The translations under genes and the position numbers were made by a program. Source: an uncultured Bacteroidales bacterium (GTDB taxonomy: Bacteria > Bacteroidota > Bacteroidia > Bacteroidales > Bacteroidaceae). Taken from it: a DNA stretch of 43,828 nt. A model generated the notes under the pieces. That model searched no databases. It was not told where the DNA came from and saw only the letters and a list, made by a program, of their open reading frames with translations. This document shows positions 1-43,828 of this stretch, piece by piece (the stretch's first letter is position 1; every line of letters starts with the position of its first letter). Location of the stretch: positions 1 to 43,828 of the forward strand of contig CACWFV010000044.1 in the NCBI GenBank assembly GCA_902760315.1, given 5' to 3'.

Positions 1-151
<151 letters not shown>

Positions 152-163
152 TTATTAACGGCA

Positions 164-171
164 CAAAGATA
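164..171 (-). promoter_or_regulatory. Bacteroidota -7 box for the GH43 gene
   Basis: Read on the minus strand this is TATCTTTG, matching TAnnTTTG. It lies about 20 nt before the GH43 start codon. No clear TTG -33 box was found at the usual distance. Confidence 0.55.
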
Positions 172-184
172 CGAAAAAAATAAT

Positions 185-192
185 TAACTTTG
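185..192 (+). promoter_or_regulatory. -7 box very close to the start codon at 198
   Basis: TAACTTTG matches TAnnTTTG and ends only 5 nt before the ATG at 198. If transcription begins the usual few bases downstream, the mRNA would be nearly leaderless from that ATG, or translation would begin at the in-frame ATG at 240. Confidence 0.5.
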
Positions 193-197
193 CACAC

Positions 198-1178
198 ATG
201 ATTGCAGAAAATCCTTACATCACTCAATATCCGGAACTGATGGCCGGCAAGACAGTGCTCTACTGCCACGGTTTTGCCAGCAGCGGACAGTCGGGTACCG
301 TGGCCCGGCTGCGTGAGGTTATGCCGCAGGCCAAGGTTGTCGCACCCGACCTGCCCATCCACCCGGCAGAGGCTATGGTTCTGTTGCATGACATCTGTCG
401 GCAAGAACAGCCGGCACTCATCTTAGGCACCTCCATGGGAGGCATGTATGCGGAACAGCTTTACGGATACGACCGCATCTGCGTGAACCCTGCCTTGGAG
501 ATGGGCGAAACCATGAGAACGCACGGCATGACGGGCACGCAACAATTCCAAAATCCGCGACAGGACGGCATACAGGAGTTCTATGTTGACAAGGCGCTTA
601 TCAAGGAGTATAAGGAACAGTCGGAACAGCGCTTCAGCGGCACTACCGACGAGGAACGCCGGCGCGTCTACGGACTCTTTGGCGACCAGGACACGACGGT
701 AGACACATACGACATCTTCCGTGAGGCCTATCCGCAGGCGCTCCACTTCCATGGCGAGCACCGCATGAACGACCAGAGTTTCATGCACAGCGTGGTACCT
801 GTTATCCGGTGGATAGACGACCGTCAGGAGCACCGCGAACGACCCATCATTTATATAGGTATGGAGACGATGGTTGACAACTACCGGAAACCGGCGGCAT
901 CGGTGCAGAAGGCTGTGCGCCAACTCATAGAGCACTACCAGGTGTATTTCGTGGCCGGAGACGAGGCCGCCACACAACCGTGGCTGGAGCAGTACATCGG
1001 TGTACCGGCCTGGCACCACCTCGTCGTCACCTGGCGACGCGACCTGCTCTACGGCGACTACCTCATCAGCCGGCAGAAAGAGGGCGACACCATGGCCACG
1101 CTGCTGGAATACGGCAGCGACACGTTCAAGACGTGGGATGACATCATAGACTACTTCTCGCACCTGGGCGGACAATAG
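198..1178 (+). CDS. YqiA-type alpha/beta hydrolase fused to a degenerate 5'-nucleotidase-like HAD domain
   Basis: 326 aa, no signal peptide, so cytoplasmic. Residues 17-208 look like a YqiA/UPF0227-type esterase: strand-HGF oxyanion motif at 24-26, nucleophile Ser79 in GTSMGG, acid in GDQD (163-166) and His188 in HGEH. Residues 216-326 resemble the C-terminal half of the 5'(3')-deoxyribonucleotidase (NT5C) family, with TWRRDLLYGDYLI and YGSDTFKTWDDII. The expected motif I, DxDxV, reads GMETM (221-225), so both catalytic aspartates are missing and the domain is short. I infer an active esterase joined to a non-catalytic, perhaps nucleotide-sensing, module. The ATG at 198 is used here; the ATG at 240 (residue 15), just before the first beta strand, is a credible alternative start. 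It leads an operon-like run with GH5 and GH94. Confidence 0.8.
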   Translation: MIAENPYITQYPELMAGKTVLYCHGFASSGQSGTVARLREVMPQAKVVAPDLPIHPAEAMVLLHDICRQEQPALILGTSMGGMYAEQLYGYDRICVNPALEMGETMRTHGMTGTQQFQNPRQDGIQEFYVDKALIKEYKEQSEQRFSGTTDEERRRVYGLFGDQDTTVDTYDIFREAYPQALHFHGEHRMNDQSFMHSVVPVIRWIDDRQEHRERPIIYIGMETMVDNYRKPAASVQKAVRQLIEHYQVYFVAGDEAATQPWLEQYIGVPAWHHLVVTWRRDLLYGDYLISRQKEGDTMATLLEYGSDTFKTWDDIIDYFSHLGGQ

Positions 1179-1193
1179 CCCGTCACCGGCAAG

Positions 1194-1225
1194 AGGAGGA
1201 CAACATGACCGAACAACCTAAATAA
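1194..1225 (+). other. Shine-Dalgarno plus 6-codon mini-ORF before the GH5 gene
   Basis: AGGAGG at 1194-1199 is followed after 5 nt by ATG (1205) and a six-residue frame, MTEQPK, ending in TAA at 1223-1225. The GH5 ATG follows 6 nt later at 1232. Spacing is ideal for initiation, which is notable in a phylum where Shine-Dalgarno use is rare. Whether it is translated is unknown. Confidence 0.3.
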
Positions 1226-1231
1226 CAAAAT

Positions 1232-2383
1232 ATGAAAAAGATTCTGTATTCGGTGGCAGTGATTGCCATCACCATGCTGGCAATGACCGCCTGCACGAGC
1301 AAGAGTGAGACCAACAACGAAGTAAACAATTTTCGCATCAAGAGAGGTACCAACCTAAGCCACTGGCTGTCGCAAAACAATGAAGACCGCGGCGAAGCGC
1401 GCCGGCTGCACATCCAGGAAGACGACTTCGCACGACTGGACTCACTGGGTTTCGACTTTGTACGCATACCCATTGACGAGGTGCAGTTCTGGGACGAGGA
1501 GGGCAACAAGCTGCAGGAGGCTTGGGACCTGCTGACCTTTGCACTCGACCAGTGTGGCAAGCACCACCTGCGCGCCATTGTCGACCTGCATATCATCCGC
1601 TCACACTATTTCAATGCCGTCAACGAAGGAGGGGCAGATGCCAACACGCTGTTTACCTCGGAGAAAGCACAGCAAGACCTCATCAACCTGTGGTACCAGC
1701 TGTCGGACGTACTGAAAGGCTACAGCAACGACTCCGTGGCCTATGAATTCATGAACGAGCCGGTGGCAGAAGACCACGAACAATGGAACCAACTCATTGC
1801 CAAGGTGCACAAAGCACTGCGCGAACGCGAGCCTCAGCGCACGCTGGTCATTGGCAGCAACCGCTGGCAAGGCTATGAGACCATGAAATACCTGAAGGTG
1901 CCGGAGGGCGACAAGAACATCGTGCTCTCCTTTCACTATTACAACCCCATGCTGCTGACACACTATGGTGCCTGGTGGACACCTATCGGCAAGTACACAG
2001 GCAAGGTAAACTACCCCGGCATACTGGTATCGAAGGAAGACTACGAAGCTGCGCCCGACTCACTGAAACCGGAACTGGAGCAGTACACGCAACAGGTGTG
2101 GGACATCAACAAGATTCGCGAGGACTTCAAGGACGCCATTGCCGTCGCCAAGAAGTACAACCTGCAACTGTTCTGTGGCGAGTGGGGCGTCTATGAGCCT
2201 GTAGACCGCGAACTGGCCTACAAGTGGACCAAGGACATGCTCAGCGTCTTTGACGAGTTTAACATTGCCTGGACGACTTGGTGCTACGATGCCGACTTTG
2301 GCTTCTGGGACCAGCAGAAGCACACCTTCAAGGACAAGCCCCTGGTGGACATGCTGATGCAAGCAAAAGGACTGGAAAAGTAA
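1232..2383 (+). CDS. GH5 family lipoprotein, endo-beta-1,4-glucanase type
   Basis: 383 aa. A signal peptide ends at Cys21 (MTAC lipobox), so this is a lipoprotein of the periplasm or cell surface. The body is a GH5 TIM barrel: RGTNLSHW near residue 38, FVRIP at 77-81, acid/base Glu176 in FMNEP, HYYN at 235-238 and nucleophile Glu317 in FCGEWG. These match cellulase-type GH5 enzymes, which cut beta-1,4-glucans by a retaining mechanism; mannan or mixed-linkage glucan remains possible. It follows the hydrolase gene by 53 nt and precedes a GH94 phosphorylase by 41 nt with no promoter box seen between them, suggesting one transcript and a shared beta-glucan role. No carbohydrate-binding module is visible. 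Confidence 0.87.
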   Translation: MKKILYSVAVIAITMLAMTACTSKSETNNEVNNFRIKRGTNLSHWLSQNNEDRGEARRLHIQEDDFARLDSLGFDFVRIPIDEVQFWDEEGNKLQEAWDLLTFALDQCGKHHLRAIVDLHIIRSHYFNAVNEGGADANTLFTSEKAQQDLINLWYQLSDVLKGYSNDSVAYEFMNEPVAEDHEQWNQLIAKVHKALREREPQRTLVIGSNRWQGYETMKYLKVPEGDKNIVLSFHYYNPMLLTHYGAWWTPIGKYTGKVNYPGILVSKEDYEAAPDSLKPELEQYTQQVWDINKIREDFKDAIAVAKKYNLQLFCGEWGVYEPVDRELAYKWTKDMLSVFDEFNIAWTTWCYDADFGFWDQQKHTFKDKPLVDMLMQAKGLEK

Positions 2384-2424
2384 ATACGGAAAAAGTGACT
2401 AATTGATAATATAGAAAAACAAAC

Positions 2425-4947
2425 ATGGCAAAGACATTCGGACATTTTGATGACCTGCACCGCGAGTACGTCATCACCGACCCAGCAACACCGTTCCCAT
2501 GGATTAACTACCTGGGCAACGAAGACTTCTTCGGACTTATCAGTAATACGGCAGGAGGTTACGACTTCTATAAAGACGCCAAGTTCCGCCGCATCACTCG
2601 CTACCGCTATAATGGCGTACCGATGGACGCCGGTGGGCGCTACTTCTACATCAAGGATGGAGAAACCGTCTGGAACCCCGGTTGGAAACCCTGCAAGACA
2701 CCGCTTGACAGCTATGAGTGTCGGCATGGCATGAACTACACCCGCATTACGGGCAGCAAGAATGGCGTCGAGGCTTCTGTGCTCTTCTTCGTACCCTTGC
2801 ATTCATGGGCCGAGGTGCAGAAGCTGACGCTGCGGAACACCACCAAGGAGGTGAAGACGCTGAAACTCTTCTCGTTTGCTGAGTGGTGTCTGTGGAATGC
2901 GGCTACAGATATGGAGAACTTCCAGCGCAACTGGTCGACCGGCGAGGTGGAGATAGAGCGTCTCACTCTTGACGGCTCTTCTGTCGAACCCACCACCATC
3001 TATCACAAGACGGAATACAAGGAGCGCCGCAACCACTATGCCTATTACGCGCTGACCAATGCCAAGGCCGACGGCTACGACACTGACCGCGAGTCGTTCA
3101 TCGGACTGTATAACGACTTCTCTAATCCACAGTGTGTCATGGCTGGCAAACCCGCCAACTCACTGGCTCACGGCTGGAGCCCCATAGCCTCTCACTATGT
3201 AGAGGTGACGCTGCAGCCAGGTGAGAAGAAGGACTTCATCTTCGTACTGGGCTACGCCGAGAACGAGCAGGAGAAGAAGTTTGAAGCAAACGCTCAACAA
3301 TCTACTCCCAACGCTCAACTCATCACCTCGCTAGGCGATCTGGACCACACTATTATTAATAAGGAGAAGGCCCACGCCGTGATAGAGCGCTTCTCGACAG
3401 TAGAAGCTGTCGACGCTGCCTTCAAGGAGTTAGGCCAGTTGTGGGACGAACTGCTGTCGAAGTTCTCTGTCAAGAGCAGCGACGAGCGCCTCGACCGCAT
3501 GGTCAACATCTGGAACCAGTACCAGTGTATGATTACCTTCTGCTTCTCACGCTCTGCCTCGTTCTTCGAGAGTGGCGTGGGCCGTGGCATGGGATTCCGC
3601 GACAGCAACCAGGACTTGGTGGGCTTTGTCCACCAGATTCCCAGTCGTGCGCGCCAGCGCATCATCGATATCGCGTCTACCCAGTTTCCTGACGGTGGCT
3701 GCTACCACCAGTACCAGCCGCTGACCAAGCGCGGCAACAACGACATTGGCGGCGGTTTCAACGACGACCCCTGCTGGCTCATCTTCGGTACGGTGGCATA
3801 CGTCAAGGAGACAGGCGACTTCAGTATTCTCGACGAGCCCGTGCCCTTCGACAACCAACCTGGCAGCGAGGTGTCACTGTTTGAACACCTGCGCATCTCC
3901 TTCGACCATGTCGTCAACAACCTCGGTCCTCACATGCTGCCCCTAATAGGCCGTGCCGACTGGAACGACTGTCTGAACCTGAACTGTTTCTCGTGGGACC
4001 CCAACGAGTCGTTCCAGACGACAGAGAACAACAGCGAGGGTTCGAAGGCTGAGTCGCTGATGATAGCCGGCCTATTTGTATTCACTGGCAAGCAGTACGT
4101 AGAGCTTTGCGAGAAAATGGGTAAGCGCGAGGAGGCTCAGCGTGCCCAGCAGTGTATCGACGCCATGGTGGAAGCCGTCAAGAAGCACGGCTGGGACGGC
4201 GAGTGGTATCTGCGCGCCTATGACTTCTACGGCCACAAGATTGGTTCCAAGGAGTGTGAGGAGGGTAAGATTTTCATTGAGTCACAGGGCTTCTGCACCA
4301 TGGCCGGCATCGGACAAGAGGAAGGCATGGTGGACAAGGCACTTGACAGTTGCAAGAAATATCTCGACTGCGAGCACGGCATGGTACTTAACAATCCCGC
4401 CTTCACCCGTTACTATGTAGAGATGGGCGAGATTAGCTCCTACCCTGCTGGCTACAAGGAGAATGCGGGCATCTTCTGCCATAACAACCCATGGGTGATT
4501 ATCGGTGAGACGGTAGCCCACCGTGGTAACGACGCCTGGGAGCACTATACGAAGATATGTCCGGCATGGATCAAAGACCAGCAGCTGCACAAGGTGGAGC
4601 CATACGTCTACTGCCAGATGGTGGCCGGCAAGGATGCTGCCAAACCTGGCGAGGGTAAGAACTCGTGGCTGACGGGTACGGCAGCATGGAACTGGCTGAC
4701 CATCACCCAGTACATTCTGGGCATCAAGCCTACCTTCGACGGCATAGAGATAGACCCTTGTATCCCGTCAACACTGAAGGAGTACAATGTACAGCGCACG
4801 CTGCGCGACGCTACGTTTGACATCACGGTGAAGAACCCTGACGGCAAGGAGAGCGGCATCAGCCGGATAGTGGTCGACGGACAACCCATCGCGGGCAACA
4901 TCGTCAAGGCCACAGCAGGTCATCACACCATTGAGGTGACCATGTAG
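2425..4947 (+). CDS. GH94 cellobiose phosphorylase
   Basis: 840 aa, no signal peptide, cytosolic. GH94 enzymes split cellobiose with phosphate into glucose 1-phosphate and glucose, saving one ATP relative to hydrolysis. The N-terminal beta-sandwich opens with the typical FGHFDD and PWINYLGN. The (alpha/alpha)6 barrel holds [12 protein letters not shown] and [10 protein letters not shown] (Asp512 and Asp515; the catalytic acid lies in this motif), then [14 protein letters not shown] and [11 protein letters not shown]. Length fits cellobiose phosphorylases and is well short of cellodextrin or cyclic glucan enzymes with extra domains, although cellodextrin use cannot be excluded. The gene lies behind a GH5 glucanase and is followed 16 nt after its stop by a strong hairpin terminator, so it ends the operon. 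Confidence 0.9.
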
Positions 4948-4963
4948 CGCACAAACCATCAGT

Positions 4964-4989
4964 AAAAGCCGGCCTTCGCGCCGGCTTTT
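4964..4989 (+). terminator. Rho-independent terminator after GH94
   Basis: GCCGGC (4968-4973) and GCCGGC (4980-4985) pair around a CTTCGC loop. The stem is flanked by AAAA before and TTTT after, so it can extend to 10 bp and end in a short T run. Confidence 0.85.
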
Positions 4990-5042
4990 CTGATGGATAC
5001 AACAGAAAGAAAATCGCCCAGCAATAGCTGACAACACAGCAC

Positions 5043-5084
5043 AAAAAACGCCTCGAACAGCAAGGACAGCTGTCGGGGCGCTTT
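5043..5084 (-). terminator. Rho-independent terminator after pnp
   Basis: On the minus strand the arms 5073-5080 and 5049-5056 pair over 8 bp with one G-U, with a further inner pairing of ACAGC and GCTGT. A run of six T follows (5043-5048 read as A on the plus strand). It lies about 26 nt past the pnp stop. Confidence 0.75.
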
Positions 5085-5109
5085 CTATTTATGTTGTTAA
5101 ACTACAGTC

Positions 5110-7399
5110 TTAGAAGTCCATCTTGTCCAGCTCGTCGCTGAAGTCCTTGGGCTCATGGTTCTCGGCGGGAGCCTGATACTCGTCGTTGCGCTCGCGACGC
5201 TCACCACGCTCAGGACGGGGACGACGCTCGCCATTACGCTCCGGACGGGGGCGACGCTCGCCACGATCAGGGCGCTCACCACGCTCGCGACGGGCGGGAC
5301 GCTCCTGGTAGCCCTCAGGCTTCTCGATGAGCACACGGTGAGAGAGCTTGAACTTACCAGTCTTGGGGTCAATCTCCAGCAGTTTCACCTGAATCTTGTC
5401 ACCCTCCTTGATACCAGCTTCCTCAACGGTCTCCAGGCGCTTCCAGTCAATCTCCGAGATGTGGAGCAAACCATCCTTGCCAGGCATAAACTCTACGAAG
5501 CAGCCATAAGGCATGATGCTGCGTACGGTGCCCTCGTAGACCTCGCCAACTTCAGGGATGGCGACAATGGCCTTAATCTTGGCAATGGCAGCGTCGATGC
5601 TCTCCTTGTTAGGACCGCTGACCTGAATCTTGCCAACGCCGTCTTCCTCATCGATGGTAATGGTAGCACCGGTGTCTTCCTGCATCTGCTGTATAATCTT
5701 ACCACCAGGACCAATGACAGCACCGATGAACTCCTTCGGAATTTCGAAGGCCTCGATGCGGGGTACGTGGGGCTTCAGTTCCGGACGTGGCTCAGCAATA
5801 GTGTCGGTGATGCACTTCAAAATGTGCTCACGGCCAGCCTTGGCCTGCATCAGTGCCTTCTCCAGAATGTCGAACGACAGACCGTCGCACTTGATATCCA
5901 TCTGGGTAGCGGTCAAGCCATCCTTGGTACCGGTGGTCTTGAAGTCCATATCGCCCAGGTGGTCCTCGTCACCAAGGATATCAGAGAGCACTGCGTACTT
6001 GTCTTCACCAGGGTTCTTAATCAGACCCATGGCGATACCTGATACAGGCTTCTTCATGGGAACACCGGCGTCCATCAGAGCCAACGTACCGGCACAGACA
6101 GTAGCCATAGACGAAGAACCATTAGACTCCAGAATCTGGCTCACTACACGAACGGTGTAAGGGAAGTCGGCAGGAATCATCTCCTTCAGAGCGCGCCAAG
6201 CCAGGTGGCCGTGACCAATCTCACGACGACCTACGCCACGCTGAGCCTTGGCTTCGCCCGTGCAGAACGGGGGGAAGTTATAGTGCAACAGGAAGCGCTG
6301 GTAGCTCTTGTCCAGCACGTCGTCAACGAGTTTCTCGTCGAGTTTGGTACCCAGGGTAACGGTGGTCAGCGACTGGGTCTCGCCACGGGTAAAGATGCTG
6401 CTGCCGTGAGGCATGGGAAGCGGAGATACCTCGCACCAGATGGGGCGGATGTCGGTAGTCTTACGACCGTCCAGACGAATGCCCTCGTCCAGGATGCAAC
6501 GACGCATGGCGTCACGCTCTACGTCGTGGTAGTAGCGGTCCATCATGGCATCGTACTCCTCGTCGCTAATCTCGACGTCTTCGGCTGCTGTCGTGTCAGC
6601 AGCTGCTTCTGCTGCAGCCTTGCGCTCCTCGAAGAACTTCTCCTTGAAGTCGGTGAGCAGCTTCTCGAAGGCGTCGGCGCGGTCCTGCTTAGGCAGTGCC
6701 TGCTTGGTGATGTCGTAGGCGGGCTGATAGAGTTCCTTGTTCATGCGCTCGCGCAGTGCCTCGTCGTTCACCTCATGGTTGTACTCGCGCTTCACGTCCT
6801 TGCCCAATTCCTTGGACAGCTCAGCCTGCAGTTCGCACATGGGTTTGATGGCATCCATGGCAGCCTTCAGCGCACCCAGCAAGTCCTGCTCCGATACTTC
6901 CTTCATCTCGCCCTCCACCATCATGATGTTCTCGGCAGAGGCACCGACCATGATGTCCATATCGGCCTCCTTCATCTGCTCGAAGGTAGGATCGATAACA
7001 TACTCACCATTGATAGGCATCGGGCTGGTCAACACCATCGGCGCTGAACAGCATTACGTTGACATAGACTTCTGCGTGATAGTTGGAGGGGAACAACGGA
7101 CGGAGCACACGGTCGACCAGACGGCTTGTCAGGATTTCATTGTCCGAAGCTTTACCCTCGCGCTTGGTGAAGCCACCAGGGAAACGGCCTGCGGCGGCAT
7201 ACTGCTCTCTGTAGTCTACCTGCAGAGGCATGAAATCTGTTCCGGGAACTGCGTCCTTTGCGGCACAAACAGTAGCCAGCAACACAGTGTTGTTCATGCG
7301 GAGCATCACACTGCCGTCGGCCTGCTTTGCCACTTTCCCGGTTTCAATTGTGATGGTTCTTCCATCAGGCAATTGAATACTTTTCGTAATTACGTTCAT
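5110..7399 (-). pseudogene. pnp: Polyribonucleotide nucleotidyltransferase (PNPase), disrupted by an internal out-of-frame deletion
   Basis: PNPase is a 3'-5' phosphorolytic exoribonuclease of the RNA degradosome. The 5' part (7399 down to 7004, 131 aa from [10 protein letters not shown]) carries the start of the first RNase PH-like domain and ends [12 protein letters not shown], then YQW and a stop. The 3' part lies in another frame (5110-7038) and resumes at [13 protein letters not shown]. It contains the helical domain, the second RNase PH domain ([17 protein letters not shown] of the KH domain) and an S1 domain, then an Arg/Glu-rich tail after about residue 585 of that frame. Compared with other Bacteroides-type PNPases as I recall them, about 27-28 residues (an Ala/Leu-rich stretch and the following strand) are missing at the junction near 7016-7022, leaving a +1 shift. 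It is either an assembly error or a true null allele; the rest is well kept, with no other stops. Confidence 0.85.
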
Positions 7400-7455
7400 C
7401 TTGATTATAACATCTAAAAAAATAAAAATACTGCGGCTTTGCGCAAAAAACTGTG

Positions 7456-7463
7456 CAAAGGTA
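7456..7463 (-). promoter_or_regulatory. -7 box for pnp
   Basis: Minus strand TACCTTTG, a strong match to TAnnTTTG, 56 nt upstream of the pnp ATG at 7399. No perfect TTG was seen at the -33 distance. It is divergent from the promoter at 7505-7534. Confidence 0.6.
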
Positions 7464-7504
7464 CACATTATTAATATAATAAACGAATATTCACCGCTAA
7501 ATTA

Positions 7505-7534
7505 TTGTTTTTTAGGAAAAAAGGTGTACCTTTG
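7505..7534 (+). promoter_or_regulatory. Bacteroidota promoter for the DUF4369/thioredoxin-like lipoprotein
   Basis: TTG at 7505-7507, 19 nt spacer, TACCTTTG at 7527-7534. Spacing and both boxes fit the sigma-ABfr consensus. The start codon at 7565 lies 30 nt downstream. Confidence 0.75.
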
Positions 7535-7564
7535 CAGTCAAATTTGAAAATAAGTCTATTAAAC

Positions 7565-8707
7565 ATGAAGAAATATCTGTTGATAACAATGGCTGCGTTG
7601 GCCATCGCATCGTGTAGTGAGAAAAAGTTCCACGTAGAGGGCTCCATCAGCAATGCCAAAGACTCTTTGCTGCTGTTTGAGCACGTCGGCATCGAGGATG
7701 TCAGCACCCTCGACTCCATCCGCCTGGATGCTGACGGCACTTTCAGTTTCAGCGGCGATGCCCACGAGGCTCCGGAGTTTTATCGCTTACGCATAGCCGG
7801 CCAGATTATCAACGTATCCATTGACTCCACGGAGACCGTTACCATCAAGGGCAGCTACCCGCAGATGGCTACCAACTATGAGGTCAGCGGTTCCGAAAAC
7901 TGTCAGAAAATCAAGGAACTGTCGCTGAAACAGATAGACCTCTACCAGCGCGCCGTGGCCGTCAGCGAGAACGAGGATATGACCGTGGAGGCTACCAATG
8001 ACAGCATTCTGAGCATGATCAAGCAATACAAGGAGACGGTGAAGAACGACTACATCTACGCAGCGCCCAACAAGGCCTACGCCTACTTTGCCCTCTTCCA
8101 GACTCTTGGCGACATGTTGCTCTTCAATCCGCGCACCGACCGTGACGACATCAAGGCTTTTGCCGCCGTTGCTACCAGCTGGGACAGCTACTATCCCAAC
8201 TCTATACGAGGCACCAATCTGCATAACATTGCCCTGGAGGGCATGAAGAACATCCGTCTGAACGACGCCGCACAGCAGCAGACCATTGACGCTGACAAGG
8301 TGCAGACGGCAGGCATCATCGACATCACCCTGCCTGACAACAAGGGAAAGCTGCGCAAGCTGTCGGACCTGAAAGGCAAGGTCGTGTTGCTCGACTTCCA
8401 CGTTTTCGCTGCCGACCAGTCGCCAGCCCGCATTCTCCAACTGCGCGAGCTCTACAACAAGTACCACGCCCAGGGACTGGAAATCTATCAGGTCAGCATT
8501 GACCCTGACGAGCACTTCTGGAAACAGCAGACTGCCGCACTGCCCTGGATTAGCGTCCGCGACTCCGAGGGTTTGCAGTCAGCGTCGCTGGCACTCTATA
8601 ACGTCCAGGGACTTCCCGACTTCTTCCTCATTGACCGCGGCAACAACATCGTGGGGCGCGCAGCCAACATCAAGGACCTGGAGCAGCGCATCAAGAGCCT
8701 GCTGTAA
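7565..8707 (+). CDS. DUF4369 lipoprotein with a thioredoxin-like domain lacking the CXXC motif
   Basis: 380 aa from ATG 7565. This start is chosen because it gives a clean lipoprotein signal peptide (MKKYLL..., lipobox IASC, Cys17) downstream of the promoter. Residues 20-115 look like a DUF4369 beta-sandwich (FHVEGSISNAKDSLLLF, LDADGTFSFSG). Residues 115-230 are helical. The C-terminal 130 residues have the TlpA/AhpC-type thioredoxin fold: LPDNKGKLRKLSDLKGKVVLLDF, then the cis-Pro region GLPDFFLIDRGNNIVGR. Where active relatives have WASWCGPC, this protein reads HVFAADQSP, so both redox cysteines are gone. It is probably a periplasmic protein that binds a partner or ligand and does not exchange disulfides. 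It is followed 42 nt later by ruvB. Confidence 0.82.
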   Translation: MKKYLLITMAALAIASCSEKKFHVEGSISNAKDSLLLFEHVGIEDVSTLDSIRLDADGTFSFSGDAHEAPEFYRLRIAGQIINVSIDSTETVTIKGSYPQMATNYEVSGSENCQKIKELSLKQIDLYQRAVAVSENEDMTVEATNDSILSMIKQYKETVKNDYIYAAPNKAYAYFALFQTLGDMLLFNPRTDRDDIKAFAAVATSWDSYYPNSIRGTNLHNIALEGMKNIRLNDAAQQQTIDADKVQTAGIIDITLPDNKGKLRKLSDLKGKVVLLDFHVFAADQSPARILQLRELYNKYHAQGLEIYQVSIDPDEHFWKQQTAALPWISVRDSEGLQSASLALYNVQGLPDFFLIDRGNNIVGRAANIKDLEQRIKSLL

Positions 8708-8749
8708 GTCCGGACACCCTCATGGCTTCATACAACGAAATGACCGACG

Positions 8750-9784
8750 ATGAACGAAGATTTTGACATCAGAGAGGAACAGCTGTCGTCTACCGAGAAA
8801 GAGTTCGAGAACGCACTGCGCCCGCTGGCCTTCAACGACTTCAGCGGACAGAAGCAGGTGGTGGAGAATCTGGAGGTATTCGTCGAGGCAGCCAAATACC
8901 GTGGCGAGCCGCTTGACCACGTACTGCTGCATGGTCCTCCTGGACTGGGCAAGACAACGCTCTCCAACATCATTGCCAATGAACTGGGCGTAGGTTTCAA
9001 GATCACCTCCGGCCCTGTGCTTGACAAGCCCGGCGACCTGGCAGGCATTCTGACATCGCTGGAGAAGAACGACGTGCTGTTCATCGATGAGATACACCGT
9101 CTGTCGCCTGTTGTTGAGGAATATCTCTACTCTGCTATGGAGGACTACCGCATCGACATTATGATTGACAAGGGTCCTTCGGCACGCTCCATTCAGATAG
9201 ACCTCAACCCATTCACGCTGGTTGGTGCCACCACCCGCAGCGGACTGCTCACCGCCCCGCTGCGAGCCCGTTTTGGCATCAACATGCACCTGCAATACTA
9301 CGACCCGGAGACGCTGCAGCGCATCATTGAGCGCTCGGCCAGTATCCTGCGTGTACCCATCACCACCGATGCGTCACTGGAGATTGCGCGCCGCTCGCGT
9401 GGTACGCCTCGTATCGCCAATGCCCTGCTGCGCCGTGTGCGCGACTTCGCACAGGTCAAAGGCACCGGGCGCATTGACTCCGACATCACGAAGATAGCAC
9501 TGAAAGCGCTGAATATCGACCAGTACGGTCTCGATGAAATCGACAACCGCATCCTGCTGACCATCATCGACAAGTTCCGTGGCGGTCCCGTGGGCATCAC
9601 TACCATTGCGACTGCCATCGGCGAGGACGCCGGCACCGTCGAGGAAGTCTACGAGCCTTTCCTCATCATGGAGGGCTTCATCAAGCGCACCCCGCGTGGC
9701 CGCATGGTCACAGAACTGGCGTACAAGCACTTCGGGCGCAATCCCTATAGTGGCAACATCATGGAACCAAGTCTTTTCGAATGA
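8750..9784 (+). CDS. ruvB: Holliday junction branch migration ATPase RuvB
   Basis: 344 aa, the usual length. RuvB is the hexameric AAA+ motor that, with RuvA and RuvC, moves and resolves Holliday junctions. Visible features: [12 protein letters not shown] near 23-33, Walker A GPPGLGKT (62-69), Walker B FIDEIH (111-116), the beta-hairpin and sensor region [18 protein letters not shown], and a winged-helix C-terminus with [17 protein letters not shown]. It starts 42 nt after the lipoprotein gene. Its TGA overlaps the coaD start in an ATGA, implying translational coupling. Neither ruvA nor ruvC is in the window, which is common in this phylum. Confidence 0.97.
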
Positions 9785-10233
9785 GAACAGGTATATTTGT
9801 AGGCAGTTTCAACCCCTTTACAGTAGGTCACGACAGCATCGTGACTAGAGCACTGCCGCTGTTCGACCGCCTGGTGATTGGCGTAGTGGGCGACCAAGTA
9901 CATAAGCCCGACATGCCGAGTGCCGAGGAACGCATCAAAGCCATCGCCGACCTCTATCGTGACGAGCCGCGCATCGAGGTGAAGCCCTATTATGGCCTGG
10001 CAGTTGACTTTGCTCGTGCAGAAAACGCCCATTTCATCGTAAAAGGCGTACGTTCAGTCAAGGACTTTGAGTACGAGCGTGAGCAGGCTGACGTTAATCG
10101 CCAGCTTAGCGGCGTCGAGACCATCCTGCTCTATGCTGAGCCGCAATATTCGTCCATTTCATCGACCATGGTACGCGAGTTGCAGCATTTTGGCGTCGAC
10201 GTCTCTCCCTATCTTCCCCATAAAAACCATTAG
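9781..10233 (+). CDS. coaD: Phosphopantetheine adenylyltransferase
   Basis: 150 aa. Transfers AMP from ATP to 4'-phosphopantetheine, the penultimate step of coenzyme A synthesis, in the cytosol. The nucleotidyltransferase motif TxGH appears as TVGH with His18 after [10 protein letters not shown]; the second motif is [11 protein letters not shown] (ISSTxVR). The [12 protein letters not shown] segment is typical of CoaD. It overlaps ruvB by 4 nt and is followed after 4 nt by ybeY, so the three appear to form one transcription unit. Confidence 0.96.
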
Positions 10234-10237
10234 ACGC

Positions 10238-10648
10238 ATGATAACCTATTCAACGGAAAACGTCAAGTTCCCCAACATCAAGCGCCGCGAAACCACGGCA
10301 TGGATACGGCGCGTTGCCGCCACCTACGGCAAGCGCGTCGGCGAGGTGGGCTACCTGTTTTGTGACGACGAGCACATTCTCAGTGTCAACCGCGAATACT
10401 TGCAGCACGACTACTACACAGACATCATCACTTTTGACTATTGTGAAGGTGACGTGCTCAACGGAGATCTCGTCATCTCACTGGACACAGTGCGCTCCAA
10501 TGCCGAACTCTTCCACAAAGACTACGACGAAGAGTTGCACCGTGTCATCATCCATGGCATCCTGCACCTTTGCGGCCAGAACGACAAAGGTCCTGGCGAG
10601 CGCGAACAGATGGAGGCTGCAGAGAACCGGGCACTGGCAATGCGGTAA
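10238..10648 (+). CDS. ybeY: Endoribonuclease YbeY (rRNA maturation factor)
   Basis: 136 aa. YbeY is a zinc-dependent RNase involved in 16S rRNA 3'-end processing and ribosome quality control. The start at 10238 is chosen because it is 4 nt after coaD and gives the standard N-terminus; an open frame continues upstream but only inside coaD. The core YTDIITFDY and the metal motif HGILHLCGQND are present. The consensus is HGxLHLxGxDH; here the third His position is not histidine (QND KG), as I recall for other Bacteroidota YbeY proteins. The C-terminus EAAENRALAMR is normal. Confidence 0.93.
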   Translation: MITYSTENVKFPNIKRRETTAWIRRVAATYGKRVGEVGYLFCDDEHILSVNREYLQHDYYTDIITFDYCEGDVLNGDLVISLDTVRSNAELFHKDYDEELHRVIIHGILHLCGQNDKGPGEREQMEAAENRALAMR

Positions 10649-10688
10649 AGGGGTAATCTTTCTACGGCGATAAATAAAAGCTGTAATA

Positions 10689-10720
10689 TTTGGTTATCTG
10701 ACTGTTTTTTCGTACCTTTG
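10689..10720 (+). promoter_or_regulatory. Bacteroidota promoter for the SpoIIE-type phosphatase gene
   Basis: TTTG at 10689-10692, a 20-nt spacer and TACCTTTG at 10713-10720. This is an excellent match to the -33/-7 pattern, 25 nt ahead of the ATG at 10746. Confidence 0.8.
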
Positions 10721-10745
10721 CCGCATTATTAATAAGAATGCCTCC

Positions 10746-12812
10746 ATGAAAGGAGTACGTCAACTCACCATTATCACCACTATAGTACTGTTCATCAGTA
10801 CACTGTGCTCGTGCAACAAGGCGCAGCGCGAGGAACTGAAAGCCAGTCATGCCGACAGTCTCATCTTCGCTGCGGGGGCACTCATGCAGTACGACCGACT
10901 GTTGACGTTGGTAGATAGTTTCGAGGCTACTGGCGACATCAACAAACTCGACGCCTACCGATGGCGCGGCGCCTACTACTACCATCAGAAACAGTACCGC
11001 ATGTCGGAGGTTTGCTTCCGAAAAGCCCTCGACAACGATGTCAAAACCGACTTCGACCAGCTGGTTTACAACAAGGTGGTGCGCCGCCTGTCAGAACTAT
11101 TGGTGGTACGCGGCGACTACGAGGGTGCCTTACAGATAGCTGTACCTGCTATAGACAAAATGGATAAAACGGGCATCGGCTCCGATGTCGACTACGCCAT
11201 ACTCTACAACAATATCGGTGTATGCCAGCTCAACCTGGGACAAGACAAAGAGGCCGCTGAGAGTTTCGAGAAAGCACGCCAGAACTATCGCGAGCGCTGG
11301 GAAACAGATACCACCAGCCGCGGACTCCAAGAAGCCGTAGTGGGTACCGTCTACACCAGTCAGGCTTATATCAAGAGGCGTAATTACGAACAAGCCATCT
11401 ATTGGACAAACCGTACGGAGATGCTGCTCGACGAGTATCGCCAGCGCCCAGACGCCCGCACTTCCTACTTTGACGAATACCAGGGGCGTATAGAAATCAT
11501 GCGTGCCACAGCGTTGCAAGGGTTGGGACAGAAGAAATTAGCTAATGAAGCCTATAAGCGGTTCCAGCAGACTGCCTTCTCAAAGACCGGCACAGGGCGC
11601 ATCCACGGCAACGACTATCTGGTGTCAGCGCGCCGCTACCGCGAAGCTGCCGACAACTATCGCTACTTGGACAAAGCCATGGCCGAACACGGATTGCAAC
11701 CTACGCTAGACGTCATACAGCAATACATGCTACCCAAATGCCGCGCCAACTACGAAGCTCACCGGGCCGACTCAGCTAACGCCATGGGCAGACGCATACT
11801 CCACATCCTCGACTCGGCTATCACCCTGCAAAAGCAGAGTGCCTCGGCAGAGCTAGCCACTATCTACCACACCAACGAAAAAGAAAACGAACTGACCCGC
11901 CAACAGGCTGCCATGTCACGCCAGCAGTTTATCGCCGTAACGGGCATCATGCTGCTATTGCTCATCTTCCTCGTTGTTTACATCATCATACGACGCAAGG
12001 CCCAGCGACGCCTCACGGCTGCCCACGACAAGCTGGAGGAGGCTCACAGCAAACTGAAGACCGCCTACGGCCAGCTGGAGGAAACCACCAAGGTCAAGGA
12101 GCGCTTCGAAAGTGAGCTACGCATTGCCCGCGACATTCAAAACTCTATGGTGCCCAGCCAGTTCCCCACCCGCCCGGGGCTCGACATCCACGCCTCCATG
12201 ACTCCCGCCAGAGAAGTTGGAGGCGACCTCTACGACTACCTGCTGCAGGATGACAAACTTTACTTCTGTGTGGGCGACGTCAGTGGCAAGGGCGTACCGG
12301 CAGCACTATTCATGGCGCAAGCCATCCGGTTGTTCCGCTCCATTGCCAAGCAACACCAGCTGCCGTCCACCATTGCCACGCGTATCAACGACGAACTCAC
12401 CGAGGAAAATGAGCAGGGCATGTTTGTCACCATGTTCATCGGGCTCATCGACCTCTCTACCGGCCACATGCACTTCTGCAACGCCGGCCACAACCCACCT
12501 GTCTTTGCTGACGAGTTTCTGAAAATGGAGACTAATGCCCCCATCGGACTTTGGGAAGGCCTCGACTTCGTAGGCGAAGAGATTGACAACGTTAAGAGCA
12601 AGCCCTTCTTTATCTATACCGACGGACTCAACGAAGCCGAGAACCCTGCACAGGAACAGTTTGGCGACGAGCGCCTGCTGGAGTTTCTCCGCAATTGCCA
12701 ATGCACCAGTGCCCAAGAGGTTGTCGAGGCCATCAGCACCGAAGTCGAGCGTCACCGCAACGGCGCTGAACCCAACGATGATATGACGCTGATGTATCTG
12801 AAAGTAGATTAG
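10746..12812 (+). CDS. Membrane SpoIIE-type PP2C phosphatase with a TPR sensor region
   Basis: 688 aa. An N-terminal signal segment ends in a lipobox-like SCSC (Cys23). Residues about 35-370 are helical repeats of TPR type (for example YRWRGAYYYHQKQYRMSEVCFRKAL and AILYNNIGVCQLNLGQDKEAAESFEKA, each a repeat). A transmembrane helix lies at about 395-417, followed by a basic RRKAQRR and a coiled coil (about 420-455). The C-terminal 230 residues are a SpoIIE/RsbU Ser/Thr phosphatase: MVPSQFP, EVGGDLYDYL, GDVSGKGVPAALFMA, GLIDLSTGHMHFCNAGHNPP, YTDGLNEA and NDDMTLM hold the metal-binding Asp and Gly residues. I infer that the periplasmic TPR domain senses a signal and the cytosolic phosphatase acts on an anti-sigma or STAS-type regulator; no such partner lies nearby. 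It has its own strong promoter. Confidence 0.88.
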   Translation: MKGVRQLTIITTIVLFISTLCSCNKAQREELKASHADSLIFAAGALMQYDRLLTLVDSFEATGDINKLDAYRWRGAYYYHQKQYRMSEVCFRKALDNDVKTDFDQLVYNKVVRRLSELLVVRGDYEGALQIAVPAIDKMDKTGIGSDVDYAILYNNIGVCQLNLGQDKEAAESFEKARQNYRERWETDTTSRGLQEAVVGTVYTSQAYIKRRNYEQAIYWTNRTEMLLDEYRQRPDARTSYFDEYQGRIEIMRATALQGLGQKKLANEAYKRFQQTAFSKTGTGRIHGNDYLVSARRYREAADNYRYLDKAMAEHGLQPTLDVIQQYMLPKCRANYEAHRADSANAMGRRILHILDSAITLQKQSASAELATIYHTNEKENELTRQQAAMSRQQFIAVTGIMLLLLIFLVVYIIIRRKAQRRLTAAHDKLEEAHSKLKTAYGQLEETTKVKERFESELRIARDIQNSMVPSQFPTRPGLDIHASMTPAREVGGDLYDYLLQDDKLYFCVGDVSGKGVPAALFMAQAIRLFRSIAKQHQLPSTIATRINDELTEENEQGMFVTMFIGLIDLSTGHMHFCNAGHNPPVFADEFLKMETNAPIGLWEGLDFVGEEIDNVKSKPFFIYTDGLNEAENPAQEQFGDERLLEFLRNCQCTSAQEVVEAISTEVERHRNGAEPNDDMTLMYLKVD

Positions 12813-12894
12813 CAGCAAACACACACGCCCGAAGACAGAGAAAGCGAAAATGATGTTTCAACAAACAATTACACATATAATATTATAAGCAATT

Positions 12895-14415
12895 ATGGCA
12901 AAGAAAGCACTACTGATGATTCTCGACGGATGGGGAATCGGAAAACATGGAAAAGGAGACGTTATCTACAACACACCCACACCTTATCTCGACTTGCTGA
13001 CCGCCACTTCAGCCCACTCACAGCTCATGGCCAGCGGCGAGGACGTAGGACTGCCCGACGGTCAGATGGGCAACTCTGAGGTGGGACACCTCAATATCGG
13101 TGCCGGACGTATTGTCTATCAGGACCTGGTTAAGATTAACCGTGCCTGCAAGGACGGCTCCATCGTAGAGAACCCACAGGTGAAGGCCGCCTACACCTAC
13201 GCCAAGGAGAAAGGCAAGAAACTACACCTCATGGGTCTATGCTCCGACGGCGGCGTACACTCCAGCCTTGACCACCTCTTCAAACTCATTGAGGTCGGCA
13301 AGCACTATGGTTTAAAGAACCAGACCTTCGTCCACTGCTTCATGGACGGCCGTGACACCGACCCCAAGAGCGGCAAGGGCTTCATCGAGCAGGTCACCAA
13401 CGTCTGCGCTGCTAACGATGCCGCCATAGCCAGCATCGTGGGTCGCTTCTACGCCATGGACCGCGACAAGCGCTGGGAGCGTGTCAAGGAAGCCTACGAC
13501 CTGCTGGTAAAGGGAGAAGGCAAGCAGTCGGCCGACATGCTGCAAGCCATGCAAGAGTCCTACGACGAGGGCGTCACCGACGAGTTCATCAAGCCTATCC
13601 ACAACACGGCTGTCAACGGCTGTATCGAGGAGGGCGACGTCATCATCTTCATCAACTTCCGCAACGACCGCGCTAAGGAGCTCACCATCGTGCTCACCCA
13701 GCAGGACATGGAGGAGCAGGGTATGCATACTATCCCCGGCCTGCAGTACTACTGCATGACGCCCTACGATGCATCCTTCCAGGGCGTCCACATCCTGTTC
13801 CCCAAGGAGAACGTCGAGGACACGCTGGGCGAGTATCTCTCGCGTCAGGGCAAGAAGCAGTTGCACACCGCTGAAACCGAGAAGTACGCCCACGTCACCT
13901 TCTTCTTCAATGGTGGCCGCGAGCAGCCCTTCGAGGGTGAGGACCGCATCCTCGTGCCAAGCCCCAAGGTAGCCACCTACGACCTGAAACCTGAGATGTC
14001 GGCCTACGAGGTCAAAGACAAACTCGTCGGGGCCATCAACACCCAGGAGTACGACTTCATCGTCGTCAACTTTGCCAACGGCGACATGGTGGGTCACACC
14101 GGTGTCTACAACGCCATTGCCAAGGCTGTATGGGCCGTCGACAACTGTGTACGCGAGGTCATTGAGGCCGCCAAGAAGAACGACTACGAGGCCATCATCA
14201 TTGCTGACCACGGCAATGCCGACAACGCCATCAACCCCGACGGCACGCCCAACACGGCTCACTCGCTGAACCCCGTGCCCTTCATCTACGTCACCAACAA
14301 CAACTCAGCAACGGTGAAGGACGGCCGACTGGCCGACGTAGCTCCCAGCATTCTGCACATCATGGGCTTAGAGCAACCCAGCGACATGACGGGCGAATGT
14401 CTGATTACTGATTAA
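12895..14415 (+). CDS. gpmI: 2,3-bisphosphoglycerate-independent phosphoglycerate mutase
   Basis: 506 aa, full length. Interconverts 3- and 2-phosphoglycerate in glycolysis using a phosphoserine intermediate and two Mn2+ ions. Visible: metal ligand Asp11 in LDGWG, catalytic Ser61 in [14 protein letters not shown], substrate motifs SDGGVHS and [16 protein letters not shown], and the second metal site GDMVGHTG and ADHGNADN. It belongs to the alkaline phosphatase superfamily. The gene lies 82 nt after the phosphatase with no -7 box recognised in the gap, so it may be read through or use an unusual promoter. A perfect hairpin follows 13 nt after the stop. Confidence 0.97.
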
Positions 14416-14428
14416 GCGATAACACAAC

Positions 14429-14473
14429 AATAATAATTCTGCCGGTTCTTCACGAACCGGCAGAATTATTATT
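14429..14473 (+). terminator. Perfect 20-bp hairpin, probably a two-way terminator
   Basis: Arms 14429-14448 and 14454-14473 are exact inverted copies around a TTCAC loop. The GC core is CTGCCGGTTC and the outer part is A/T only, so the stem has an A tract on one side and a T tract on the other in both directions. It ends gpmI on the plus strand and could also stop the AGCS/dcw transcript on the minus strand. Confidence 0.85.
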
Positions 14474-14485
14474 AGGGGAGAGAGT

Positions 14486-14601
14486 CTATCTCCAAATGCT
14501 CTTCAGGCTTCTGAACTCACACTTGCTTTCTGCACCCTCCACCGTTACTTGATTATATATGGACGATGGGAATACTAGATTAGTCATGTTTACGTTGGCA
14601 A
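14486..14601 (-). pseudogene. Possible 3' remnant of a GH32-like gene
   Basis: Between the hairpin and the AGCS gene an open minus-strand frame, bounded upstream by an in-frame stop at 14624-14626, reads ANVNMTNLVFPSSIYNQ and ends SLKSIWR with a TAG stop. The TNLVFPxxxYN pattern followed by short strands resembles the last beta strands of GH32-type enzymes in this group. No start region remains. It may be a scar left when the neighbouring block was joined here. Recognition is by eye and weak. Confidence 0.3.
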
Positions 14602-15960
14602 TCATTGCTCTTCCATCTCTGCGTCAAGGCGGTTTGCCCAGAGGTATTTGTCGGTTTCACGGGCAGCGACACCACTGAGCAGGATGAGGGCTATAAGGTT
14701 GGGGATGGCCATAAGTGCATTCATGCAGTCGGCAATGTTCCAGATGATGTCGAGGTCGATGATGCTACCGAAGAACAGGGCCACGATGTAGAGAATGCGG
14801 TAGAAGCGGTTGGTGCGCCGCCCCTCGATGTAGTTGACGGCACTCTCGCCATAGTAGCTCCAGCCAAGAATAGTGCTGAAGGCGAAGGTCAGGATGCCAA
14901 AGGTGAGCAGGGGTGCGCCGACATAGGGAATCTTGGAGAAGGCTACCTTGGTGAGCGCGGCACCGTCGGCATAGGTGATGTCGGGATAGGCCAAGATGCT
15001 GCTGACGAGAACCAATCCGGTGAGGGCACAGATGACGACAGTGTCCCAGAAGGTGCCGGTGCTGCTGACCAGTGCCTGTCGCACGGGGTTGCGCGTCTGA
15101 GCAGCGGCAGCCACGATAGGTGCGGAGCCCATGCCGCTCTCGTTGGAGAAGAGGCCGCGGGCTATGCCGTAGCGCGCCGCCATCATCACCGTGGCACCCA
15201 CAAAGCCGCCACCGGCAGCGGAGGGGTTGAAGGCACTGTCGACGATGAGCTGGAGAGCGGGCCACACGTAGGCTCCATTGATGACAAGAATGACCAGGCA
15301 GCCCATGACGTAGAAGACGGCCATGAAGGGCACCAGCACACCACAGACGCGCGAGATGGACTTGACGCCACCCAGTATGACGGCTGCCGTCAACAGGCAG
15401 ACGAAGACGCCAATCATCCAGGCGTCGACATGGAACGTCTCGCGCGCCAGTAGCGCAATGCTGTTTGCCTGTACGGTACAGCCGATGCCAAACGATGCCA
15501 GAGCGGTGAAGACGGCAAAGAGCACGGCGAGCCACTTCATGCCAAGTCCGCGCTCCAGAGCGTACATGGGGCCACCATACATCTGTCCGTTGGGAGCCTT
15601 GACGCGGTACTTCACGGCCAGCAAGCCCTCGGCATACTTGGTGGACATGCCGAAGATGCCCGTCAGCCAGCACCACAGGACGGCACCAGGGCCACCCAAG
15701 GCCACGGCGGTAGCCACGCCGACGATGTTGCCCGTACCGATGGTGGCGGCAAGAGCTGTGGCGAGAGCCCCGAACTGGCTGACCTCGCCGGCAGCGCCAG
15801 GGTCTTTCTTGACAGAAAGACGAATGCCCGTCAGCAGTTTACGTTGCGGGAAACGCAGTCGCACGGTCAGGAACACGTGGGTGCCCAGGAGCAGGATAAT
15901 CATGGGCCACCCCCAGAGGAAGCCGCTCAGCAGCGAGAAGAAGGCGTTGATGGTTTCCAT
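14602..15960 (-). CDS. Amino acid carrier of the AGCS family (sodium:alanine/glycine symporter)
   Basis: 452 aa, inner-membrane protein with about ten hydrophobic helices. Family marks: FGALATALAATIGTGNIVGVATAVALGGPGAVLWCWLTG near residues 65-103 (read here as one conserved block in pieces GALATALAATIGTGNIVGVA and GGPGAVLWCW), KYAEGLLAVKYR, GGPMYALERGLG and the NESGMGSAPIVAAAAQT segment. AGCS carriers couple uptake of small neutral amino acids such as alanine or glycine to sodium. The start lies 19 nt after the ftsZ stop without a visible terminator, so it may be transcribed as the tail of the dcw operon. That would put an alanine supply gene beside peptidoglycan synthesis genes; the link is inference. 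Confidence 0.93.
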   Translation of the reverse strand: METINAFFSLLSGFLWGWPMIILLLGTHVFLTVRLRFPQRKLLTGIRLSVKKDPGAAGEVSQFGALATALAATIGTGNIVGVATAVALGGPGAVLWCWLTGIFGMSTKYAEGLLAVKYRVKAPNGQMYGGPMYALERGLGMKWLAVLFAVFTALASFGIGCTVQANSIALLARETFHVDAWMIGVFVCLLTAAVILGGVKSISRVCGVLVPFMAVFYVMGCLVILVINGAYVWPALQLIVDSAFNPSAAGGGFVGATVMMAARYGIARGLFSNESGMGSAPIVAAAAQTRNPVRQALVSSTGTFWDTVVICALTGLVLVSSILAYPDITYADGAALTKVAFSKIPYVGAPLLTFGILTFAFSTILGWSYYGESAVNYIEGRRTNRFYRILYIVALFFGSIIDLDIIWNIADCMNALMAIPNLIALILLSGVAARETDKYLWANRLDAEMEEQ

Positions 15961-15979
15961 GTTGGTCGTCAGCGGATGG

Positions 15980-17305
15980 TTACGAGAACTTGATGGTGCC
16001 TTGAACGACCTCAGGTTGCGACTCCGGCTTCTGCTGTGGGTCCTCGCCGGAGGCCTGCTGATAGATGCTGTCCAGTATCTCGCGCGTACGCTTGTAGGTG
16101 GGTGTCTGCTCTACGGCCGAGATGACGTCGTCGTTGTCGAGGTCCTCCGAACGGAACAGGAAGATGTGTGGACGGCGCTTGTAGCGCTTGTTAGAGCCGT
16201 CGCTGCCATAGAAACGGTTACGACGGTCCTGGCGCTGGGCTTCCTTCTCCTGTTCGGCAGCGATGCGTGTTGCCTCCTCCTGCGTATTGTGGCGCTGGCG
16301 GTGCGACGACATGCCATCGACGCTGTCGATGCCGAAGCCGGTAGCCAGGATGGTCACCTTGACGCGCTTGCCCAGTTCGGGGTCGGTGGCCAATCCCCAC
16401 TTGATTTCGAAGTCGTTGCCAAACTTGCCCATGAAGTCGTTGACGTCGTTCATCTCCTCCATCATCAGCGACTCCTTGCCATCCTTGCCGCCAGAGAAAG
16501 AGATGGAGAGCAGTATCTTCTTAGAGTTGAAGACGTCGTTCTCGTTGAGCAGCGGTGAGTTGAGCGCATCGTCAATGGCTTTGCGCACACGGCCCTCGCC
16601 CTCACCATAGCCGGTTGACATGATGGCCACGCCACCGTCCTTGAGTACTGTCTTGACGTCGTTGAAGTCGAGGTTGATAAGTCCGTGGACGGTAATGATC
16701 TCGGCAATAGACTTGGCGGCCACACTCAGCGTGTCGTCGGCCTTGCCAAAGGCATCGAGTACGGTCAGTTCGGGATAGATTTCACGCAGTCGCTCGTTGT
16801 TGATGACCAGCAATGCGTCAACGTGCTTCTGCATCTCTTCGACACCGTCCAGTGCCTGGTCAATCTTGCGGTCGCCCTCAAAGCGGAAGGGTATGGTGAC
16901 GATACCCACGGTCAGGATGCCCATCTCCTTGGAGACGCGTGCAATGACAGGAGCAGCGCCGGTGCCCGTGCCACCACCCATGCCGGCCGTGATGAAGGCC
17001 ATGCGGGTACCATCGTTAAGCATGTTTTTAATATCGTCAATACTCTCTTCGGCAGCGGCACGAGCCTTTTCGGGTTTATTGCCGGCACCGAGTCCCTCCT
17101 TACCCAGTTGAAGATGAACGGGTACAGGCGAGTCGTTGAGTGCTTGGTTGTCGGTATTACAGAGTACAAAACTCACGTCGTGGATACCCTCACGATACAT
17201 GTGGTTAACGGCATTGCCGCCACCGCCACCGACACCGATTACTTTGATGATGCTATTCTCCTTTTCGGGCTCACCGAAATCGAGTAGTATGTTGTTGTCT
17301 GCCAT
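15980..17305 (-). CDS. ftsZ: Cell division protein FtsZ
   Basis: 441 aa. Tubulin-like GTPase that polymerises into the Z ring at midcell. Visible: IKVIGVGGGGGNAVNHM (20-36), tubulin signature GGGTGTG (110-116), VTIPFRFEG and the T7-loop region NLDFNDVKTVL that completes the GTPase site of the next subunit. After about residue 320 comes a long charged, Gln/Arg-rich linker and a C-terminal region with RPHIFLFRSEDLDNDD and TPTYKRTREILD, ending TIKFS. This tail is where FtsA and other partners bind. It lies 36 nt after ftsA; the gap is made of a 9-bp tandem repeat. Confidence 0.98.
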   Translation of the reverse strand: MADNNILLDFGEPEKENSIIKVIGVGGGGGNAVNHMYREGIHDVSFVLCNTDNQALNDSPVPVHLQLGKEGLGAGNKPEKARAAAEESIDDIKNMLNDGTRMAFITAGMGGGTGTGAAPVIARVSKEMGILTVGIVTIPFRFEGDRKIDQALDGVEEMQKHVDALLVINNERLREIYPELTVLDAFGKADDTLSVAAKSIAEIITVHGLINLDFNDVKTVLKDGGVAIMSTGYGEGEGRVRKAIDDALNSPLLNENDVFNSKKILLSISFSGGKDGKESLMMEEMNDVNDFMGKFGNDFEIKWGLATDPELGKRVKVTILATGFGIDSVDGMSSHRQRHNTQEEATRIAAEQEKEAQRQDRRNRFYGSDGSNKRYKRRPHIFLFRSEDLDNDDVISAVEQTPTYKRTREILDSIYQQASGEDPQQKPESQPEVVQGTIKFS

Positions 17306-17318
17306 AGTCGTTGTTTTT

Positions 17319-17345
17319 TCTGATTATTCTGATTACTCCGATTAC
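17319..17345. repeat. 9-bp tandem repeat in the ftsA-ftsZ junction
   Basis: Three head-to-tail units TCTGATTAT, TCTGATTAC and TCCGATTAC. On the coding (minus) strand they read GTAATC-type units; one includes the ftsA stop codon at 17342-17344, so the repeat spans the ftsA end and most of the gap before ftsZ. Confidence 0.7.
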
Positions 17346-18790
17346 TCCTCTTCGTCCCCCACAATCTCGGCGGCGGCCTTCTTAATCCAGCGGCCGAACT
17401 TGTTCCAAGTGCTGTTCTCCCGACGAAGACGCTCTTGTTCGCGAGCCTCCTCTTCGGCCTTCTCGCGCGCCAGTCGTTCCTCTTCTTCCTTTTTACGCTG
17501 AGCCTCCTCCTCGGCACGGCGAATCTCCTCAGCCGTACGCACCACGCCGGCCGGTGTCTCTGTGGCTTGACGGGCGCGACGCTGCTCAGGAGTATCGGCT
17601 GGTGTCTTCGGTTGCGCAAACAGGTCGCCATTGGGGTCAAAGTCGCTGCCGGCACAGTTGATATCGCCCTTAGCCAGCAAGCCCAGTACGGTATTCATGC
17701 GGCCGTCGTGGACGTTGATATCGGCAATCTGGGAGGAAATGGTTTGCGTGACAAACTTCGCCAAACGGATTTTCTCGACGTGTGTATAGTTTTGGAAAGC
17801 CTTGGCAATATCCTTCATGTTGCAGCCGCCACCAGTGATGACGATGCCGCCCAGCAACTTGTCCCAATACTCCTCAGGTACCTGGCACCAGACGTTGGCG
17901 ATGATTTCCTCCAGACGGCCCTCGACAATTTCGATGAACTTACGCGAATCCACCTGACGATCCTGGTCGATAGAGTATTTCAGGTTGTTGTCGATGTCGT
18001 TATTATCTGTAAAAGCACTGCCGTACTTGATCATCATTTGCTCGGCCACACGTTCCTCCATCTGGAGCGAGGCAATGTCCTTGACAATGTTGTTAAAGCC
18101 CAGCGGAATGACCACCAAATGGCGCAGAATGTTTTTAGAGTAGACGCTGACGGTAGTGGTGTCGGCTCCCAGGTCAACCAATGCACAGCCAGAGCGACGC
18201 TCGGTCTCCGTCAGCACGCTGTCTGCCAGTGCACGTGGTGCCAGATACATCTCGGCTACGTTGATGCCGGCATTCTCGAAGCACTTGTTCAGATTTTTGT
18301 AGAACGTCTTGCGCTGTAGAATGTTCAGGAAGTTACCCTCGACGTGCGAACACTGTATGCCCACGGGGTCAAGCTGATACTGCGCGTCAACCTTGTACTC
18401 CTGCACGGCGGCGTCCAGAATTTCCTGGTCGGGGTAGTTGATGTTACGGTTGGAGTCCATCAGCTCAATGACCATGTCCTGCGTGACGAGGGTCTCGTTG
18501 GGCAGGTCGCGAGCAACGATGTTGTTAACAGAGCGGATGGACTGACCAGAGACACCCACATAGACTTGGGTTATGGTGGTCTTAAGTTGCTTCTGCAGAC
18601 GGCTGACGATGTTGGTCAGGCTCTGGGCGGTCTTGTCGATGTTGTAAACGACTCCCTTGCGGATAAACGAGGAAGAGTCCTCCTTGACACAAGCCAGCAC
18701 CTGAATGCTGCCGTCAAGGTTCTTCTTACCGGCAATACCGGTAATCTTGGACGATCCCAGTTCGATGGCTACAATAAATTCCTTTGGCAT
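17342..18790 (-). CDS. ftsA: Cell division protein FtsA
   Basis: 482 aa. Actin-like ATPase that ties FtsZ to the inner membrane and recruits later divisome proteins. The actin-fold motifs are seen: AIELGSSKITGIAG (phosphate 1), GCALVDLGADTTTVSVY (phosphate 2) and GGIVITGGGCNMKDI (adenosine). The 1C subdomain lies around SIRSVNN to NIVKDI. After about residue 400 there is a Glu/Arg-rich predicted coiled coil (RRAEEEAQRKKEEEERLARE), then a terminal amphipathic helix WNKFGRWIKKAAAEIV, which is the expected membrane-targeting sequence. The tail is longer than in E. coli FtsA. It begins 3 nt after the ftsQ stop. Confidence 0.97.
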   Translation of the reverse strand: MPKEFIVAIELGSSKITGIAGKKNLDGSIQVLACVKEDSSSFIRKGVVYNIDKTAQSLTNIVSRLQKQLKTTITQVYVGVSGQSIRSVNNIVARDLPNETLVTQDMVIELMDSNRNINYPDQEILDAAVQEYKVDAQYQLDPVGIQCSHVEGNFLNILQRKTFYKNLNKCFENAGINVAEMYLAPRALADSVLTETERRSGCALVDLGADTTTVSVYSKNILRHLVVIPLGFNNIVKDIASLQMEERVAEQMMIKYGSAFTDNNDIDNNLKYSIDQDRQVDSRKFIEIVEGRLEEIIANVWCQVPEEYWDKLLGGIVITGGGCNMKDIAKAFQNYTHVEKIRLAKFVTQTISSQIADINVHDGRMNTVLGLLAKGDINCAGSDFDPNGDLFAQPKTPADTPEQRRARQATETPAGVVRTAEEIRRAEEEAQRKKEEEERLAREKAEEEAREQERLRRENSTWNKFGRWIKKAAAEIVGDEEE

Positions 18791-18793
18791 GTC

Positions 18794-19552
18794 TTACATA
18801 TTTTTAGTTTTTCTTTTTTTGCATATAATCTGGTTGTCAAATTCGACGCTGATGTAAGAATATTTGTTCCAGCCTGCCTGTGAAAGGCCGTACTTATAGA
18901 ACTTCTCCAGTCGCGTCAGCTTGCGTTCAAGATTGGTGGGGCTACCCAAATAGACAATATGGTCGCCCACACGAGGCACCATCTCAACGGTGCCGTCGGA
19001 CAGCACGTGGAGTTGCTCCACCTGGCTGCTCCACAGAGGTGACTGAAGCAGGAAACGCCCCATGGCCTTCAAAGCGGTAGTAGCATACTGCCGACTGATG
19101 GAGCCGGTGGCTATGACCAGATTGCTGGCAAAGCGCGTGTTGGGCATGATTTTACCTTGCTCGTCGACGTAATAGTCGTCACCATTGTCAGCCTTGACGC
19201 GGATGACGGGCAGCCGCTGGTTAATGACAATGTTGACATGACCCGTCTGAGTCTTGTAACACTGCGCACTGCTGACAAAAGGATTGCGTAGCAACTGTTC
19301 CTCAATGGCTCGTACGTCGACATGGCTCATCTGGTCGCCCACGGGGTAGCACCGGGTACGCTGAAGGAGAGTCTTGATTTCCTCTTTATCCAGGAAACCA
19401 TTGACCGCCCCATCGCTGATGACGATGTTGACTTCGCGACAGACATTGTCTGATTCGTCAGGTTGGTTGAAGGCGGTGACGGCCAGCACGAGGTAGGCCG
19501 CCAAGACGATGTCGACCACCACAAGGGCTGAGTGTTTCCAATTGATAGTCAC
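18794..19552 (-). CDS. ftsQ: Cell division protein FtsQ
   Basis: 252 aa. Bitopic inner-membrane divisome protein. A short cytosolic start, one transmembrane helix (about 9-28), a POTRA-like segment (about 40-115, with LRNPFVSSAQCYKTQTGHVNI) and a beta domain (to about 240) with YYVDEQGKIMPNT. The basic C-terminus KKRKTKNM is unusual for a periplasmic end but short. The start codon is GTG at 19550-19552; no ATG gives a complete membrane helix. It lies 12 nt after murC and 3 nt before ftsA. Confidence 0.92.
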   Translation of the reverse strand: MTINWKHSALVVVDIVLAAYLVLAVTAFNQPDESDNVCREVNIVISDGAVNGFLDKEEIKTLLQRTRCYPVGDQMSHVDVRAIEEQLLRNPFVSSAQCYKTQTGHVNIVINQRLPVIRVKADNGDDYYVDEQGKIMPNTRFASNLVIATGSISRQYATTALKAMGRFLLQSPLWSSQVEQLHVLSDGTVEMVPRVGDHIVYLGSPTNLERKLTRLEKFYKYGLSQAGWNKYSYISVEFDNQIICKKRKTKNM

Positions 19553-19564
19553 GGTTCTGAACTA

Positions 19565-20947
19565 TTATTGTTTTGTTTTATCTTTCAATATTCTGGTCAT
19601 TTCCGGCACCAGGTTGTCCAAGTCGCCAGCACCCAGCACGATGAGCACGTCGAAGTCACGCTGCTTGACAAGCGACAGTACGTCAGACTTGTTGATGAGC
19701 TGACGCTCAATGCCAGGACGCAGATGGTCGTAGATGAGCCGTGAGGTGACGCCCTCGATGGGCGCTTCACGGGCAGGATAGATTTCGGTGAGGATAACTT
19801 CATCCAGTAAGCTCAGCGCGTCGGCAAAGTCACGGTAGAAGTCGCGCGTGCGAGTATAAAGATGTGGCTGGAAGATAGCCGTAATCTTGCGGTCTTTGTA
19901 CAACTCGCGAATGCTGCGCGCACTCTGCAGAATTTCCTTCGGGTGGTGAGCGTAGTCGCTGAGGAATACCAGCCGGTCGGTCTTGATCTTGAAGTCGAAG
20001 CGACGTTCCACACCGCTATAGGTCTTCAGCCCTATGCGCAGTTCCTCGGCAGTACAGCCTGCCAACTGAGCCATGGCCATGGCTGCCACGCCGTTTTCGA
20101 TGTTGATGGGAACGGGTTGGCCTAGTTCGACGTTCTTCACACGCTCGATGGGCGAAACGAAGTCAAAAGTGATGCGGCCATTGGCTATACGAATGTTCTC
20201 GGCATGGAAGTCACCTTCGGTGAGCGAATAGTCGTAGCGCCGCACTCCGTCGGGCAGCGACTCTTGCATCTCCAGACCGCGGTGAATGATGAGCGCTCCT
20301 TCTGGCTGGATGAGTTCTGTATAGTGGCGGAAACTCTCCAGGTAGGCCTCCTTGGTGCCGTAGATGTCAAGATGGTCGGGGTCTGTAGACGTAATGACGG
20401 TCATATAGGGGTTGAGCCAATGGAAGGAACGGTCAAACTCGTCGGCCTCGATGACAACGTAGTCGGAGTCGGAGAGAATATAGTTCGTGCCGTAGTTCTT
20501 GGAGATGCCGCCAAGGAAGGCATTGCAGTCCAGGTGGCTCTGGTGCATGATGTGGGCACACATGGTCGACGTGGTGGTCTTGCCGTGAGTGCCGGCCACA
20601 CAGAGACCCTTGTGCTGACGGGTCAGTGCACCCAACACCTGGGCACGCTTCTGTATATCGAAATGATGCTCACGGAAGTACTGGAGTTCCTGGTGGTCGG
20701 CGGGGATGGCTGGCGTATAGACAACCAGACAACTCTCCGGGTTACGACAAACGCGGGGTATCTCGTCAACGCTCTCTTCGTAGTGAATGAGCATGCCCTC
20801 TTTCTCCAGTTGGCGGGTTAGCGTGCTGGGCGTCTTGTCGTAGCCGGCAACCACCAAGCCTTGTTTGATGAAATAGCGTGCGATAGCACTCATGCCAATG
20901 CCACCAGCACCGATGAAATAAACTGCTTTTATATCTTTAATATCCAT
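19565..20947 (-). CDS. murC: UDP-N-acetylmuramate--L-alanine ligase
   Basis: 460 aa. Cytosolic ATP-dependent ligase adding L-Ala to UDP-MurNAc, the first peptide step of peptidoglycan. N-terminal Rossmann domain with FIGAGGIGMSAIA (11-23), ATP loop GTHGKTTTS (119-127), central motif SFHWLNPYM with DPDHLDIYG, and a C-terminal domain with SDYAHHPKEI and QPHLYTRTRDF. All typical Mur ligase residues are present. It begins 18 nt after murG. Confidence 0.97.
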   Translation of the reverse strand: MDIKDIKAVYFIGAGGIGMSAIARYFIKQGLVVAGYDKTPSTLTRQLEKEGMLIHYEESVDEIPRVCRNPESCLVVYTPAIPADHQELQYFREHHFDIQKRAQVLGALTRQHKGLCVAGTHGKTTTSTMCAHIMHQSHLDCNAFLGGISKNYGTNYILSDSDYVVIEADEFDRSFHWLNPYMTVITSTDPDHLDIYGTKEAYLESFRHYTELIQPEGALIIHRGLEMQESLPDGVRRYDYSLTEGDFHAENIRIANGRITFDFVSPIERVKNVELGQPVPINIENGVAAMAMAQLAGCTAEELRIGLKTYSGVERRFDFKIKTDRLVFLSDYAHHPKEILQSARSIRELYKDRKITAIFQPHLYTRTRDFYRDFADALSLLDEVILTEIYPAREAPIEGVTSRLIYDHLRPGIERQLINKSDVLSLVKQRDFDVLIVLGAGDLDNLVPEMTRILKDKTKQ

Positions 20948-20965
20948 AATTGCTTGTTGTTCTGA

Positions 20966-22084
20966 TTAACGGGGTTGATTAGCCAATTTCAGTACTTCCT
21001 TGGCGATGATGTCCGCAGAGGCAGGCAGTGCCAGCTTCAGGATGTTTTCACTGAGGCTCTTCAGCTGTGTAGCGTCGTTGACGGTGCGAATGGCCAGTGG
21101 AATCAGCTGTGCATCGGCCTCAGCGTCCTTAACATAGAGGGCTGCCTGTTTGTTGACCAGCGCCAGGGCGTTCTTTGTCTGGTGGTCTTCAGCCACATTG
21201 GGCGAGGGTACCAGGATGACTGGTAAGCCCAACAAACAAAACTCGCTGATACTGCCTGCACCGGCACGGCTGATGACGAGGTCGGCGGCTTTATAGGCAG
21301 CACCCATGTCGCTAATGAAGTCGGTGACCACCAGGTTCTCCGGCTTGTTGTCCTGCAGGCGTCGGGCTATCTCGGCGCTATAGTATTTACCTGTCTGCCA
21401 GATAAACTGAACGTCATCGTGCTGACGAATGAGGTCGAGATGGCGCAACACACTCTCGTTGATGGTACGGGCACCCAGCGAGCCACCAACCAGAAGGACG
21501 GTACGCTTCGCAGGGTCGAGCGAGAAGCTCTTCAGAGCCTCCTCACGTGTAACAGTGGTTTCGAGCAACTGCTGGCGCACGGGATTTCCGGTCAGCAGGA
21601 TTTTCTCGGCAGGGAAGAAGCGCTCCATGCCTTCATATGCCACGCAAATCTTCGAGGCGTGCTTGGCCAGCGTCTTATTGGCCAAACCTGCGTAGCTATT
21701 CTGCTCTTGCAGCAAGGTAGGAATACCCAGCGCATTGGCCGCTCCCAAAGCAGCACTGCTGGCATAGCCACCTACGCCAACAGCAACCTGAGGCCGGAAC
21801 TGGCGCAGCAGTTTCTTGGCCATGTGCTTGCTGCGCAGGTAGTCAATGGCTACACCAATGTTGCCGGGCTTCCACAGCGGGCGCAGGAAACCACGAATGG
21901 GCAAACCCTCGATATCATAACCGGCAGCTGGAACGCGCTGCATCTCCATACGGCCCTGTGCTCCGACAAACAGTATCTTGGCGTCGGGACGCATAGCCTT
22001 GATAGCATTGGCGATGGACACGGCAGGGAAGATGTGGCCTCCCGTACCGCCACCACTGATAATGACTCTTAACTCGTTACTCAT
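20966..22084 (-). CDS. murG: UDP-GlcNAc:lipid I N-acetylglucosaminyltransferase MurG
   Basis: 372 aa. Peripheral membrane GT28 enzyme that converts lipid I to lipid II on the cytosolic face. Visible: glycine-rich GGGTGGHIFPA (11-21), the second G-loop GVGGYASSAALGAA, GGSLGARTIN, and the donor-binding region DLVISRAGAGSISEFCLLGLPVILVPSP followed by AEDHQTKNA. The ATG overlaps the ftsW end by 8 nt, suggesting coupled translation. Confidence 0.97.
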   Translation of the reverse strand: MSNELRVIISGGGTGGHIFPAVSIANAIKAMRPDAKILFVGAQGRMEMQRVPAAGYDIEGLPIRGFLRPLWKPGNIGVAIDYLRSKHMAKKLLRQFRPQVAVGVGGYASSAALGAANALGIPTLLQEQNSYAGLANKTLAKHASKICVAYEGMERFFPAEKILLTGNPVRQQLLETTVTREEALKSFSLDPAKRTVLLVGGSLGARTINESVLRHLDLIRQHDDVQFIWQTGKYYSAEIARRLQDNKPENLVVTDFISDMGAAYKAADLVISRAGAGSISEFCLLGLPVILVPSPNVAEDHQTKNALALVNKQAALYVKDAEADAQLIPLAIRTVNDATQLKSLSENILKLALPASADIIAKEVLKLANQPR

Positions 22085-23330
22085 ATTTCTCTTTATTCTC
22101 TTCTTTTTCTGTTTTTGTTTTCGCCGAACGGCTCACACTAAGTATGGCACCTATATAGGCGCAATTGATGATGGTTGACGTACCACCCTTGGAAATTAAC
22201 GGCAACGGCTGGCCTGTGACTGGCGCCAAACCTACGGCCACCATCATATTGAAAATGGCCTGAATGACCAGCAACAATCCCAACCCCATAGCCAGGAAAG
22301 CGGGGAAGTTGTTCTCACAGCGGCTGGCAATACGGGCGCAACGGTAGAGCAGGAAAATGTACAGACACAGGACGAAAAAGGCGCCGAGGATGCCAAGCTC
22401 TTCAATGATGATGGCATAGATGAAGTCGGAGAATGCTTGCGACAGAAAGTCGCGCTCGGTACTCTTGCCGGGGCCTTTGCCTATGATGTCGCTGGAGACA
22501 ATGGCAATATTGGCATGGGCCACCTGAGCGTCCTTGTCAAGGTCGTACTCCTGGGGCGAGGGCTGGGATTTGCCAAACTTCATGATACGGCTCTTCCAGG
22601 TATCGGCACGGTGGAACACCTTCTCGACGACATTCTTGCTCTTAGGCTGTGTATCCACCTGTTCGACCTGCGCCAATTGGTTTTCATCGGCATTAAGGTC
22701 GTGACCAACAAGAAAAATCATGGAGAGCACTAAGGCAAACATCACGACGAGCGTAGCGGTCAGCTTGGCCAACTGACGCATGGGCACCAAGCCAATGAAC
22801 ATCATGAAGTAAACCACAACAAAAAGCATGGCTGCTGTTGACAGGTTCTCCAGACCTATGAATAAACACGCCGGAAGGGTGAGGCGCATGATCCACTTGA
22901 AGGTGTTCTTGTCGGCGCCGTCCTCACGCTGCATGGCGGCTAGTATCTGTGCCACAGCCAACACAACAGTGCCCTTGGCTATCTCTGAGGGTTGGAAGGT
23001 TAAGCCAAACAGACTGATCCATCGTCCGGCGTCGCCCACCTTGGTACCGGCCAGCCACACCCAAATTAGGGTGACGGCAGAAAACAGCAAGAGGAACGGT
23101 GTCATCAGCTTGAAGTAGCGACAGGGAATGTTCAACGTGATGATGGCTACCACAACGCCAATGAATATCGTTCCTGCATGATAGATAATAGGACCAATAT
23201 AGTTCTGGCTCTTATAGGTAAGTCCACTGGAAGCTGAGAACACTTCCACAAGACTTACCATACAGAGGAAGAAGAAAATCATCCAAACGACTTTGTCTCC
23301 CTTGAATATATTGCCTATTTTCTTGTTCAT
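22077..23330 (-). CDS. ftsW: SEDS peptidoglycan glycosyltransferase FtsW
   Basis: 417 aa. SEDS polymerase that builds septal glycan strands with a class B PBP, here FtsI. About ten membrane helices are seen. Motifs: AGRWISLFGLTFQPSEIAKGTVV, a large periplasmic loop (about 205-265) with VDTQPKSKN, then SDFIYAIIIEELGILGAFFVL with the conserved Glu, and VGLAPVTGQPLPLISKGGTS near the end. The C-terminus is cytosolic and charged. The start overlaps the murD stop in ATGA, and it overlaps murG by 8 nt. Confidence 0.96.
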   Translation of the reverse strand: MNKKIGNIFKGDKVVWMIFFFLCMVSLVEVFSASSGLTYKSQNYIGPIIYHAGTIFIGVVVAIITLNIPCRYFKLMTPFLLLFSAVTLIWVWLAGTKVGDAGRWISLFGLTFQPSEIAKGTVVLAVAQILAAMQREDGADKNTFKWIMRLTLPACLFIGLENLSTAAMLFVVVYFMMFIGLVPMRQLAKLTATLVVMFALVLSMIFLVGHDLNADENQLAQVEQVDTQPKSKNVVEKVFHRADTWKSRIMKFGKSQPSPQEYDLDKDAQVAHANIAIVSSDIIGKGPGKSTERDFLSQAFSDFIYAIIIEELGILGAFFVLCLYIFLLYRCARIASRCENNFPAFLAMGLGLLLVIQAIFNMMVAVGLAPVTGQPLPLISKGGTSTIINCAYIGAILSVSRSAKTKTEKEENKEKYE

Positions 23331-24658
23331 AGATTTCTTACCAATGTCTTGAATTGCTCACCGCGATCCTCCATGTTCTTGAAAAGGTCGAAGCTGGCAC
23401 AACAGGGCGACAACAAAACCGTCATGCCGGGTTCGGCCATCTCGTAGCAGGCCTCTACGCACTCCTTCATGGAGTGGGTGTCGCGCACGGGAATGCCTAA
23501 TCCGTCGAAGTTGTCGTGCAACTTCTGGTTGTCAGCACCCAGATATACCAATCCAGCACATTTCTCCTTGACCAGCGGTTTGATAGGGTCATAGTCGTTG
23601 CCCTTGTCCTTGCCGCCAATAATCAGGATGGTCTTCGTCTTCATCGACTCCAGCGCATACCAGCAGGCGTCGACGTTGGTGGCCTTAGAGTCGTTGACAT
23701 ACTGCACGCCACGCACGGTACACACCTTCTCCAGGCGGTGTTCTACGCCGGGGAAATCGCTGAGCGACTGGCGGATGACGTCTTTCTTGATGCCGGCAAT
23801 GTTTGTAGCTATGCCTGCAGCCAGTGAGTTGTATATATTGTGTTTACCTGTAAGACTGAGGGCTTCCTGTTCCATATTGAATGGCTCCGGCTGTTCGATG
23901 GTGTACTGTCCAGCCTCGATATAACCGATGGAACCTTTCTCCTTCAGCTCAGAGAACGGATACTGGATAGCCTGGATGTCATACTTCTCTAACTCTTTTT
24001 TGATAATAGGGTCGTCGTTCCAGTAGATGAAAGCGTCCTGCGGCGTCTGGTTCCTAATAATGCGCATTTTAGCATCCACGTAGTTCTGCATCTTGAAATC
24101 ATAGCGGTCCAGATGGTCGGGTGTGATGTTCAACAAAATGGCGATATTGGCGCGGAAGTCGTACATGTTGTCTAACTGGAATGAGCTGAGCTCAATGACG
24201 TAGTAGGCATGAGGATCCTCGGCCACCTGCAGCGCCAGCGAGTTGCCAATGTTGCCGGCCAAACCTACGTCGTAACCCGCATTCTTGAAGATATGATAGA
24301 TGAGTGACGTGGTGGTGGTCTTACCGTTCGAGCCGGTAATACAAATCATCTTGGAGTCAGTATAGCGCCCGGCAAACTCAATTTCGCTGATAATGCCGAT
24401 GCCACGCTGCTTGATTTTTTGAATCATCGGTGCTGTTTCGGGAATACCTGGACTCTTGATAACCTCGTCGGCAGTCAGTATGCGTTTCTCCGTATGGTGA
24501 CCTTCTTCCCACGCAATCTGGTGGTCGTCAAGTATTTTCTTATACTTGTCGCTGATGTTCGACAGGTCACTGACAAACACCTCAAAACCTTCTTTCTTGG
24601 CCAGCACAGCAGTTCCTGCGCCACTCTCGCCGGCTCCTAATACAACTATTTTGCTCAT
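23327..24658 (-). CDS. murD: UDP-N-acetylmuramoylalanine--D-glutamate ligase
   Basis: 443 aa from ATG 24656-24658, chosen because it starts MSKIVVLGAGESGAG, the family N-terminus, and overlaps the mraY stop as ATGA. A longer frame upstream runs only inside mraY. MurD adds D-Glu to UDP-MurNAc-L-Ala in the cytosol. Visible: ATP loop ITGSNGKTTT (107-116), LSSFQLDN, NITPDHLDRY, KHNIYNSLAA and VNDSKATNVDA. The C-terminal domain has IIGGKDKGNDYDPI and LSPCCASFDLFKNMEDRG, which is the conserved end motif. Confidence 0.97.
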   Translation of the reverse strand: MSKIVVLGAGESGAGTAVLAKKEGFEVFVSDLSNISDKYKKILDDHQIAWEEGHHTEKRILTADEVIKSPGIPETAPMIQKIKQRGIGIISEIEFAGRYTDSKMICITGSNGKTTTTSLIYHIFKNAGYDVGLAGNIGNSLALQVAEDPHAYYVIELSSFQLDNMYDFRANIAILLNITPDHLDRYDFKMQNYVDAKMRIIRNQTPQDAFIYWNDDPIIKKELEKYDIQAIQYPFSELKEKGSIGYIEAGQYTIEQPEPFNMEQEALSLTGKHNIYNSLAAGIATNIAGIKKDVIRQSLSDFPGVEHRLEKVCTVRGVQYVNDSKATNVDACWYALESMKTKTILIIGGKDKGNDYDPIKPLVKEKCAGLVYLGADNQKLHDNFDGLGIPVRDTHSMKECVEACYEMAEPGMTVLLSPCCASFDLFKNMEDRGEQFKTLVRNL

Positions 24659-25888
24659 CTTACTTTCAGTGTTATGATTGTTAATGCGGCTAATATGATG
24701 GTGGTAATCCAGAAACGAACGGTAATCTTCGACTCGTGGAACGGACGGTGGGGCCAACCCTTCAGGATATAGTGGCTGGTAGCATCAAGCTGGGAGTCGA
24801 GCCGGCGGAAGGTGTCGTGGATAGGTGTAGCACGGAACACACGCACACGCTTGCCCTTGCGCTTTTGTATCTTAAACCACTGGGTTTGGATGATGACGCT
24901 CAGACTCTCGATGAAGAAAATGCCACAAAGCAGGGGCAGCAGCAGTTCCTTGTGAATGATGACAGCACAGACACCAATGATGCCGCCGATAGCCAGCGAA
25001 CCGGTATCGCCCATGAAGACCTGGGCGGGATAGGCGTTGTACCAGAGGAAACCTATCATGGCTCCGATGAAGGCGGCCAGGAACACCACCAGTTCTTGCG
25101 AACCAGGAATATACATGATGTCGAAATAGGCCGCATAGACAATATGCGACGATACATAGGCAAAGATGGCTAACGCCACACCAATGATGGCGGAGTTGCC
25201 GGCACACATGCCGTCCATGCCGTCATTGAGGTTGGCACCGTTTGACACGGCCGTCACCACCAGGATGGTCATGATGACGAACAACACCCAACCGGCCGCT
25301 ACCTTGTACTTACCGCAAAACGACATCACGTCGGAGTAGTTCAGATTGTGGTTCTTGATAAAAGGTATCGTCGTCTTCAGCGACTTGACGGCCTGCGGCT
25401 GGTGCTTCACGACGACCTCCTGATTCTGCTGTGCTACTGAGACGTTCTCACGGACAACTGCATCAGGACTGAGCCAGAGTGTCAATCCCACAATAAAACC
25501 TATCGACAACTGACCGATAATCTTATAGCGACCTTTCAGTCCTTCCTTGTTTTTGCGGAATATCTTGATATAGTCGTCCATGAAGCCAAGAAAGCCCAGC
25601 CACAACGTGGTGGCTATCATCAGCAACAGATAGACGTTGCGCATACGTCCCAGCAGAAGCACCGGCACCAGGATGGACACAATGATGATGATGCCACCCA
25701 TCGTGGGCACGCCCTTCTTCTCCACACCAAAGGGGTCGATGCTTGGATCACGGGCAGTCTCCGAAATGTTACGACGTTTCATCCACTTGATAAAGTACTC
25801 ACCAAACCATGCAGAACGAGATGTACGACCAGATGTGGGCACCCGGTATATTGAACTGTTCGAGGAATCTGAAGATGTAATATAACAT
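24655..25888 (-). pseudogene. mraY: Phospho-MurNAc-pentapeptide transferase MraY, disrupted by an internal out-of-frame deletion
   Basis: MraY joins phospho-MurNAc-pentapeptide to undecaprenyl phosphate, giving lipid I. The true start is ATG 25886-25888, reading MLYYIFRFLEQFNIPGA and then HIWSYISF, the standard Bacteroidota N-terminus. After SF the frame runs CMVW and stops at TGA (25799-25801). The remainder (WFGEYFIKWMKRR onward, from about 25809) is in another frame and is complete to the stop at 24655. It carries GVPTMGG, LGFMDDYIKI, NGANLNDGMDGM, NAYPAQVFMGDTGS and PIHDTFRR with the catalytic Asp residues. Compared with relatives as I recall them, about 15 residues forming the middle of the first membrane helix are missing; the expected total would be about 424 aa. 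MraY is essential, so a sequence error or a second copy elsewhere is likely. Confidence 0.85.
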
Positions 25889-25903
25889 AATCTTTCTTTT
25901 TAT

Positions 25904-25935
25904 CGTTATTGCGTTATAACGTTATTTCGTTATTA
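25904..25935. repeat. 8-bp tandem repeat between murE and mraY
   Basis: Four units with an exact 8-bp period: CGTTATTG, CGTTATAA, CGTTATTT and CGTTATTA. The last one includes the murE stop (TAA, read at 25933-25935). It fills most of the 44-nt gap before mraY. Confidence 0.75.
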
Positions 25936-27402
25936 CGAGAGGCCAAAGATCTCGCGAACTACCTCGCGGTCGTCAAAGTGGTGCTTTACTCCCTTGATTT
26001 CTTGATAATCCTCATGACCCTTGCCGGCAATGAGGATGACGTCGCCCTTCTCGGCCATCATACTGGCGGTACGGATAGCCTCTTTGCGGTCAACAATACT
26101 TACCACCTTCTTCATTTGCTTCTGGTCGAGACCAGCCAGCATGTCGTTGATAATATCCTGGGGCTCCTCGAAACGGGGATTGTCGGAAGTGATAATAACA
26201 CGGTCGCTCTGTTTGACAGCCTCCTGAGCCATCAACGGACGCTTACCCTTGTCACGGTTACCACCAGCACCGCAGACTGTGATAATCTTGCCCTGCTTAC
26301 CCTCCATCACTTCGTGAATGGCATTAAGCACATTCTCCAGTGCATCGGGGGTATGGGCATAATCGACAATAGCTGTTATACCTTCTTCTGAACGAATGGG
26401 TTCCAGACGGCCTGCAACACTCTTCAATGTGCTGAGTACCACGAGAATATCCTCTGGCTTCTTGCCCAACATAATTGCAGCACCATAGACAGCTAACAGG
26501 TTGGAGACATTGAACTTTCCGATGAATTGTACGCCAACTTCCTGACCATTGATATCCAGGTACATACCTTCGAAATGGCACTCAATGATGCGAGCACGGA
26601 AGTCGGCCATGCACTGTACGGAATACGTCTTCACCTGTGCTTTACAGTTCTGTACCATCACACTGCCGTTTTTGTCGTCGGCATTGGTAATGGCGAAAGC
26701 ATCCTTTGACAGTCCATCGAAGAAAGCCTTCTTGGCATCACGATAGTTCTCAAAGGTCTTATGATAGTCCAGATGGTCGCGTGTCAGGTTCGTAAACAGA
26801 CCACCTGCAAACTTCAAACCGCCAATGCGTTGCTGGGCAATGGCATGGCTGGAACACTCCATAAAGGCATATTCACAACCTGCCTCTACCATCTGGTGTA
26901 GCAACTTGTTCAGTTCAATAGGGTCGGGGGTAGTATGGTCGGCAGGGATTGCCTCGCCCTCGATGTAGTTGCACACTGTAGAGAGCAGACCGCACTTGTG
27001 GCCGAATTTACGGAACATATTATATAATAAGGTGGCGATGGTTGTCTTACCATTGGTACCTGTAACACCCACCAGCTTCAAATGTTGTGAGGGCTCGCCA
27101 TAGAACACAGTAGCCACTGGACCTACAGCCGCCTCTGTTGAAGCGACCTGCACATAGGTGATGTTCTCAGCGCTTTCCGCGCTAAAACCCTCGGGCAGGT
27201 CCTCGCACAGCACAGCCACAGCTCCCAGCTCCAATGCTTTGGGGATAAAGCGGTGGCCATCCGTCTGTGTGCCTTTGATAGCCACAAAGAGATGTCCCTT
27301 CTCAATCTTGCGTGAATCGATGTTCACACCAGTGATGTCTACTTCAGCATTACCAACGATGGCAATAGGCTTAACGTACTTCAGCAGTTCACTTAATTTC
27401 AT
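25933..27402 (-). CDS. murE: UDP-MurNAc-L-Ala-D-Glu--meso-diaminopimelate ligase
   Basis: 489 aa from ATG 27400-27402 ([10 protein letters not shown]), chosen by family alignment; the frame extends 16 codons further up but into the gap behind ftsI. MurE adds the third peptide residue in the cytosol. Visible: [22 protein letters not shown] loop VTGTNGKTT (113-121), [36 protein letters not shown] with the lysine that is carbamylated in this family, [10 protein letters not shown], and [13 protein letters not shown]. Residues 407-410 read DNPR, the motif that selects meso-diaminopimelate over lysine, so the organism has DAP-type peptidoglycan. Confidence 0.97.
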
Positions 27403-27428
27403 ATACCTTATTATATTATATAGTGTTT

Positions 27429-29624
27429 TTATTCTAATGTCAACATGCACTCGCCATTCTTGACAACGGCACTTCCAGCAGGAAGACTCTGGTGCTTCAC
27501 CTTGCCGCGACCATGCAGCTTAACACGCAAACCATAGGTTTCCAGCAGATAGACGGCATCCTTGGCGCCCATCCCTGTTACATCAGGAACCGCTGTGTTA
27601 CTGATCTTGGTCTTCGACAGAGCTACACCGTCGTGACGACGCTCTACAGTACCCCAGATGGGATTGCCATTCGAGTAGCTGCCACTCCAGTGTTTATTGG
27701 TCTTGATACCCAGATCAGAAAGAACCTGACTCGCAGCAATGATATTACCGTTCTTTACATCAGGAATGACAACAGAACGCTCATCGTGGGCATCATCGAC
27801 GCGCATCTTCAGATGACGAGCCATCACTCCCTCAGCAATATGATGGAAAACGACACCGCTCATACCACCACCTGAAGCTGGCAGGCCAGTCTTCTTGATA
27901 CAGACGATACACGTATAGCGAGGATCGTCGGCAGGGAAGTAGCCGGAGAACGACAGCCAGTAGCGGGTAACACCTGAATGGTAACTACCATGCTGGTCGG
28001 CAACCTGTGCGGTACCTGTCTTTCCTGCCACTTTAAACAGTGGAGAACCGGCTTTTCGTCCCAAACCTTGGCTGACTACATGTTCCAGAATGGTCTGCAT
28101 GGTCTTGATAGCCTGTGGTTTGGCAATACGCTCCTTGATAACCTCTGGTTCAAACTCGGCAATTGTCTCACCATTCTTGACAATCTTCTTAACGAAGCGT
28201 GGACGCATCATCTTACCATTGTTGGCAATGGCATTATAGAACGTTACCGTGTTGATAGGTGCAATCTGCGTCTCATAACCGATAGACATCCAGGGTAGGG
28301 CAGTCTTGCTCCAGTTCTCATACTGGCCGCGCTTATTCTTGCGAGGCATGCGGATGCGTGGAGGCAGATAACCCACCAATGGCAGTTTCAAGTCTTCATG
28401 GATACCCACACGATAGAGTCCCTTGACGTAGCGCTCAGGATTCTTGCCATAGAACTTATCGATGACATGACTGACACCAATGTTCGAACTGACCTCCAGT
28501 GTACGGGCTACATTGATATCGCCATAGCCGCCACGACGCCAGTTGTGGTCTTTCATCCAACGGCCATGCATCTCCTGAACACCACTACCAGTATGGATGA
28601 CATAGCTGGTGTCCACGACTGCATCGTCCAGCGCTACCAGGAATGATGCCACCTTGAATACTGAACCAGGCTCACAGCGATAGCTGATAGCACTATTTAC
28701 GGCCTCTGCATATTGGTAGTTTTCTGGGCTGTCACCCATGCGCATCATGTTGACGATGGCCTTCACGTCACCTGTCTTCACCTCCATGAGGATAGCGACA
28801 CCCATCTCGCCGTTGACGAGTTTCAGTTCGTCTATCAATGCGCGTTCAGCAATATCCTGCATGTTGACATCGATAGTGGTGACGATATCGGCACCGTCAA
28901 TAGGCAGCATGACAGGAATATTCATATACTTGTTCAGGACCTTACGACGACCCGTAATACCTGGCGTACCACGCAGGATGGAGTCATACGACATCTCCAG
29001 ACCGAAGTAAGCAGAGTCTTTGGCACCGAACAGACCACCAATGGTACGCTTGGCCAGCGAACCGAAGGGACGGTTACGCGAGTTGTAAATCTCCTCCGTA
29101 AAGCCGCTCTTGTTCTTCGACATATTGAAGAAGGGAAGTTGCTTCACTTCCATATAGGTGTTGTAGTCGATGCGTTTCGGCCAGATATTCCACCAGCGGG
29201 AGCCCATCTTCTGCTGACCACTTTTCTTGTCATATACCATCTTGTGACGACCTTCCTCCAAATGGGCCTTGAACTCCTCAGCCGTGCGCGTGGGGAAAAT
29301 ACGGTGCAGACCTTCACAGACAGAATCTACCTTATCCAGCCACAACGAGTCATTCTCAAAGGCTGAAGCCTGGAAGTCCATGAAGATTTTATATTCTGGT
29401 ATGGAGCTAGCCATCAACTGACCATCACTGCTGAGGATATTGCCGCGATTCGGCTTCACCACCACACTATCTCGCTTCAGACGACCAGCCACCTCCGTCC
29501 AATACTGTTTTTGAGCAGTCATGATATAGAAGGCCTTGCCGATAACGGCAATACCAACAAGTGTCAGCACTAAGGCAATAGCCATATAGCGCGGCATCAC
29601 TTTATCATTGTCAAACTTGCTCAT
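27429..29624 (-). CDS. ftsI: Class B penicillin-binding protein FtsI (PBP3-type transpeptidase) with C-terminal PASTA repeats
   Basis: 731 aa from ATG 29622-29624 ([15 protein letters not shown]), which overlaps the ftsL stop as ATGA. One membrane helix (about 13-34), a dimerisation/pedestal domain with [16 protein letters not shown], then a transpeptidase domain: SxxK Ser321-Lys324 in [11 protein letters not shown], SxN Ser379-Asn381 (SSN), and KTG at 535-537 in VAGKTGTAQ. After about residue 615 come two PASTA-like units, [18 protein letters not shown] and [18 protein letters not shown]. FtsI cross-links septal peptidoglycan with FtsW. PASTA repeats on a class B PBP are common in Gram-positives and in Bacteroidota. 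Confidence 0.96.
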
Positions 29625-30088
29625 TCTGGTACTTCTATTATATAGGGGGGCTGGTCTGCCTGATGGAGCAGTGAGTCCTTGTTTTGTTTCAATATCTCTA
29701 ATACGTGGCTTTCGCGACACTTCTCTGTCAGTCTGCTCGATGAGCTCAGTGCTCTGAACTTGGCATCCTTCAACTGTTGTTCCATCTTGTCAATGGTTAG
29801 CATGTCTTGCTGACATTGATAGCGGAAGGCTACATAGACCGTTGAGAAGGCCACAATCAGTACGAACAGCCAGATTTGTGAACGCACCATCTCCGAAGTC
29901 AGCAGGTCGCCACCAAGGATGGTACGCAGATTCAGTTGTGAAGAAGGTTTAGGGTCTTCCTCACGCACCGTTTCTTTAATCTTCTTCAGCGTCTCTTTGA
30001 GGTCGTGCTCTCCCTGGCTTTTCTCATTAGCCGTTGTCGATGCGCTGTCCTCTTGGATTTGCTCTTCTTGTATCTGTTCGTCAGTCAT
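29621..30088 (-). CDS. ftsL: FtsL-like cell division protein
   Basis: 155 aa. A Glu/Gln/Lys-rich cytosolic segment (1-65), one membrane helix (about 72-89, WLFVLIVAFSTVYVAF), then a short periplasmic coiled-coil segment (about 93-135). This topology, its size and its place between rsmH and ftsI identify the FtsL/FtsB-type divisome linker; sequence identity in the family is low. The cytosolic part is longer than in E. coli FtsL. It is 9 nt after rsmH and overlaps ftsI by 4 nt. Confidence 0.85.
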   Translation of the reverse strand: MTDEQIQEEQIQEDSASTTANEKSQGEHDLKETLKKIKETVREEDPKPSSQLNLRTILGGDLLTSEMVRSQIWLFVLIVAFSTVYVAFRYQCQQDMLTIDKMEQQLKDAKFRALSSSSRLTEKCRESHVLEILKQNKDSLLHQADQPPYIIEVPE

Positions 30089-30097
30089 GTTCTTCTG

Positions 30098-31018
30098 TTA
30101 AATTCTTTCAGCTATACGGAGCTTGGCACTGCGACTGCGTGGATTTTCTGCCTGCTCTTGTTCATTAGGCACTATCACCTTGTTGCTAGTAGCTTTGAAG
30201 GGCGACAGGAAACGTCCGAAAAAATCCTGCTCCACTTTGCCCTCTGTATTACCTGCTTTTATCACGTTTTTTACGAGACGATCTTCCAGTGAGTGATAGG
30301 TGATAACGCTCAGTCGTCCGCCTTTTCTTAGCAGGTGAGTAGCACCTTTTAGCATCTCGCGCAGGGCATCCATCTCGTGGTTCACCTCAATGCGTAACGC
30401 CTGATAGATTTTTGCCATATCTTTCTTCCACAGGCCATTCGTATTGTCAACATCTATGCCAAGTACTTTTAGTAGCTGGCCAGTAGTCTCTATACGTGCC
30501 TGTTGGCGGGCTTTCACGATGGTTTTTGCTATACGGCGTGCGTCTTTCAACTCTCCATAGAGGTAGAATACATCAGCCAACTGCTCTTCGCTATAGTCGT
30601 TCAGTATCTCAGCGGCAGTCTTGCCGGCACGGTTGTTCATACGCATATCCAATGGAGCATCGAAACGGAAGGAGAATCCGCGGGTCTCATCATCGAAATG
30701 GTGACTCGACACGCCCAAGTCGGCCAACAGCCCGTCAATATAGTCCACTCCGTAATACTGCATCCAGTTTTCTATATATCTGAAGTTGCTGCGTACGAAG
30801 GTGAATCTGTCGTCATTAACGATATTCTTTTCAGCATCGGCATCCTGGTCAAAGCTATACAGGTGGCCTTTGCTTCCCAATCGTGAGAGAATTTCCTTGG
30901 AATGACCGCCTCCACCGAAGGTTACATCCACATAAATGCCGTCGGACTGGATGTCCAGTCCGTCAACGCTCTCCTTCAAGAGCACAGGTACGTGATATGT
31001 CTCAGTGTCAACAATCAT
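30098..31018 (-). CDS. rsmH: 16S rRNA (cytosine1402-N4)-methyltransferase RsmH
   Basis: 306 aa. SAM-dependent methyltransferase acting on C1402 of 16S rRNA in the P site. Visible: YHVPVLLKESVDGL near the start, SAM loop VDVTFGGGGHSKEIL (30-44), FDQDADAEKN, LADLGVSSHHFDDETRGFSFRFDAPLDMRMN and the C-terminal RLSVITYHSLEDRLVKN. Sits directly after mraZ (3 nt gap), as in almost all dcw clusters. Confidence 0.97.
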   Translation of the reverse strand: MIVDTETYHVPVLLKESVDGLDIQSDGIYVDVTFGGGGHSKEILSRLGSKGHLYSFDQDADAEKNIVNDDRFTFVRSNFRYIENWMQYYGVDYIDGLLADLGVSSHHFDDETRGFSFRFDAPLDMRMNNRAGKTAAEILNDYSEEQLADVFYLYGELKDARRIAKTIVKARQQARIETTGQLLKVLGIDVDNTNGLWKKDMAKIYQALRIEVNHEMDALREMLKGATHLLRKGGRLSVITYHSLEDRLVKNVIKAGNTEGKVEQDFFGRFLSPFKATSNKVIVPNEQEQAENPRSRSAKLRIAERI

Positions 31019-31021
31019 TTC

Positions 31022-31507
31022 TCACTCTTCATTCTTCATTTCCACCATCAGTTCTTCCAGCGTCTCGCCGAAATCTTCTGGGTTCATCTGATTTTTCTCA
31101 GCCTGCTGGCAACTCCATATTTCTATGGTGTCGCCCATACCCACGAACTTGATGTCCTGCTCGATATCGGCCATGCGCAGATAACGCTTAGGTACTAGGA
31201 ATCTGCCGTTGCCGTCGAGTGTCAGCACTTCCACTTCGCTGACAAACTGGCGGAACACCTGCTGGTGTTGCTTGTTCCAACGGTTCAGTCGCTGGCGCAA
31301 AGCATCCATCTGTTCGTTCCATACGCTTTCAGGGTACAGGACTAAGCAAGGCTGGAATACATCCTTGCGTAATACCAGACGCAGACTTTGGTCTGCGTAA
31401 GCCGTGCCATTACTGCTAGCTGTCTGCAGTATCTTGCGGAATACTGCGGGCAGGAAGGCGCGTCCTTTAGCGTCCATCTTGGCTTCTATATTACCTAAAA
31501 ATCGCAT
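31022..31507 (-). CDS. mraZ: Transcriptional regulator MraZ
   Basis: 161 aa, first gene of the dcw cluster. MraZ is a ring-forming DNA-binding protein made of two SpoVT/AbrB-like halves. The first half has IEAKMDAKGRAFLPAVFRK and the second has VEVLTLDGNGRFLVPKRYLRMA, each with the conserved DxxGRxxxP-type core. The C-terminus is Glu-rich. In other bacteria MraZ binds repeated TGGG-type boxes ahead of its own gene; three such boxes lie at 31549-31580, so autoregulation of the whole cluster is expected. Confidence 0.95.
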   Translation of the reverse strand: MRFLGNIEAKMDAKGRAFLPAVFRKILQTASSNGTAYADQSLRLVLRKDVFQPCLVLYPESVWNEQMDALRQRLNRWNKQHQQVFRQFVSEVEVLTLDGNGRFLVPKRYLRMADIEQDIKFVGMGDTIEIWSCQQAEKNQMNPEDFGETLEELMVEMKNEE

Positions 31508-31537
31508 GCGTACTTATATAAAAACTAGTTTCGGATG

Positions 31538-31545
31538 CAAAGGTA
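31538..31545 (-). promoter_or_regulatory. -7 box of the dcw promoter
   Basis: TACCTTTG on the minus strand, 30 nt upstream of the mraZ ATG. The region where a -33 box would sit is taken by the MraZ repeats. Confidence 0.7.
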
Positions 31546-31548
31546 TAC

Positions 31549-31580
31549 ATTTTCCTCCACATTTCCCCACATTTCCCCAC
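31549..31580 (-). promoter_or_regulatory. Triple MraZ operator box
   Basis: On the minus strand GTGGGGAAAT occurs twice head to tail (31571-31580 and 31561-31570), followed by a third, looser copy GTGGAGGAAAAT (31549-31560). The period of about 10 bp, the GTGGG core and the position just upstream of the -7 box fit the known MraZ site pattern (TGGG repeats 10 bp apart). Binding would cover the -33 region and repress. Confidence 0.8.
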
Positions 31581-31661
31581 TTTTTTTGAGTGAAAAGATG
31601 CAAAAGATTCCTTATTTGCGCAAATTTTCTTTAAAAGTGCAATTATTAGAACATTTTTCCG

Positions 31662-31669
31662 TATATTTG
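31662..31669 (+). promoter_or_regulatory. -7 box for glsA-glsB
   Basis: TATATTTG fits TAnnTTTG and lies 26 nt before the ATG at 31696. No convincing TTG at -33. It is divergent from the dcw promoter, about 115 bp apart. Confidence 0.55.
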
Positions 31670-31695
31670 CATGCCGTTAGGGCAAATAGAGAGAA

Positions 31696-32520
31696 ATGGG
31701 ACAGATTACAGAGAAGACTATTGACATTGATAGCATTCTGAAAAACAAGATGGGGGCCAAGGCAAAATGGGTGCCCCGTCCGTTGGTGGCATGGCTTAAA
31801 CACATTGCTCACCAAGATCAAGTGAATGCTTTCCTCTGGGAGTCTCGCGACAAAGTAGGAACGCCTTGGTTAGAGGCTTGTGTCGACTATTTACAGATGA
31901 CGCTTGAGATAGAGGGAATGGAGAATCTGCCTGATCCTGCAGACGGTCGTCTCTATACTTTTGTGTCCAATCATCCACTGGGTGGTGAGGACGGAGTGGC
32001 ACTGGGTGCCCTTATCGGTCGCCACTACGATTCTCGTTTCCGCTATTTGGTCAACGACCTGTTGATGTACCTTCCAGGGTTGGCGCCACTTTGTATTCCC
32101 ATCAACAAGACAGGTAAGGCCAGTCGCAACTTCCCCGCTATGGTGGAGGCTGGTTTCCAGAGCGACAACCACATGCTGATGTTCCCTGCCGGTCTCTGTT
32201 CCCGTCGTCACGATGGTGTGATTCGTGATATCCCATGGAAGAAGACGTTCATAGCCAAGAGCGTAGAATACCAGCGCGACGTGGTTCCTATCCACTTCGG
32301 TGGTCAGAACTCCAGCTTCTTTTATCGCTTGGCCAATTTCTCCGACCGTTTCCTGCCATTCAACTTGGCCATGCTGTTTTTGGTCGATGAAATGTATAAA
32401 AACGTAGGAAAAACGTTCCGCGTGGCCATTGGCAAACCTATCCCCTGGCAGACCTTTGACAAGAGCAAAAGTCCGATGGAATGGGCAAATTATGTACAAG
32501 ATATCGTCTATTCTCTCTAA
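31696..32520 (+). CDS. glsA: Glycine/ornithine-lipid O-acyltransferase, GlsA-type
   Basis: 274 aa. Belongs to the PlsC-like acyltransferase superfamily: the catalytic block SNHPLGGEDG holds His93 and Asp99, followed by INKTGKASRN and the substrate motif MFPAGLCSRR. No N-terminal membrane helix; a peripheral membrane enzyme. In Bacteroides, GlsB adds a 3-hydroxy fatty acid to glycine and GlsA then esterifies that hydroxyl, making glycine and serine-glycine lipids. The identification rests on the pairing with the GNAT-type GlsB directly behind it (26 nt). It could act on ornithine or glycine; the sequence does not tell. Confidence 0.85.
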   Translation: MGQITEKTIDIDSILKNKMGAKAKWVPRPLVAWLKHIAHQDQVNAFLWESRDKVGTPWLEACVDYLQMTLEIEGMENLPDPADGRLYTFVSNHPLGGEDGVALGALIGRHYDSRFRYLVNDLLMYLPGLAPLCIPINKTGKASRNFPAMVEAGFQSDNHMLMFPAGLCSRRHDGVIRDIPWKKTFIAKSVEYQRDVVPIHFGGQNSSFFYRLANFSDRFLPFNLAMLFLVDEMYKNVGKTFRVAIGKPIPWQTFDKSKSPMEWANYVQDIVYSL

Positions 32521-32546
32521 ATATTAAAACTCTAAACTCTCATATA

Positions 32547-33539
32547 ATGGAACAACCGATTATCCAGCCCATTCCCAAGGAAGTGCTCAAAAGTGAGCTT
32601 ACTCCTGACAAACAGTTGCGTATGACCAACAAAAGCAACAACGAAATCTACGTCATTACGGCACATAATGCACCCAACGTAATGCAGGAGATTGGCCGAT
32701 TGCGCGAGATAGCGTTCCGCGAGGCTGGCGGTGGTACTGGCAAGGAGGTCGATATTGACGAGTTCGATATCTGCGAGAACTGCTACAAGCAACTCATTGT
32801 CTGGAATCCTGACGAAGAGGAGATTATTGGCGGTTATCGCTATTTGGCAGGAACGGATTGGCAATACGACGATAAAGGACAGCCCATATTAGCAACTAGT
32901 CACATGTTCCACTTTTCTGAGAAGTTTATCAAGGATTATGCGCCATGGACCATCGAACTCGGACGTTCTTTCGTCTCTCTGCCTTACCAGAGTTCACGAA
33001 TGGGGGCCAAGAGTTTGTTTGCACTCGACAATCTGTGGGATGGACTTGGTGCACTGACAGTTATCAAACCCAACGTAAAATACTACTTTGGCAAGATGAC
33101 GATGTACCCCAGCTATATCCGTAAGGGACGTGATATGATTCTCTACTTCCTCAAGAAGTATTTTGACGATAAGGAGAACCTGATTATCCCGATGAAACCG
33201 CTGGAATTAGAAACAGATGTTGCTGAATTGGCGGCACTTTTCTGTGGCAATAACTTCAAGGAAGATTATAAGATTCTTAATGGTGAAATCCGTAAGTTAG
33301 GCTATAACATTCCGCCGTTGGTCAATGCCTACATGGGATTGTCGCCCACGATGAAGCTCTTTGGAACTGCCATCAACTATGGATTTGGAGATGTTGAAGA
33401 GACAGGCATCCTGATTGCCATTGACGAAATCTTTGAAGAGAAACGAAAGCGCCACATTGATACGTTCATCCAGGAGCATCGTGATGAACTGGAGTTAACC
33501 TCCGGCGCTAATAAAATCATATATAAAAAGAAAGATTGA
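32547..33539 (+). CDS. glsB: Glycine/ornithine-lipid N-acyltransferase, GlsB-type (GNAT fold)
   Basis: 330 aa from ATG 32547, chosen because an upstream extension of the frame lies inside glsA. The body resembles OlsB/GlsB acyl-ACP-dependent N-acyltransferases: IGRLREIAFREAGGGTGKEVDIDEFD, QLIVWNPDEEEIIGGYR and WTIELGRSFVSLPYQ, followed by LWDGLGAL. These enzymes form the amide-linked 3-hydroxyacyl chain that GlsA then extends. A longer C-terminus (from about 230, PMKPLELETDVAELAALF) is typical of the Bacteroidota branch. Membrane associated, part of the phosphorus-free aminolipid pathway. Confidence 0.87.
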   Translation: MEQPIIQPIPKEVLKSELTPDKQLRMTNKSNNEIYVITAHNAPNVMQEIGRLREIAFREAGGGTGKEVDIDEFDICENCYKQLIVWNPDEEEIIGGYRYLAGTDWQYDDKGQPILATSHMFHFSEKFIKDYAPWTIELGRSFVSLPYQSSRMGAKSLFALDNLWDGLGALTVIKPNVKYYFGKMTMYPSYIRKGRDMILYFLKKYFDDKENLIIPMKPLELETDVAELAALFCGNNFKEDYKILNGEIRKLGYNIPPLVNAYMGLSPTMKLFGTAINYGFGDVEETGILIAIDEIFEEKRKRHIDTFIQEHRDELELTSGANKIIYKKKD

Positions 33540-33566
33540 TAAATATAAATAGAAAGATTGATTAGG

Positions 33567-34430
33567 ATGAATAAATTTTATAAAGTCGCTGGTCATACCT
33601 TCTCTGTGGAGTTGCCAGAAGGAACGGCTCTTCTCGATAAAATGGGCCAATATGAGCCTTTTTCCGTAGAAGAAGCCTCTGAGGTGGTATTCTCTGTTCG
33701 AGTGGTAGGCAAGGACGAGTTCCCACAGACTGACGATATTGTTGCTGAAATGAATCAGGATGATGACGGCTCTCAGATTTTGGCAGGCCGTCTCCATGAA
33801 CAGCCCTATTTTGAGTTCCAACTGTGGGGTCGCTGTGCAGCCCGTATGGTCACAGATGCCCATTATCACCATGCTGACGTTCTGTTGGTTGACGAACCAT
33901 TGTTTGGCATCAATAATGCCCTGATGGTGATGTATGCCCTGTCAACAGCCAATCTGCAGACGGCGCTGTTCCATTCCTCTGTTGTCAGTTGTGCAGGCTA
34001 TGGCTATATGTTCTTAGGTAAGAGTGGTACAGGTAAGAGCACTCATTCCAGTCTGTGGCTAAAGCATATCGATGGCACCGAACTGATCAACGACGACAAC
34101 CCCGTAGTACGCAGAATGCCCGATGGATTCTACGTTTTTGGTTCTCCATGGAGTGGCAAGACGCCCTGCTATCGCAATGTGAACTACCCCTTGGGCGGTG
34201 TCGTCCAACTGAGTCAGGCACCTTATAATAAAATAGAGCGCTTACGCCCGCTGACGGCCTACGCAGCTCTGGTGCCGTCCATTTCCGGCAAACGATGGGA
34301 CAAGCAAGTTGCCGAGGGACTGCACCAGACGGAAGAGATGATGGCCGGCGAGGTGGCCGTATGGCATCTGGAGTGTCTGCCCGACGAGGCAGCTGCACGT
34401 CTCAGTTCTGAAACCATTAAGAAAGCATGA
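33567..34430 (+). CDS. HPr kinase-like P-loop protein of a peptide-modification cassette
   Basis: 287 aa from ATG 33567 (MNKFYKVAGHTFSV); a TTG 9 nt upstream in frame is less likely. Residues 151-158 form a Walker A loop, GKSGTGKS, preceded by strands and a SSVVSCAGYGYMFL segment, and followed by INDDNPVVRR with acidic residues that resemble the Walker B area of HPr kinase/phosphorylases. The fold looks like the HprK-type kinases found in some lasso-peptide and other RiPP clusters, where they phosphorylate a peptide. The real substrate is unknown. It overlaps the next gene by 4 nt (ATGA) and leads a row of protease, PqqD and ABC exporter, so a role in maturing a peptide is inferred. Confidence 0.78.
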   Translation: MNKFYKVAGHTFSVELPEGTALLDKMGQYEPFSVEEASEVVFSVRVVGKDEFPQTDDIVAEMNQDDDGSQILAGRLHEQPYFEFQLWGRCAARMVTDAHYHHADVLLVDEPLFGINNALMVMYALSTANLQTALFHSSVVSCAGYGYMFLGKSGTGKSTHSSLWLKHIDGTELINDDNPVVRRMPDGFYVFGSPWSGKTPCYRNVNYPLGGVVQLSQAPYNKIERLRPLTAYAALVPSISGKRWDKQVAEGLHQTEEMMAGEVAVWHLECLPDEAAARLSSETIKKA

Positions 34431-34882
34431 CCACACCGTCAGACAACGAAATCATAGAGAGTGCCGTCAGACTGGTCAACGATGGCTTGTGCGTCACGTT
34501 CCCGGTGAAAGGCTACAGCATGCTGCCGTTCATCATCGGTGGCAAGGAGAGTGTCGACCTGGTGAAACCCGCCGACCTGCAGGTGGGCCACGTCGTACTG
34601 GCCTGGGTGGAGGGCTGCCGCTATGTAGTCCACCGCATCATCCGGATGGACGGCGACCAAGTGGTGCTCATGGGCGATGGCAACATTGCCGGTGTGGAGC
34701 ACTGTCTGCTCAGCGATGTCAAGGCGCTGGCCACGCACGTCGTCACCCCGCGGGGCCGCCACCATGCACTCTATGCGCCATGGCGCCGCAAGGCCAGCCG
34801 GCTGTGGTGCCGCCTGTTGCCCGTGCGCCGCTGGATTCTGGCCATCTACCGCCGGACATGGCTGAAACTGCTCTATCACTAA
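34427..34882 (+). CDS. S24/S26-type peptidase with a Ser/His dyad
   Basis: 151 aa. FPVKGYSMLPFI places the nucleophile Ser31 in the GxSMxP box of signal peptidase-like enzymes. Where bacterial type I signal peptidases have a lysine, this protein has VVHRI with His69, as in the archaeal/ER and SipW branch (S26B). LMGDGN (75-80 region) matches the KGDAN-type box. No N-terminal membrane helix is seen; the last 35 residues are very basic and hydrophobic (WRRKASRLWCRLLPVRRW) and may bind the membrane. It is coupled to the kinase-like gene. It probably removes a leader from an exported peptide; this is inference from neighbours. Confidence 0.8.
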   Translation: MTTPSDNEIIESAVRLVNDGLCVTFPVKGYSMLPFIIGGKESVDLVKPADLQVGHVVLAWVEGCRYVVHRIIRMDGDQVVLMGDGNIAGVEHCLLSDVKALATHVVTPRGRHHALYAPWRRKASRLWCRLLPVRRWILAIYRRTWLKLLYH

Positions 34883-34916
34883 GTATAACCACACAACAAA
34901 AAAAATAACAACAATA

Positions 34917-35189
34917 ATGAAACAAAAAGAAGGATTCATACTGCGCACCGTTTGCGGCGAGAATGTCATCGTGGGCGAGGGCCTGGGAACTATTGACTTT
35001 GGCAAACTGATCAGTCTCAACGAGACAGCAGCCTGGATATGGAAAAAAGCCGCTGAAATGGGCAATTTCTCTGTTGACAGCCTGACCGACGCCCTTTGTC
35101 AGGAGTACGACGTCGACGCTCAGCAGGCTCACGACGACGTGGCCAAGATGATAGCTCAGTGGAAGGAGCTGGGCATCGTCGAAGAGTAG
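34917..35189 (+). CDS. PqqD-family peptide-binding protein
   Basis: 90 aa. The sequence has the PqqD/RRE pattern: a short N-terminal strand region (GFILRTVCGENVIVGEG), then LISLNETAAWIWKKA, SLTDALCQEYDVD and DDVAKMIAQWKELGIV, which form the helical wing. PqqD proteins bind RiPP leader peptides and present them to modifying enzymes. It lies 34 nt after the peptidase and 4 nt before the ABC exporter. No radical SAM enzyme, cyclase or precursor peptide is found in the window. Confidence 0.85.
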   Translation: MKQKEGFILRTVCGENVIVGEGLGTIDFGKLISLNETAAWIWKKAAEMGNFSVDSLTDALCQEYDVDAQQAHDDVAKMIAQWKELGIVEE

Positions 35190-35193
35190 GCGG

Positions 35194-36825
35194 ATGAAAT
35201 ACGTCCTCTGGATAGTCCGTAACATGGCGGGCATCAGGTGGAACACCCTGGTACGCGTCGTGGTGGGCATCACGCAGGTGGTGCTGGGCTTGGTCATGAT
35301 CTGGTTCAGCAAGCAGTTCATTGATGTCACCATCCGCACGGGCACCGACAGCGACGTGGCCGTCATGGTGCTGCTGCTGGTCAGTCTGGTGGTTGCGGGC
35401 ATCCTGCTGCGCCAGCTCTATTACTACATGACGACGAAGGCCAGCACCTATCAGTCTAACAGCATCCGCCTGCGGGTGTTCAGCAGCCTGTTCCGCCGAC
35501 AGATGTTTGAAGACCAGCTGCATTCGGGCGACGTCACTTCCCGACTGTCCAAGGACATCGACACCGTCTCTGACGTTACCACCACGCTGTTGCCGCAATT
35601 CATCGTCACTGGCGTACAGCTCACGGGAGCCTTTCTCCTGATGTACTCCATGGACCGCCGGCTGGCGCTGTGCCTGCTGCTCATCACACCGTTCATCGTG
35701 GCCTTTGGCAAATTATTTGCCCACCGGCTGCGCAACATGACGCTGGACATACGGCAACAGGAGAGCAACATCCAGATGCAGGTACAGGAGGGCATGGAGC
35801 ACAATGCCATCCTGCGCTCGCTGGGCAGCGAACAATGGGTCACCGACCGGCTGAGCGACATGCAGGACCAACTGATGGGGCGCGTCTTGCGCCGTACGCG
35901 GTTTACCGTGGTTACCCGCCTGATGCTGGCTTTTACGTTCAGCTTGGGCTATCTGCTGGCTTTCATCTGGGGTGGTCTGCAGTTGCGTGCCGGCGTCATC
36001 ACCTTCGGTGTCATGACGTCGTTCCTGCAACTGGTGGGACAAATCCAGCACCCTATACTCAACATTCTTAACATGATGCCGCAGTTCTTCTACGCAACGG
36101 CCAGCATAGACCGCCTGGAGGAACTGTCGGAAACACCGGCTACAAGCCCCGCCCCGTCAACGGAACTCACAGCCGGCGCGCTGGGGGTCACCGTCAGCAA
36201 CGTCAGCTTCACCTATGCCACTGGCGACAGTCCGGTGCTCCACCATTTCTCTCACCATTTCCAGCCGGGCAGCAAGACCGCCATCATGGGGTCTACGGGC
36301 ATTGGTAAGACGACACTGTTCCGGCTGATGCTGGCTTTCATCAAGCCCGATGCCGGTGAAATCGACCTTTTTGACGGTCATCAGCACACCCAGCCGGTCG
36401 ACGAGCACACGCGCCAGCACTTCGTCTTTGTGCCTCAGGGCAACACGCTGATGAGCGGCACCGTGCGTTACAACCTGCAGCTGGCATGTCCCGATGCTAC
36501 TGACGACCAACTGCGCCAGGTGCTCCATGTGGCCATGGCCGACTTCGTCTACCAGTTGCCCGACGGCATCGACACCATGCTGGGTGAGCGCGGCATCGGA
36601 CTCAGCGAGGGTCAGGCGCAGCGCATAGCCATTGCTCGCGGCCTGTTACGTCCAGGCAGCATCCTGTTGCTCGACGAAATCAGCTCGTCACTTGACGAAC
36701 AAACCGAGCACGAACTCTTCAGCCGGCTCTTCGACTACTGCCACGACAAGACGATGATTTTCATCACCCACCGTCCTGCCGTCAGCTTGCTCTGCGACGA
36801 TGTCATCCGACTGCATGAGTCATAA
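35194..36825 (+). CDS. ABC transporter, fused permease and ATPase
   Basis: 543 aa half-transporter, inner membrane. Six helices in the first 310 residues (TGVQLTGAFLLMYSM, LAFTFSLGYLLAFIWGG), a linker, then the ATPase: Walker A GSTGIGKT (366-373), Q-loop VPQGN, signature LSEGQ (470-474), Walker B ILLLDE (490-495), H-loop FITHRP. It acts as a dimer. There is no C39 peptidase domain at the N-terminus, so any cleavage must come from another protein, such as the Ser/His peptidase two genes before. It is the last gene of the cassette and meets the serpin gene head-on 9 nt later. Confidence 0.93.
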   Translation: MKYVLWIVRNMAGIRWNTLVRVVVGITQVVLGLVMIWFSKQFIDVTIRTGTDSDVAVMVLLLVSLVVAGILLRQLYYYMTTKASTYQSNSIRLRVFSSLFRRQMFEDQLHSGDVTSRLSKDIDTVSDVTTTLLPQFIVTGVQLTGAFLLMYSMDRRLALCLLLITPFIVAFGKLFAHRLRNMTLDIRQQESNIQMQVQEGMEHNAILRSLGSEQWVTDRLSDMQDQLMGRVLRRTRFTVVTRLMLAFTFSLGYLLAFIWGGLQLRAGVITFGVMTSFLQLVGQIQHPILNILNMMPQFFYATASIDRLEELSETPATSPAPSTELTAGALGVTVSNVSFTYATGDSPVLHHFSHHFQPGSKTAIMGSTGIGKTTLFRLMLAFIKPDAGEIDLFDGHQHTQPVDEHTRQHFVFVPQGNTLMSGTVRYNLQLACPDATDDQLRQVLHVAMADFVYQLPDGIDTMLGERGIGLSEGQAQRIAIARGLLRPGSILLLDEISSSLDEQTEHELFSRLFDYCHDKTMIFITHRPAVSLLCDDVIRLHES

Positions 36826-36834
36826 ACGGGTGTT

Positions 36835-38142
36835 TTACTGTCCGGTATACTTTCCGACGAAGAGGATAACACCTGATGTGCGTTCACGGATGACATAAAC
36901 AAAGGGGCGGTTGGCGTGGAAGACAGCCGCCGGGTAGTCGGCAGGGCCGACTGACGTGGCGGAGAAACCGGCAACGGTCACGGCGGCAGCCTCGGAGCCC
37001 TCCTCGTTGACCTTGATTCTGGCCTTTTGGCGCATCATGCTGATGTAGACGGGCTTGTGGACACACATATTGGTGATTTCGGCCATGTCTGGGTCGAAGG
37101 CCAGGCGGATGCCCATCTGCTGGAGCAGACTGATGAGTCCGTCGCCATTCAGCTCGTCGGTGTCCGAACTGGTTTCAAAGCGGGGCAGCTTCAGGTCCAC
37201 CTCGTGAGCCTGGAAGGTGGTCTCCGGATCCAGACACCAGCCCTGGCTATTGAGCACGGCACTGTTCACCACGCTGTTGATGACGTCGTCGGTGGTCTTG
37301 CCCTCCTCAGGCAGCATGACGGTCATGTTCCAAGCGCCTTGACCGTAGGGCATCTCGATGGCCGAGTAGGTGCTGTTTCTCATATAGCCGATGAGCACGT
37401 TCTGGTGCATCATGGGCACCGTGCCGCTGCCGAAAGCCTCCGTCCTGGTGTTCTTAGGGTCAAACTTCGATGCCCAGTCTGCCTTGAAATAGATGGCGTT
37501 GAGCAGATAGGTCAGTACATCCGGGTCTACCCGGCTCAGTATGGTGGGTATCATACCTTTGGTCTTTTCGTTGCACCAGCCGTTGATGCGATCCTTCGCG
37601 TCGTCTGACCTGAAGTCGAGGGCTTCAGCCTGCGCGTCGTAGTAGGTCAGCATATCTTGCTGGTAGGCGGGCTGTAGCGTGGCCTTGTTTTTATTGACAA
37701 ACAGTGCGTTGGCGATGTCGAGCGTTACCTTCGCATCCACCTTTGGCAGTCCGTCGATGAGTTTCTTGCAGTAGTCGTTCACTGCCTGTATGCCACCTTC
37801 GTGGAATCCCAGCGTCTGCTCCAGTTCGCGCTCGGTCTGTCCGGTGGCGGCGGCATTTACCATGGCCAGCACGTAGGTGACGCTCAGCGGCGAGTAGACG
37901 TAGCTGGAGCCTGGCCTGCTGGCCTTGTCAGCCGACACCAGGAAGTTCAGCGTGAAGCGGTTGTTGTCGTTGGCGAAGGTGCGCTGTTCGTCGGTCAGCC
38001 GGACAGGTTGTATCGGCGTCGTCATGTTGACCAGCATCTTCGGTTCCTGGTCTTCGCTCTCAGCGTCTGACGCTGAGGAGCACGAGGCTGTCGTCAGCAC
38101 GGTACCCAGCAGGGTGAGCATGGAAAAAAGATACTTTCTCAT
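36835..38142 (-). CDS. Serpin, predicted surface lipoprotein
   Basis: 435 aa. Signal peptide with lipobox TASC (Cys21), followed by the acidic stretch SSASDAESEDQE, which resembles the Bacteroidota lipoprotein export signal for the cell surface. Then a full serpin fold: VYSPLSVTYVLAMVNAAATGQT, NALFVNK, LLNAIYFKADW, VPMMHQ, MPYGQGAWNMTVMLPE, and the strand after the reactive loop RPFVYVIRE with VGKYT at the end. The hinge EEGSEAAA (380-387) has small residues, the mark of inhibitory serpins. By the usual register the P1-P1' bond would be Thr396-Ser397. Bacterial serpins of this kind, such as miropin of Tannerella forsythia, protect against host or competitor proteases. It is divergent from the sigma-barrel gene. 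Confidence 0.92.
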   Translation of the reverse strand: MRKYLFSMLTLLGTVLTTASCSSASDAESEDQEPKMLVNMTTPIQPVRLTDEQRTFANDNNRFTLNFLVSADKASRPGSSYVYSPLSVTYVLAMVNAAATGQTERELEQTLGFHEGGIQAVNDYCKKLIDGLPKVDAKVTLDIANALFVNKNKATLQPAYQQDMLTYYDAQAEALDFRSDDAKDRINGWCNEKTKGMIPTILSRVDPDVLTYLLNAIYFKADWASKFDPKNTRTEAFGSGTVPMMHQNVLIGYMRNSTYSAIEMPYGQGAWNMTVMLPEEGKTTDDVINSVVNSAVLNSQGWCLDPETTFQAHEVDLKLPRFETSSDTDELNGDGLISLLQQMGIRLAFDPDMAEITNMCVHKPVYISMMRQKARIKVNEEGSEAAAVTVAGFSATSVGPADYPAAVFHANRPFVYVIRERTSGVILFVGKYTGQ

Positions 38143-38178
38143 AATGCGATAATGTTTTGAGTTTCTGACTTAATAATG

Positions 38179-38186
38179 CAAAGGTA
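38179..38186 (-). promoter_or_regulatory. -7 box for the serpin gene
   Basis: TACCTTTG on the minus strand, 36 nt before the serpin ATG. No TTG at 19-21 nt; instead one arm of a 10-bp inverted repeat lies just upstream. Confidence 0.6.
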
Positions 38187-38190
38187 ATCA

Positions 38191-38250
38191 AATTCTTGTA
38201 CAAAAGATTGTTAATAAATGCAAAACCGCAGGCGTTATCATACAAGAATT
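38191..38250. repeat. 10-bp inverted repeat in the serpin/sigma-barrel divergent region
   Basis: AATTCTTGTA at 38191-38200 and its exact inverse TACAAGAATT at 38241-38250, 40 bp apart. The left arm runs into the 8-bp palindrome TTGTACAA (38196-38203). The arms lie upstream of the two divergent -7 boxes, one on each side, a layout fitting an operator or an ECF recognition element for both genes. Confidence 0.55.
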
Positions 38251-38253
38251 GCG

Positions 38254-38261
38254 TATTTTTG
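38254..38261 (+). promoter_or_regulatory. -7 box for the sigma-barrel gene
   Basis: TATTTTTG fits TAnnTTTG and lies 35 nt ahead of the ATG at 38297. No clear -33 element; the right arm of the inverted repeat is 3 nt upstream. Confidence 0.45.
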
Positions 38262-38296
38262 AATTATTATAGCAGAACTGAAGCAGAAACAGCGTC

Positions 38297-39859
38297 ATGG
38301 TCAGTGAAATAGTTGAGCGTATCAGGCAGAAAGACCAGCGGGCGATGAGCGAGCTCTATGAGATGTATGTCCAGGAGCTGGCGTCCGTCTGTCGTCGCTA
38401 TGTGGCTGACGCTGACGACGCCAAGGATGTGCTGCAGAACAGTTTCATCAAGATTTTCGCCGCCATTCCCACCCTTGACTACCGGGGCGAAGAGGCTTTC
38501 AGGGCGTGGATGTGCAAGGTGGTGGTCAACGAGGCGCGTGTGTTCCTCAGAGACCAGAAGCGCCACCAGACGGTGCAGCTGGCTGCGGCCACCGTCACGA
38601 CCGATGATGAGGACACGACTGCGAGCAGCGAGGAGATTACACCCGCCCAGTTGCACCGACTCATCAGCGAGTTACCCATAGGCTATCGCACGGTGCTGAA
38701 CCTCTTTGTCTTCGGCCACTACTCTCACCGCCAGATTGCCCAACTGCTTGGCATCAAGGAGGTAACCTCTGCCACGCAGTTTTATTATGCCAAACAGCGC
38801 CTGGCACGCCGAATCCGTGAACTGGCGCTGGCGTTCTCGGCAGCGGTGGTGCTGTTGCTGGCCGGCCTCTTCGTCTTCGTGCCGTCTGGCCAGGAGGCAC
38901 CGCAAGAACTGACCAGCAAACTGCGTCAGGCGACGGGCGGACAGCAACCGGTAACAAGCCGTCATTGCCAGCCGTCAAACCAGCATCGCCAGATGGCTGG
39001 TGTTCACAGCATGGCAACCGGTCTTCAGCGAAAGCGCGTAGCAACCGGTGCTCCCGACACGATACCGATGGCTCTGCCCGCAGCCCAGCAGACTGCAACG
39101 ACAGCCGTAACGGTCGCCACCGTTCCGCAACAGCCGTTGGCGGTGGCTGATACTATTGCTCCGACAACTGAAGAGCAGCCGGCAACGGTGGCCGTTGAAC
39201 CGACGCCGGCAGCAGAGGCTTCGCCGGCAGCACCTTCCAACCGCTGGACTGTCGGGCTGGCGGGTTCTGACGGACTATTGGCCATCAACACAGAAGAAAG
39301 AGGAGGATTATCTGTTCTGGGGCCTCAGTACGATGCCACAAGCGGCACTAATACCCCACCAATGCCGGCTGCGCTACAGCCAGAACCAAGGTACCAACAC
39401 CACAGACCCTTGCGCCTGGGTCTCTCCCTGCATTACCAAATCAGTCCCCGCCTGGCTCTGCTCACAGGTGTCAGCTACATGATGCTGAAGTCGGACATCA
39501 GCCTTCCGTCAGTCAATGGCCAGAACAGTCAGCAGCGCCTGCAGTATGTGGGCATCCCTGTCGGACTGTCTTACCAACTGTGGTCTACCGCTCACCTGCA
39601 TGTCTATCTGTCAGCCATGATCCAGTTGGAGAAGTGTGTCAGTGCCGACGTGCCTGCTGCCATAACCCGTCAGCATCCGTGGCAATGGTCGGTGGGTGGC
39701 GTCGCCGGCGTGGAATATAGCGTCAGCCGCTTGTTAGGCTTCTACCTGGAACCTTCGTTGGGTTATTACTTCAATGACGGCTCATCGCTGCAACATTATT
39801 ATAAGGAGCACCCCCTGACACCTGCCCTCCAGTTTGGCGTCAGATTCCACCTGGAATAG
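38297..39859 (+). CDS. ECF sigma factor fused to a transmembrane helix, linker and outer-membrane beta-barrel
   Basis: 520 aa in a single uninterrupted frame. Residues 10-90 are sigma region 2 (LYEMYVQELASVCRRYV, DDAKDVLQNSFIKIFAAI, FRAWMCKVVVNEARVFL). Residues 116-173 are region 4 with the helix-turn-helix YSHRQIAQLLGIKEVTSATQ. Only a few residues later comes one membrane helix (about 176-197). Residues 198-315 are rich in Pro, Ala, Thr and Gln, enough to cross the periplasm. Residues 316-520 alternate as amphipathic strands (LRLGLSLHYQISPRLALLTG, YVGIPVGLSYQLW, LHVYLSAMIQLE, FYLEPSLGYYF) and end FGVRFHLE, as in outer-membrane barrels. Known Bacteroidota dual-membrane anti-sigma factors (Dma) have the helix-linker-barrel part but bind a separate sigma factor; no anti-sigma domain is seen here. 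I infer release by proteolysis on an envelope signal. Confidence 0.88.
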   Translation: MVSEIVERIRQKDQRAMSELYEMYVQELASVCRRYVADADDAKDVLQNSFIKIFAAIPTLDYRGEEAFRAWMCKVVVNEARVFLRDQKRHQTVQLAAATVTTDDEDTTASSEEITPAQLHRLISELPIGYRTVLNLFVFGHYSHRQIAQLLGIKEVTSATQFYYAKQRLARRIRELALAFSAAVVLLLAGLFVFVPSGQEAPQELTSKLRQATGGQQPVTSRHCQPSNQHRQMAGVHSMATGLQRKRVATGAPDTIPMALPAAQQTATTAVTVATVPQQPLAVADTIAPTTEEQPATVAVEPTPAAEASPAAPSNRWTVGLAGSDGLLAINTEERGGLSVLGPQYDATSGTNTPPMPAALQPEPRYQHHRPLRLGLSLHYQISPRLALLTGVSYMMLKSDISLPSVNGQNSQQRLQYVGIPVGLSYQLWSTAHLHVYLSAMIQLEKCVSADVPAAITRQHPWQWSVGGVAGVEYSVSRLLGFYLEPSLGYYFNDGSSLQHYYKEHPLTPALQFGVRFHLE

Positions 39860-39903
39860 AATGTCATAACTGATACTGGACTTTGAAAGGTGAGACATGA
39901 TTG

Positions 39904-40728
39904 TTACGAACTGAAAATCTCCTCTACATTGAACCAGACCACCGAGGCCATAGCAGCCATGATGATTAGCCCGAGACCGATAGCGGCACAGAAAAGAAGC
40001 CGCCAGATGGTGCCCCACCACCCGTAGCCGAAGAGTTGCCTGTAGGTCACGATGAAATAGATGGGGAACAGGAGGCTGACTTGCATGACCGTCAACTGGG
40101 CAACCGTGTCTATCAGCAGGTTGAGGCTGGCCATGAACACCTGAATGAAGAACCCTTCGGGCAGGTTGTGCCGGGGGTAGCGGGGGGCACGGCGGAAGAA
40201 CAGCCACGTGGGAAGGATAAATACGGCCATGAAGAGCAGCGTGCTCCAGGCCGTATTGTCCTTCGCCCAGGTCATAAACTGATTCAGGAAGGCCAACTCC
40301 CCCTCAAAGGACTGTGCCTCTGCCACGCTGCCATAGAGTTTCTCGTGCAGTCGAGCGGCCAGCGCGTTGGCAAGGGCTACGATGAACAGCATCTTCACGG
40401 GTGGGAACGCCACCTGCCGCTTGCCGCTGATATAGTCGTGTATCAGGTAGCCGGGCCGCAATGCCAGTTGAACCAGCGTGAAACTGAGCGAGCGGTTGTC
40501 CATGCCCCAGAGTATCATGATGCCCTGCCGCACCGTGTTCCACCCTATAGACCCCACCCCGGCTTTCTGGCCGCAGCGGGGACAGAAGTTGTCACGGAAC
40601 TCCGTACCGCAGTTGGCACATCTGGTGGTGTGCTCGCTGTGGTTCGCGTAGTCAAACGGATGCTCCTGCCAGGTCCTGAACCGCCGATACCGCTCTCTCA
40701 GATTCATCCTCATATCACCAGTCGTCAT
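39904..40728 (-). CDS. DUF3667 membrane protein with an N-terminal zinc ribbon
   Basis: 274 aa. Cys37, Cys40, Cys49 and Cys52 form CxxC...CxxC (CANCGTEFRDNFCPRCGQK), a zinc ribbon followed by the DUF3667 block RPGYLIHDYISGKRQVAFPPVKMLF. Four to five membrane helices follow (about 112-125, 162-180, 198-225, 245-265). Function is unknown in the family. It converges with the sigma-barrel gene (44 nt apart) and is 38 nt downstream of the next secreted-protein gene on the same strand. The ATG at 40726-40728 is used; an ATG at residue 6 or 8 is possible. Confidence 0.85.
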   Translation of the reverse strand: MTTGDMRMNLRERYRRFRTWQEHPFDYANHSEHTTRCANCGTEFRDNFCPRCGQKAGVGSIGWNTVRQGIMILWGMDNRSLSFTLVQLALRPGYLIHDYISGKRQVAFPPVKMLFIVALANALAARLHEKLYGSVAEAQSFEGELAFLNQFMTWAKDNTAWSTLLFMAVFILPTWLFFRRAPRYPRHNLPEGFFIQVFMASLNLLIDTVAQLTVMQVSLLFPIYFIVTYRQLFGYGWWGTIWRLLFCAAIGLGLIIMAAMASVVWFNVEEIFSS

Positions 40729-40766
40729 CCTAATATCCGTAGCCTGTTTATTCCTCTAACGTAAGC

Positions 40767-42185
40767 CTACTTTATTATAAACTTCCTACCATTCCGGATA
40801 TACAGGCCTTTCGTGGGCTGGGAAGTCAAGCGACGGCCTTGGAGGTCGAAGAAGGTATTGTTTAGTGGCGCTTCCTCTTTGCTTACGGATTTGATACCGT
40901 CGGTTGCATCTTTCTTTGGCCATCTGTTATACAGCACATCACCATTACGCTCGAAATGAACGAGCATGGAGCGGTAGTGGCGTTGGGGATACAAATCCCC
41001 ATGGTCATAATCAAACATACTCAAGGCATCATATGGGTTGGGAGGTCCGAACAGACACTCGCCGTCCTTCCATTCTGTGATGCCTATCCCATGAATAATT
41101 CGACCACCCTCTGTGTTAAGATTAGTTATGGGCAGAGAAATATCTTCCTCTGGGGCCTTGCCGTCCAGGTCAACATATTGCAGGGGGCGTACACCTCCGA
41201 AGTCTGCTTCTTTTATCTCGTCAATAATGCCATAGTAAAGATGGTAACTCTGCATGTCGGTGGTATTGCACTGAAGAATATTTTCATAGTATAGTCCTTT
41301 TCCTATGCTCCAGTCAAACTGGTATGCAGTTCCCGGCCATGGCACATAAAGTTCTTCAAGGTCATTGTGTGCCGGGACTGATACCGAGACCTTATCATTC
41401 TTTTCCAATATCATTAGTGTAAGGGAGTCAGTCCATGTGGGGCCACTGGTATACACGCATTTAAACGTCTCGTCATATTTTGTATATGTGCCTTGCACAT
41501 AGTACTCTACAGTTTCAAAGTTTGGCATCCATTCTTCACCATCCTTTGAATACCAACTGTCATATTTCAGCGTGTCAAGCCTGATTTCCGTCCATTTGGT
41601 GCCTTCGGGGAAATACTCTTGGGCAAGAAAGAAATCCTTTGTTGAAAACGCAACGTCATCAGCAAATAAACACTGGAGAAGTGTGTAGTTGTCACCTGGC
41701 ATTCGAACACTGTTTGTAAGATAATTCATACCCCCAACTCCCTCAATCCACCAGTTTTTACTATAATCATTCTCATTATCATGTATTCCCAGGACCCGGA
41801 AAGAGCGGCTACCGAGAGTGATAGTATCCACACTTGTTACAGTTGCATTTACGTTGGCAGTTACAAAAGCATCTCCCACATTCAGGCTAAAATCATAAAC
41901 AATAAATTCGTTTTCGTTTTGGTAACAATATACCTTGCTTCCATCTTCGCGCATAACACACTCACAACGTCCTGTAGCTACGTCTACTATTCTCTTATAG
42001 TTAATGTTGGCAATCAGTGTGTCACCCCTTACGGTTAGCGACTTGTTATGAGTATTATCATTCATATCATGATAAACATATTGCCATATTTTACCCTCAG
42101 TCAAGAACTGTTTGTAGCTCTCCTCTGCATATGACTGAGCTGACAATAAGATAAAGAATAAGAAGGCGATATATGGTTTGTTCAT
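40767..42185 (-). CDS. Secreted protein with a DLQGRR-type C-terminal tail, function unknown
   Basis: 472 aa. Signal peptide (MNKPYIAFLFFILLSAQSYA). The body is beta-rich with few recognised motifs: EGKIWQYVYHDM, LIANINYKRI, FRVLGIHDN and NWWIEGVGGMNYL. The end reads FFDLQGRRLTSQPTKGLYIRNGRKFIIK in two overlapping pieces, the tail often found on secreted Prevotella proteins and similar to type 9 secretion sorting tails. It shares its start pattern (EGK.W...Y) and WWIEG(V/I)G with the 254-aa protein at 42448-43212, so the two are paralogs. Base composition is more A/T-rich than the neighbouring genes, hinting at a separate origin. I do not know its function. Confidence 0.75.
   Translation of the reverse strand: MNKPYIAFLFFILLSAQSYAEESYKQFLTEGKIWQYVYHDMNDNTHNKSLTVRGDTLIANINYKRIVDVATGRCECVMREDGSKVYCYQNENEFIVYDFSLNVGDAFVTANVNATVTSVDTITLGSRSFRVLGIHDNENDYSKNWWIEGVGGMNYLTNSVRMPGDNYTLLQCLFADDVAFSTKDFFLAQEYFPEGTKWTEIRLDTLKYDSWYSKDGEEWMPNFETVEYYVQGTYTKYDETFKCVYTSGPTWTDSLTLMILEKNDKVSVSVPAHNDLEELYVPWPGTAYQFDWSIGKGLYYENILQCNTTDMQSYHLYYGIIDEIKEADFGGVRPLQYVDLDGKAPEEDISLPITNLNTEGGRIIHGIGITEWKDGECLFGPPNPYDALSMFDYDHGDLYPQRHYRSMLVHFERNGDVLYNRWPKKDATDGIKSVSKEEAPLNNTFFDLQGRRLTSQPTKGLYIRNGRKFIIK
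40825..40848. repeat. 24-nt direct repeat, copy 1 (inside the DLQGRR tail)
   Basis: Identical at all 24 positions to 42383-42406 and on the same strand. It encodes DLQGRRLT in both places, so it marks copying of a tail segment. Confidence 0.85.
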
Positions 42186-42206
42186 AATTAATAGGATTTA
42201 ATATTG

Positions 42207-42238
42207 CAAAAATAACTATCTAATATAAGTTATGCAAA
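42207..42238 (-). promoter_or_regulatory. Bacteroidota promoter for the 472-aa secreted protein
   Basis: On the minus strand TTTG (42235-42238), a 20-nt spacer and TATTTTTG (42207-42214), 21 nt before the ATG at 42185. A second, weaker TAAATTTG overlaps at 42235-42242. Confidence 0.65.
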
Positions 42239-42324
42239 TTTATAAAGTTAAAATACATTAGATTTGCAGATTGAGCCCCTTTTTCATGATTGAAAAATAT
42301 GTTAGTTATTCTCACGGAATAACC

Positions 42325-42426
42325 CTACCTAACCACCACCTTTTTCCCGTCTTTGATAAACACACCCATAGATGGTTGAGACGTCAAGCGACGGCCTTGG
42401 AGGTCGGAGATAGAGTACAACATCAT
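42325..42426 (-). pseudogene. Orphan DLQGRR tail, remnant of a lost secreted-protein gene
   Basis: A 33-codon frame reads MMLYSISDLQGRRLTSQPS and then GVFIKDGKKVVVR before TAG. It is a complete C-terminal tail of the kind on the 472-aa protein, with no body in front; an in-frame stop lies just upstream (after AAA ATG ATG going back). It sits 21 nt beyond the stop of the 254-aa gene, which has its own tail. It is either the end of a deleted third paralog or the former tail of the 254-aa gene displaced by recombination. It contains copy 2 of the 24-nt repeat. Confidence 0.6.
42383..42406. repeat. 24-nt direct repeat, copy 2 (in the orphan tail)
   Basis: Exact copy of 40825-40848, 1.5 kb away in the same orientation. 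Recombination between the two would delete the 472-aa gene body. Confidence 0.85.
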
Positions 42427-42447
42427 TTTTTAATTCATGAGCCCGTT

Positions 42448-43212
42448 TCATTGTTTAAGTACTTTCTTTTTATCTTGAATATAGATTCCATGTCCATTCT
42501 TTATTTTAACTCCAGAAACAGAAAAAATGTTGGATGGACAATTCTTTTCTATATGGTGAACATGTTGGACACCCGAACTCAGACTTTTAAAGTCTTCCAT
42601 GTCAATTATCACTTTTTCATTAATCACGCATTTCTGAAAGTATCTGTTATTGCCCGCTGCTCTAAAAAGCCATGTGTTTAAGGGACCTATTTCGCTACCA
42701 ATACCTTCTATCCACCATCCCGATGAAGTCTCAGTAGGTCGTTCTTCCCACATTGGTTGCATGAGAACACAACGTCTGGATTCCAATCCAATGTTCAGAA
42801 TTCTTTCTTCAACCATTTTCATCTCTCGCTCCCAATCTGTGTGTATGGCATCTGTTACAGAAACTATCCCACCTTTAGTATTGTCAAAATCATATAAAAC
42901 ATGACTATTCTCCATATTCTTCGGAATAAAATACACTTTTCTGTCGTTTTCGAAAAGTGCCAATAAATATTCTGTTTCTTGGGCGTTATTATAATTAAAA
43001 GCATAAAACTTCTTACATTCGATGCCTCCAATCACGGTATCCCCCTGAATATAATAGCAATAATCGTAATCAGGATACTCTGGTACTTCTTCATTGCTGT
43101 AATTCATATACCAGGTTTTGCCTTCTTCCACGAACGGTACATACTGACGCTCCTGTGCAAAAAGAACTGTCTGCACAGCCATGAACAAGAAAAACAATAA
43201 TGCCTTTTTCAT
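42448..43212 (-). CDS. Secreted protein, paralog of the 472-aa protein, function unknown
   Basis: 254 aa. Signal peptide MKKALLFFLFMAVQTVLFAQ, then VEEGKTWYMNY, a pattern shared with the 472-aa neighbour, CYYIQGDTVIGGIECKKFYA, a lipocalin-like string of short strands, and SSGWWIEGIGSEIGPL. It ends FSVSGVKIKNGHGIYIQ-DKKKVLKQ, a diverged version of the same tail. It is shorter than its paralog and lacks the middle 200 residues. A/T-rich. It follows the small secreted-protein gene by 12 nt, so both are likely transcribed from the promoter at 43514-43545. Confidence 0.75.
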   Translation of the reverse strand: MKKALLFFLFMAVQTVLFAQERQYVPFVEEGKTWYMNYSNEEVPEYPDYDYCYYIQGDTVIGGIECKKFYAFNYNNAQETEYLLALFENDRKVYFIPKNMENSHVLYDFDNTKGGIVSVTDAIHTDWEREMKMVEERILNIGLESRRCVLMQPMWEERPTETSSGWWIEGIGSEIGPLNTWLFRAAGNNRYFQKCVINEKVIIDMEDFKSLSSGVQHVHHIEKNCPSNIFSVSGVKIKNGHGIYIQDKKKVLKQ

Positions 43213-43224
43213 GATTAAAATATA

Positions 43225-43482
43225 TTAGTTTGTAATCGTGAATGTTGCTCCTAATTGAACCTCGAAATCTTTAGTGACAGTTGCTCCTTGAGTTGCCTTA
43301 ACTGTAATGTTCACATTGCTAACAACAACCGGTCCTTGTGCTACTTTATTTGTTACATCAGACCCTATAAAAGCACTACCTGTCTCATAAATATCCCATA
43401 GTCCAGCAATCTCTATTACCTCGCTAGCGCTTGCTACAGCTGATAGCATTATAGCGAAGAAAAACAGAATAGTCTTTTTCAT
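43225..43482 (-). CDS. Small secreted protein, function unknown
   Basis: 85 aa. Signal peptide MKKTILFFFAIMLSAVASAS. The mature 65 residues are beta-rich; the end, VNITVKATQGATVTKDFEV-QLGATFTITN, follows the hydrophobic pattern of short beta-stack domains that occur at the ends of Bacteroidota surface proteins. No cysteines. It has a real Shine-Dalgarno, AAAGGAG, 8 nt before the ATG, unusual for the phylum. It leads an operon with the 254-aa gene. The start is clear from the signal peptide and the ribosome site. Confidence 0.72.
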   Translation of the reverse strand: MKKTILFFFAIMLSAVASASEVIEIAGLWDIYETGSAFIGSDVTNKVAQGPVVVSNVNITVKATQGATVTKDFEVQLGATFTITN

Positions 43483-43513
43483 AAGCTCATCTCCTTTCTA
43501 TAGTTTTATTTTG

Positions 43514-43545
43514 CAAAGATAAGGGATTATGTTATAAATTCCAAA
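43514..43545 (-). promoter_or_regulatory. Bacteroidota promoter for the small secreted-protein operon
   Basis: Minus strand TTTG (43542-43545), 20-nt spacer, TATCTTTG (43514-43521). Both boxes and spacing match the consensus. The ATG follows at 43482. Confidence 0.75.
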
Positions 43546-43620
43546 TAATTACAGAAAATTTTCACTTAAGAGTTTCCTACGATGTGACGAATCATGTTGA
43601 TGCTGTCAAGGCCGGCACGC

Positions 43621-43663
43621 AAAAGAATAGCCGGGAGAGCTATCATTGCTCTTCCGGCTATTC
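43621..43663 (-). terminator. Rho-independent terminator after the GH32-like gene
   Basis: Arms 43648-43663 and 43625-43640 pair over 16 bp (GAATAGCCGG core, one G-U) around a 7-nt loop. On the minus strand the stem is followed by TTTT. It lies 26 nt past the stop at 43690. Confidence 0.82.
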
Positions 43664-43689
43664 GTCATATTGTTAACAGTAATGTTGCC

Positions 43690-43828
43690 CTATTGCTGGC
43701 TGACCTTAACATCGCTGATGGTGATGGAGCCACCATAGTTGTTGATGCTCCAGCAGTTCTTCTGGATGCCGTAGATGCGCTGCGTGTAGCAGACGATGTC
43801 GTTGATGTACATGACGAGCACTGAGTTG
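43690..43828 (-). CDS. GH32-like glycoside hydrolase, C-terminal end only (runs off the right edge)
   Basis: 45 codons and a TAG stop. The fragment reads LVMYINDIVCYTQRIYGIQ and then NNYGGSITISDVKVSQQ. A strand carrying Y(V/I)N, then TxRIYG and a last strand SITISDVKV, resembles the C-terminal beta-sandwich of GH32 fructan or sucrose hydrolases. No catalytic residue lies in this part, so the family call is tentative; another laminin-G-like sandwich is possible. A good terminator follows. Confidence 0.5.
   Translation of the reverse strand, partial: NSVLVMYINDIVCYTQRIYGIQKNCWSINNYGGSITISDVKVSQQ

Follow-up and report, generated by a model that had tools for sequence, protein, structure and literature searches.

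The closest described counterpart of the protein analysed here is Dma3 of Bacteroides thetaiotaomicron (bt_2778-2779), for which one sentence in print, in the discussion of PMC13088901, gives a sigma factor as the N-terminal domain. In that brief account Dma3 is a Dma-family protein whose sigma factor is part of the chain rather than the product of a neighbouring gene, and the protein encoded in our 43,828-nucleotide stretch of DNA from an uncultured Bacteroidales bacterium (the whole stretch is referred to as the window) has the same plan. The preliminary description of the locus knew of no earlier account of a sigma factor anchored through both membranes; given the Dma3 sentence, its claim of no precedent fails. 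A literature search for membrane-anchored or fused sigma factors gave nothing closer among the matches listed. Compared by description alone, the two differ in that the window protein is placed in a serpin-linked Das/Dma lineage, outside the clade of fused proteins that we call clade B.

The Das1/Dma1 and Das2/Dma2 systems, as portrayed in the available part of the same source (PMC13088901), consist of a companion ECF21 sigma factor and a dual membrane-spanning anti-sigma factor with a membrane helix, a disordered tether and a C-terminal barrel, and the window protein can be likened to these. In such pairs a separate sigma factor is held by the N-terminal anti-sigma domain of its partner, whereas in the window protein that domain is lost and the sigma factor stands in its place. 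IutY of Pseudomonas putida, an ECF243 hybrid, likewise joins a sigma factor and one membrane helix in one chain and is released by Prc and RseP, but it has a periplasmic anti-sigma end, a separate outer-membrane receptor and no barrel in the chain, at least as set out in the accessible portion of PMC5411451. An IutY-type periplasmic anti-sigma domain was not found after the window helix; a low-confidence linker and barrel stand there instead, and no such Pfam match appeared at E ≤1. The ECF52 (SCO4117), ECF48 and ECF53 proteins of Actinobacteria are also sigma factors with C-terminal membrane helices, but with zinc-finger and, in SCO4117, carbohydrate-binding extensions, and the available text of PMC8999054 describes no outer-membrane barrel for them. 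Finally, the BcpT-induced sigma/anti-sigma pair of Phocaeicola vulgatus has a barrel-bearing anti-sigma factor, but is encoded by two genes; its output, in the portion of the account available, includes longer O-antigen with no serpin described, unlike the output predicted for the window. A related two-gene system reacts to an antibacterial toxin, likely via envelope stress, according to the part of PMC9308784 at hand.

The fused protein and its missing anti-sigma domain

A single frame on the forward strand, at 38297-39859, is open throughout its 520 codons. Sigma region 2 occupies residues 20-89 (38354-38563; Pfam Sigma70_r2, PF04542, E 3.1e-13) and region 4, with its helix-turn-helix, residues 118-169 (38648-38803; Sigma70_r4_2, PF08281, E 1.9e-10); both matches are above the family cut-offs, as is TIGR02937 in NCBIfam. 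With regions 2 and 4 present, and with 50 of the 53 sigma columns conserved in its nearest relatives (clade A, below) retained, the N-terminal part is an ECF sigma factor. Hydrophobicity and comparison with two-gene relatives place an inner-membrane helix at residues 177-195 (38825-38881). It is followed by a periplasmic linker rich in Pro, Ala and Thr at residues 196-316 (38882-39244) and by a predicted eight-stranded outer-membrane β-barrel at residues 317-519 (39245-39853), for which Pfam gives a weak match, below the family cut-off, to OMP_b-brl_2 (residues 374-492, E 0.006).

The AlphaFold2 model, calculated from a 47-row alignment of the window protein with 46 proteins from the named genome collection, has a mean pLDDT of 72.1 and a pTM of 0.43. 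Confidence is high for residues 1-90 (pLDDT 89-98 by blocks of ten) and low for region 4 (pLDDT 49-77, with residues 156-158 and 160-162 below 50). Residues 159-194 are modelled, with low confidence, as a single helix joining the region-4 recognition helix to the membrane helix. The linker has pLDDT mostly below 50 and is probably disordered. Residues 317-519 form eight strands of at least eight residues and one short strand, the first strand at pLDDT 66-77 and the others mostly at 87-98. When the modelled chain was searched with Foldseek it matched sigma-E (1or7; E 1.4e-6, TM-score by target 0.46) and the eight-stranded barrels OmpW (E 1.6e-6, 0.62) and OmpA (E 3.4e-6, 0.62). The preliminary description had seen here, in one frame, sigma regions 2 and 4, a near-adjacent membrane helix, a linker of about 118 residues and a C-terminal barrel, and the reading frame, Pfam, AlphaFold2 and Foldseek confirm that arrangement, the linker coming to some 120 residues. 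The protein thus has the Dma3-type plan, with an ECF sigma domain, helix, tether and barrel in one chain.

Is the anti-sigma domain truly missing? A profile trained on clade A Dma proteins detects 19 of 19 clade A loci, a set that overlaps its training set, and 23 of 27 other Dma proteins. In the six frames of the window it found no Dma-type anti-sigma domain (best E 1.1), and in 80 clade B loci there was again none (best E 0.32). The genome, the one metagenome-assembled genome (MAG) in which the window fusion is found, is 2.97 Mb and 84.6% complete, and a search elsewhere in it for an orphan domain of this type gave nothing convincing (best E 0.306 over 12 residues). The junction between sigma factor and helix, moreover, leaves no room for a domain of about 48 residues. 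The earlier proposal that the sigma factor stands in place of an absent anti-sigma domain, on a Dma-like helix-linker-barrel plan, is therefore borne out by both the profile search and the junction. Loss of a stop codon alone can be ruled out as the origin of the frame, because the anti-sigma domain has gone as well.

Relatives and origins of the fused architecture

Relatives were sought by protein search in 60 genomes and in 398 genomes of the window's genus. The closest among the matches listed are two-gene loci, in which a sigma factor gene is followed by one for a Dma-type protein that carries an anti-sigma domain as well as helix, linker and barrel. Trees were built from 88 rows: 33 distinct fused frames, the window's among them, and 55 pairs with both genes complete. 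Loci whose contig carries just one gene of the pair, for example in G031, G013, G025 and G158, were excluded. In both the sigma tree and the barrel tree, 32 fused proteins group together as clade B, and the window stands alone among 28 pairs (clade A). The fused state requires two changes in each tree, both forced by starred branches, all supports being SH-aLRT values from quick trees. A joined tree of 41 chosen rows agrees, grouping the window with the pairs from G241, G361 and G299 (SH-aLRT 98). A single clade of all fused proteins is thus disfavoured by the two forced changes in both 88-row trees, though the AU test is weak on the sigma factor alone, where it does not reject such a clade (p 0.093); for the joined set of 41 chosen rows p is 0.037. 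The window branch is long, at 0.52 in the sigma tree and 0.65 in the barrel tree.

The junction was compared with that of five pairs. In these the sigma factor stops a few residues past a conserved RRI.E motif and the anti-sigma domain comes next; in the window, RRIREL passes straight into the membrane helix, with the fusion point near residue 176. The sigma match and the helix match are 164 nt apart in G299, compared with 9 nt in the window, and the join keeps the reading frame, right where the membrane helix begins. Judged from these comparisons, the likeliest source of the window fusion is a two-gene Das/Dma locus that lost some 160 nt carrying the sigma tail, the stop codon and the anti-sigma domain, and this fusion appears to be separate from the one in clade B. 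For the preliminary description, a stop or frameshift near residue 175 in all relatives, making two genes, would have counted against its proposal. The nearest relatives do carry such a stop, in all 28 clade A pair rows, but the window has lost the anti-sigma domain besides the stop, and a separate clade is fused (32 tree rows, and 80 of 80 loci in the named collection). Apparent fusions of 644 and 643 residues in G082 and G380 were rejected; under table 11 these are pairs, with one TGA between same-frame sigma and Dma parts (L115:2354-2356, reverse strand, and L116:1648-1650, forward strand), and both keep the N-terminal part of Dma.

Could the fusion be an assembly error in the MAG, the organism having the usual two genes? 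Its occurrence in one genome only, among clade A pair rows that are two genes in 28 of 28 cases, would fit such an error. The missing segment, however, spans the whole anti-sigma domain, and the two parts meet without a shift of frame just as the membrane helix starts, recreating the plan of clade B, which is found in many assemblies. We consider an error very improbable.

It is also improbable, if a little less so, that the window copy is decaying or locked, its brake removed and the sigma factor either constitutively released or no longer working. The long branch, the restriction to a single genome and the replacement by Gly of a region-4 Glu conserved in clade A all speak for decay. Set against these are the 520 open codons and the intactness of both copies of the promoter-like motif described below. 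The protein also retains 50 of 53 sigma and 42 of 43 barrel columns conserved in the other clade A rows, which is within the range of its two-gene relatives: its three lost sigma columns, the Glu among them, compare with a clade A median of one and a worst case of five, reached by two pairs.

Clade B, by comparison, is no isolated case. The preliminary description had proposed that other chains with region 4, helix and barrel be sought, and when 17 aligned clade B proteins were used to scan the named genome collection, at least 494 relatives came up; among the best 80, which were kept, 80 of 80 have sigma factor and barrel in one frame. Many of these 80 are from rumen Prevotella-type MAGs and one is from Phocaeicola intestinalis strain Sa1CVN1. 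A clade B profile at E 1e-60 matches 76 of 301 genomes of the window's family, a count that takes in the genome of the window itself and five genomes in which all matches are partial; in three of the family matches, two full-length and one partial, there is one internal stop. Across the order, 9 of 393 genomes match, five of them outside the window's family (one of these partial). Among the 80 clade B genes, 54 overlapping gene pairs passed a similarity and dS filter, and their median dN/dS is 0.097 for the sigma factor, 0.228 for the linker and 0.106 for the barrel. Clade B is therefore under strong purifying selection, implying that the fused architecture is a working kind of protein, and on this sequence evidence the architecture is real in clade B.

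One feature of the clade B helices deserves mention as a lead only. An intramembrane proline is present in 71 of 82 distinct clade B helices, compared with 3 of 55 Dma helices, the rows in both sets being related. The window helix does not have the intramembrane proline common in clade B, and at least 6 of the 11 proline-negative clade B helices have a proline at or just past the edge of the stretch that was scored. The proline was set aside as a sign of cleavage.

Neighbouring genes and promoter-like motifs

Divergent from the fused gene, on the reverse strand at 36835-38142, lies a serpin gene encoding 435 residues (Pfam PF00079, E 4.6e-84), with an N-terminus that looks lipoprotein-like by eye. 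This arrangement is shared with clade A: of 19 clade A loci, 15 have a serpin oriented divergently to the sigma gene, within 160 bp of it in 11 of these, as in the window, and at 0.6-1.9 kb in the other four. One of the remaining loci has a serpin placed elsewhere and three have none in the stretch examined. The synteny adds to the placement of the window in clade A. Next to one clade A pair, the serpin (L120:2432-3764, reverse strand) is split into two frames.

Alignment of the regions upstream of the 19 clade A loci and the window revealed a conserved element, approximately TACAAGA-TT...TA..TTTG.ATTAT, which faces the sigma gene and, in reverse, the serpin. In the window one copy, at 38241-38267 on the forward strand, faces the fused gene, and a second, at 38173-38200 on the reverse strand, faces the serpin gene. 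Searching the whole 2.97 Mb genome gave one mismatch-free match per pattern, both between serpin and fusion; with up to three mismatches there were 1 and 4 matches, compared with 1 and 1 for a backward control. The search was extended over 26 genomes, 19 chosen for carrying clade A and 7 having no strong clade A match. The exact pattern matched 18 times, 15 times at clade A sigma/serpin loci and 3 times elsewhere, and the backward control not at all; 12 of the 19 carriers had an exact match (7 had none), as did 0 of the 7 others. The three matches elsewhere lie in G305 contig 22, with no frame of at least 60 residues reported in the 1.5 kb scanned, in G299 contig 12, with a frame of 428 residues or more starting 215 bp downstream, and in G221 contig 61, some 300 bp away from a barrel match. 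The clade A motif was derived from loci of the very genomes that were then searched (for the clade B motif below this applies to some of the loci), and its presence there is partly by construction; it is therefore its rarity elsewhere that is informative. From its co-occurrence with the sigma genes and its position, we infer that the motif is a promoter read by the sigma factor, which probably controls the serpin, a protease inhibitor.

A different element, TGCAGTCTTT followed by GGACT, is associated with clade B. In 20 genomes the exact pattern matched 9 times, all in the five genomes with branch B1, and the backward control matched twice. In the B1 genomes it precedes the fused gene in four of five, and in all five a copy follows that gene closely, ahead of the next one. 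It gave no exact match in five genomes with other clade B proteins, one of which (G023) has a protein near B1 in the barrel tree, nor in ten genomes chosen for weak matches, the window's genome among them. Of the 80 clade B loci, 62 carry a 10-base part of the motif on the coding strand and 18 lack it; it lies within 200 bp before the fused gene in 43 loci, within 200 bp after it in 33 and in 24 other places, and occurs only twice on the other strand. A literature search for a TGCAGTC motif with a sigma factor, Bacteroides and promoter found no paper. Here too, co-occurrence and position suggest that the motif is read by the clade B sigma factors.

The gene neighbourhoods of clade B are recurrent. 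A C13-peptidase-like gene precedes the fusion in 28 of the 80 loci and a serpin lies within three genes of it in 17; other genes near the fusion encode radical SAM proteins (29 of 80), small lipoprotein-like proteins (26 of 80) and GFO/IDH/MocA oxidoreductases (24 of 80). Two gene orders can be distinguished: in 28 loci among L137-L216, a serpin or other gene, C13 peptidase, secreted-looking protein and fused sigma factor; in L164 and similar loci, fused sigma factor, lipoprotein-like gene, radical SAM/SPASM gene and GFO/IDH/MocA gene. For other neighbourhoods in clade B, no connection with proteases is apparent.

The window contains further genes on either side. Before the serpin, at 33558-36825 on the forward strand, genes for HPr-kinase-like, signal-peptidase-like and small PqqD-like proteins and an ABC exporter follow in a row, as judged by eye. 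Convergent with the fused gene, at 39904-40728 on the reverse strand, is a gene for a DUF3667 protein with a weak zinc-ribbon match. Beyond it on the same strand, at 40767-42185 and 42448-43212, are two secreted-looking proteins with similar N-termini, for which Pfam and NCBIfam give no match at E 0.01; by eye, their C-terminal ends are somewhat like those of type IX secretion substrates.

A possible transenvelope sensor

How might such a protein work? The explanation that we favour, and consider reasonably probable, is that the fused protein is its own transenvelope sensor. Tethering would hold the sigma factor inactive until the outer membrane is disturbed, whether by the barrel being unseated or by a protease cutting the tether; a site-2 protease of the RseP type would then cut the membrane helix. 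The freed sigma factor would act on the two divergent promoters that share the motif, firing its own gene and that of the serpin. Activation of its own gene would give positive feedback and supply new receptor, and the circuit would be local in this genome, with damage to the outer envelope or by proteases as input and a protease inhibitor as output. Cleavage and release are made plausible by the presence of a Peptidase_M50 (site-2-protease-family) gene in the window's genome and by the RseP dependence of IutY truncates, and with a serpin as the predicted output, a protease-sensing loop is an appealing idea in the case of the window.

An alternative, which we regard as unlikely, is that the sigma factor works while still tethered. 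RNA polymerase would be recruited to the membrane and the barrel would signal by a change of shape, without cleavage, much as in one-component membrane regulators; there is, after all, no anti-sigma domain to be removed. In the model, however, the recognition helix of region 4 continues without a break into the membrane helix, although confidence there is low. Moreover, IutY truncates that retain the membrane helix are inactive without RseP, their activity being fully dependent on it in the portion of PMC5411451 available. The same portion reports that the IutY sigma domain alone is uncut, yet its activity also drops without RseP.

Release by cleavage, our favoured explanation, has several points against it: the window fusion comes from one MAG and has a long branch, a conserved region-4 Glu is Gly, the AU test is weak on the sigma factor, region 4 is modelled with low confidence and the helix has no intramembrane proline. 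Furthermore, the motifs were derived from genomes then searched, and 7 of the 19 clade A genomes have no exact match.

A broader extension of this explanation is possible, though we would put it at somewhat worse than even. Transenvelope sigma factors may be recurrent, having arisen at least twice from Das/Dma pairs by loss of the anti-sigma domain, with the tether serving as both brake and bait: intramembrane proteolysis would release the sigma factor once the outer part is cut or unseated. Control of proteolysis, through a serpin or C13 peptidase encoded at the same locus, would be a main output both for the window lineage and for one part of the older clade.

What would be new here, on the sequence evidence, is a second fusion, the absence of an anti-sigma domain and the promoter-like motifs that tie sigma genes to their neighbours, the Dma3 precedent being known by description. 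Where Dma3 had been described in a single sentence, there is now a family that probably arose twice and has conserved operons and candidate promoters. The passage of a signal across two membranes to a sigma factor would be testable with one gene and one reporter, and the architecture suggests that the anti-sigma domain, the usual brake in such systems, is dispensable when the sigma factor is itself tethered.
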